From assembly GCA_001771935.1 (NCBI GenBank), contig MERD01000110.1:1-49628 (forward strand): DNA of 49,628 bases. Direction: 5' to 3'. The DNA is from Betaproteobacteria bacterium RIFCSPLOWO2_02_FULL_67_26. Lineage in GTDB: Bacteria; Pseudomonadota; Gammaproteobacteria; Burkholderiales; SG8-41. The translations under genes and the position numbers were made by a program. The notes beneath the pieces were generated by a model. That model had not been told where the DNA came from, searched no databases, and was given only the letters and a program-made list of their open reading frames with translations. Position 1 is the first letter of the stretch, and the number at the start of each line of letters is the position of its first letter. Positions 1 to 49,628 of the stretch are shown here, one piece after another.

Positions 1-92
1 ATGATGCGCGACCGCACCGACTGGAACCCTAACGGCGTTCTCGCCGCTTGACACTCAACACAGTTGCTCCGCCCTCATCCCTCGAGGTCAGA

Positions 93-1421
93 ATGACTGT
101 TCGTGAAGGGAGCCTCGAAGCGCCCACCCGCCATCCGCTCGACTGGAAATCGCCGGATTTCTACGACGCGGCGAAGCTCGACAAGGAGCTCGAGCGCGTC
201 TTCGAGATCTGCCACGGCTGCCGGCGCTGCGTGAATCTCTGCACCGCGTTCCCGACGCTGTTCGACCTCGTGGACGCGAGCCCGACGCTGGAAGTCGACG
301 GCGTCAGGAAAGAGGATTTGAGCAAGGTCGTCGACCAGTGCTACCTGTGCGACATGTGCTACATGACCAAGTGCCCGTACGTGCCGCCGCATGCCTGGAA
401 CGTGGATTTCCCGCACCTGATGCTGCGCGCCAAGGCCATCCGGTTCCGGCGCCACGGGGCGAAGCTCCGCGACAAGCTGCTCTCGAGCACCGATGCGATG
501 GGCAAGCTGGCGACGATCCCGGTCGTCGTGCAGATCGTCAATGCGGCGAACAGGGCTGGATTCGCGCGCGGCCTCATGCAGCAGGCGCTCGGCGTGCACA
601 AGGCGCGCATCCTGCCCGAGTACGCCAGCACGAAGTTCCGCGGCAGCGCGCGGCCCGACTCCTCGTTTCCGGTGCGCGACGGCAAGGGCACGCCGGGCAA
701 GGTTGCGGTGTACTCCACCTGCTACGTGAACTACAACGAGCCCGGGCTCGGGCACGACCTGCTGAAGATACTCGCGCACAACCGGATTCCCGCGGTCCTG
801 GTGGAGAAAGAGGTCTGCTGCGGCATGCCCAAGCTCGAGCTGGGCGATCTCGAAGCGGTGGCGCGCAACAAGGCGGTCAATGTCCCGGTGCTCGCGCGGC
901 TCGCGCGCGAAGGCTACGCCATCCTCACCGCGGTGCCGTCCTGCACGCTCATGTTCAAGCAGGAGCTGCCGCTGATGTTCCCGGACGACGCCGGGGTGAA
1001 GGCGGTGGCGGAAGCGATGTTCGATCCCTTCGAGTACCTCGTCGCCCGCCACAAGGACGGCCTGCTCGAGACCAATTTCAGGAAACCGCTGGGCAGGATT
1101 TCCTATCACGTGCCGTGCCACCTGCGCGTGCAGAACATGGGGCAGAAGACGCGCGCGCTGCTCGAAATGGTGCCGGATACCCGCGTCACCACCATCGAAC
1201 GCTGCGCCGGGCACGACGGCACCTGGGGCGTGAAGGCGGAATATTACGAGAATTCGATGAAAATCGGCCGGCCGGTGTTCTGCCAGATGGCGGAAGCCGG
1301 CCCCGATTACGTGAGCTCCGACTGCGCCATCGCCGGCCGCCACATCCTGCAGGGGATGGGCGAGACCAAAGCGCAAAAGCAGCATCCCATTACCCTGATA
1401 CGCATCGCCTACGGCTTGTGA
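93..1421 (+). CDS. (Fe-S)-binding oxidoreductase, GlpC/heterodisulfide reductase-like
   Basis: ORF with two ferredoxin-type Cys clusters (CHGCRRCVNLC, CYLCDMCYMTKCPY) and CCG motifs (EVCCGMPKLELG, CAGHDGTWG); followed by DUF3501 as commonly seen. Start set to internal ATG at 93. Confidence 0.85.
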   Translation: MTVREGSLEAPTRHPLDWKSPDFYDAAKLDKELERVFEICHGCRRCVNLCTAFPTLFDLVDASPTLEVDGVRKEDLSKVVDQCYLCDMCYMTKCPYVPPHAWNVDFPHLMLRAKAIRFRRHGAKLRDKLLSSTDAMGKLATIPVVVQIVNAANRAGFARGLMQQALGVHKARILPEYASTKFRGSARPDSSFPVRDGKGTPGKVAVYSTCYVNYNEPGLGHDLLKILAHNRIPAVLVEKEVCCGMPKLELGDLEAVARNKAVNVPVLARLAREGYAILTAVPSCTLMFKQELPLMFPDDAGVKAVAEAMFDPFEYLVARHKDGLLETNFRKPLGRISYHVPCHLRVQNMGQKTRALLEMVPDTRVTTIERCAGHDGTWGVKAEYYENSMKIGRPVFCQMAEAGPDYVSSDCAIAGRHILQGMGETKAQKQHPITLIRIAYGL

Positions 1422-1423
1422 CG

Positions 1424-2011
1424 ATGGCACAAATCACCCGCGACAGCCTGATGACGCTGGAGGCCTACGCGAAAGCGCGGCCGGAATTCCGCGCGCGCGT
1501 CATGGCGCACAAGCAGAACCGCACGCTCCCCCTCGGCGGCCACCTCACGCTACTCTTCGAGGATGAGCTCACCGTCCGCTACCAGATCCAGGAGATGCTG
1601 CGCGCCGAGCGCATCTTCGAGGAGGCGGGCATACGGGACGAGCTCGAGGCCTACAACCCGCTCGTCCCCGACGGCAGCAACTGGAAGGCGACCCTGATGA
1701 TCGAGTATCCCGACGTCGCGGAGCGGGCCCGCATGCTCGCCCGGCTGATCGGCATCGAGGACCGGGTCTGGGTGCAGGTCGCGGGCCACGCGCGGGTCTA
1801 CGCCATCGCCGACGAGGACCTCGAGCGCGACACCGCCGAGAAGACTTCCGCTGTCCATTTTCTGCGCTTCGAGCTCGATCGCGCCATGGCCCGGGCATTG
1901 ACGGAGGGCGCCGGGCTCGCCGTCGGCGTGGATCATCCCGAGTACGCGGCGACAGTGGCGAGCGTGGGACCCGCGATGAGCGCGTCCCTTGCCGCCGACC
2001 TGTCCGCGTAG
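1424..2011 (+). CDS. DUF3501 family protein
   Basis: MAQITRDSLMTLEAYAKARPEFRARVMAHKQNRTLPLGGHLTLLFEDELTVRYQIQEMLRAERIFEE is typical of DUF3501; directly follows the Fe-S oxidoreductase. Confidence 0.85.
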   Translation: MAQITRDSLMTLEAYAKARPEFRARVMAHKQNRTLPLGGHLTLLFEDELTVRYQIQEMLRAERIFEEAGIRDELEAYNPLVPDGSNWKATLMIEYPDVAERARMLARLIGIEDRVWVQVAGHARVYAIADEDLERDTAEKTSAVHFLRFELDRAMARALTEGAGLAVGVDHPEYAATVASVGPAMSASLAADLSA

Positions 2012-2062
2012 CGCCTCGACGCGGCGATTGTCCGCGTCGCGCGCTACTTGCTAAGCTTGGGC

Positions 2063-2608
2063 ATGGACTTCTTGCATAAGGCGCTCGCCGTGGCGCTGCT
2101 GGCGGGGTTGCTGGCCGCGCCGGCCCGCGCGCAATGGCGCGAGTGGGACAGCGACTTCGACGAGGACAAGAAGCCGTGGAAGGAGATCGAGGCGAAAATC
2201 CCCCCTTACCCCAAGCCCGCGAATCTGCTGCCGTTCGAAGGGGGCGGGGCCAGTCCGCACCGCTTTTTCATCGACGCGCAGTCGTTGTCCATAGGCGAGG
2301 ACGAGGTGGTGCGGTACACCCTCGTGGTCAGGACCGCGGGCGGAGCCACCAATGTCAGCTACGAAGGCATACGGTGCGATCAACGCCATCAGAAGTACTA
2401 CGCCACCGGGCGCGCGGACGGCACCTGGGAGCGTGCGCGCAATTCCCAATGGCGCCGCATCGAGCTGCGGGAGGTCAACCGCCATCATAACGTGCTGTAT
2501 CAGGATTACCTGTGCGCCGGCGAGGGGCGCAAGTCGACGGTGAGGAGCGTGGAGGAAGCGCTGCAGCGGCTCAAGTACGGCTCGCCGCGTCCCGCGGACG
2601 CTGGCTGA
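2063..2608 (+). CDS. CNP1-like family secreted protein
   Basis: Signal peptide plus WREWDSDFDEDKKPWKEIEAKIPPYPK; convergent to proB as in other Betaproteobacteria. Confidence 0.75.
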   Translation: MDFLHKALAVALLAGLLAAPARAQWREWDSDFDEDKKPWKEIEAKIPPYPKPANLLPFEGGGASPHRFFIDAQSLSIGEDEVVRYTLVVRTAGGATNVSYEGIRCDQRHQKYYATGRADGTWERARNSQWRRIELREVNRHHNVLYQDYLCAGEGRKSTVRSVEEALQRLKYGSPRPADAG

Positions 2609-2655
2609 GAACCCGCGCGCCGCCGCGCTCGAACCGTGGTTTCGGCCCCTCGCTG

Positions 2656-3777
2656 TTACAGCAGGACCAGGTTGTCCCGGTGGATGAGCTCCGGCTCGTC
2701 CACGTAGCCGAGCTTCGCTTCGATCTCGCCGGACGCGGTGCGCAGGATGCGGCGCGCGTCGGCCGCGCTGTAATTGACGAGCCCGCGCGCGACCTCGCGC
2801 CGCGACTCGTCGAGGCAGCTCACGACCTCTCCGCGCTCGAATTCCCCGCTGACCTCGCATACGCCGATCGGCAGCAGGCTCTTGCCCCGCGCCGTCAACG
2901 CCTTTACGGCGCCGGCGTCGAGCACCAGGCTGCCGCGGACCTGCAGGTGGTCGGCGAGCCATTGCTTGCGGGCGGCAAGCGTGGCCCGTTCCGCGACGAG
3001 CTGGGTGCCGATGCGCTCGCCGCGCGCGAGCCGCGGCAGCACGCTGTCCTCGTGCCCGGAGGCGATCACGGTGTGCGCGCCGCTGCGCGCGGCGCGCTTG
3101 GCGGCGAGCACCTTGGTCAGCATGCCGCCCAGCGCGATGGCGCTGCCCGTGCCGCCCGCCAGGCGCTCGAGCGCGGGGTCGCCCGCCTGTCCGTCGGCAA
3201 CCAGCGTCGCGGCGCCGTCCTTGCGCGGGTCGCGGTCGTAGAGGCCGGCCTGGTCGGTGAGTATCACCAGGGCGTCGGCCTCGACCAGGTTGGTGACGAG
3301 CGCCGCCAGCGTGTCGTTGTCGCCGAAGCGGATCTCGTCGATGGCGACCGTGTCGTTCTCGTTGATGATCGGGACCACGCCGAGGGCGAGCAGGGTGCGC
3401 AGCGTGGAGCGCGCGTTGAGGTAGCGCTTGCGGTCGGTAAGGTCCTCGTGGGTGAGCAGGATCTGGGAGGTCATCAGCGCGTGCTTGCGGAAGCACGTCT
3501 CGTAGGCCTGGATCAGGCCCATCTGCCCGACGGCCGCCGCCGCCTGCAGCTCGTGCAGCGCGTGCGGCCGCTTGTGCCAGCCGAGCCGCTGCATGCCGGC
3601 GGCGATCGCCCCGCTCGAAACCAGCACCACCTGGCGTCCGGACCGCCGGAGCTCCGCGACCTGCTCCGCCCAGCGCGAGAGCGCGGCAAGGTCGAGGCCG
3701 CGGCCCTGGTCGGTGACCAGGCTCGAGCCGACCTTGACGACGATGCGCTTCGCTGTTTTCAGTATGGATGGCACCAT
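2656..3777 (-). CDS. proB: glutamate 5-kinase
   Basis: 373 aa; [47 protein letters not shown]-terminal PUA-like region. Confidence 0.95.
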
Positions 3778-3790
3778 TGATCCCCCGGTC

Positions 3791-4876
3791 CTATCCCGCT
3801 CGTCGCCGGGTTCTCGCCTTGATCCGGGTTGCCCCGGCGTCCGCTGTGTCCGCCGGGGTCTGAGTTTTCTGCAGCTCCAGGTGTTTCATCACCGCGAACG
3901 CCAGCTCCCGGCAGCCCTCGCCGGTGAGCGCGGAAATGATAAAGCTTTTGCCCTTCCATCCCAAATCCTTCAGGAAGCGCTTGACCGTTCGGGCGCGCGC
4001 TTCCGCGGGGACCATGTCGATCTTGTTCACCACCACCCAGCGCGGCTTGCGGTAGAGCGACTCGTCGTACTTCCGGAGCTCATCCACGATCGCTCTCGCA
4101 TCGCGCACGGGGTCGGTGCCGGCATCGAGCGGCGCGATGTCCACCAGGTGCAGCAGCAGGCGCGTGCGCGCGAGATGGCGCAGGAACTGGTGTCCGAGCC
4201 CGGCCCCCTCGGCGGCACCCTCGATCAGGCCCGGGATATCGGCGAGCACGAAGCTGCGGTTGATGTCCGCCCGCACCAGGCCGAGGCTCGGCGCGAGCGT
4301 GGTGAAGGGGTAGTCGGCCACCTTGGGGCGTGCCGCCGAAAGGGCGCGAATCAGCGTGGACTTGCCGGCGTTGGGCATCCCGAGCAGCCCCACGTCGGCG
4401 AGGAGCTTCAGCTCGAGCTTGAGACGCCGGTGCTCGCCTTCGCCGCCGCGCGTGAACTGGCGCGGCGCGCGATTGGTGCTCGACTTGAAGTGCAGATTGC
4501 CGATGCCTCCCGCGCCGCCCGCCGCGAGCAGCGCGCGCTCGCCGTCGTGCGCGAGATCGGCGATGGTCTCGCCCGTCTCCAGGTCGCTCACGACCGTGCC
4601 GACCGGCACGCGGAGCAGGACATCGGCCGCCGATTTCCCGTACTGGTCCGAGCCGCGACCGTTCTCGCCGTCCCGGGCGCGATGGATGCGCGCGTAGCGG
4701 TAATCGACCAGCGTGTTGATGTTGCGGTCAGCGACCGCATGGACGCTGCCGCCGCGCCCGCCGTCCCCGCCGTCAGGACCGCCGCGCGGCACGAACTTCT
4801 CGCGCCTGAAGCTGGCCACGCCATCGCCGCCCTTGCCGGCGTGGATCTCGATGATCGCTTCGTCGATGAATTTCAT
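3791..4876 (-). CDS. obgE: GTPase Obg/CgtA
   Basis: [44 protein letters not shown]1 GMPNAGKST; adjacent to rpmA/rplU. Confidence 0.97.
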
Positions 4877-4890
4877 TCTGGCACCGCAAA

Positions 4891-4918
4891 CAAAAAAGCC
4901 CTGTCGCGTGACAGGGCT
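4891..4918 (-). terminator. Rho-independent terminator between rpmA and obgE
   Basis: On the minus strand: AGCCCTGTC-acgc-GACAGGGCT followed by TTTTTT. Confidence 0.8.
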
Positions 4919-4938
4919 CTTGGCGGGCGCCGTTCCGA

Positions 4939-5196
4939 TCAGGCGGGAACGACGCTCACCATGGTGTTGTTGCCCGGTCCCTTCTGAGCGAACTGCACGC
5001 GCCCCGCCACCTTGGCGAACAGCGTGTGGTCGCGCCCGATGCCGACGTTCGTGCCGGGGTGCACCTGCGTCCCGCGCTGGCGCACGATGATGGAGCCGGC
5101 GGGCACCAGTTCACCGCCGTAGCATTTCACGCCCAGGCGCTTCGATTGCGAATCGCGGCCGTTGCGCGAGCTGCCGCCTGCTTTCTTGTGTGCCAT
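4939..5196 (-). CDS. rpmA: 50S ribosomal protein L27
   Basis: [48 protein letters not shown]. Confidence 0.98.
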
Positions 5197-5257
5197 TGCT
5201 TATTCCTCTGTTCGCACTTGTAGGGGTGCACGAGGGGAGTATCCCCTCGTTCCTCAC

Positions 5258-5566
5258 CTACGCAATGCCGAGAATCTCGATCTCGGTGTAGTTCTGGCGG
5301 TGCCCCTGGCTCTTGCGGTAGTGCTTGCGGCGCTTCATCTTGAAGATGTGCACCTTGTCGCCGCGGCCCTGCTTGAGCACCCTGGCCTTGACCGTGGCGC
5401 CGGCCACGAGCGGAGTGCCGACCTTGAGCGTGTCGCCGTCGGCGACCACCAGCACCTGGTCGAGCACGATCTCCTGCCCGACGTCGGCAGCGAGGCTCTC
5501 GATCCGGAGCTTTTCGCCGGCGCTGACCCGGTACTGCTTGCCGCCGGTCTTGACCACCGCGTACAT
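5258..5566 (-). CDS. rplU: 50S ribosomal protein L21
   Basis: [25 protein letters not shown]...[24 protein letters not shown]. Confidence 0.97.
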
Positions 5567-5710
5567 ATCGCGACCCTGTAAGGCCTGGTTGGGAAAGGCG
5601 CGCATTCTACAAAAAGCGCACTGAATAGTCAAAGAATATCGTGCATGCGAACTCCCGTCCGGGGTTTCCCATCAAAGGGCTGGTATCATCCCACCCTCTT
5701 TTTCGCGGGC

Positions 5711-6685
5711 ATGACGGTGACACTCGAGGCGATACGCGAATTCGTCGCGGCGGACATGCGCGCCGTGGACGACGTGATCCGCGCCCGTCTCGGTTCCGAT
5801 GTCTTGTTGATCCGGCAGGTGGCGGAGTACATCGTGGGCGGCGGCGGCAAGCGCCTGCGCCCGCTGCTGTTGCTGCTCTCCGCCGGCGCCTTCGGCTACC
5901 GCGGGCCGCACCGCCACGAGCTTGCCGCGGTGGTCGAATTCATTCATACCGCAACGCTCCTGCACGACGACGTGGTGGACGAATCCGGCCTGCGGCGCGG
6001 GCAGCCCACGGCCAACGCGCTGTTCGGCAACGCGGCCGCCGTCCTGGTCGGCGATTTCGTCTACTCGCGCGCTTTCCAGATGATGGTGGAGGTGGACAGC
6101 CTGCGCGTGCTGCGGGTGCTGGCGGACGCAACCAACGTCATCGCCGAGGGCGAGGTGATGCAGCTCATGAATTGCCACAACCCCGACATCGTGGAGAGCG
6201 GCTACCTCGAAGTGATCCGTTGCAAGACGGCCAAGCTGTTCGAAGCCGCCACGCGGCTCGGCGCGATCCTGGGCGCCGCGCCGCGCGAGCAGGAAGACGC
6301 GGTTGCCGGCTACGGGATGCATCTCGGGACCGCGTTTCAGCTGATCGATGACGTGCTCGATTATTCGGGCGAGCAGTCGGCAATCGGCAAGAACGTGGGC
6401 GACGACCTGGCGGAGGGCAAGCCCACGCTCCCGCTCATCTACTGCATCCAGCACGGCACGCCCGGGCAGGCGCAGCTCGTGCGGCACGCCATCGAGCACG
6501 GCGGCCGCGACGGGCTGGCAGCGGTGGTCGAGGCGATCCGTTCCACCGGCGCGCTCGATTACGCGCGGGACCAGGCGCGCCGGGAATCGCGCGCCGCGTG
6601 CGACGCGATCGCGCGCCTGCCGCATTCAAGGCAACGCGAATATTTGCTACAATTAGCGGACTTCGCGGTGACGCGGACGTTTTGA
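5711..6685 (+). CDS. ispB: octaprenyl diphosphate synthase (trans-isoprenyl diphosphate synthase)
   Basis: [20 protein letters not shown] and [31 protein letters not shown]; divergent from rplU. Confidence 0.95.
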
Positions 6686-6711
6686 CACGCGGCCAAGCCG
6701 CGTGTTTTTTT
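6685..6711 (+). terminator. Rho-independent terminator after ispB
   Basis: ACACGCGGC-caa-GCCGCGTGT followed by a T run. Confidence 0.85.
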
Positions 6712-6719
6712 CTTTCAGT

Positions 6720-6796
6720 CGGGGTGTAGCGCAGCCTGGTAGCGCACTGCGTTCGGGACGCAGGTGTCGGAGGTTCAAATCCTCTCACCCCGACCA
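6720..6796 (+). tRNA. tRNA-Pro (anticodon CGG)
   Basis: cggggtgtagcgcagcctggtagcgcactgcgttcgggacgcaggtgtcggaggttcaaatcctctcaccccgacca: 7-bp acceptor stem, CTGCG/CGCAG anticodon stem with loop TTCGGGA, T loop GTTCAAATC, encoded CCA. Confidence 0.95.
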
Positions 6797-6883
6797 TTTC
6801 TTTCCACCTCCGCCCGGCCGCCGGGTGAAGCCACGAGGCGCCGGCTCGACGCTCGGCGGGGGTTGGGGCAAACTAAATCCTCA

Positions 6884-7120
6884 ATGGCCAAGATCATCCT
6901 GCTCGTCCTCGGAGTGCTGCTCGCGTACTGGATCCTGAAGAGCTACCGCCGCCGCGTCGACCGCCGCGAATCGCAGGCGCCGGCCGCGGGGCCCGAGGAC
7001 ATGGTGCGTTGCGCCCACTGCGGCGTGCACCTGCCGCGCGGCGAGAGCCTCACCACGCAGGGCAGCTTCTACTGCTCGGCCGATCACGAGCGGGCGCACC
7101 GTGCCGGGGAGCGCGCCTGA
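6884..7120 (+). CDS. PP0621 family small membrane/zinc-ribbon protein
   Basis: MAKIILLVLGVLLAYWILKSYRRR...MVRCAHCGVHLPRGESLTTQGSFYCSADHERAH; stop overlaps the next start. Confidence 0.7.
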   Translation: MAKIILLVLGVLLAYWILKSYRRRVDRRESQAPAAGPEDMVRCAHCGVHLPRGESLTTQGSFYCSADHERAHRAGERA

Positions 7121-8733
7121 TGGCGCCGGTCGGCGCACAGCGCCCCGAAATGTGGGAGGCGTATGCGGCCGCCCCCCCCGGAGAGCAATCCGAGCCGTTC
7201 TGGCGCTCGCTGTTCTATTTCAACGTCTACCGCCTGCTGGTCGCGCTGCTGCTGCTCGCCGTGGCGATCTGGGGCGGCAACCTGTGGTTCGGCTCGCGCA
7301 ACCTGACGCTCTTCATCGTCGCCAACGTCGCCTACGTGGTGTTCTCGGTCGCGTGCTTCGTGCTGATCAGCGCGCGCCGCAGCTTCAACCTGCAGCTGGC
7401 GCTGCAGGTGGCGGGCGACGTCGGCTTCATGATGCTCCTGCTCTACGCGAGCAGCGGCATCTCCAGCGGGCTGGGGCTCCTGCTGCTGACCACGCTCGCC
7501 GGGGCGGGCCTGATCAGCCGCGGGCGCCTGACGCTGTTCTTCGCCGCGCTGGCCGCGATCGGGGTGCTGCTCGAGCACACCTACGAGGTGCTGCAGCTCG
7601 ACGCGCCGGAGACCCAATACGTGCAGGCCGGGCTGCTGGCCGCGGCGTACTTCGCGATCGCCTGGCTCGCTCACGCCCTCGCGCGCTACACCGTGGCGAG
7701 CGAGCAGCTCGCGGCGCAGCGCGAGGTCGACCTCGCCAACATGGAACAGGTGAACGAGCTCGTGATCCGCGACATGCAGGACGGCGTGCTGGTGGTGGAC
7801 GAGCGCGGCGTGATCCGCCAGTGCAACGCGCGCGCCGAGCGGCTGCTCGGCCCGTTGCCGCGCGGGCGCGGGGAGACGGCGCTCGGCGAGTACGTGCCGG
7901 CACTCGCCGCGCAATTCGGGGCGTGGCGCGTGCGCGCGGGCGTGGATGCCGGCCCGCGAACGACCTTCGGGGGGAACATCAGCGCGCGTTTCGTGTCGAT
8001 CGGCGGCAGCCGGCAGGTCGGCGCGGTCATCTTTCTCGAGGACCAGAGCCGCATCCAGGCGGAGGCGCGCCAGCTGAAGCTCGCCGCGCTGGGGCGCCTC
8101 ACCGCCAACATCGCGCACGAGGTCCGCAACCCCCTCGGCGCGATCAGCCACGCCGCGCAACTGCTGCAGGAGGAGCCCGCCGTGACCGATACCGCGGCGC
8201 GGCTCATCACCATCATCAACGAGAACAGCCACCGCCTCGACCGCATGGTGAACGACGTGTTGAGGCTCAATCGCGGCGACCGCGCGCACCGCGAGCGCTT
8301 CAAGCTCGGCGATTTCCTGCGCGGCTTCGTCGAGCAGTTCTCGCAAATCGAGAAGATCGAACCCGCCGTCTTCACGATCGAGCATGCGACCGACCCCGAA
8401 ATCCTGTTCGACCGCAGCCACCTCAACCAGGTCATGTGGAACCTGTGCCGCAACGCCCTGCGCCACTCGCGCCGCGGCCCCGCGAGCATCGCGATCCGCG
8501 TCGCGGAGGCGCGCGAGGGCAGTATTGTAAAATTGGACGTGGTCGACGACGGGCCGGGCGTGGCGCCCGAGACGCGGGCGCAGTTGTTCGAGCCGTTCTT
8601 CACCACCGCGGCCGGGGGCACCGGCCTCGGCCTCTACATTGCGCGCGAGGTGTGCGAGGCGAACGGCGCCACGCTCGACTACGTCGAAACCCCGCGTGGC
8701 GCGCAGTTCACCGTGCAGTGCTGGGCGGGTTAG
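7120..8733 (+). CDS. pilS: two-component sensor histidine kinase, PilS-like
   Basis: Multiple N-terminal TM segments, PAS-like region, NIAHEVRNPLGAISHAAQLL H-box, GTGLGLYIAREVCEANGA; paired with an NtrC-type regulator. Confidence 0.85.
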   Translation: MAPVGAQRPEMWEAYAAAPPGEQSEPFWRSLFYFNVYRLLVALLLLAVAIWGGNLWFGSRNLTLFIVANVAYVVFSVACFVLISARRSFNLQLALQVAGDVGFMMLLLYASSGISSGLGLLLLTTLAGAGLISRGRLTLFFAALAAIGVLLEHTYEVLQLDAPETQYVQAGLLAAAYFAIAWLAHALARYTVASEQLAAQREVDLANMEQVNELVIRDMQDGVLVVDERGVIRQCNARAERLLGPLPRGRGETALGEYVPALAAQFGAWRVRAGVDAGPRTTFGGNISARFVSIGGSRQVGAVIFLEDQSRIQAEARQLKLAALGRLTANIAHEVRNPLGAISHAAQLLQEEPAVTDTAARLITIINENSHRLDRMVNDVLRLNRGDRAHRERFKLGDFLRGFVEQFSQIEKIEPAVFTIEHATDPEILFDRSHLNQVMWNLCRNALRHSRRGPASIAIRVAEAREGSIVKLDVVDDGPGVAPETRAQLFEPFFTTAAGGTGLGLYIAREVCEANGATLDYVETPRGAQFTVQCWAG

Positions 8734-8737
8734 ACCA

Positions 8738-10120
8738 ATGAGCGCGAAATCACAGGTCCTGGTCGTCGACGACGAAGCCGATATCCGCGAGCTGCTCGGG
8801 CTGACGCTCGCGCGCATGGGGCTCGACGCGCACTGCGCCTCGAGCACCCGGGAAGCCTGCGCCCTCCTCGCGAAGAACAGCTATGACCTGTGCCTGACCG
8901 ACATGCGCCTGCCCGATGGCGACGGGCTCACGGTGGTGGACTACGTCGCCAAGAATCATCCCCATCTGCCGGTCGCCGTGATCACCGCGCACAGCAGCGC
9001 CGAGAACGCGGTGGCGGCGTTGAAGGCCGGCGCGTTCGACTATCTCGCCAAGCCGGTCTCGCTCGACCAGCTGCGCACGCTGGTGCGCTCCGCGCTGAAA
9101 CTGCCCCGGGCCGCCCCGCGCCGGGCGCAGGGCGAGGACGCGCCCGCGCAACCGGGGGCGCCGCAGTTGATCGGGGTGTCCGGCCCGATGCAGGCGGTGC
9201 GTGCAATGATCGACCGCCTCGCGCGCACCCAGGCGCCAATCCACATTGGCGGCGAATCCGGCAGCGGCAAGGAGCTGGCGGCGCGGCTGATCCATGTCAA
9301 GGGCCCGCGCGCCGACGGGCCGTTCATCCCGGTCAATTGCGGCGCCATTCCCGAGAACCTGATGGAGAGCGAATTCTTCGGCTACCGGAAGGGCGCCTTC
9401 ACCGGGGCCGCCGCCGACCGCGACGGGTTTTTCCAGGCCGCGAACGGGGGCACGCTCTTTCTCGACGAGGTGGCGGAACTGCCGCTGCCGATGCAGGTCA
9501 AGCTGCTGCGCGCGATCCAGGAGAAGAAGGTGCGCAAAGTGGGCTCCCCCGGCGAGGAATCGGTGGATGTTCGCATCATCAGCGCCACCCATCGCAACCT
9601 CGGGGACGAGGTCAAGAACGCCAAGTTCCGGCAGGACCTCTACTATCGCCTCAACGTGATCGAGTTGAGAATGCCCGCGCTGCGGGAGATGCGCGAGGAC
9701 GTTCCGCTGCTCGCCGAAGCCATGCTCAAGCGGCAGATCGCGGCGAGCGGCGCGCGGGCGCCGCGGCTGTCGGCGGCGGCGCTCGAGCGCCTGGGCGGCT
9801 ACGACTTTCCCGGCAACGTGCGCGAGCTGGAAAACGTGCTGGAGCGGGCGCTCGCGCTCACCGCCGGGGCGGAGATCCGGGCCGAAGACCTGCAGCTCGC
9901 GCCGGCGCGCGTCGTGCCCGAGACGGCGCCGCCCGCGCTGACCGGCTTGCCGCTGCAGGAGCGGCTCGATGCGGTGGAGCGGCAGGCCATCCTCGCGGCC
10001 CTGGAGCAGACACGGTACAACCGCACCGCGGCCGCCAAGCTGCTCGGCATCACCTTCCGGGCGCTGCGCTACCGGATGGAGAAGCTCGGGATGAAGGACG
10101 AACTCGACGCCAAGGGCTGA
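8738..10120 (+). CDS. pilR: sigma-54-dependent response regulator, PilR/NtrC family
   Basis: Receiver domain VLVVDDEADIREL, AAA+ GESGSGKELAARLIH, GAFTGA loop, C-terminal Fis-type HTH. Confidence 0.88.
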   Translation: MSAKSQVLVVDDEADIRELLGLTLARMGLDAHCASSTREACALLAKNSYDLCLTDMRLPDGDGLTVVDYVAKNHPHLPVAVITAHSSAENAVAALKAGAFDYLAKPVSLDQLRTLVRSALKLPRAAPRRAQGEDAPAQPGAPQLIGVSGPMQAVRAMIDRLARTQAPIHIGGESGSGKELAARLIHVKGPRADGPFIPVNCGAIPENLMESEFFGYRKGAFTGAAADRDGFFQAANGGTLFLDEVAELPLPMQVKLLRAIQEKKVRKVGSPGEESVDVRIISATHRNLGDEVKNAKFRQDLYYRLNVIELRMPALREMREDVPLLAEAMLKRQIAASGARAPRLSAAALERLGGYDFPGNVRELENVLERALALTAGAEIRAEDLQLAPARVVPETAPPALTGLPLQERLDAVERQAILAALEQTRYNRTAAAKLLGITFRALRYRMEKLGMKDELDAKG

Positions 10121-10125
10121 CGGCA

Positions 10126-10734
10126 GTGAAGCGGGAACGGGGAAGGGGGAAGGGAAAAGTCAGGTCCCGGGCCGCCTTCGTCATCGCCGATGAAGGGCTG
10201 GTCGAAAATGTCCGCTATATCCCTTCGCCCAATTGCGACGAGCGCCCCGCGGGCTGCGCCATAGATCTCCTGGTCATCCATTACATCAGCCTGCCGCCGG
10301 GGGCGTTCGGCGGTTCGGGCATCATCGATCTGTTCACCAATCGGCTCGACCCGGCCGCTCACCCGGACTACGCGGGCCTCGCCGGGCTCAGGGTGTCATC
10401 GCATTTCCTGGTTCGCCGCGGCGGGGAGCTCATCCAGTTCGTGCCGTGCGCGAAGCGCGCCTGGCACGCCGGCGAATCGAGCTGGAAGGGGAGGCGCCGC
10501 TGCAACGATTTCTCGATCGGCATCGAGATGGAAGGCACCGGCGAGGTGCCTTTCACCGACGCGCAGTACGAGCGGCTGGCGGCGCTGGCGCGCGCGCTGA
10601 CGGCGCGCTATCCGATAGCGGATAGCGTCGGGCATTCCGACGTGGCGCCCGGTCGGAAGCACGACCCGGGGCCGCGCTTCGACTGGCCGCGCTATCGAAG
10701 ACTGCTGCAAGCGGGCCGCCGAAAACGCCCTTGA
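10126..10734 (+). CDS. ampD: 1,6-anhydro-N-acetylmuramyl-L-alanine amidase
   Basis: YIPSPNCDERPAGCAIDLLVIHYISLPPGAFG, FSIGIEMEG, VGHSDVAPGRKHDPGPRFDW; GTG start at 10126. Confidence 0.92.
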   Translation: MKRERGRGKGKVRSRAAFVIADEGLVENVRYIPSPNCDERPAGCAIDLLVIHYISLPPGAFGGSGIIDLFTNRLDPAAHPDYAGLAGLRVSSHFLVRRGGELIQFVPCAKRAWHAGESSWKGRRRCNDFSIGIEMEGTGEVPFTDAQYERLAALARALTARYPIADSVGHSDVAPGRKHDPGPRFDWPRYRRLLQAGRRKRP

Positions 10735-10792
10735 AAAGGGCGTTTCCATAGGGCATTTCGAACCGTTGTCCACAGCCCCGGGACGGGGCTGT
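10723..10792 (+). terminator. Two adjacent stem-loops at the ampD 3' end
   Basis: AAACGCCCTT-gaa-AAGGGCGTTT (10723-10745, overlaps the stop codon) and ACAGCCCCG-gga-CGGGGCTGT (10772-10792); no strong T tract. Confidence 0.5.
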
Positions 10793-10961
10793 CCGCGTCT
10801 TTCCTAGTGGTTCGGGCCGCTGCTCAAACCGTGAGCAGTTTCGCCCTTTTTTTCATCACCTTGCTGGCGCTTTTTCCCAATAAATCGAGGATTTAAGAAA
10901 TAGTTCAAAAAGCTATTGCTTTCGAAAAATCAGACTACTAGAATTTGTCCGAAAATGATCT

Positions 10962-10985
10962 GCAACCACAATATGTTGTGGTTGC
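10962..10985. promoter_or_regulatory. Palindromic NrdR-box-like operator upstream of nrdA
   Basis: GCAACCACAATATGTTGTGGTTGC, near-perfect dyad containing CACAATATGTTGTG, ~80 bp upstream of nrdA. Confidence 0.6.
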
Positions 10986-11064
10986 GGGTGGAGCAGAGGA
11001 TCAAGGTTGGGGAGGAGAACCTCCCCTTGAGTCCAAAAAAACTTAAAGCTCAAGGAGTTACGTA

Positions 11065-13920
11065 ATGCAGCTCGCTACCGAATCGGCCCTGGTTGCCCCC
11101 GCCGCCAGCTTGGCCCTGAACGAAACCCCTGCCGCACGCGACGCGCGCTTCGACTCGTACAAGATCATCCGCCGCAACGGCTCGGTGGCGGGCTTCGAGC
11201 CCTCGAAGATCTCCATCGCGATGACGAAAGCGTTCATCGCGGTGAACGGCGGCCAGGGCGCCGCTTCCGCGCGCGTGCGCGAGCAGGTCGCGATCCTCAC
11301 CGAGAACGCGGTCGCCGCGCTGATGCGGCGCCAGCCCTCGGGCGGGACCTTCCACATCGAGGACATCCAGGACCAGGTCGAGCTCGCCCTCATGCGCGCC
11401 GGCGAGCACAACGTCGCGCGTGCCTACGTGCTCTACCGCGATGAGCGGGCGAAGGAGCGCGCGAAGCAGCGCGAGGCGCTGGAGACGGACCGGCGCGCGC
11501 GCGAGCCGGCGATCAGCGTGAAGGAGGGCGGCCAGTTGAAGCCGCTCGATCTCGCGCGGATCACGGCGCTGGTGCGCGACGCGTGCGAGGGCCTCGGGCG
11601 CGAGGTCAGCGCCGAGCCGATCCTGCAGGCGATGCAGCGCGACCTCTACGACGGCGTGCCGATGGACGAAGTGAGGAAATCGCTGATCCTCGCCGCGCGC
11701 GCGCTGATCGAGCAGGACCCGGGCTACAGCTACGTCACCGCGCGCCTGCTGCTGCACACGCTGCGCCTCGAGACGCTCGGTGAAGAGGTCACCCAGTCGG
11801 AAATGCACAGGCGCTACGCCGAGTACCTGCCGGAATTTGTCCGCCAGGGCATCGCCGCGGAGCTGCTCGACGAGCGGCTCTCCGGCTACGACCTGAAGTG
11901 CCTGGGCGCGGCGCTCGACGCCAACCGCGACCTCAAGTTCGCCTACCTCGGGCTGCAGATCCTCTACGACCGCTATTTCCTGCACGTGCGCGGGCGCCGC
12001 ATCGAGCTGCCGCAGGTGTTCTACATGCGCGTGGCGATGGGGCTCGCGCTGAACGAGCCCGAGGACCAGCGCGAGGCGCGCGCGATCGAGTTCTACAACG
12101 TGCTGTCCTCCTTCGATTTCATGAGCTCGACGCCGACGCTGTTCAATTCCGGCACGCGCCGCGCGCAGCTCGCGAGCTGCTACCTGACCACCGTTTCCGA
12201 CGACCTCGACGGCATCTACGAGGCGATCAAGGAGAACGCGCTGCTGCAGAAGTTCGCCGGCGGGCTCGGCAACGACTGGACGCCGGTGCGCGCGCTGGGC
12301 TCCCATATCAAGGGCACCAACGGCAAGAGCCAGGGCGTGGTGCCGTTCCTGAAAGTGGTGAACGACACCGCGGTCGCGGTCAACCAGGGCGGCAAGCGGA
12401 AGGGCGCGGTGTGCTCGTACCTCGAGACCTGGCATCTCGATATCGAGGAATTCCTCGAGCTCAGGAAGAACACCGGCGACGACCGCCGCCGCACCCACGA
12501 CATGAACACCGCCAACTGGGTGCCTGACCTCTTCATGAAGCGCGTGATGGAGGGGGGCGACTGGACGCTGTTCTCGCCCTCCGACGTGCCGGACCTGCAC
12601 GACAAGTTCGGGAAAGCCTTCGAGAAGGCCTACGTCGAGCACGAGGCGAAGGCCGCGCGCGGCGAGATCAAGCCCTACAAGAGGGTCCAGGCGACGACGC
12701 TGTGGCGCAAGATGCTGACGATGCTGTTCGAGACCGGGCATCCGTGGATCACGTTCAAGGACCCGTGCAACCTGAGGAGCCCGCAGCAGCACGTGGGCGT
12801 GGTGCACAGCTCCAACCTCTGCACCGAGATCACGCTGAACACCGGCGCCGACGAGATCGCGGTCTGCAACCTCGGCTCGGTCAACATGCCGGCCCACCTT
12901 GACGCGTCCACCGGCCGCATGGACATGGAGAAGCTGAAGCGCACGGTCGGCACCGCGATGCGCATGCTCGACAACGTCATCGACCTCAATTTCTACAACG
13001 TCAACAAGGCGCGCAACTCCAACTTCAAGCACCGGCCGGTGGGTCTCGGCATCATGGGCTTCCAGGACTGCCTGCACCTGCTGCGCATTCCCTACGGCTC
13101 GCAGGCGGCGGTGGATTTCGCCGACCGCTCGATGGAAGCGGTCGCCTACACGGCGTACCAGGCCTCGGCCGATCTCGCGGAAGAGCGCGGGGCGTATTCG
13201 ACGTTCAAGGGCTCGCTGTGGGACCGCGGCATCCTGCCGTTCGACACCCTGAAGCTGCTGGCCGAGGAGCGCGGCGGCTACGTCGAGTGCGACATGTCCA
13301 CCACGCTCGACTGGGAAGGGCTGAAGAAGCGCGTGCAGCAGGCCGGCATGCGGAACTCGAACTGCCTCGCGATCGCGCCCACCGCGACCATCGCCAACAT
13401 CACCGGGCTGTCGCAGTGCATCGAGCCGACCTACCAGAACCTCTACGTCAAGTCGAACCTCTCGGGCGAGTTCACGGTGGTGAACGAGTTCCTGGTGCGG
13501 GACTTGAAGAAGCTCAGTCTGTGGGACGAGGTGATGATCGCGGACCTCAAGTACTTCGACGGCTCGCTCGCCAGGATCGACCGCATCCCGCCGGAGGTGC
13601 GCAACCTCTACGCCACGGCGTTCGAGATGGATCCCAAGTGGCTGGTCGAGTGCGCGGCGCGGCGGCAGAAGTGGGTGGACCAGTCGCAGTCTCTCAACAT
13701 CTACATGGCGGGCGCCTCGGGCAAGCGGCTCGACGACACCTACAAGCTGGCGTGGATCCGCGGGCTGAAGACGACCTACTACCTGCGCACGCTCGGCGCC
13801 ACCTCGGCGGAAAAGTCCACGGTCACGACCGGGCAGCTGAATGCGGTCACCTCCGACGGCGTGGCGACGGACGCGAAGTTCTGCTCGATCGACAATCCCG
13901 AGTGCGAGTCCTGCCAATAG
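11065..13920 (+). CDS. nrdA: ribonucleoside-diphosphate reductase subunit alpha (class Ia)
   Basis: 951 aa; N-terminal ATP-cone YKIIRRNGSVAGFEPSKISIAMTKAF, a second cone-like segment, STPTLFNSGTRRAQLASCYL, C-terminal CESCQ. Confidence 0.97.
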   Translation: MQLATESALVAPAASLALNETPAARDARFDSYKIIRRNGSVAGFEPSKISIAMTKAFIAVNGGQGAASARVREQVAILTENAVAALMRRQPSGGTFHIEDIQDQVELALMRAGEHNVARAYVLYRDERAKERAKQREALETDRRAREPAISVKEGGQLKPLDLARITALVRDACEGLGREVSAEPILQAMQRDLYDGVPMDEVRKSLILAARALIEQDPGYSYVTARLLLHTLRLETLGEEVTQSEMHRRYAEYLPEFVRQGIAAELLDERLSGYDLKCLGAALDANRDLKFAYLGLQILYDRYFLHVRGRRIELPQVFYMRVAMGLALNEPEDQREARAIEFYNVLSSFDFMSSTPTLFNSGTRRAQLASCYLTTVSDDLDGIYEAIKENALLQKFAGGLGNDWTPVRALGSHIKGTNGKSQGVVPFLKVVNDTAVAVNQGGKRKGAVCSYLETWHLDIEEFLELRKNTGDDRRRTHDMNTANWVPDLFMKRVMEGGDWTLFSPSDVPDLHDKFGKAFEKAYVEHEAKAARGEIKPYKRVQATTLWRKMLTMLFETGHPWITFKDPCNLRSPQQHVGVVHSSNLCTEITLNTGADEIAVCNLGSVNMPAHLDASTGRMDMEKLKRTVGTAMRMLDNVIDLNFYNVNKARNSNFKHRPVGLGIMGFQDCLHLLRIPYGSQAAVDFADRSMEAVAYTAYQASADLAEERGAYSTFKGSLWDRGILPFDTLKLLAEERGGYVECDMSTTLDWEGLKKRVQQAGMRNSNCLAIAPTATIANITGLSQCIEPTYQNLYVKSNLSGEFTVVNEFLVRDLKKLSLWDEVMIADLKYFDGSLARIDRIPPEVRNLYATAFEMDPKWLVECAARRQKWVDQSQSLNIYMAGASGKRLDDTYKLAWIRGLKTTYYLRTLGATSAEKSTVTTGQLNAVTSDGVATDAKFCSIDNPECESCQ

Positions 13921-14060
13921 GGGGTTATCCGCCGCGAGTCACGATACACAGGGAAGTGCTTCACCGGCGCAAACGGCCCGTTCACCGATAACACCGATAA
14001 AGAACCGGCCCGCGCGTGAGGTAAGTGTCCACCCATAAGGTCAATAAAGGAGACTGAAAG

Positions 14061-15182
14061 ATGCTGCAATTCGGGGAGCAACAGACGATAGCCGCCGTGA
14101 CCGGCGCGGGCGTGCAGCCCGCCGCGCGCGCGCCCATCCGGCAGCCGGAAGTCGACGCGCAGTTGCGCCGCGTCAACGTCGCGGACAAGCGCGTCATCAA
14201 CGGCAGCACCGATGTCAACCAGCTGGTGCCGTTCAAGTACAAGTGGGCGTGGGAAAAGTACCTCTCCGCCTGCGCCAACCACTGGATGCCGCAGGAAATC
14301 CAGATGAGCCGCGACATCGCGCTGTGGAAGGACCCCAACGGCCTGACCGAGGACGAGCGGCGCATCGTCAAGCGCAACCTCGGCTTCTTCGTGACCGCCG
14401 ACTCGCTCGCGGCGAACAACATCGTGCTCGGCACCTACCGCCACATCACCGCGCCCGAGTGCCGCCAGTACCTGCTGCGGCAGGCGTTCGAGGAGGCGAT
14501 CCACACCCATGCCTACCAGTACATCGTGGAGAGCCTGCAGCTGGACGACGGCGAGATCTTCAATGCCTACCGCGAGATCCCGTCGATCCGCGACAAGGAC
14601 GAGTTCCTGATCCCGTTCATCGAGACGCTGACCGACCCCACGTTCAGGACCGGCACGCCGGAGGCGGACCAGAAACTGCTGAAGAGCCTGATCGTGTTCG
14701 CGTGCCTGATGGAAGGCATGTTCTTCTACGTCGGCTTCACGCAGATCCTCTCGCTCGGGCGGCAGAACAAGATGACCGGCTCGGCCGAGCAGTACCAGTA
14801 CATCCTGCGCGACGAGTCCATGCACTGCAATTTCGGCATCGACCTCATCAACACGATCAAGCTGGAGAACCCGCACCTGTGGACGCCGGATTTCCGCGAC
14901 GAGCTGCGCGAGATCTTCAAGACCGGCGTCGAACTCGAATACCGCTATGCCGAGGACACCATGCCCCGCGGCGTGCTGGGGCTGAACTCCGGGATGTTCA
15001 AGGAGTACCTGCGGTTCATCTGCAACCGTCGCAGCCAGCAGATCGGGCTCGAGCCGCTGTTCGAGGGCGTCTCGAACCCGTTCCCGTGGATGGCGGAGAT
15101 GATCGATCTCAAGAAGGAGCGGAATTTCTTCGAGACGCGCGTGATCGAGTACCAGACGGGCGGCGCGCTCAACTGGGACTGA
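14061..15182 (+). CDS. nrdB: ribonucleoside-diphosphate reductase subunit beta
   Basis: 373 aa; [24 protein letters not shown]; directly downstream of nrdA. Confidence 0.97.
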
Positions 15183-15389
15183 TCCCGTTACAACCCAATA
15201 TTCCAGGCTTGGAAGACTGAACTGCCGGCGCAACCAGGACTGATGAATTCGATGGGACCGCTACAGAGGGTTGTAACGGGACTGACGCAACGAGGGAAAC
15301 AGGAACAAGGGCGCTCGTTTATCAACCAACTGGGAGGCGACTTGGGTTCGAGCCTGCTGAACCGGCGTTACCGCAGACGCAGACAGAGC

Positions 15390-15650
15390 ATGATGCATAC
15401 CATTACCGAGTGCCGCGCCGAAAGCGGCTACACCCTCTGGCTCCGCTTCGACGACGGCCTGGAGGGCAGCGTCAACCTCGGCGACCTGGTGCTCACCGAT
15501 TCGTACCTGGCGATCTCCGACGAGGAAACCTTCTCGCGCGTCGCGATCGACCCGATCTCGAACGCGGTGACCTGGAGCGGCGGCATCAAGCTGGATCCCG
15601 AGGTGCTGTACCGGGACCTGGCGAGCAGGACCCAAGCGGCGCGCCATTGA
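15390..15650 (+). CDS. DUF2442 domain-containing protein
   Basis: MMHTITECRAESGYTLWLRFDDGLEGSVNLGDLV...VTWSGGIKLDPEVLYRDL. Confidence 0.75.
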   Translation: MMHTITECRAESGYTLWLRFDDGLEGSVNLGDLVLTDSYLAISDEETFSRVAIDPISNAVTWSGGIKLDPEVLYRDLASRTQAARH

Positions 15651-15694
15651 AAGGCCCTGGACGCCGCCGCGCGGGCAACCGACTGGAGGACTGA

Positions 15695-15886
15695 ATGGCG
15701 AAAGCGAAAAGGCGAGCCGGCAAGAGGAAGGCGGCGAAGAAAAAGAAGATCGCCCGGCGCAAGCCGGCCGCGCGGCGCGGCGCGAGGCGCAAACCCGCCG
15801 CGCCCCGTCCGGCCTCCCCCCCGATGGCGCCGCGCCCGGTCGTGATACCCGGCGCGTGGCCGTTCCCGATGGGCAGCAAGCCCTGA
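15695..15886 (+). CDS. Small Lys/Arg/Ala-rich, histone H1-like protein
   Basis: MAKAKRRAGKRKAAKKKKIARRKPAARRGARRKPAAPRPA followed by a hydrophobic/proline C-tail. Confidence 0.55.
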   Translation: MAKAKRRAGKRKAAKKKKIARRKPAARRGARRKPAAPRPASPPMAPRPVVIPGAWPFPMGSKP

Positions 15887-16073
15887 CAGATCCGGAGGCG
15901 ATGCGCCGGTCTGTCTCCGCGCGTTCGAACGGACGGACATTCCGCCGTTCAACGCGCGGTCCTGCCAGGAAGTACCCGCCTTGATCTAGCGCAATACCCC
16001 CGCCGCCCGTGACCGTAGAATGGCCTACTGCGCCGGGCGCGTGACGCCCGCGCATCCAATCCGGGAGGGGCAC

Positions 16074-16550
16074 ATGAAAGCAGGCTGGATCGTCACGCTG
16101 GTATTCGTCGTCGCAGGTTCATTCGGAAATGCGGCATACGCCGCCTCCGCCGACGTCGTCGTTCGCTCCACCAAGGGCGAGTTCAAGGAGGTGAAGGAGC
16201 GCGTGCTGCACGCGATCGAAGGCCGCGGCCTCGTCTTGAACTACACCGCGCGCATCGGGGCCATGCTCGAGCGCACCGGCAAGGATATCGGGGCCGCGCG
16301 ACGGGTCTACGCGGACGCCGAATTGCTCGAATTCTGCAGCGCGAAGGTCTCGCGCGACACGATGGAGGCCGACCCGCGCAACATCGTGTTCTGCCCGTAC
16401 GGCATCGCGGTCTACGCGCTGCCGAAGGAGCCGGGCAAGGTGTACCTCGCGTATCGCCGCCCGGGCGGGTCCGGCGCGGAGCGCTCGGCAAAATCGTTGC
16501 GGGCGGTGGACAAGCTTCTCGCGGATATCGTAGGCGAAGCCCTAAAGTAG
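16074..16550 (+). CDS. DUF302 domain-containing secreted protein
   Basis: Signal peptide; VVVRSTKGEFKEVKERVLHAIEGRGLVLNYTARIGAMLERT. Confidence 0.7.
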   Translation: MKAGWIVTLVFVVAGSFGNAAYAASADVVVRSTKGEFKEVKERVLHAIEGRGLVLNYTARIGAMLERTGKDIGAARRVYADAELLEFCSAKVSRDTMEADPRNIVFCPYGIAVYALPKEPGKVYLAYRRPGGSGAERSAKSLRAVDKLLADIVGEALK

Positions 16551-16552
16551 AG

Positions 16553-16597
16553 AATTGAACCGCCGCGGCGCAGAGAGAAACAAGAATAAGAATTAGC
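16553..16597 (+). repeat. Intergenic repeat unit left of the Phd/PIN module
   Basis: AATTGAACCGCC-GCGGCGCAGAGAGAAACAAGAATAAGAATT resembles the reverse complement of units at 17529-17641. Confidence 0.6.
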
Positions 16598-16606
16598 CGC
16601 CGATGA

Positions 16607-16637
16607 ACCCCGTTAGAGGCCCGGCCTCTAACGGGGT
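16607..16637. repeat. 31-bp near-perfect palindrome
   Basis: ACCCCGTTAGAGGCC-c-GGCCTCTAACGGGGT, 15-bp arms, flanked by TGAAC on both sides. Confidence 0.8.
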
Positions 16638-16794
16638 GAACGCCGGTACACGCCGATAACAACAAGAGAAAATAGACAAGATTAACGGGTCGCCACGGAT
16701 CTTGTTTGAGCCACGCGGTGGAGCGGCCGGGTGCATCCGGCTTGACTTCCGCGGGACCTTATGGTCAACTTAAGATGAACTTAGGGAATTCTGA

Positions 16795-17043
16795 ATGAAC
16801 ATCACCATTAACGCCAAGCAATTGCGCGCCTCGTTGCCGAAACTGGTTGAGCGCGTAAGTCGGGGTGCGCGGTTTACCGTGCTTTATCGCAGCCGCCGGG
16901 CGTTTCAAATCGTGCCGATTGACGAAGCGGACACGCCGCGTGTAGCACTTCAATCCGACCCGCTGTATCGCGCCAAGGCGGTGGGCAGATCAAGTGACGG
17001 CAAGGCTTCCGGCGATCACGACGCCATTCTGTACGGTCGATGA
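16795..17043 (+). CDS. Phd/YefM-type antitoxin
   Basis: MNITINAKQLRASLPKLVERVSRGARFTVLYRSRRAFQIVPID; ATGA overlap with the PIN gene. Confidence 0.75.
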   Translation: MNITINAKQLRASLPKLVERVSRGARFTVLYRSRRAFQIVPIDEADTPRVALQSDPLYRAKAVGRSSDGKASGDHDAILYGR

Positions 17044-17459
17044 AGGGCCTGTTCGTTGACACCGCGGGCTGGATGGCTTGCGCCGACGCGGGAGACTCTT
17101 CGCACGCGCTGGCTTGCGAGGCGCGCGATTCAGCGCTGCAGCAAGGCGTCTTGCTGGTGACGACGGATTACGTCATGGACGAAACGTTGACGATCATCCG
17201 GATGCGTTTGGGATTGCCAGCCGCGAAAGCGTGGTGGGGGCAAGTCGAAGGCAGTTCGCGGCTGCGGTGGGAATGGATCGGGATGGAGCGCGCCGAGAAG
17301 GCGCGAAAAGCGTTCTTTCGTTACCGCGACAAGAACTACTCCTTCACCGATTGCACCAGCTTGGTGGTGATGCAGGAGCTGCGCCTCAAGCAGGCGTTGA
17401 CCACCGACCGTCATTTCCGGCAGATGGGGTTTCAGGTCTTGCCGCATTCCGCGGAATAG
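17040..17459 (+). CDS. PIN-domain toxin (VapC-like)
   Basis: LFVDTAGWMACADAGDSSH, DYVMDETLT, YSFTDCTSLVVMQELRLKQALTTDRHFRQMGF. Confidence 0.88.
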   Translation: MKGLFVDTAGWMACADAGDSSHALACEARDSALQQGVLLVTTDYVMDETLTIIRMRLGLPAAKAWWGQVEGSSRLRWEWIGMERAEKARKAFFRYRDKNYSFTDCTSLVVMQELRLKQALTTDRHFRQMGFQVLPHSAE

Positions 17460-17528
17460 GCGCTGTCGCCCCCGCCTCAAAGCCTTTGTCCCCACGAGAA
17501 GCAACGTCCCAACGAGGGCACCAGTTCT

Positions 17529-17641
17529 GGATTCTTGTCTTGTTTCACTTGGCGCGCTTGGCGGTTCAATTTTGATCTTGCTTCTCTCGGCGCCTTGGCG
17601 GTTCCATTCTTGTTCTTATTTTTCCTCCGTGTCCTCCGCGG
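17529..17641 (-). repeat. ~40-nt tandem repeat units right of the Phd/PIN module
   Basis: Related units attcttgtcttgtttcacttggcgcgcttggcggttcaa / gatcttgcttctctcggcgccttggcggttccatt / cttgttcttatttttcctccgtgtcctccgcgg. Confidence 0.65.
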
Positions 17642-18673
17642 TTAGAGGTTCTTCCACAGCTCCGCAAAGGCGCTGACCGCCGCGTCGACGTCGGGGGCGG
17701 AGATGTGGCGGTGCGTGACGAAGCGCAGGACGTGGATGTCGGCCGGCGCGACCAGCACGCCCTTCGCCTTCAGGTCCGCCGACCACTGCGCCGCCCGGCG
17801 CCCGCTCTTCCTCACGTCCGCCCGCACCAGGTTCGTCTCGACGTCCTTCGGGTCGCACAGGCTCGCGTCGATGCGGTGGAAGCCTTCGGCCAGGCGCTTC
17901 GCGCTCTGGTGGTCCTCGGCGAGCCGGGCCGTCATCGTCTCCAGCGCGACGATGCCGGCGGCGGCAAGCGGCCCGGCCTGGCGCATGTTGCCGCCGACCA
18001 TGCGGCGGCAGGCGCGCGCCCGCTCGATGAACGCCGCGGTGCCGCACAGTATCGATCCCACCGGGGCCGACAGGCCCTTCGAAACGCAAAAGCACACGGA
18101 ATCGGAGTGCGCTGAAATTTCAGCGACGGCGCAGCCGAGCGCGACGGCGGCGTTGAAGAGGCGCGCGCCGTCGAGGTGCACCGGCACGTCCTTTTCGCGC
18201 GCGAGCCCGTGCACCGCCGCCATGTGCGCGAGCGGCAGCACGGCGCCGCCGGCGCGGTTGTGGGTATTCTCCATCCAGACCAGCGCCGTGCCCATGTGGT
18301 GACGGGTGAGCGGCCGGACCGCCTCCCGCAGCGCCTCCACGTCCATCGCGCCGCGCCGGCCGGGAATGCCGCGGTGGAAGAGGCCGGCGGCGCCGGCGAT
18401 GCCGCCGAGTTCCGCGTTCAGCGTGTGCGAGCCGTCCTCCAGCAGCACTTCGCCGCCGCGGCCCGCGTGCGCGAGCATCGCCACCAGGTTCGCCATGGTG
18501 CCGCTCGGCATGAAGGCGCCGGCTTCCTTGCCGGCGCGCGCGGCGGCCAGCGCCTCGAGCTTGCGCACGGTCTCGTCGCCGTCGCGCGAGTCGTCGCCGA
18601 AGGTCGCCTCGCGCATGGACTCGAGCATCGCCTCGGTCGGGCGGGTGACGGTGTCGCTTCGGAGGTCGATCAT
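17642..18673 (-). CDS. ltaE: low-specificity L-threonine aldolase
   Basis: MIDLRSDTVTRPTEAMLESMREATFGDD, PSGTMANLVAMLAH, HLDGARLFNAAVALG, CVSKGLSAPVGS. Confidence 0.93.
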   Translation of the reverse strand: MIDLRSDTVTRPTEAMLESMREATFGDDSRDGDETVRKLEALAAARAGKEAGAFMPSGTMANLVAMLAHAGRGGEVLLEDGSHTLNAELGGIAGAAGLFHRGIPGRRGAMDVEALREAVRPLTRHHMGTALVWMENTHNRAGGAVLPLAHMAAVHGLAREKDVPVHLDGARLFNAAVALGCAVAEISAHSDSVCFCVSKGLSAPVGSILCGTAAFIERARACRRMVGGNMRQAGPLAAAGIVALETMTARLAEDHQSAKRLAEGFHRIDASLCDPKDVETNLVRADVRKSGRRAAQWSADLKAKGVLVAPADIHVLRFVTHRHISAPDVDAAVSAFAELWKNL

Positions 18674-18685
18674 GGCGGGGGAGTT

Positions 18686-19480
18686 TTAGCGCGCGGCGAC
18701 GATGCAGTCAACGACCTCGCAAAATCCGGCCCCGGCCGGCGCGTGCGTCACGTATTTCGGCTCCTCCGCGAGCTGGCCGGCAAATGCCCGGACGTTGGCG
18801 ACGCCCACCGAATGCGGAAAGAACGCGAACATCGGCGCGTCGTTGGGCGAGTCGCCGACGAAGACATAGGCGCCGCGTTCCTGTTCGAGGTCCACGCCGA
18901 ACGCCTCGCGCATCAGGGTCCGGGTCATGGCGAGCTTGTCGTAGGCGCCGAACCAGCCGTTGACATGGATCGAGCTCACCTTGGCCGTGAGCCCCCGCGC
19001 CCGCATCAACGCGACGATGCGGTCCACCGCCTCGCGCCCGAGCGGCGCGACATCCTCGCGGTAATCGATCGCGAGGTCGGTCTCGCGGTAGGGCTGGTCG
19101 GCGGCGACCGCGCAACCCGGCACGGACCGCACGATTTCCGCCGCGATCGCCTCCAGCCGCCCGCGGTTCCTTGCCCGCGTCGCGGCCTCGTCCGCGAAAG
19201 TTCGCCGCATCACGCGCCGGACCCGGTCGTAGCGGAAGTAGAACGCGCCGTTTTCCCCGACCACCGCGGCGGCCGGCCACATGCGCGCGATGTGGTCGCA
19301 CCACCCCGCGGGGCGGCCGGTGATCGGAACGACGAGCAGGCCGGCCCGGCCCAGGCGCTCCATCGCCGCATAGGCCCCGGCCGTGAGCTGCCCGCCGGTC
19401 GTGAGCGTGTCGTCGATATCGCAGAAAACGCCTTTGACGGCCCGGCGTGCCGCGAGGGGGAAATCGCCGAGGGGCAGCAT
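18686..19480 (-). CDS. HAD superfamily (type IIB) hydrolase
   Basis: KGVFCDIDDTLTTGGQL, VVPITGRPAGW, YVFVGDSPNDAPMFAFFPHSVGVANV. Confidence 0.85.
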   Translation of the reverse strand: MLPLGDFPLAARRAVKGVFCDIDDTLTTGGQLTAGAYAAMERLGRAGLLVVPITGRPAGWCDHIARMWPAAAVVGENGAFYFRYDRVRRVMRRTFADEAATRARNRGRLEAIAAEIVRSVPGCAVAADQPYRETDLAIDYREDVAPLGREAVDRIVALMRARGLTAKVSSIHVNGWFGAYDKLAMTRTLMREAFGVDLEQERGAYVFVGDSPNDAPMFAFFPHSVGVANVRAFAGQLAEEPKYVTHAPAGAGFCEVVDCIVAAR

Positions 19481-20088
19481 CAGCGGCAGACTTCCTCTCC
19501 CGCCGGCGGCTCGGGTCGCGCGACGAAGCCGAAGCGCCGCGCCACGTCGCCGGAGCCGATCGGCTCGATCCGGACGCGGGACTCACGGAAATTCAGCCAT
19601 ATCGGCACCGCCCTGCCCTGCTGCGCGAGCTCCATGAGCTCGTCGAGGACCGCTTCGGCGAGCGGGTTGCCGCCGGCGTCGATCAGGCAGGGCGGCAACC
19701 GGTCGAGATCGCGGTCATGGACGATGCCGACCCCGTGCTCGGTCTGCAGCAGCGTCGCGCCGCTGTCGTCGATCCAGGCGCCGCCGACGGCCGCAACCGG
19801 ACTGCCGTTGTGGGCCTCGAGCGCCAGCGGCGCGCCTTCGGCGCTCACGATCCGGAATACGTAAGGCGTGTAAGCCAGGTCGACGAATACGCGCTGCGGC
19901 CCGTTCTGGAAGAACCAGCAACCGCGCAGGTCGCGCGAATAATTGCGGCCGATGAAGTCGGCGACCAGTTGATTCTGTACGCGCTCGCCCTTGATCAGCC
20001 AGTTGCCGCGGCGGTCGAGCGCGAGCCAGCCGTAGACCGCCGGCACGTTGGGCCATTTGGCCATGCCGCGGAGAACGATTTCATCCAT
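19480..20088 (-). CDS. DUF2946-like family protein
   Basis: MDEIVLRGMAKWPNVPAVYGWLALDRRGNWLIKGERV is characteristic of a betaproteobacterial DUF2946 family; ATG overlaps the HAD gene. Confidence 0.6.
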   Translation of the reverse strand: MDEIVLRGMAKWPNVPAVYGWLALDRRGNWLIKGERVQNQLVADFIGRNYSRDLRGCWFFQNGPQRVFVDLAYTPYVFRIVSAEGAPLALEAHNGSPVAAVGGAWIDDSGATLLQTEHGVGIVHDRDLDRLPPCLIDAGGNPLAEAVLDELMELAQQGRAVPIWLNFRESRVRIEPIGSGDVARRFGFVARPEPPAGEEVCR

Positions 20089-20122
20089 GACACCCCGTTC
20101 ACTCGTTCACCCGCCCGCTCGT

Positions 20123-22177
20123 CTACTGCTCCTCGGCGTGCACGGCGGTCTTGGCGTGCTGCTCGGCGAGCGTCTTCTGGAGGTTGGGCGGCACCGGGTC
20201 GTAGCGGGCGAACTCGATCGAGAACGAGCCCTGGCCGGCGGTCACGGATTTCAGCCGCGCCTGGTAGTTGTTCAGTTCCGACAGCGGCACCTGGCCCTTG
20301 ATCACCAGCGTGCCCGGGGCGAGCGAGTCGGTGCCGCTCAGCTGGCCGCGGCGGGAAGAGAGATCGCCCGCGATGTCGCCCATGGCGCCTTCGGGCGCGT
20401 TGATCTCGATGTTGACGATGGGCTCGAGGATGATCGCGCGCGCCTTGCCGATGGCGTCCATGAACGCGCGCTTGCCGGCGGAGATGAAGGCGATTTCCTT
20501 CGAGTCCACGTCATGGTACTTGCCGTCGTAAACGATGACGCGCACGTCGTGCACCGGGTAGCCCGCGACCGGCCCCGTTTCCAGCACCTGCCGCACGCCC
20601 TTCTCGACGGCGGGGATGAACTGGTGCGGGATGGCGCCGCCCTTCACCTGGTCCACGAACTCGAAGCCCGCGCCGCGCTTCAGCGGCTCGACCTTGAGGA
20701 ATACCTCGCCGAACTGGCCCGCGCCCCCGGTCTGCTTCTTGTGGCGGTGATGGCCTTCCGCCCTGGCGGTGATGGATTCGCGGTAGGGAATGCGCGGCGG
20801 CCTGGTCGTGACCTCGACGTGGTACTGGCTCGCCATGCGGTCGAGGATGTAGCGCATGTGCAGGTCGCCGAGCCCGCTGATGATGGTCTGGTTGACGGTG
20901 GCGTTGTGCTCGATTTTGAAGGTGGGATCCTCGGCGGCGAGCTTGTGCAGCGCGTCCGAGATCTTCTGCTCGTCGCCGCGGCGCTTGGGCTCGATCGCGA
21001 GCGAGTGCATCGGGGCCGGAAACTCGAGCGGCACGAGGTGGATGTGGTCCTCTTCGTGCGAGTCGTGCAGCACGGCATCGAATTTGATTTCGTCCACTTT
21101 CGCGACCGCCCCGATGTCGCCGGGCACCAGCGCATCGGTCTCGACGAAGTCCTTGCCCTGCAGCAGGTAGGCGTGGCCGACCTTGAACGCTTTTTTCCCC
21201 TCGCCGATGAAGAGCTGGGAATCCTTGGTGATCGTGCCCTGGTGCACCCGGAACACGCCGACCTTGCCCACGAAGGGGTCGATCATCACCTTGAAAACGT
21301 GCGCGAGCACGTGCTGCTTCGGGTCGGGCTCCGCGCGCACCGGCTGGGCGTTCCCGCCCTCGCCCTTGAGGAACTGCGGCGGGTTGCCTTCCGTGGGGTT
21401 GGGCATCAGCTTGACGATGATATCGAGCAGCTCCGCGACGCCGGCGCCGTTGCGCGCGGAAACGAAGCACACCGGGATGAGGTGGCCCTCACGCAGCGCC
21501 TTCTCGAATGGCGCGTGCAGCTCCTCGGGCGCAACCTCGCCCTTCTCGAGGTATTTCGCCATCAACTCCTCGTCCACCTCGACCACCTGGTCCACCAGCG
21601 CGCTGTGCGCTTCCTCGACCGACGAGAAGTCCGACTCGCCGGAGGGCGTGAAGAAGCAGTCCACCACGCGCCTGCCCCCGTCCGCGGGCAGGTTGATCGG
21701 CAGGCATTCCTTGCCGAAGGCCGCCTGGATCTTGCCGAGCAGCCCCGGCAGGTCCACGTTCTCGGCATCGATCTTGTTGACGACGACCATGCGGCAGAGC
21801 TCGCGCTTTCGCGCCCATTGCATCATGCGGCTCGTGATCATCTCGATGCCGTTCTGGGCGTTGACCACGATGGCGGCGGTTTCCACCGCGGGAAGCGCCC
21901 CGATCGCCCGGCCGATGAAATCGGGCAGGCCCGGCGTGTCGATCAGGTGCACGCGGGTGTCGCGGTGCTGCAGGTGCACGATGGAGGCGTTCAGCGAATG
22001 CTGGTATTGCTTTTCGAGCGGGTCGAAATCGCACACCGTGGTGCCCTTCTCCACGCTGCCCGCCGCGTTGGTCGCCCCCGCCTTCAGGAGCAGGGCCTCG
22101 GCCAACGTGGTCTTGCCCGAGCCGCCGTGGCCGGCAAGGGCAAAAGTGCGGATCGCTTCCGGGGAAAACTTGGGCAT
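20123..22177 (-). CDS. elongation factor G-like GTPase (EF-G2 type)
   Basis: 684 aa; GHGGSGKTTLAEALL, DTPGLPDFIGRAIGAL, VVNKIDAENVD; EF-G domains III-V; outside an str operon. Confidence 0.88.
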   Translation of the reverse strand: MPKFSPEAIRTFALAGHGGSGKTTLAEALLLKAGATNAAGSVEKGTTVCDFDPLEKQYQHSLNASIVHLQHRDTRVHLIDTPGLPDFIGRAIGALPAVETAAIVVNAQNGIEMITSRMMQWARKRELCRMVVVNKIDAENVDLPGLLGKIQAAFGKECLPINLPADGGRRVVDCFFTPSGESDFSSVEEAHSALVDQVVEVDEELMAKYLEKGEVAPEELHAPFEKALREGHLIPVCFVSARNGAGVAELLDIIVKLMPNPTEGNPPQFLKGEGGNAQPVRAEPDPKQHVLAHVFKVMIDPFVGKVGVFRVHQGTITKDSQLFIGEGKKAFKVGHAYLLQGKDFVETDALVPGDIGAVAKVDEIKFDAVLHDSHEEDHIHLVPLEFPAPMHSLAIEPKRRGDEQKISDALHKLAAEDPTFKIEHNATVNQTIISGLGDLHMRYILDRMASQYHVEVTTRPPRIPYRESITARAEGHHRHKKQTGGAGQFGEVFLKVEPLKRGAGFEFVDQVKGGAIPHQFIPAVEKGVRQVLETGPVAGYPVHDVRVIVYDGKYHDVDSKEIAFISAGKRAFMDAIGKARAIILEPIVNIEINAPEGAMGDIAGDLSSRRGQLSGTDSLAPGTLVIKGQVPLSELNNYQARLKSVTAGQGSFSIEFARYDPVPPNLQKTLAEQHAKTAVHAEEQ

Positions 22178-22330
22178 GTCGGACTCCTCCGGCCCTCTTG
22201 TGCGCGGGAATGCTGGGGGGTTAGTCGAGTATAAACGGGGCTCCGCCCCCCATTCAAGCCAACCCCGGCGGGCCTTTGCCGGCGTTTACAGTCGAGCATC
22301 GATTCGATGCCCAACCGGAAGGAGAAAGGC

Positions 22331-23116
22331 ATGAAACTCAGTATGATCGCGGCGGGCGCCCTGCTGTGCGGGCTCGCGGGCCCGGCCGCGGCAGCCGGCA
22401 ACCTCGCGGACGTGACGGTCCACGACCGCGCCGACGGCCGCGCGCTGCCCGTCTACCGCCACCACGGCCGCTATTACGTCGTGGGCGCGCCCGGCAACGA
22501 GTACCGCGTCCGGGTGCGCAACCGCACCGGCGGCGACATCCTGGCCGTGGTGTCGGTGGACGGGGTCAACGCGGTGAGCGGGGAGACGGCCAACTGGGAC
22601 CAGGCCGGCTACGTCCTGGGGCCGCGCCAGGGATTCGACGTCAAGGGCTGGCGCAAGAGCCTGGAACGGGTCGCGGCGTTCTACTTCACCGATCACCGGA
22701 ACTCGTACGCCGCCCGCACCGGGCGGCCGGACAACGTCGGCGTGATCGGGGTCGCCGTGTTCCGCAGGAAAGCGGAGCCGGGGGCGCGCGATGACAGCCC
22801 GTATCCCGCGGGCGCTGATGCCATGTCCGGGGCCGGAACGGGCGCCGCCCGCTCGGCGGAGAGCGTGGCCAGCGCGCGCGATGCGCCCTCCCCGCGCGCA
22901 CCGCGGAAATCGTCCTCCCTCGGCACCGGACATGGCCGCAGCGTGAGCTCGAGCGTCACCGCCACGGAGTTCGAGCGGGCGACGGACTATCCCGAGGAGG
23001 TGGTCGCGATTCATTACGATACCCGCGCGAACCTGGTGGCGATGGGCGTGATCCGGGCGCCGCGCGTGGCGCTGCCCTCGCCGTTTCCAGGGCAGTTCGT
23101 TCCTGACCCGAGGTGA
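22331..23116 (+). CDS. Secreted hypothetical protein
   Basis: Signal peptide MKLSMIAAGALLCGLAGPAAAAG; RVRVRNRTGGDILAVVSVDGVNAVSG; precedes the ECF sigma gene. Confidence 0.6.
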   Translation: MKLSMIAAGALLCGLAGPAAAAGNLADVTVHDRADGRALPVYRHHGRYYVVGAPGNEYRVRVRNRTGGDILAVVSVDGVNAVSGETANWDQAGYVLGPRQGFDVKGWRKSLERVAAFYFTDHRNSYAARTGRPDNVGVIGVAVFRRKAEPGARDDSPYPAGADAMSGAGTGAARSAESVASARDAPSPRAPRKSSSLGTGHGRSVSSSVTATEFERATDYPEEVVAIHYDTRANLVAMGVIRAPRVALPSPFPGQFVPDPR

Positions 23117-23176
23117 TATTCGCGCCCCGCTTCCCATTTACCGGCGGGTTGGCAGGGGGCATACTGCCAACCCGTT

Positions 23177-23743
23177 ATGTCCTGGGGCGCGGAGAGCAGC
23201 GATGAAGAGCTCATGCTCGGCTATCGCGACGGCGATGCGGGCGCGTTCGACAGCCTGTATGCGCGCCACAAGGGCGGGCTCTACCGCTACCTGCTGCGGC
23301 AGTGCCGCGATGCGGCGGCGGCCGAGGAGCTGTTCCAGGACGTGTGGATGAACCTCATCCGGGCGCGCGCCGGCTATACCGTCCAGGCGAAATTCACCAC
23401 CTACCTCTATCGCCTCGCGCACAACCGGCTGATCGACCATTACCGCAAGCACGCCCGCGCCACCGCGGTTGCCTTCGACGACGAGGGCGGCGACGCGCTG
23501 CTGGAGCTGCCCGACGACCGTGTGCGGCCGGCGGACGACATCCTCGATGCGAAGCGGCGGGCGGCGCGCCTCCTGGAGTTGATCGCCACGCTGCCCCCGG
23601 CGCAGCGCGAGGCGTTCCTGCTGCAACAGGAGGGGGGCATGAGCGTGGAGGCGATTGCGCAAGCGACCGGCGTCACGCGGGAGACCGCGAAGAGCCGGCT
23701 GCGCTACGCGCTGGCGAAACTGCGGCAGGGGCTGGGCGAATGA
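23177..23743 (+). CDS. ECF-type RNA polymerase sigma factor
   Basis: DAGAFDSLYARHKGGLYRYLLRQCRDAAAAEELFQDVWMNLI; region 4 LPPAQREAFLLQQEGGMSVEAIAQATGVTRETAKSRLRYALAKLRQ. Confidence 0.9.
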   Translation: MSWGAESSDEELMLGYRDGDAGAFDSLYARHKGGLYRYLLRQCRDAAAAEELFQDVWMNLIRARAGYTVQAKFTTYLYRLAHNRLIDHYRKHARATAVAFDDEGGDALLELPDDRVRPADDILDAKRRAARLLELIATLPPAQREAFLLQQEGGMSVEAIAQATGVTRETAKSRLRYALAKLRQGLGE

Positions 23744-24585
23744 CGGTGAACGACCGCAATAGCGGTGGCCTGCCCGGCGCGGAGGAGCGCGACTCCCGCC
23801 TCGACCGCCTCTACCGCGAAGCGGAGCGCGCGGGGCCGCCGGCGCACCTCGACGCCGCCCTGCTCGCCGCGGCGCGCCGGGAGGTCGGAGCGCGCCCGCG
23901 CCCGCTCGCCTCGGCGCTGCGCAAGTGGCGCGTGCCGGTCTCGATTGCCGCGCTGGTGGTATTGAGCGTGAGCCTGGTCACGCTGGTCCGGGAGGAGGGC
24001 GGCGATGAGCTCATGAAGGTTGCGCCGGGCACGCCGCCCGCTCCGAAGCCGTCCGGGATGGCTCCGCCCCCGGCGCAACCGGCGCAGGCGGATGCGGCCA
24101 GGCCGTCGCCCCCGGCGCCCGCGGCGCGCCCGGAGCCTGCCCGACCCGCGCCGCGTGACGACAGGCGCGCCGACGCCCAGGCAGAGCTGGGGACGATGGC
24201 GGACCGGCCGCAGCCCTTCCTGGCCGCGCCGCGCGTCGAGGAGCGTGCCGCCGGCTCACCGCAGGCTGCTCCCGACATGGAGGACGGGGCAATGCGCGCG
24301 CCGGCGGCCGTGGCCCGGCGCAGCGCCAAATCGGTGGCAAGCGGCGCGCCCGCCGCCGAGGTGGAAAGCGCCAGGATGATGGCCGGATCCGCCCAATCCG
24401 GGGTCCCGGGGCAGGGCAAGGCGCCGCCGTGGCAGGGATACGAAAAGGAGCCGCCGCAGAAGTGGCTCGATCGTATAGCGGAACTCAGGAGGCAGGGTGA
24501 GACGGCGGTTGCCGGGGAGATGCTGGCCGAATTCAAGCGGCGCTTCCCCGACCACCCGCTGCCACCCGACCCGGGTGCTCGATGA
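23740..24585 (+). CDS. Putative membrane anti-sigma factor
   Basis: ATGA-coupled to the sigma gene; single TM (VSIAALVVLSVSLVTLV), long Pro/Ala-rich periplasmic region. Confidence 0.6.
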   Translation: MTVNDRNSGGLPGAEERDSRLDRLYREAERAGPPAHLDAALLAAARREVGARPRPLASALRKWRVPVSIAALVVLSVSLVTLVREEGGDELMKVAPGTPPAPKPSGMAPPPAQPAQADAARPSPPAPAARPEPARPAPRDDRRADAQAELGTMADRPQPFLAAPRVEERAAGSPQAAPDMEDGAMRAPAAVARRSAKSVASGAPAAEVESARMMAGSAQSGVPGQGKAPPWQGYEKEPPQKWLDRIAELRRQGETAVAGEMLAEFKRRFPDHPLPPDPGAR

Positions 24586-24782
24586 GCCGGAGCGATCAGC
24601 CCATCGCGGACGCCGATCCGCGACCCTTGCCGCCCAGGGAGCCGGCCCTGGAGGAGTGCTGCAAAGGGGGGTGTGAGCCGTGCGTTTTTGACCGCTACTA
24701 CGATGCCTTGGAGCGCCACCGCGAGAGCCTCCAGGCCTGGCTACTTCGTCACCCGGACGCCAGCGTGGATCGAGCGCCATGA
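24582..24782 (+). CDS. Oxidoreductase-like domain (OXLD1-type) small protein
   Basis: PPREPALEECCKGGCEPCVFDRYYDALERHRESLQAW matches the CCxxGCxxCV-D-Y motif; ATGA-coupled to the upstream gene. Confidence 0.65.
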   Translation: MSRSDQPIADADPRPLPPREPALEECCKGGCEPCVFDRYYDALERHRESLQAWLLRHPDASVDRAP

Positions 24783-24936
24783 ATGAGGCCCATTTCACTT
24801 ACTTAAGTAATTGGTTTTAAAAGTAAAAGGTGTAAAGTTTTGAACACATGCCCCACCCATCTGTCCAAATTCGGTCCAGCTTCGGTTTCAGTCATAACGC
24901 ATTGCACCATTGCATGTCATTGTTTATTAAATAGAC

Positions 24937-24965
24937 TTGACAAAACATATGGATACATGCATAAT
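24937..24965 (+). promoter_or_regulatory. Putative sigma-70 promoter for the lytic transglycosylase
   Basis: TTGACA-N17-CATAAT in an AT-rich intergenic region. Confidence 0.65.
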
Positions 24966-25097
24966 TCGCGCGTTTTGCGTTGCAGCAAACTAGCGCTTGC
25001 AGCGGTCCGGCGCCGTCATTGAGGTTACAGAAACATTGCGGCCTCTGACCCTAGCCACTAGAATTAGCCAGTTTCCACACAGGCGGCACAACTTATA

Positions 25098-25967
25098 GTG
25101 GTTGGTACCGGACCGATTCTTAGACGAGGTGTGCTGCTGCCCCGGCGGACGAATACGTGGCCGGCGCAGCCCAGGTGCCGCAACAAGGGAAAGGCCGTTA
25201 TCGTGCGTATTGGCAACATCAGCCCGGGGCACCTGCAGAGCATTGAGGCCAGCCACCTGGCCCGGTGGACTCGCAGGCTCGTTTCCGTCCTCGCGCTTTG
25301 CGCGAGTATTGCGGCCCTGGCATTGATCGTGAACACCCAGCATGGACCGCTGTTCGGCGGGGGCCTGCATAGCGCTTCGGACACCCTGTCGCTGGCGGAG
25401 CCGGTCATCCAGCAGGACCCGCAAACCGCGCTGGCCCCGGGCGAGGAAAGCCGCTACCGCGCCCTGTCGGAGTTCGTGGCCAATCGCTACCGCGTATCCC
25501 AGGACGTCGCCTTCGACCTCGTCAGCCAGGCGCACCAGGTTGGCGGGCATCTCAAGCTTGATCCGCTGCTCATCATCGCCGTGATCGCCATCGAGTCGCG
25601 GTTCAACCCGATTGCCGAGAGCGTGGCGGGCGCCAAGGGACTGATGCAGATCATCCCGAAGTATCACTCGGACAAGCTGGAGGCGTTCGGCGGCGAGAGG
25701 GCGGTGTTCGACCCGTCGACCAACATCCGGGTCGGGGCGCAGATTCTCAAGGAGTATATCCGCGCCACCGGGAACCTCGGCATCGCCTTGCAGATGTACG
25801 CCGGCGCGCTGGGCGACAACGAAGACCAGTACACCAACAAGGTCCTGAACGAGAAGCAACGCCTGCAGCACGTGGTGACGCAATCGCTGCGGCGCGCGGC
25901 GCCTCCGGCTGCGGTGCGAACCGCGTCGGCCCGCACTACCAACGCCTTTCCCTTGCCGCTCGACTGA
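25098..25967 (+). CDS. Lytic transglycosylase (SLT domain)
   Basis: TM helix then DPLLIIAVIAIESRFNPIAESVAGAKGLMQIIPKYHSDKL...FDPSTNIRVGAQILKEYI. Start could be GTG at 25098 or 25203. Confidence 0.88.
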   Translation: MVGTGPILRRGVLLPRRTNTWPAQPRCRNKGKAVIVRIGNISPGHLQSIEASHLARWTRRLVSVLALCASIAALALIVNTQHGPLFGGGLHSASDTLSLAEPVIQQDPQTALAPGEESRYRALSEFVANRYRVSQDVAFDLVSQAHQVGGHLKLDPLLIIAVIAIESRFNPIAESVAGAKGLMQIIPKYHSDKLEAFGGERAVFDPSTNIRVGAQILKEYIRATGNLGIALQMYAGALGDNEDQYTNKVLNEKQRLQHVVTQSLRRAAPPAAVRTASARTTNAFPLPLD

Positions 25968-26074
25968 GCGGCGGCCCCCCTTCCTGGCCCGGATCCGGAT
26001 CGCCTGGAACGGCGGCGGAGTGACCACTAACTTCCGGGAAACAGGTGCGGCCGGGCAGCCCGATCCGCGTCTCG

Positions 26075-26533
26075 CTAGAGCTTGTGTGAGCCGATCAACA
26101 GGCGCCTGAAAACCGCATAGCGCTCCCCGACACCGTCTTCCGTCGGCTCGCGCTTGACCGTGATCCAGACGTCCGCCGGAAAGCCGCCGGCCAGCTCGGC
26201 CGTGTAGGCGCATTCGTCCTCGGCGGCGGCGCGCGCGGCGTCCGGCGTGGGCGCGCCGAGATCCTCGAGGAAATGCCGCGCCAGGGATTGCCGCAGCGCC
26301 CCGTACGCCGCCTCGTCGATCTCCGCCACCTCGGCAATGGTGGCGCGGCGGCGCGACCCGGCCGCGATGAAGGTCGTGTCGCAATGGCAGCGCGGCGCGC
26401 GGTGGCCCAGGGCGAGGTCGCACACGGCATAACCGCCGGAGACGACCCATTCGCCGTCCGCCGCGGCACCCCCCTCGTCGGCCAGGATGCGGGCGTCGGA
26501 ATCGTCGAGCCGCACCGCTCTCAGGAATTTCAC
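26075..26533 (-). CDS. Hypothetical protein (possibly DUF6505-like)
   Basis: MKFLRAVRLDDSDARILADEGGAAADGEWVVSGGYAVCDLALG. Confidence 0.5.
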   Translation of the reverse strand: MKFLRAVRLDDSDARILADEGGAAADGEWVVSGGYAVCDLALGHRAPRCHCDTTFIAAGSRRRATIAEVAEIDEAAYGALRQSLARHFLEDLGAPTPDAARAAAEDECAYTAELAGGFPADVWITVKREPTEDGVGERYAVFRRLLIGSHKL

Positions 26534-26606
26534 GTTGTTGCGTCCCGGGGAAGCCCAGCACCTATAATAAATGCGTCAACCCGCGCGGTCACGCCGGAGG
26601 AGCGCC

Positions 26607-26867
26607 ATGGCACAGCAACCCGAACTGCCGAAAGACTGGCTCGAATTCATGCAGCAGATGTGGAACCCGATGGCGTTCCCCATGCCCGGCATGGCGATGC
26701 CCACCGTCGACGTCAGCGAGATCGAGAAGAAAATACGCGAGCTGAAGGCGGTGGAGACCTGGCTCACCCTGCAAGTGGGCCTGGTGCAGATGACGGTCAA
26801 GACGCTGGAGATGCAGAAAGCGGCGCTCGAGTCGCTCAATGCGAGCGTGCAACCCAAATCCGGTTAA
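26607..26867 (+). CDS. PhaM-like polyhydroxyalkanoate granule regulatory protein (short form)
   Basis: LEFMQQMWNPMAFPMPGMAMPTVDVSEIEKKIRELKAVETWLTLQVGLVQMTVKTLEMQKAALESL resembles the PhaM N-terminal domain. Confidence 0.65.
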   Translation: MAQQPELPKDWLEFMQQMWNPMAFPMPGMAMPTVDVSEIEKKIRELKAVETWLTLQVGLVQMTVKTLEMQKAALESLNASVQPKSG

Positions 26868-26941
26868 ACCGGACGCTTCGCGCCGGTTTAACTCCGCGCG
26901 TCGGAGCGGACCGAAAGCAGCCGCTCAACGCGCGGGTGCAC

Positions 26942-27835
26942 TCAGGCGGCAAGGGTCGAGGGGTCGAAGAAGGGCTTGTCACCCTTGATCTGGGTACGAT
27001 GCATCAGGCGCCGCGAAGCGGGATCGAAGGCGTCCCTTCGATGCATCGCGCACCGGTTGTCCCACATGATCAGATCCCCGACTTTCCACTTCTGGTACCA
27101 CGCGAACTCGGGCTTGCCGGCGTGGGCCCACAGGCGGTTCAGCAGGTCTTCGCTCTCGTCCATCGGCAGCCCCACGATGCAGGCGTTGCGCCGGCGGCCG
27201 AGGAACAGGGCGTTGCGCCGCGTCGCCGGATGGGTGCGGATGATCGGGTGCACCGCGCCGGGCGCGTCGCGCGGGTCGGTCACGTCCGTGTAGCCCTTGC
27301 GGAGCTCGCCGGCGCTGTTGCGGCTGGAATCGTGCTTGCAACTCCTGCCGACGATGGCCCGCTTCAAATCCGCCGGCAGCGTCTCCAGCGCGCGGTACAT
27401 GTTGGAGAAGCCGGTATCCCCGCCCTCCGGGGGCACTTCGAGCGAGTAGAGCAGGCTGCCGATGGGGGTGGTCTCGTTGTACGACATGTCGGTATGCCAC
27501 TCCGCTTCGTAGTGCCCGAGGTTGCCGATCGGCTTGCCGTCCACCTTGATGTTCGACATCACGGTGATCTCGGGGTAGGGGTCGTGGTCGGTGTCGTTCA
27601 CCGCGTGGACCGGCGCCTTGTCGAGCGCGCCGAAGCGGCGCGCGAAGGCCAGCAGGCCGGGGTCGTCCAGGCGCTGGCCGCGAAAGCGCAGCACGAGGTG
27701 CCGGTGCCAGGCGGCTTCGACGGCCTTGAAGGCGCCGTCGTCCAGCGGCCGGGACAGGTCGACGCCGATGATGTCCGCACCGAGCGCGCCGCCGGCCGGC
27801 ACTACGGTGACGCTTTTCTTGCCGGGTAAATCCAT
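26942..27835 (-). CDS. TauD/TfdA family Fe(II)/2-oxoglutarate dioxygenase
   Basis: ALGADIIGVDLSRPLDDGAFKAVEAAWHRHLVLRFRGQ, EWHTDMSYNETTPIGSLL, RRDAFDPASRRLMHRTQIKGD. Confidence 0.9.
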   Translation of the reverse strand: MDLPGKKSVTVVPAGGALGADIIGVDLSRPLDDGAFKAVEAAWHRHLVLRFRGQRLDDPGLLAFARRFGALDKAPVHAVNDTDHDPYPEITVMSNIKVDGKPIGNLGHYEAEWHTDMSYNETTPIGSLLYSLEVPPEGGDTGFSNMYRALETLPADLKRAIVGRSCKHDSSRNSAGELRKGYTDVTDPRDAPGAVHPIIRTHPATRRNALFLGRRRNACIVGLPMDESEDLLNRLWAHAGKPEFAWYQKWKVGDLIMWDNRCAMHRRDAFDPASRRLMHRTQIKGDKPFFDPSTLAA

Positions 27836-27957
27836 GATGTCCCCTCCAGTTCCCGGAAATGCTAATGCCTCGGGCGCCGCGCGGCAAGTCGCCGATGCGC
27901 TTCGGCCGGCGTATATTTACCCCTGATCCGGGACACGCACACCACAGGAGGGCAACC

Positions 27958-28371
27958 ATGGCAACCACCGTCCGCAAGACCGCCTACTTCAGCATGAAGA
28001 CCCCCAACCGCGCCGGCCAGGGCTCGAGACTGCTCAACGGCCTCGCCGCGCACGGCGTCAATCTACTCGCCTTCACCGGCTTTCCCAACGCCGGGCGCGC
28101 GCAGGTGGATTTCATTCCCTACGATGTCACCAAGTTCACGCGCGCCGCGCGCAAGCTGGGCTTGAAGGTGAGCAAGAGAAAGACGGTGTTCCTCGCCCAG
28201 GGCACCGACAAGGCCGGCGCGTGCGCCACGATCTGCGGCAAGCTCGCGAAGGCCGGCATCAACATGGTGGCGATGGACGCGGTGGCGGCCGGCAAAGGGC
28301 GCTTCGGCGCCATCTTCTGGGTCAAGTCGCGCGACGTGGCCAGGGCCTCGCGGGTGCTGCGCGCGCGCTGA
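27958..28371 (+). CDS. ACT-like domain protein
   Basis: KTPNRAGQGSRLLNGLAAHGVNLLAFTGFPNAGRAQVDFIP...CGKLAKAGINMVAMDAVAAGKGRFGAIFWV. Confidence 0.65.
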   Translation: MATTVRKTAYFSMKTPNRAGQGSRLLNGLAAHGVNLLAFTGFPNAGRAQVDFIPYDVTKFTRAARKLGLKVSKRKTVFLAQGTDKAGACATICGKLAKAGINMVAMDAVAAGKGRFGAIFWVKSRDVARASRVLRAR

Positions 28372-28423
28372 CGCCGAAATATGGTTAAATCCCCGGCTCC
28401 GATTCCCGACAAGGAGTAGACCC

Positions 28424-29395
28424 ATGCCCTACGCGATACGAATCTACGAGCACGGCGGGCCCGAGAAGCTGCGCTGGGAGCAGGTGCAGCTCGGCGACCC
28501 GGGCGAGGGCCAGGTGCGGGTGCGCAACACCGCGGTCGGGCTCAACTTCGTCGACACCTATCAGCGCAGCGGCCTCTATCCCATGCCGCTGCCGTTCACG
28601 CCCGGCTCGGAAGGCGCCGGCGTGGTGGAGGCGGTCGGGCCCAGGGTCCGGGAATTGAAGGTCGGCGACCGGGTGGCGTACTCGGGCCCCGTCGGCGCCT
28701 ACGCCGAAGTGCTGCTGCGCCCGGCCGCGCGCCTGGTGAAGCTCCCCGCCGGCATAGACGACAAGACGGCGGCCGCGATGATGCTCAAGGGACTCACCGC
28801 CCAGTACCTCCTGCGCCGCACCTACCGCGTCAAGAAGGGCGACACCATACTCATGCACGCGGCGGCCGGAGGCGTCGGCCTGATCCTCTGCCAGTGGGCC
28901 AGGGCGCTCGGCGCGACCGTGATCGGCACCGTCGGCAGCGACGAGAAGGCCGCGCTCGCGAAGAAGGCCGGCTGCAGGCATGTCATCGTGACTTCGCGCG
29001 AGAAATTCGTGGAGCGGGTGAAAGCCATCACCCAGGGCAAGGGCGTGCCGGTGGTCTACGACGGCGTGGGCAAGGACACCTTCATGGACTCGCTCGACTG
29101 CCTGGCGCCGCTCGGCCTGCTGGCGAGCTTCGGCAACGCCTCGGGGGCGGTGACGCAGTTCAACCCGGGCGTGCTCGCGGCGAAAGGCTCGCTGTTCCTG
29201 ACCCGCCCGACGCTCAATACCTACGCCGCGTCGCGCGAGGACCTGGTGAAAGGGGCGCGGGAGCTGTTTGCGATGGTGAAAAGCGGCAAGGTCAGGATCT
29301 CGATCAACCAGACCTACCCGCTGCGTGATGCGGCGCAGGCGCAGCGCGATCTCGAGTCACGCAAGACGACGGGATCGACCGTGCTCATCCCGTGA
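28424..29395 (+). CDS. NADPH:quinone oxidoreductase (Qor-like, MDR family)
   Basis: AVGLNFVDTYQRSGLYPMPLPFTPGSEGAGVVEAVG, MHAAAGGVGLILCQWARALGATVIGTVGS. Confidence 0.93.
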   Translation: MPYAIRIYEHGGPEKLRWEQVQLGDPGEGQVRVRNTAVGLNFVDTYQRSGLYPMPLPFTPGSEGAGVVEAVGPRVRELKVGDRVAYSGPVGAYAEVLLRPAARLVKLPAGIDDKTAAAMMLKGLTAQYLLRRTYRVKKGDTILMHAAAGGVGLILCQWARALGATVIGTVGSDEKAALAKKAGCRHVIVTSREKFVERVKAITQGKGVPVVYDGVGKDTFMDSLDCLAPLGLLASFGNASGAVTQFNPGVLAAKGSLFLTRPTLNTYAASREDLVKGARELFAMVKSGKVRISINQTYPLRDAAQAQRDLESRKTTGSTVLIP

Positions 29396-29401
29396 GGGAT
29401 A

Positions 29402-30370
29402 TCAGCGCCGCGTTTTCATTTTCTCCGTTGCCCGCACCAGCTCGGCGCTGATGCCGGGCTCCCATGCGGAATGCCCGGCGGCGGGCACCACGACGTACTC
29501 GGCCTCGGGCCAGGCGCGCGCGAGTTCGTCGGCGGTGACGATCGGGCACACCGCGTCGTAGCGCCCCTGCACGATCACGCAGGGGAGGTGCCGCAGGCGG
29601 CCGACGTTTGCGAGCAGCGCGTCCGGCGGCAGGAAAATGTCGTGGGTGAAGTAATGCGCCTCGATGCGCGCGAGCCCGAGCGATACGCTGTCTCCCGCGA
29701 AGTGCGCCACCGTCTCGGGGCTCGGCAGCAGCGTCGAGCACATGCCCTCGTAGGTGCTCCACGCGCGCGCCGCCGGCAGGTGCACGCCGGGATCGGGATC
29801 GGCGAGGCGCTGGTAATAGGCGGCGAGGAGGTCGCCGCGCTCGGCGGGGGGAACGAACTCCGCGAACGTCCGCCACGCTTCCGGGAAGAAGCTCCGCAGG
29901 CCGTACAGAAACCATTCGATTTCGCTCCGGCGGCACAGGAACACGCCGCGCAGCACGAACCCGGCGCAGCGCCCGGGGTGCGCCTCGCCGTAGGCGAGGG
30001 CGAGCGTGCTGCCCCACGAGCCGCCGAATGCGAGCCAGCGCTCGATGCCGAGGTGGCCGCGCAGGCGCTCGATGTCGGCGATCAGGCGCGGCGTCGTGTT
30101 GTCCCGCAGCTCCCCCAGCGGCGTGGAGCGGCCGGCGCCCCGCTGGTCGAAGATGACGATGCGGTAGTGCGCCGGGTCGAAAAACCGCCGGTGCGCGGGC
30201 GAGGCGCCGGCGCCGGGCCCGCCGTGAAGAAACAGGACCGGCGCCCCCTCCGGGTTGCCCGATTGCTCCCAGTAGAGGGTGTGCACGCCGTCCAGCTTCA
30301 GCGTGCCCGCGCTGTAGGGCTCGATCTCCGGGTAGAGCTCGGTGCGCGGCTTGTAGGGAATGTCGGCCAT
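29402..30370 (-). CDS. pip: prolyl aminopeptidase
   Basis: LFLHGGPGAGASPAHRRFFDPAHYRIVIFDQRGAGRSTPLGELRDNTT, FGGSWGSTLALAYGEAHP. Confidence 0.93.
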   Translation of the reverse strand: MADIPYKPRTELYPEIEPYSAGTLKLDGVHTLYWEQSGNPEGAPVLFLHGGPGAGASPAHRRFFDPAHYRIVIFDQRGAGRSTPLGELRDNTTPRLIADIERLRGHLGIERWLAFGGSWGSTLALAYGEAHPGRCAGFVLRGVFLCRRSEIEWFLYGLRSFFPEAWRTFAEFVPPAERGDLLAAYYQRLADPDPGVHLPAARAWSTYEGMCSTLLPSPETVAHFAGDSVSLGLARIEAHYFTHDIFLPPDALLANVGRLRHLPCVIVQGRYDAVCPIVTADELARAWPEAEYVVVPAAGHSAWEPGISAELVRATEKMKTRR

Positions 30371-30477
30371 GGCGGTTGCAGCGGAAAACATAGCATAGGC
30401 GCGCCGAAACGTGGAGGAGGGGGAGGTCGCTGGGTTGGCGGGGAATGGGCGGCGGGCGTATCCAGTACAATGTTTGA

Positions 30478-32772
<2,295 letters not shown>

Positions 32773-32773
32773 C

Positions 32774-34168
<1,395 letters not shown>

Positions 34169-34182
34169 ACGGCGGAGGTCAC

Positions 34183-34698
34183 GTGAGCGATCTGAAAGCG
34201 GTCAACCTGGAGGCGGTCATGAAGGCGCTCGCGCGCGGCGCCGCCCCGGTGAGCACGCTGTGGCAGGAGCCGGACATGATGGCGTTCCTGGCGAAGGGGC
34301 GGGCGTATCGCAGCGAATTCCACGTCGACCCGAGCGACGAGGTGATGGTCATGGTCAAGGGCGACGCCGACGTGCACTACATCACCCCCGAGGGCGAGCA
34401 CAAGGTCGCCGCGGTGCGCGAGGGCGAGGTGTTCCGCTGCCCGGCGGGAACCCCCCACTCGCCGCGCTTCCCGCCCGACGCCTACATGCTGGTGCTGGAG
34501 AGGAAGCGCCGGCCGGAGGAGCAGGACCGCTTCCTCTGGTTCTGCGAGCGGTGCAAGGCCAGGCTCTACGAGGTCGTCAAGCACGTCGGGGACTACCGCG
34601 AGGACCCGGTGTCGCGGGCCTACGAGGCGTTCTACTCGGCCGAGTCGCACCGCACGTGCACCCGGTGCGGCCACGTCGCGCCCGGGCCGGCCGCCTGA
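34183..34698 (+). CDS. 3-hydroxyanthranilate 3,4-dioxygenase-like cupin
   Basis: FHVDPSDEVMVMVKGDADVHYITPEGEHKVAAVREGEVFRCPAGTPHSPRFPPDAYMLVLERKR; C-terminal CERC / CTRCGH Cys pairs. Confidence 0.75.
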   Translation: MSDLKAVNLEAVMKALARGAAPVSTLWQEPDMMAFLAKGRAYRSEFHVDPSDEVMVMVKGDADVHYITPEGEHKVAAVREGEVFRCPAGTPHSPRFPPDAYMLVLERKRRPEEQDRFLWFCERCKARLYEVVKHVGDYREDPVSRAYEAFYSAESHRTCTRCGHVAPGPAA

Positions 34699-34879
34699 CG
34701 CAGCCCCGCTTTCCCGGGGCCTGTCGCGGCGATCCGGGAAAAAGTTCCGGAAACCTGGCGCGGACTCCGCGGTCAAACTCCGCGTATACGCCGTTCCCCG
34801 GCCAAGCGCGGCCCGATCCCGGGCGAGGCCGGCGGGGACGGATTCACAAATTCCTTGCAAACAGCTTCATGGAGATCAC

Positions 34880-36343
34880 ATGAGACGGAAAATGATTGTG
34901 GGTGCATGGGTTGCCGCGGGGCTCGCCACGGGCCTGGCGGCCGCCGGTTTTCAGCTGTACCAGCCGATCCTGCCGCATGCGAATGCGGCGGCGACGGCCC
35001 AGGCCGCCGCGCCTGCCGCGCAGCCGGCCGTGCGGGGGCTGCCCGACTTCTCGCCGCTGGTCGAGCGCTACGGGCCCGCCGTGGTCAACATCAACGTGAC
35101 CCAGGCGCAGAAGGCCGGCACCGCCGGCCCGCAGCTCCGGGGCCTGGACCCGGATGATCCGTTCTACGAATTCTTCCGGCGCTTCCAGAACCCGGGACCC
35201 CAGGGCGAGATCCCGGCGCAGGGGCTCGGCTCGGGCTTCATCGTGAGCGCGGACGGGTTGATCCTCACCAACGCCCACGTGGTGCGGGATGCGTCCGAAG
35301 TCACCGTGCGCCTCACCGACAAGCGCGAGTTCAAGGCGCGGGTCGTCGGCTCCGACCCGCAGACCGACATCGCGGTGCTGCGGATAGACGCCTCGAACCT
35401 GCCGGCCGTCAAGCTGGGCCGGTCCGAGGACGTGCGCGTGGGCGAATGGGTGGTCGCCATCGGCTCGCCGTTCGGCTTCGAGAACTCGGTGAGCGCGGGC
35501 ATCGTCAGCGCCAAGGGGCGCGCGCTGCCCGACGGCACCTACGTGCCGTTCATCCAGACCGATGTCGCGGTCAACCCCGGCAACTCCGGCGGCCCGCTGT
35601 TCAACATGAAGGGCGAGGTGATCGGCATCAACTCGCAGATCTACAGCCGCACGGGAGGCTACCAGGGCCTGTCGTTCGCCATCCCCATGGACCTCGCGGT
35701 GCGGATCCAGGACCAGATCGTCCGGCACGGCAAGGTCACGCGCGGGCGCATCGGCGTCGTCATCCAGGAGGTGAGCCAGCCGCTCGCCGACTCGTTCGGC
35801 CTCAAGAAGCCGGAGGGCGCGCTCGTGAGCTCGGTGGAGAAAGGCAGCCCCGCGGAGAAGGCGGGGATCGAGGCCGGTGACGTCATACTCGGGGTCGACG
35901 GCAAGGCGGTCGGCCGCTCGATCGACCTCTCGAGCCGCATCGCGGAAGTCAGGCCCGGGAGCAAGGCGAAGCTGGACGTGTGGCGCAAGGGCGCGGCGCG
36001 CGAGATCACCGTTACCGTGGGCGAGTTGAAGGCGGCCGTGGCCGCGGCGGCCGCACCGGGCGGAGCGGACCCGGGGCGCCTCGGGCTCGCCGCGCGCGCG
36101 CTCACGCCGGAAGAGCAAGCAGCGGCGGGCGTGACCGGCGGCGTGCGGGTCGAGCACGTGACCCCGAACGGCGCCGCGGCCAGGGCGGGCATACGGCAGG
36201 GCGATATCATCGTCGCGCTGAACAGCACGCCGGTGGCGAGCGTGGAGCAGCTGCGCGAGGTCATTTCGAAGTCCGGCAAGCACGCCGCGCTGCTGGTGCG
36301 CCGGGACGACGCGAGGCTCTTCGTGCCGGTGGAACTCGGCTGA
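34880..36343 (+). CDS. Do-family serine endopeptidase (DegP/MucD)
   Basis: VSADGLILTNAHVV, DPQTDIAVLRIDA, QTDVAVNPGNSGGPLFN, two PDZ domains. Confidence 0.94.
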   Translation: MRRKMIVGAWVAAGLATGLAAAGFQLYQPILPHANAAATAQAAAPAAQPAVRGLPDFSPLVERYGPAVVNINVTQAQKAGTAGPQLRGLDPDDPFYEFFRRFQNPGPQGEIPAQGLGSGFIVSADGLILTNAHVVRDASEVTVRLTDKREFKARVVGSDPQTDIAVLRIDASNLPAVKLGRSEDVRVGEWVVAIGSPFGFENSVSAGIVSAKGRALPDGTYVPFIQTDVAVNPGNSGGPLFNMKGEVIGINSQIYSRTGGYQGLSFAIPMDLAVRIQDQIVRHGKVTRGRIGVVIQEVSQPLADSFGLKKPEGALVSSVEKGSPAEKAGIEAGDVILGVDGKAVGRSIDLSSRIAEVRPGSKAKLDVWRKGAAREITVTVGELKAAVAAAAAPGGADPGRLGLAARALTPEEQAAAGVTGGVRVEHVTPNGAAARAGIRQGDIIVALNSTPVASVEQLREVISKSGKHAALLVRRDDARLFVPVELG

Positions 36344-36370
36344 CCGCGCGGCGTTCGGCCGCGCCGCGCA

Positions 36371-36401
36371 AAAAAAATCCCCGCCCGAGGGCGGGGATTT
36401 T
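36371..36401. terminator. Bidirectional Rho-independent terminator
   Basis: AAAATCCCCGCCC-GA-GGGCGGGGATTTT between convergent genes. Confidence 0.85.
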
Positions 36402-36419
36402 CATGCGCCGGCGTTGCGG

Positions 36420-36665
36420 TTACTTGATGTTGAGCATCTTCATCGCCTTGGCGAGCGTGTCCACCGAATCCTGGTGCTTGCCGGCCTTGTGCAGCGCTTC
36501 GCCGTCCGCGCGGTACTTCTTGACTTCCGACATCTGGGCGGCGGAGAGCTTGGCCTTCGGCAAGGCCGCGTCGATGGCCTTCATGTCCTTGGGGCAGTGA
36601 AAGGCGAATGCCGAGCTGCTGGCAAACGCCAGGGTGGTCGCGATCACGATGCTGCGCAACTTCAT
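36420..36665 (-). CDS. Small secreted helical protein
   Basis: Signal peptide MKLRSIVIATTLAFASSSAFA then FHCPKDMKAIDAALPKAKLSAAQMSEVKKYRADGEALHKAGKHQDSVDTLAKAMKML. Confidence 0.65.
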   Translation of the reverse strand: MKLRSIVIATTLAFASSSAFAFHCPKDMKAIDAALPKAKLSAAQMSEVKKYRADGEALHKAGKHQDSVDTLAKAMKMLNIK

Positions 36666-36818
36666 GTGCTTCTCCTCTTCAATGATTGACAAAATCGGCC
36701 GCCGGACCGTATCCGGTTACCGCCGCTGCGATCATACACGTTGCTCGCCCCGCCGGATGCGCCGCCCGCCGCCCACGGGTAGAATTCCCCGCGACAACAG
36801 GATATTGGCGCCTTCAGC

Positions 36819-37457
36819 GTGGCTCACCAACCGTTAACACAAACGCAGGACCGCGTATTCCCGTTGACACGGGCGGGCATCGCCGCCGCGCTCAAGCGGC
36901 CGGCGCCGCCGCCGGGGCCGCGCGACCTGCACGTCATCGCGCTGGAAAAGGGCGCGCGCGTGACCGAGGCCGCGGTGCTGGTGCCGCTCGTCGACCGCGC
37001 CGGGCGGCTGCACCTGCTGCTCACGCAGCGCACGCCGCACCTCGACGACCACGCCGGGCAGATCAGCTTTCCCGGCGGGCGCGTGGAGGCGGGCGACGCC
37101 GATCGGGAGGCGACGGCGCTGCGCGAGACCGAGGAGGAGATCGGGCTCGCCCGCGGCGCCGTCACGCTGCTCGGCCGGCTCCCCGATTACGAGATCCCGT
37201 CGGGCTTCCGCATCACGCCGGTGGTGGGCTGGGTCGAGCCGCCGTTCGAGCTGAAGCCGGACCCGTTCGAGGTGGCGGGCGTGTTCGAGGCGCCGCTCGA
37301 GCATTTTCTCGACGCCGCCAACTACCAGCGCCGCGATTTCCGGTTCCGCGGCCGGCACCGCCATTACCTGGCGGTCCCCTACGAGGGGCGCTACATCTGG
37401 GGCGCGACGGCGGCCATGCTCTACACGCTGTGCCGCATGCTGGTGCCGGTCGATTAG
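36819..37457 (+). CDS. Nudix hydrolase (CoA pyrophosphatase-like)
   Basis: LLLTQRTPHLDDHAGQISFPGGRVEAGDADREATALRETEEEIGL. Confidence 0.9.
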   Translation: MAHQPLTQTQDRVFPLTRAGIAAALKRPAPPPGPRDLHVIALEKGARVTEAAVLVPLVDRAGRLHLLLTQRTPHLDDHAGQISFPGGRVEAGDADREATALRETEEEIGLARGAVTLLGRLPDYEIPSGFRITPVVGWVEPPFELKPDPFEVAGVFEAPLEHFLDAANYQRRDFRFRGRHRHYLAVPYEGRYIWGATAAMLYTLCRMLVPVD

Positions 37458-37469
37458 CGTTTACCCTGG

Positions 37470-38609
37470 ATGAAGCACGAGCGGATCAAGGTGGGCCTGG
37501 TGCTGACGGGCGGCGGCGCGCGCGCCGCCTACCAGGTCGGCGTGCTGCGGGCGATCTCGGAATTCCTGCCGCCGGACGCGCGCACGCCGTTTCCGATCAT
37601 CTCGGGCACTTCCGCCGGCTCGGTCAACGCGGCGGTGATCGCGGCCAACGGCAGCGACTTCCGCCGCGGCGTGCGGCAGCTGATGACGGTGTGGAAGAAC
37701 TTCCGCGCGCACCACGTCTACCGCGCCGACCCGGTCGGCGTGTTTCGCAACACCACGCACTGGATCACCGCGGTCCTCGCCGGCGGGGGGCTCGGCCGGC
37801 GGTCGGCGGTGTCGCTGCTCGACAACGCGCCGCTGGGCGACCTGCTGCGCAACCGGCTCGACTTTTCCACGATCCAGACGGCCATCGACAACGGCGACCT
37901 GGTCGCGGTCAGCGTGACCTGCTCGGGCTACACGTCGGGGCAATCGGTCACGTTCTTCCAGGGCCAGCCGGGCCTGCAGCCGTGGCACCGCGCGCGGCGC
38001 ATCGGCATACCGATGCCGATCAATCCCGATCACCTGCTGGCCTCGTCCGCGCTGCCCTTCGTGTTCCCGGCGGTGCGCATCAACCGCGAGTATTTCGGCG
38101 ACGGCTCGATGCGCCAGATCGCGCCGGTCAGCCCGGCGCTGCACCTCGGCGCCGACCGGCTGCTGATCATCGGCGTGGGGCGCCAGCTGCAGCAGAAGCC
38201 CGAGCGCATCAGCACCGACAGCTACCCGTCGCTCGCGCAGATCGCGGGCCACTGCCTGAACTCGATTTTCCTCGACAGCCTCGAGGTCGACCTCGAGCGG
38301 ATGCAGCGCATCAACCGCACGCTGTCCATCATGCCGGCGGAGATCCAGGAGCGGAACCAGGTGGCGATGCACCCGGTGGATTTCCGGCTGATATCCCCCA
38401 GCGAGGAGCTCGAGGGGCTCGCCACGCAGTACAAGCACGAGCTGCCGCCCGCGATCCGCTTCCTGCTCTACGGCGCGCTGCGGCGCAGGGGCTCCAACCT
38501 GCTCTCCTACCTCCTGTTCGAGAAGTCCTATTGCCGCGCCCTCATCCAGCTCGGCTACCAGGACACGATGGCGCGCAAGGACGACCTGCTGCCGTTTCTC
38601 GGGTATTGA
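37470..38609 (+). CDS. Patatin-like phospholipase
   Basis: VGLVLTGGGARAAYQVGVLRAI, IISGTSAGSVNAAVIA, YFGDGSMRQIAPVSPA. Confidence 0.92.
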   Translation: MKHERIKVGLVLTGGGARAAYQVGVLRAISEFLPPDARTPFPIISGTSAGSVNAAVIAANGSDFRRGVRQLMTVWKNFRAHHVYRADPVGVFRNTTHWITAVLAGGGLGRRSAVSLLDNAPLGDLLRNRLDFSTIQTAIDNGDLVAVSVTCSGYTSGQSVTFFQGQPGLQPWHRARRIGIPMPINPDHLLASSALPFVFPAVRINREYFGDGSMRQIAPVSPALHLGADRLLIIGVGRQLQQKPERISTDSYPSLAQIAGHCLNSIFLDSLEVDLERMQRINRTLSIMPAEIQERNQVAMHPVDFRLISPSEELEGLATQYKHELPPAIRFLLYGALRRRGSNLLSYLLFEKSYCRALIQLGYQDTMARKDDLLPFLGY

Positions 38610-38620
38610 CCCTCGAAACG

Positions 38621-38716
38621 AAGGCACAAGGCACAAGGCACAAGGCATAAGGCACAAGAAGGCGCACGACCAGCCGGGTTTTTCCTTTTGCCTTTTGCCT
38701 TGTGACTTTTGCCTTC
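38621..38716. repeat. Heptad tandem array (GGCACAA units, then TTTTGCC units)
   Basis: aaggcacaaggcacaaggcacaaggcataaggcacaag ... ttttgccttttgccttgtgacttttgcc; period 7, halves partly complementary. Confidence 0.85.
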
Positions 38717-38778
38717 CGGCTATTGCCCCGTGCCGCGTTCGCCGGTATATAGTAAGCATCCCCCTGTGCAGGTGTCCC

Positions 38779-39291
38779 ATGAGCCGGGCTTTTACCAAGG
38801 AAAGCACCGATGATCTGGTGGCGGGCGAACTGCCCGAGCGCCCGGTTCCCGTGCATCCCAACTACGTGACGCCCCGGGGACTGGAGCAGCTGCAGGCGCG
38901 GGCGAAGGCCTTGCAGGGGGAGCACGAGAAACTGCTCGCGCAGGCGGAGGAGGACTCGGCGGCCAAGCAGAAGCTGCGCGAGATCGAGCGCGACCAGCGT
39001 TACCTGAAGGCCCAGCTCGAGCGCGCCGAGAGCGTGGACCCGGCCGGCCAGCCGCGGGACGAGGTGCACTTCGGCGCGGCGGTGACGATGCGCGGCGAGG
39101 ACGGCAAGGCGCACCGGTTCGCGATCGTCGGCGACGACGAGGCCGACGTCGCGGCCGGCCGCATCAGCTGGGCCTCTCCGCTCGCCAAGGCGATGATGGG
39201 CGCGCGGGTCGGCGACTCGGTCAAGTGGCACCGCCCGGCCGGAGACGCCGAGGTCGAGATCGTCGAGATCGCCTACCCCAGGAAATCGTGA
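38779..39291 (+). CDS. GreA/GreB family elongation factor-like protein
   Basis: HPNYVTPRGLEQLQARAKALQGEHEKLL...RDQRYLKAQLERAESVDP...VGDDEADVAAGRISWASPLAKAMMGARVGDSVKWHRP. Confidence 0.88.
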   Translation: MSRAFTKESTDDLVAGELPERPVPVHPNYVTPRGLEQLQARAKALQGEHEKLLAQAEEDSAAKQKLREIERDQRYLKAQLERAESVDPAGQPRDEVHFGAAVTMRGEDGKAHRFAIVGDDEADVAAGRISWASPLAKAMMGARVGDSVKWHRPAGDAEVEIVEIAYPRKS

Positions 39292-39363
39292 GTCGTGGAT
39301 CGTGGGTCGTGGATCGCGTTCTTGATCCCCTCACCGTTGACCGTTCACCGTTCGCCGTTCACG
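39286..39363. repeat. Two heptad arrays (TCGTGGN and CACCGTT)
   Basis: tcgtgagtcgtggatcgtgggtcgtggatcg and caccgttgaccgttcaccgttcgccgttcacg; the first begins in the upstream stop codon. Confidence 0.85.
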
Positions 39364-39367
39364 CGGT

Positions 39368-40288
39368 ATGACGTTCCTGTCATTGGTGGCGGCGCTGTTG
39401 CTGGAGCAGGCGTGGCCGCTGCGCCCGGGCAACCCCGTCCACGCCGGGTTCGGCCACTACGCGCTCTTCCTCGACGGCCGGTTGAACGGCGGCGGGCATC
39501 GCCACGGGCTGGTGGCCTGGATGCTCGCGGTATTGCCGTGCATCGCCGTCGCGGCGGCGGGGTATCACGTGCTCCACGGCGTGAGCCCGCTTGCCGGCTG
39601 GTTGTGGAACCTCGCGGTGCTCCACCTCACCATGGGCTTCCGCCAGTTCAGCCACTCGTTCACCGAAATCCAGCAGGCGCTGCGCGAGGGCGACCTGGCC
39701 CGGGCGCGCGAGCGGCTCGGCGGCTGGCGCGGGGAGTCCGCTTCCGAGCTGACCGCCGGCGAGATCGCGCGCGTGGCGATCGAGCAGGGGCTGCTCGCCT
39801 CCCACCGCCACGTGTTCGGCACCGTGTTCTGGTTCGTGGCGCTGGGACCGGCGGGCGCCGTGCTCTACCGCGCGTCCGCCGTGCTCGCGGATGCCTGGGG
39901 ACGGCGCGCCGACCCCGAATACGGCGAGTTCGGCCGCTTTGCCGCGCGCGCCTTCCACGGGCTCGACTGGCTGCCGGCGCGGATCACCGCGGCGAGCTTC
40001 GCCGTCGCCGGCGATTTCGAGGACGCGATCTATTGCTGGCGCACCCAGGCGGCGGCGTGGGCCGTGCCGGCGCACGGCGTCCTCCTCGCGAGCGGCGCCG
40101 GCGCGCTGGGGGTGCGCCTCGGCGACACCCTGCACCAGCACGGCAGCCTGCAGTTCCGTCCGGAGCTGGGCGTCGGCGACGAGGCGGACACGGACTTCAT
40201 GCAGAGCGCCACCGGCCTCATCTGGCGCGCGCTGGTGCTGTGGATGTTCCTGATCCTGCTCGTGAGCCTGGCTCACGCGCTCGGCTGA
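39368..40288 (+). CDS. CobD/CbiB-like membrane protein
   Basis: LLLEQAWPLRPGNPVHAGFGHYALFLDGRLNGG...FRQFSHSFTEIQQALREGDLARARERLGGW; hydrophobic segments. Confidence 0.8.
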   Translation: MTFLSLVAALLLEQAWPLRPGNPVHAGFGHYALFLDGRLNGGGHRHGLVAWMLAVLPCIAVAAAGYHVLHGVSPLAGWLWNLAVLHLTMGFRQFSHSFTEIQQALREGDLARARERLGGWRGESASELTAGEIARVAIEQGLLASHRHVFGTVFWFVALGPAGAVLYRASAVLADAWGRRADPEYGEFGRFAARAFHGLDWLPARITAASFAVAGDFEDAIYCWRTQAAAWAVPAHGVLLASGAGALGVRLGDTLHQHGSLQFRPELGVGDEADTDFMQSATGLIWRALVLWMFLILLVSLAHALG

Positions 40289-40488
40289 GCGCGCTGCGCG
40301 ATGCGCCGATTTTCCGCATCACCGTGGACCCCTCGCCGGACAACGGCCTGCGCCGCGTCTCGCAGGTCCAGGTCGACAAGGTGTTGACGGTGGCGCGGGA
40401 GCGCATCGGCGGCACGCCCGGCCGGCTGGACGACGCGACGATGCTCAAGGTCAACCGCTCGCTCGCGGTGTTCATCGGCATCGCCTGA
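40289..40488 (+). pseudogene. C-terminal fragment of a PemK/MazF-like toxin
   Basis: Frame reads ALRDAPIFRITVDPSPDNGLRRVSQVQVDKVLTVARERIGGTPGRLDDATMLKVNRSLAVFIGIA*, typical MazF/PemK C-terminus without an N-terminal half. Confidence 0.65.
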
Positions 40489-40503
40489 ACGCCTGCGAAC
40501 GGC

Positions 40504-40531
40504 GTGAAGGGTGAACAGTGAACGGTGAATT
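40504..40531. repeat. Heptad array GTGAACN x4
   Basis: gtgaagg gtgaaca gtgaacg gtgaatt; reverse-complement family of the array at 39332-39363. Confidence 0.85.
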
Positions 40532-40542
40532 ATTGCGCTGCG

Positions 40543-42417
<1,875 letters not shown>

Positions 42418-42462
42418 CGCAGCCGCTGCCAGTGACGAGATAAGGGTGACGAGCAACCAGAT

Positions 42463-42508
42463 CATCCTTCCGCCTTTCGCCTTCCAACTTTCGAGTTTTG
42501 CTTTCGGC
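42463..42508. repeat. Degenerate heptad array (CNNNCTT)
   Basis: catccttccgcctttcgccttccaactttcgagttttgctttcgg after the ABC-F gene. Confidence 0.65.
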
Positions 42509-42549
42509 CTCCGTCCGCGACCCGCCACTCACGCTCCATCAATCAGAGC

Positions 42550-43206
42550 TCAGCGCTTGCCGCGCTCGAGGTCCAGCTTCATCGCGGCGGCGGCGATCGG
42601 TTTCGCCCACTCCGGCGCCAACGCAAGATCGTTCGGGTTGAGTATCCTTCCACGTTCCGTGTGCAGTACCAGCGACGGAACCGGTGTATGGCCGTCGGCG
42701 GGGTCACCTTCCGCGCTGTTGTCATGGATACGTAATGCGGATAACCCGGGCAGCAGGGCAATCAGGTTCAGGCGGCTGCGCTCGAAGCGGCGGCGGATCA
42801 TTTCCTCGGGAATATCGTGACCGCCTCGACGCACGCGGGATCGCACGCGCTTGATGTGCAACTCCAGGCTGGCAAGGCCCACGTACCAGATATGGATATC
42901 GATGCCTTGCGCCGCCGCTTCAGCGAGCAGGCGTGGAATCGTGCTTCCGCCCAGAGTTGATTCAAACGCATAATCGAGGCGTTGCGTAATCGCCTGTCTG
43001 AGCAGGCCGCTTCCTTGCCGCCATGCGGCGCCGTTAGCGGTCGCCTGGTCCAGCCCGGGACTGGCGGTCATGAGCTCACGGGCTGCCTCGTCGGGATTGA
43101 AATACTCGCCGCCCAGGCTGCGGAAAGCAGCGCCGCCGATGCTGCTCTTGCCGGCGCCATTGACCCCGGCGATCACATAGAGGCGCGATGGCCGGGACGG
43201 TGGCAT
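42550..43206 (-). CDS. Zeta-toxin-like P-loop kinase
   Basis: RLYVIAGVNGAGKSSIGGAAF, YFNPDEAARELM, DYAFESTLGGSTIPRLLAEAAAQGIDIHIWYVGL, RVRRGGHDIPEEMIRRRFERSRLNL. Confidence 0.85.
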   Translation of the reverse strand: MPPSRPSRLYVIAGVNGAGKSSIGGAAFRSLGGEYFNPDEAARELMTASPGLDQATANGAAWRQGSGLLRQAITQRLDYAFESTLGGSTIPRLLAEAAAQGIDIHIWYVGLASLELHIKRVRSRVRRGGHDIPEEMIRRRFERSRLNLIALLPGLSALRIHDNSAEGDPADGHTPVPSLVLHTERGRILNPNDLALAPEWAKPIAAAAMKLDLERGKR

Positions 43207-43230
43207 CCGCGGGCTTTGCCCATCATCCGG

Positions 43231-43584
43231 CTAGCTGCGCTTGCGTGCTGCCTTGACCGCGGCGCGACCGAGCTCGGCGGGGGAGGCGTTGAACGCTGCC
43301 TTCATTCCTTTTCTTGCCTTCGGCGTTTGCATCCGGGCCAGCAGAACGCTGTATTCCGCGCTGAGGTCGTTCAGGTTGTGGGACCGCCCCCTGACCAGCG
43401 ACTGGAACTCGTCGTACGAGATCAGAACCGCCTTGGGTGTGTCGTGCCGGGTGATGGCGACCGCGCCGCCGCGGAGGGCCTGCTCGAGTACGGCCCCGAA
43501 CTCGTTCTTGAGGCGGGTAGCGGCGACGGCCGGGACATCGACCAGTTCGCCCTGGCTGTTGCGAAAAGTCAGAGTGGGGGGCAT
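43231..43584 (-). CDS. Phd/YefM-type antitoxin
   Basis: AATRLKNEFGAVLEQALRGGAVAITRHDTPKAVLISYDEFQSLV; upstream of the zeta-like gene. Confidence 0.8.
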   Translation of the reverse strand: MPPTLTFRNSQGELVDVPAVAATRLKNEFGAVLEQALRGGAVAITRHDTPKAVLISYDEFQSLVRGRSHNLNDLSAEYSVLLARMQTPKARKGMKAAFNASPAELGRAAVKAARKRS

Positions 43585-43603
43585 GGTGGGCCTCTCGAGA
43601 ATA

Positions 43604-43620
43604 TCGACTATTATAGTCGA
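43604..43620. promoter_or_regulatory. Palindromic operator over the -10 of the Phd/zeta module
   Basis: TCGACTA-tta-TAGTCGA; minus-strand TATAAT lies inside; 20 nt upstream of the ATG. Confidence 0.6.
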
Positions 43621-43716
43621 AATAGCCTATTTATCCATATTGGCCATTTTTGGCGGAGGCCGGCGTCGGGATCGCCCTCATCCTTCATCCTTAAGGCGTA
43701 GCCGTCCCATCACTCA

Positions 43717-43803
43717 TCACCGGGCCCTGAAGCCGCGAGGGCGGCAGAGCGCGAGAGGGAAAGATCCTTCTCACGACCTCCCGATCTGCCGGGTTTGGGG
43801 TCC
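43717..43803. repeat. Octad hairpin repeat, copy 1 (short)
   Basis: tcaccgggccctgaagccgcgagggcggcagagcgcgagagggaaagatccttctcacgacctcccgatctgccgggtttggggtcc; matches 44573-44709. Confidence 0.85.
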
Positions 43804-43980
43804 TTCCGCCTTCATCCTTCTGCCTTGGGGTGGCGTCAAGTCAACGTATCGGACCGCCCGGCGTTGAATCAGGGTAACGCCAGCATGAAGGCAAGCCATG
43901 GACCAGGGAATGCCGGCGGCGGGGCGCGCAGTGACTATCCCAATTAAGGTATAGTATGGGCCAGGCACCCGGTCAGTTGA

Positions 43981-44238
43981 AGCCGCTGGGCAAAGCCTCT
44001 GCATGGATTCGGTTCCGCCGGGGTTCTCGAGGTCGTTGAAGATTTTCGCGGCAATGCCTATCGTGCCGTGTACACGGTCCGGTTCGAGGAGCGGGTGTTC
44101 GTGCTGCACGTATTCCAGAAAAAGTCGAAGACCGGCATCGAGACACCGAAGCGGGACCGGGAATTGATACGGAAAAGACTGCAGGCAGCTGACAGGCGGG
44201 CGAAGGAGCTGAAAGATGAGCAAGCACAAGGCAAGTGA
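43981..44238 (+). pseudogene. Truncated HigB/RelE (Gp49-like) toxin
   Basis: Frame reads SRWAKPLHGFGSAGVLEVVEDFRGNAYRAVYTVRFEERVFVLHVFQKKSKTGIETPKRDRELIRKRLQAADRRAKELKDEQAQGK*; N-terminus lost (in-frame TGA at 43978, no ATG start in the fragment). Confidence 0.7.
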
Positions 44239-44560
44239 AAAAATCCCCGTAACTGCCGGGAGCGGGAACGTCTACGCCGATCTCGGCTATCCCGATGCGG
44301 ACGAGATGCTGGTCAAGGCCAGGCTCGTGATGGAGATATCCGGGATTATCCAGCGTCGTGGGCTCACCCAGGTCGAAGCGGCAAGGTTGCTGGGGCTCAC
44401 CCAGCCCAAAGTGTCGGCCATGCTCCGTGGCCAGTTTCGCGGCTTCTCGGAACGGAAGTTGATCGATTGCCTGACCAGCCTCGGACGCGACGTGCAGATC
44501 GTGATCAAGGAGCCATCCCGCCGCCGCACGAACGGCAAGCTCACCGTCGTTGTCGCCTGA
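44216..44560 (+). CDS. HigA-like XRE-family antitoxin
   Basis: LVMEISGIIQRRGLTQVEAARLLGLTQPKVSAMLRGQFRGFSERKLIDCLTSLGRDVQIVI. Confidence 0.88.
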   Translation: MSKHKASEKIPVTAGSGNVYADLGYPDADEMLVKARLVMEISGIIQRRGLTQVEAARLLGLTQPKVSAMLRGQFRGFSERKLIDCLTSLGRDVQIVIKEPSRRRTNGKLTVVVA

Positions 44561-44572
44561 CCCCTCACTGCG

Positions 44573-44709
44573 TCACCGGGCCCTGGAGCCGCGAGGGCGG
44601 CAGAGCGTGAGAGCGGCAGCATCCGTGAGGGCGGGAGCGCGCGAGAGCGGGAGAGGGAAAGATCCCTCTCACGACTTCCCGACCTGCCGATCTCCCGGGT
44701 TTGGGGTCC
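44573..44709. repeat. Octad hairpin repeat, copy 2 (expanded)
   Basis: Same ends as 43717-43803 with a ~50-bp internal purine-rich period-8 expansion; GAGAGGGA-aaga-TCCCTCTC at the tip. Confidence 0.85.
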
Positions 44710-44711
44710 CT

Positions 44712-44810
44712 CATCCCTCATCCCTCCGTCCCGGCCCGCTGCATCGTGCCGGGCGTTCGCCGGCTCGAACGTGCGCAGGCACGTTCTTCGAATTCCCGGC
44801 TCACTCCCTC
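44712..44810 (+). repeat. 99-bp direct repeat, copy A
   Basis: catccctcatccctccgtcccggcccgctgcatcgtgccgggcgttcgccggctcgaacgtgcgcaggcacgttcttcg...; 4 mismatches, no indels versus 49107-49205. Confidence 0.95.
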
Positions 44811-44868
44811 GGGCGGCGGGCTCGTAAGTCCCCGCCCGCGGCGGTATCCTAGTTGGCGGGGAGGCAGG

Positions 44869-45273
44869 ATGGTTCGCAAAGCGCCAGAAAACTCCAACTG
44901 CGTGTTTTGCTCCATCGCGCCTGACCAGATCCTCGTTGAGGGCCCGCTCGCGCTCGCGAAGCGCGACGGCCACCCGGTCAGCAAGGGCCACACGCTCATC
45001 ATCCCGCGCCGGCACGTGGCGTCGTTCTTTGAGACGACGGAGGAAGAGCGGCTGGCGATGCTGAAGCTGCTCGACGAGGCGAAAGCGCTGCTCGACCGTG
45101 AGCACCAGCCCGACGGCTACAACATCGGCATCAACAACGGCCCCGCGGCGGGGCAGACGGTGATGCACCTGCACATCCATCTCATTCCGCGCTATGCCGG
45201 CGACACCGCCGATGCGCGCGGGGGCGTGCGGTGGATCTTTCCGGACAAGGCGGCGTACTGGAAAGAGAAATGA
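44869..45273 (+). CDS. HIT family protein
   Basis: CVFCSIAPDQILVEGPLALAKRDGHPVSKGHTLIIPRRHVASF...GQTVMHLHIHLIPRY. Confidence 0.92.
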   Translation: MVRKAPENSNCVFCSIAPDQILVEGPLALAKRDGHPVSKGHTLIIPRRHVASFFETTEEERLAMLKLLDEAKALLDREHQPDGYNIGINNGPAAGQTVMHLHIHLIPRYAGDTADARGGVRWIFPDKAAYWKEK

Positions 45274-45331
45274 AAACCCCACTAACAGTAACGCGGAACT
45301 GGGGCCAGAACGGAGCCGGCCAGGCGCTGCC

Positions 45332-45592
45332 TCAGGCGGCGACGATTTGAATGCGAGCCGAGAATCCGAGCTGATGGAGCAACTGCTCGCAATCCGCCCA
45401 GGTCAGGCCGAAAGCACGCACGTCGGCGAGGCCGAGGCGCGACACGGCCGCCGAAATGGTGGGGGCATCCTGTTCCGCGAACTCGCCCTCCATCAAGGCG
45501 TTTTCGGCCCAATCCACCAGTTGCGCCTGCGTGATGTCATGGCGCAGGTAGGCCGCAATCTTGTCCGCAACGGTCTGTTTGGTGATCGTCAC
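45332..45592 (-). CDS. Small conserved protein, third gene of the DUF4258/YgiT module
   Basis: VTITKQTVADKIAAYLRHDITQAQLVDWAENALMEGEFAEQDAPTISAAVSRLGLADVRAFGLTWADCEQLLHQLGFSARIQIVAA; GTG start assumed at 45592. Confidence 0.65.
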   Translation of the reverse strand: MTITKQTVADKIAAYLRHDITQAQLVDWAENALMEGEFAEQDAPTISAAVSRLGLADVRAFGLTWADCEQLLHQLGFSARIQIVAA

Positions 45593-45629
45593 AAACCCAC
45601 TTTCAAGCTTCTCGAACAAAACAACCGAA

Positions 45630-45860
45630 TCAAACCATTGCGAAGACGTCCATGGGAACGGTACGGACAGGGCGCCCCTCGCCGTGGACGAGCCTGCGCG
45701 CTTTTTCGGTGGTGGCGCGGGAAAAAGTTGCCTCGCCGCAACGCTCACACACCTGCGCCGGGATACGCTCGACCAGTACGCGGCGCCCATCGACCGTGAA
45801 CACCTCGCTCACGAGATCCTCGCGCGCAGCGGTGCCGCCACAGACATGACATTTGAACAT
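45630..45860 (-). CDS. YgiT-type zinc finger (MqsA-like antitoxin N-domain)
   Basis: MFKCHVCGGTAAREDLVSEVFTVDGRRVLVERIPAQVCERCGEATFSRATTEKARRLV. Confidence 0.88.
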   Translation of the reverse strand: MFKCHVCGGTAAREDLVSEVFTVDGRRVLVERIPAQVCERCGEATFSRATTEKARRLVHGEGRPVRTVPMDVFAMV

Positions 45861-45862
45861 GG

Positions 45863-46171
45863 CTACCTCCGTTTACGGTGCTCGATCCACTCGCTCGGAT
45901 CCGGTTCGTAAATCGTGATGATCTTCGCGAGAGCAGTGTCGCCAAACGTTACTTGAAAGTGCAGGGCGCGTCCAGCAGCACTAAATCCCAGCAGCAACGC
46001 GCTTGGCGCATACTTGTCATCCGGGTAATCCTCGATCAGTTCGGCAGATGCTCCAGCCTCGCGAATCTCCTGCTCGCTGATATTGCGCTCCACGGCGCGG
46101 CGGAAGGCGTGGCGGCTGAACTCGAACTCGCCCGCGACTAACCGCTGCCTCACATCATCTAGTGCCTTCAT
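45863..46171 (-). CDS. DUF4258 family (putative toxin)
   Basis: MKALDDVRQRLVAGEFEFSRHAFRRAVERNISEQEIREAGASAELIEDYPDDKYAPSALLLGFSAAGRALHFQVTF. Confidence 0.82.
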   Translation of the reverse strand: MKALDDVRQRLVAGEFEFSRHAFRRAVERNISEQEIREAGASAELIEDYPDDKYAPSALLLGFSAAGRALHFQVTFGDTALAKIITIYEPDPSEWIEHRKRR

Positions 46172-46263
46172 GGATTCACATTGTCTACTGGCAACCCGGT
46201 CGCGTCGACCGTAAACTCTTCCCAATGGCCGAATTTCTTCTCGTTTTGCGCCCGGGTACTCAT
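46168..46263 (-). other. Possible 31-aa leader/remnant ORF, ATGA-coupled to DUF4258
   Basis: MSTRAQNEKKFGHWEEFTVDATGLPVDNVNP*; stop overlaps the DUF4258 start. Confidence 0.35.
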
Positions 46264-46265
46264 CT

Positions 46266-47333
46266 GTGCGTCCACCTTTAGCGCGCGAAGGGTCGGCCCG
46301 GTTGACCTCGATTTCCGGGTCCGCGGAGCTGGAGTTCCTGACCAGGCTCCAGCGCATCCTGGGCGAAGGGCTGTTCAGCGCCAGCTACAAGTACGCCTTG
46401 CTGCTCTCCCTCGCCGAGCTGAGCATCGAACAATCCATCGCGCCCGATGGCACGTTGCGAATCGAGTTGGACGAGCTGGCCGAGCGATTCATCACGCTGT
46501 ACTGGCGGCAGGTTGCTCCGTTCAAAGGCCGGATCCTGGCTCAAAACGCCGGTCGCCAGGCCAGCATCATCAGCAAGATTTCGGCGTTCAAGTCCGCGGC
46601 ACCGACGCTCGCCGTTGCGCGAAATCGCACGCAGTGGCCGCGCTTGGTTCGCGAAGTCGGCCGGCTGCTGGTGGAAATGCCGCTGTGGAAACTCCAGCGG
46701 GTAGGTGAGGAGCGGCTGGACTTTCTCTATGAAGAACGTCTCGTCGACCGCGGCATCGTCCTGCGGCCCGGAATTGCAGCCTGCTTCCGCTCGCAGTTCC
46801 CTATCGTGCAGGCCCTGGTCCAGACGGCCTGGTTGTCATTCGTTCAGCGGCTGCCGCTGAACCGGTCGATCCTGGGCCCAACCAGCGAGTTGGGCGAATT
46901 CCTGTTTGGCAGCGAGCGGTCAGGGCTGAAACTGGTCGCCGACGGGTTGCGGAATGTGCAAGGCGGATCCTGCTTCTATTGTATGGAGCGGATTCGCGAT
47001 GGGGGAGCGGTGGACCACTTCATTCCGTGGTCGCGCTACCCGTTAGACCTCGGCCACAACTTCGTGCTCACGCACGCATCGTGCAACCAGGATAAGCGGG
47101 ACATGTTGGCGGCCACAGGTCATCTTCAGCGATGGCTCGAGCGCAATGACACTCAAGCAGCAGTTCTCGATGAGATATTCGACGCCGCCCGCTTTCCGTT
47201 CGACGCGGATGCTTCGTTGAGCGTTGCGGAATGGGCTTACGAGAACGCCGAGCGGGCGGGGGCGTTGGTTTGGGTCAGGCGCAACGGCCAAACCTCGCGC
47301 CTGACAGCGGAGTGGCGGGGGTGTTTCAAGTAG
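46266..47333 (+). CDS. HNH endonuclease domain protein
   Basis: CFYCMERIRDGGAVDHFIPWSRYPLDLGHNFVLTHASCNQDKRD is an HNH core; ~250-aa N-terminal helical domain. Start may be TTG at 46302. Confidence 0.85.
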   Translation: MRPPLAREGSARLTSISGSAELEFLTRLQRILGEGLFSASYKYALLLSLAELSIEQSIAPDGTLRIELDELAERFITLYWRQVAPFKGRILAQNAGRQASIISKISAFKSAAPTLAVARNRTQWPRLVREVGRLLVEMPLWKLQRVGEERLDFLYEERLVDRGIVLRPGIAACFRSQFPIVQALVQTAWLSFVQRLPLNRSILGPTSELGEFLFGSERSGLKLVADGLRNVQGGSCFYCMERIRDGGAVDHFIPWSRYPLDLGHNFVLTHASCNQDKRDMLAATGHLQRWLERNDTQAAVLDEIFDAARFPFDADASLSVAEWAYENAERAGALVWVRRNGQTSRLTAEWRGCFK

Positions 47334-47485
47334 GACTTGGCCTTTGCCTCATCCTTTGAATTGCGGTCTTTTCATTTAATCCTTAATCGCCTGGTTGCCG
47401 TGTAAACCCGGGAGGCCTGACGCACGTTGTTCCCGTCAGGAGGCTTCCATGGGCGGCAAGGGCGAACACGCGGCTGGATTCAGCC

Positions 47486-47515
47486 TTGTCATATCATATC
47501 ACCAAGTGATATAAT
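47486..47515 (+). promoter_or_regulatory. Promoter/operator of the RelE/HigA-like module
   Basis: TTGTCA-N18-TATAAT overlapped by ATATCAC-caa-GTGATAT (47496-47512), ATG at 47518. Confidence 0.65.
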
Positions 47516-47517
47516 TC

Positions 47518-47925
47518 ATGCCTGCGAATCCGCGCCCGTTTCGCATTCTGAAGGCCCGGACTTTCGCCCGCTGGACAAAACGCGAGGGCCTGGCCGACGG
47601 CGAGCTGGCCGGCGCGGTGTCGGAGATGAAAGAGGGCCTGATCGATGCGCGTCTGGGAGGCGGAGTCTTCAAGAAGCGCATTGCAAAGCGAGGGCAGGGA
47701 AAGAGCGGTGGCTATCGGATGATCCTCGCCTCCAACCTCGGCGACCGGTGGGTCTTCATGTTCGGTTTTGCAAAGAACGAGCGCGACAACATCGATGACA
47801 AGGAACTGAAGCTGATAAAGGATCTCGCGTCGGTCTACCTGGCAATGGACGAGCCGATGCTGAAGCGGGCGATTACCGCGGGAGAACTGGTGGAGATACG
47901 GCATGGCAAACAAGAGACTGCGTGA
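47518..47925 (+). CDS. RelE/HigB-type toxin (HigB2-like)
   Basis: FARWTKREGLADGELAGAVSEMKEGLIDARLGGGVFKKRIAKRGQGKSGGYRMILASNLGDRWVFMFGFAKNERDNIDDKEL. Confidence 0.87.
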   Translation: MPANPRPFRILKARTFARWTKREGLADGELAGAVSEMKEGLIDARLGGGVFKKRIAKRGQGKSGGYRMILASNLGDRWVFMFGFAKNERDNIDDKELKLIKDLASVYLAMDEPMLKRAITAGELVEIRHGKQETA

Positions 47926-48211
47926 AGCGCTGTATGAGACTGCGCGGGGGCTGTATGACATCGGCGCAATGGGTGCTGAGACGCTGCGGGAATTCGACGC
48001 GTCGCGATTGCGTCCTCTCAAGCCGTTCCGGGCGGCGGACATCAAGCAACTGCGGCTCAAGGCCAAGGCGAGCCAGGCGGTGTTTGCCGCCTATCTCAAT
48101 ATCAGCGTCTCGACCGTTCAGAAGTGGGAGATCGGGGAGAAGTCCCCGGGCGGGCCGGCGCTGAAGCTGCTCAATATCGTGGAGCGCAAGGGGCTTAAAG
48201 CGCTTGTTTGA
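47903..48211 (+). CDS. NadS/HigA2-like XRE antitoxin
   Basis: LRPLKPFRAADIKQLRLKAKASQAVFAAYLNISVSTVQKWEIGEKSPGGPALKLLNIVERKGL; overlaps the toxin gene. Confidence 0.88.
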   Translation: MANKRLREALYETARGLYDIGAMGAETLREFDASRLRPLKPFRAADIKQLRLKAKASQAVFAAYLNISVSTVQKWEIGEKSPGGPALKLLNIVERKGLKALV

Positions 48212-48274
48212 GCTGCGCTTGCGTGGCCCCGTTGGTCGTCAGTAAGTCTCCCGCGCAACGGGGGGGTTGGCTCC

Positions 48275-48363
48275 CATCACTCATCACCCATCACCGGGGT
48301 TGAAGCCCCTTCGCCATCAGGCGGAGCCGCCCCGGGCACTTCCGACTTTCGACTTTCGCCTTA
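48275..48363. repeat. Heptad arrays CATCACN and CGACTTT
   Basis: catcactcatcacccatcacc ... cgactttcgactttcgcctta between TA modules. Confidence 0.8.
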
Positions 48364-48443
48364 AGGTTGGCGGGGCGGGGTGTAAAATGCTGCCTGGGGA
48401 GCGTGGCTGGAATTCATGAAGCGCTGCAAACGGAGAATTGCCA

Positions 48444-48674
48444 ATGAAAAAATTCGACCGGATCACGTCGGATCCCGCCATCCTGGGCGGACAGCCCACC
48501 ATTCGCGGCATGCGCCTGACCGTGCGCCGGGTGGTGGAGGCGTTGGCGTTGTACCCCAACTGGGACGACTTGCGGGTGGAGTATCCCGAACTCGAGCCCG
48601 ATGACATCCGGCAGGCGCTCGAGTTCGCGGCCAGCAACCTCGACGATAAAATCATACCGTTCGAGACGGCTTGA
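48444..48674 (+). CDS. DUF433 family antitoxin
   Basis: MKKFDRITSDPAILGGQPTIRGMRLTVRRVVEALALYPNWDDLRVEYPELEPDDIRQALEFA. Confidence 0.9.
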   Translation: MKKFDRITSDPAILGGQPTIRGMRLTVRRVVEALALYPNWDDLRVEYPELEPDDIRQALEFAASNLDDKIIPFETA

Positions 48675-49051
48675 CTCGCCTCCTGCTGGATCAGGGCCTT
48701 CCCCGTTCCACTGCCAGGCTGCTCGCGGCCGCGGGCTGGGACGTCGCCCATGTCGGGGACATCGGGTTGAGCCGCGCTGAAGATTTGCAGATTCTCGAGC
48801 ATGCGCGTGAGCAGGGCAGAACCTGCGTGACGCTCGATGCCGACTTTCACGCGCTTCTTGCAACAAGCGAAGCGAAATCACCTTCCGCGATTCGTATTCG
48901 CAGGGAAGGGTTGAATGGGAAGGCGATCAGTGATCTTCTTCTCAAGGTCTGGCCGGACATAGAATCCGCCGTGAATGAAGGAGCGCTCGTTACCATCACC
49001 GCGCGATCGGTGCGGGTCAGGGCGCTTCCGGTCACCACGAAGAAAACCTAG
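48671..49051 (+). CDS. DUF5615 PIN-like toxin
   Basis: TRLLLDQGLPRSTARLLAAAGWDVAHVGDIGLSRAEDLQILEHAREQGRTCVTLDADFHALLA; TTG start overlapping the DUF433 stop. Confidence 0.9.
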   Translation: MTRLLLDQGLPRSTARLLAAAGWDVAHVGDIGLSRAEDLQILEHAREQGRTCVTLDADFHALLATSEAKSPSAIRIRREGLNGKAISDLLLKVWPDIESAVNEGALVTITARSVRVRALPVTTKKT

Positions 49052-49053
49052 GC

Positions 49054-49106
49054 TCATCCCTCATCCCTCGGGATATCCCTCATCCCTCATCCCTCATCCC
49101 TCGGGG
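49054..49106. repeat. Heptad array TCATCCC
   Basis: tcatccctcatccctcgggatatccctcatccctcatccctcatccctcgggg, leading into direct repeat copy B. Confidence 0.9.
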
Positions 49107-49205
49107 CATCCCTCATCCCTCCGTCCCGGCCCGCTGCATCGTGCCGGGCGTTCGCCGGCTCTAACGTGCGCAGGCACGTTATTCGAAACCCCGGCTCACT
49201 CCCTC
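49107..49205 (+). repeat. 99-bp direct repeat, copy B
   Basis: 95/99 identical to 44712-44810; AACGTGC-gcag-GCACGTT hairpin conserved. Confidence 0.95.
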
Positions 49206-49269
49206 AGAAATCGGCCTCCGGGCGATTTCTTGTAGGGTTTTTCCTGACACGCCTCACCGGTTTTCAGCA

Positions 49270-49304
49270 CTTCTGCCTTCATCCTTCTGATTTCTGCCTT
49301 CGCG
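49270..49304. repeat. Heptad array CTTCTGC
   Basis: cttctgc cttcatc cttctga tttctgc cttcgcg. Confidence 0.75.
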
Positions 49305-49393
49305 CGCTAGCGCCGCCCTACGGGTCGCCGTATTATCTCCTTCCCCTAGGGGAGGGAGGATCCGGGCAATAACAAACCGAGCCCGCGTGCCAA

Positions 49394-49628
49394 ATGATCA
49401 AGTTAGAGAACCTTCAGCCTAATGCTGCCGTGCGCGGAATTCTGCCGGACGCACTGGTTACGGTCGTAAGTGTGCAGTGGTTTGGTTCTGAGGCGCTCGA
49501 ACTAACCTACAAGACGCCTACTGGGCGGGTAGCAAATGAGTTGCTATACCGTCATGATGAGCCCCGAATAGAAGTAGTGGAGCTAGGCCGCCCCTGGAGT
49601 TTTGACGGCGACGGCAGCCTATTTCGCC
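49394..49628 (+). CDS. Truncated at window edge: N-terminus resembling DISARM-type/defence-island SNF2 helicase
   Basis: My translation: MIKLENLQPNAAVRGILPDALVTVVSVQWFGSEALELTYKTPTGRVANELLYRHDEPRIEVVELGRPWSFDGDGSLFR...; open to the window end and absent from the ORF track. Confidence 0.55.
   Translation, partial: MIKLENLQPNAAVRGILPDALVTVVSVQWFGSEALELTYKTPTGRVANELLYRHDEPRIEVVELGRPWSFDGDGSLFR

What the first reader, a model, noticed from the sequence alone, without database searches (positions are those of the whole stretch)
38621..49304. Family of degenerate period-7 tandem arrays with changing heptamer units at gene boundaries
At least ten separate spots carry 3-6 consecutive 7-nt units: GGCACAA/TTTTGCC (38.6 kb), TCGTGGN and CACCGTT (39.3), GTGAACN (40.5), GGCACAA (42.1), CNNNCTT (42.46), CATCCTT (43.68, 43.80), TCATCCC (44.71, 49.05), CATCACN and CGACTTT (48.3), CTTCTGC (49.27). 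The period is always 7 while the unit differs, and nearly all sit between genes. I found no such arrays in the first 38 kb. Cyanobacterial short tandemly repeated repetitive (STRR) heptamers are the closest known analogue, but the generating mechanism here is unknown to me.
Basis: seen in the sequence. Interest (0 to 1): 0.8.

Follow-up and report, generated by a model that had tools for sequence, protein, structure and literature searches.

The report
Seven-base repeat hairpins between bacterial genes
The gaps between many genes of this bacterium are filled by short runs of a seven-letter DNA word facing a mirror-image run of the same word, and related species keep the mirror pair at the same place while the word itself changes, which extends a little-studied class of bacterial repeats and suggests that the paired form, not the sequence, is what persists.

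Summary
The arrays are real (8 strong period-7 runs against 0.15 expected in 38.6-49.6 kb). They are not special to this accessory stretch: the genome sample carries about 1.4 per 10 kb with 34 unit types, also between core genes (fis-purH, leuS-lptE, petC-sspA, greB-cobD). Many form inverted pairs: a purine-rich array (often TGANNNN, starting at the stop codon of the gene) on the left edge of the gap, and its reverse-complement type on the right. Arms within one gap match each other as inverted copies (0 of 5000 permutations, in three species) and not as direct copies. At five orthologous gaps, species of the genus keep a hairpin of heptamers but with different units, and native arms pair better than cross-species arms; a few species have an empty gap of 3-6 nt. 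Stems show no G-U preference and no T-tract, so selection as an RNA terminator is unsupported. Best reading: heptameric simple repeats of the Xanthomonas/Nostoc kind (Rehm 2015), homogenised at the DNA level by 7-nt slippage plus hairpin-dependent repair, tolerated at gene 3' ends. New here are the many unit types, the unit turnover at fixed positions and the arm coevolution. Mechanism inferred, not shown.

The parts
38621..38658 (+). left arm, (AAGGCAC)n, 5.4 units, 11 nt after the stop of the patatin-like gene
   Evidence: TRF; scan
38679..38715 (-). right arm, (TTTTGCC)n, reverse-complement partner of 38621-38658; inverted score 25, direct 2
39286..39316 (+). left arm, (TCGTGGN)n, its first TGA is the stop codon of the GreA/GreB-family gene
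39331..39362 (-). right arm, (TCACCGT)n, 5-7 nt before the cobD/cbiB start; only loosely matched to the left arm (inverted 4, direct 6)
   Evidence: orthologues
40504..40529 (+). single array (GTGAACN)n before the ABC-F gene
42061..42094 (+). period-8 array CGGGAGAG x4.2 inside the ABC-F ORF linker
   Evidence: Pfam CTD at residues 554-622
42092..42131 (+). (CAAGGCA)n array inside the ABC-F ORF linker
42466..42493 (-). CCTTCCG/CCTTTCG/CCTTCCA heptamers
43678..43692 (-). two TCATCCT units, weak
43801..43825 (-). CTTCCGC/CTTCATC/CTTCTGC, about 3 units
44593..44655 (+). period-8 degenerate array GAGAGCGN, of a dispersed family with about 30 matching places in the genome
44707..44726 (-). (TCCCTCA)n followed by a 112-nt dispersed repeat (44712-44823)
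48273..48295 (-). (CCCATCA)n
48338..48362 (-). (ACTTTCG)n
49053..49121 (-). (CTCATCC)n in a 33-nt higher-order repeat, followed by the second copy of the 112-nt repeat (49107-49218)
49267..49301 (-). TTCTGCC/TTCATCC/TTCTGAT/TTCTGCC, 4 units

Best explanation
The arrays are heptamer-built arms, often paired as inverted repeats (hairpins), that fill gaps between genes. Shown: period 7; many unit families in one genome; convergent polarity (TGANNNN at the left edge, NNNNTCA at the right edge); arm matching within a gap as inverted copies; the same gap occupied in sister species by a hairpin with another unit; occasional empty gaps; avoidance of divergent (promoter) gaps. Inferred: units spread along an arm by 7-nt replication slippage, and the opposite arm is kept complementary by a hairpin-dependent DNA process (template switching or repair in the palindrome), so each locus evolves in concert on its own; arrays survive where they do least harm, at gene 3' ends, and units that carry a stop codon are favoured there because 7 mod 3 = 1 puts a stop in every frame within 21 nt.
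For: Inverted arm matching 0/5000 permutations in each of three species, direct matching at chance. Orthologous gaps with changed units: greB-cobD, aroE, leuS-lptE, fis-purH (GAGGATT in four species, CAGGATT on both arms in two others), petC-sspA. Native arms pair better than cross-species arms at all five loci (166, 5, 6, 20, 17 of 5000). Empty gaps: TAA-N6-ATG at aroE in G005 and G006, TGA-GAC-ATG at petC-sspA in G006. Hairpins in 76/562 co-directional, 19/76 convergent, 5/146 divergent gaps (summed). Polarity: left half TGA 104 to 39, right half TCA 92 to 35, none in divergent gaps (summed). TGA at +7/+14/+21 of TGA stops 46/42/26 against 10.4, weaker at -7/-14. No strand bias in stem mismatches, G-U 68 to A-C 59, as expected of a DNA-level process. 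Array tolerated in a protein linker (42.06-42.13 kb). Heptamers are reported as the commonest long simple repeat in most prokaryotes, with a polymerase-contact slippage hypothesis (Mrazek 2007, as cited in PMC4679880 and PMC4692102).
Against: Unit order is not shared between the two arms (82 pairs, native minus permuted -0.26, p = 0.10), so copying of whole arms in one recent step is not seen. No strain-level genomes were available, so no birth or conversion event was observed directly. Persistence at the same gaps with compensating arms over wide divergence is also what selection for a hairpin would give, and in genera without arrays the petC-sspA gap can hold an ordinary terminator-like hairpin. 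Many arrays (more than half in the own genome) have no detected partner.
Confidence: 0.5

Rival explanations
1. Selected RNA hairpins: the paired arrays act as bidirectional 3' structures (termination, mRNA protection or coupling of stop and next start); heptamer repetition makes the stem tolerant to slippage.
For: Association with gene 3' ends rises with the number of 3' ends in the gap, 3.4%, 13.5%, 25%; the hairpin starts a median of 5 nt after the stop; arms compensate between species; petC-sspA holds a terminator-like hairpin in genera without arrays.
Against: No G-U excess over A-C in stems (44 to 40; 68 to 59); mean 2.06 T in the 10 nt after the hairpin, so no U-tract; sister species do without it at the same junction; several lie between tightly spaced co-directional genes where a terminator would be harmful.
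Confidence: 0.27
2. Mobile element ends: the arrays are termini of MITE- or REP-like elements that inserted between genes.
For: Empty gaps in some species; a 112-nt repeat in two window copies (third partial copy in C58) and the dispersed octamer family adjoin TCCCTCA arrays.
Against: Loops are unique and arms differ from gap to gap; the same gap keeps a related unit type across species at two loci (aroE, fis-purH), i.e. inheritance rather than fresh insertion; no target duplication noticed by eye (not tested systematically).
Confidence: 0.13
3. Selection for stop codons in all frames at gene ends produced TGANNNN arrays directly.
For: TGA is the most enriched trinucleotide at period 7 (43-fold) and the stop is preferentially the first unit.
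Against: Arrays without stops (AAGGCAN, GTTTCGA, TCGTTTC) behave the same; arrays before start codons have TCA in the sense strand; arms pair. The title of PMC6764699 states that eubacteria show no evidence for selected fail-safe 3' additional stop codons (seen, title and abstract only).
Confidence: 0.05
4. G-quadruplex elements as proposed for Xanthomonas and Nostoc.
For: TGAGGGA and GTGATGGG units have G-tracts at 7-nt spacing.
Against: Only 16 of 117 intergenic arrays hold a four-tract G3 motif and 61 have no GGG on the G-rich strand.
Confidence: 0.05

Closest known systems
GGGNATC heptameric repeats of Xanthomonas and GGGGAYT of Nostoc (Rehm 2015, PMC4692102)
   Same: Heptamers, intergenic, about 4 units, G-rich strand sense after stops and antisense before starts, overlap with stop codons, inverted pairs (70 cases in Xcc), rare between divergent genes, conserved gene context between species.
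   Different: One G-rich consensus there, 34 unit consensus types here; most here cannot form a G-quadruplex; here the unit changes between species at the same gap with compensating arms, which the sections of that paper that I read do not report.
TAACTGA direct repeats of marine Beggiatoaceae (MacGregor 2015, PMC4679880)
   Same: Heptamers with stop codons at gene boundaries; stops constrain orientation at gene ends.
   Different: Single unit, mostly just upstream of starts, one indirect repeat among 169 sets there; many units and inverted pairs here.
Cyanobacterial STRR heptamers (cited as three tandem heptanucleotides of Calothrix in PMC4692102; original not read)
   Same: Tandem heptamers, several types per genome.
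   Different: Inverted pairing and unit turnover not described in what I could read; host lineage differs.
Heptanucleotide long simple sequence repeats across prokaryotes (Mrazek 2007, as cited in PMC4679880 and PMC4692102)
   Same: Excess of period 7; slippage proposed.
   Different: A survey of long repeats; degenerate arrays with changing units would probably be missed (inference).
Intrinsic terminators and REP/MITE palindromes
   Same: Intergenic hairpins at gene 3' ends.
   Different: No U-tract, no conserved sequence across copies.

Membership tests
Xanthomonas/Nostoc-type intergenic heptamer repeats | period 7, intergenic excess | tested here: met
Xanthomonas/Nostoc-type intergenic heptamer repeats | G-rich strand sense after stop, antisense before start | tested here: met
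Xanthomonas/Nostoc-type intergenic heptamer repeats | frequent convergent inverted pairs | tested here: met
Xanthomonas/Nostoc-type intergenic heptamer repeats | consensus GGGANTN or GGGGAYT | tested here: not met
   34 unit types, none of the common ones is that consensus
Xanthomonas/Nostoc-type intergenic heptamer repeats | G-quadruplex-forming | tested here: not met
   16/117 carry the motif; no biophysics possible
TAACTGA repeats of Beggiatoaceae | unit TAACTGA, just upstream of start codons, direct only | tested here: not met
   unit list; positions
Cyanobacterial STRR | cyanobacterial host and published STRR units | tested here: inconclusive
   SspA of this genome is 68% identical to Neisseria and at most 47% to the other records listed, so not a cyanobacterium; STRR unit sequences not compared
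Intrinsic terminators | hairpin followed by a U-tract | tested here: not met
   2.06 T per 10 nt
Intrinsic terminators | G-U pairs preferred to A-C in sense stems | tested here: not met
   68 to 59, p = 0.48; non-heptamer hairpins 89 to 62, p = 0.03
REP/MITE | conserved sequence over many copies | tested here: not met
   unique loops, differing arms
REP/MITE | associated transposase | not tested
   no genome-wide search for RAYT or transposases was made

The most novel reading that the evidence does not exclude
A general bacterial class of self-renewing intergenic palindromes: arms made of 7-nt units that are continuously rewritten yet kept complementary, so that hairpin form and position are inherited while sequence is not. 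TGA-heptamers with a nearby inverted partner also occur in Bacteroidota, Verrucomicrobia, Chlorobi, Chloroflexi, Acidobacteria and others (25 of 118 loci against 1 after shuffling), pointing to a shared replication-linked mechanism or a shared gene-end function.
Probability: 0.3. Interest if true: 0.8.

Novelty: new variant of a known kind. Interest (0 to 1): 0.55.

Why it matters
Why heptamers dominate long simple repeats in bacteria has been open since 2007, and the function of the Xanthomonas repeats is unknown. The genus studied here gives a natural experiment: the same gaps, many units, compensating arms and empty sites. It makes the choice between mutational origin and selected hairpin directly testable, and warns that degenerate arrays may escape exact-repeat surveys. 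It may also matter for gene calling, as arrays can set stop codons and enter protein linkers.

Tried and rejected
Accessory-island marker: rejected, arrays lie between core genes genome-wide. Rho utilisation site (C-rich sense with YC every 7 nt): first idea; rejected as a general account because the array next to the stop is purine-rich in sense. G-quadruplex: 16/117. Whole-arm template copying: unit order not preserved. Sense-RNA selection by the G-U test: no signal, with limited power. Fail-safe stops: do not explain stop-free units or the 5' side. Assembly artefact: unlikely, since the arrangement recurs in independent genomes at orthologous gaps. Gene calls are my own codon-model calls, so some starts and small genes will be wrong.

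Full report
Observation. The window holds the arrays described. Period-7 runs of four or more units number 8 in 38.6-49.6 kb against 0.15 expected, with nothing comparable at periods 9 to 15; TRF agrees. A pattern of about three CTCATCC units has 119 hits in the own genome and none for the reversed control, and TGAN4 x4 has 171 against 10. In 769 kb of sampled genome the excess is specific to period 7 outside genes (67 intergenic arrays, a few of them runs of N; one in simulated sequence), TGA being the most enriched trinucleotide at that period, 43-fold. In 1.17 Mb there are about 165 arrays, 1.41 per 10 kb; among 117 intergenic arrays there are 34 unit consensus types. The finding's stretch is the densest sampled, yet array-free gaps of 34-54 kb are common elsewhere, so the contrast with the first 38 kb is not a border between core and accessory DNA.

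Anatomy. In a gap between genes the left edge carries a purine-rich array and the right edge its complement. Counting two-unit matches, the left half has TGA 104 to 39, the right half TCA 92 to 35, and divergent gaps show no polarity. When two arrays share a gap they match as inverted copies: observed 12.2, 13.7 and 13.1 against permuted 7.0, 7.6 and 7.8 in three species, 0 of 5000 permutations each, while direct matching is at chance. Typical paired gaps are 76-120 bp: arm of about 30, loop of about 20-30, arm of about 30, with arms close to the stop of one gene and the start of the next. Loops are unrelated between gaps. Behind TGA stops, TGA recurs at +7, +14 and +21 (46, 42, 26 against 10.4), less so at -7 and -14, so the stop is preferentially the first unit. 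69 of 117 arrays carry TGAN4TGA on one strand.

Comparison of species. The genus members searched share 60-73% identity with the window's cobD protein, so gaps are expected to be saturated with change. At greB-cobD the gap starts at the stop and holds GTGGATC-type units in this genome, GTGAATA in G009, GTGATCC in G005, GTAAGCG in G001, TCAGCNN in G007, with matching right arms in most; G002 and G003 look decayed. At aroE the units are GTTTCGA (own), GTTTCAA (G004, G007), GTTCAAR (G001, G003, G008), while G005 and G006 have only TAA-N6-ATG. fis-purH has GAGGATT in four species and CAGGATT on both arms in two; leuS-lptE and petC-sspA behave alike, the latter empty in G006. Native arms pair better than arms taken from another species at all five loci (166, 5, 6, 20, 17 of 5000 permutations). 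Across the family, petC-sspA holds heptamer hairpins in members of genera g3, g4, g5, g7 and g9, terminator-like hairpins in g6 and g2, and 13-16 nt including the stop codon in g8 and G030.

What it does. Hairpin-bearing gaps are 3.4% of divergent, 13.5% of co-directional and 25% of convergent gaps (sums over three species): the association follows gene 3' ends. That suits both tolerance (promoters are spared) and a 3' function. Two tests of an RNA role were negative: stems show G-U 68 to A-C 59, and there is no T-tract. Non-heptamer hairpins in such gaps show 89 to 62, p = 0.03. The test has limited power for long stems. Whole-arm copying was also tested: unit order is not shared between arms, so arms share a unit family rather than a recent copy. 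I therefore favour a DNA-level process, slippage in 7-nt steps plus hairpin-dependent homogenisation, at 0.5, with a selected RNA hairpin at 0.27. Steps shown: period, pairing, turnover, position. Steps inferred: slippage, conversion, neutrality.

Known context. Rehm 2015 (PMC4692102) describes in Xanthomonas and Nostoc the same period, orientation rule, stop overlap, inverted pairs and conserved gene context, for one G-rich unit, function unknown. MacGregor 2015 (PMC4679880) describes TAACTGA heptamers in Beggiatoaceae and summarises Mrazek 2007, in which heptamers are the commonest long simple repeats and slippage tied to a 7-nt polymerase contact is proposed. The present case differs by its many units, the unit turnover at fixed positions and the coevolving arms. 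It is a new variant of a known kind. TGA heptamers with an inverted partner also turn up in many phyla (25 of 118 loci).

Limits. The sample is about a third of the genome and was drawn from contigs known to hold at least one unit; genes were called by my own codon model; the lineage (betaproteobacterial, order Burkholderiales in GTDB) is inferred from SspA similarity to Neisseria (68%) and not from a named record. Only open-access papers could be searched, so an earlier description in a subscription journal may exist.

Noticed in passing
window 42061-42131: A period-8 array and an AAGGCAC heptamer array lie in frame inside the ABC-F ATPase ORF, in the linker before its C-terminal domain: arrays can enter protein linkers.
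   Followed up: partly
window 44593-44697 and 43734-43790: Degenerate octamer family (GAGAGCGN) with an apparent inverted partner (CTTCCCGA/CCTGCCGA); 39 BLAST matches to the 44.57-44.83 kb query in the own genome, most of them to the octamer part.
   Followed up: partly
window 44712-44823 and 49107-49218: A 112-nt direct repeat, 91% identical, attached to TCCCTCA arrays; a third partial copy in G000:C58.
   Followed up: partly
window 42550-49051: A run of small accessory genes: zeta-toxin-like AAA, Phd/YefM antitoxin, HTH_37 protein, HIT, HNH, DUF5615/PIN-like, i.e. toxin-antitoxin-type modules, many separated by arrays.
   Followed up: no
L059:12640-18390 (G000:C104): A repeat-rich stretch with at least seven heptamer arrays that my gene caller joined into one doubtful ORF.
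   Followed up: no
L348, L350-L354 (petC-sspA gap, genus g6): In a genus without arrays there, the gap holds a conserved GGGGCCGTG...CACGGCCCC hairpin, several copies followed by TTTGTT, looking like an ordinary terminator.
   Followed up: partly
L191 (G007 greB-cobD gap): A roughly 200-nt nested set of strong inverted repeats lies between the two heptamer arms.
   Followed up: no
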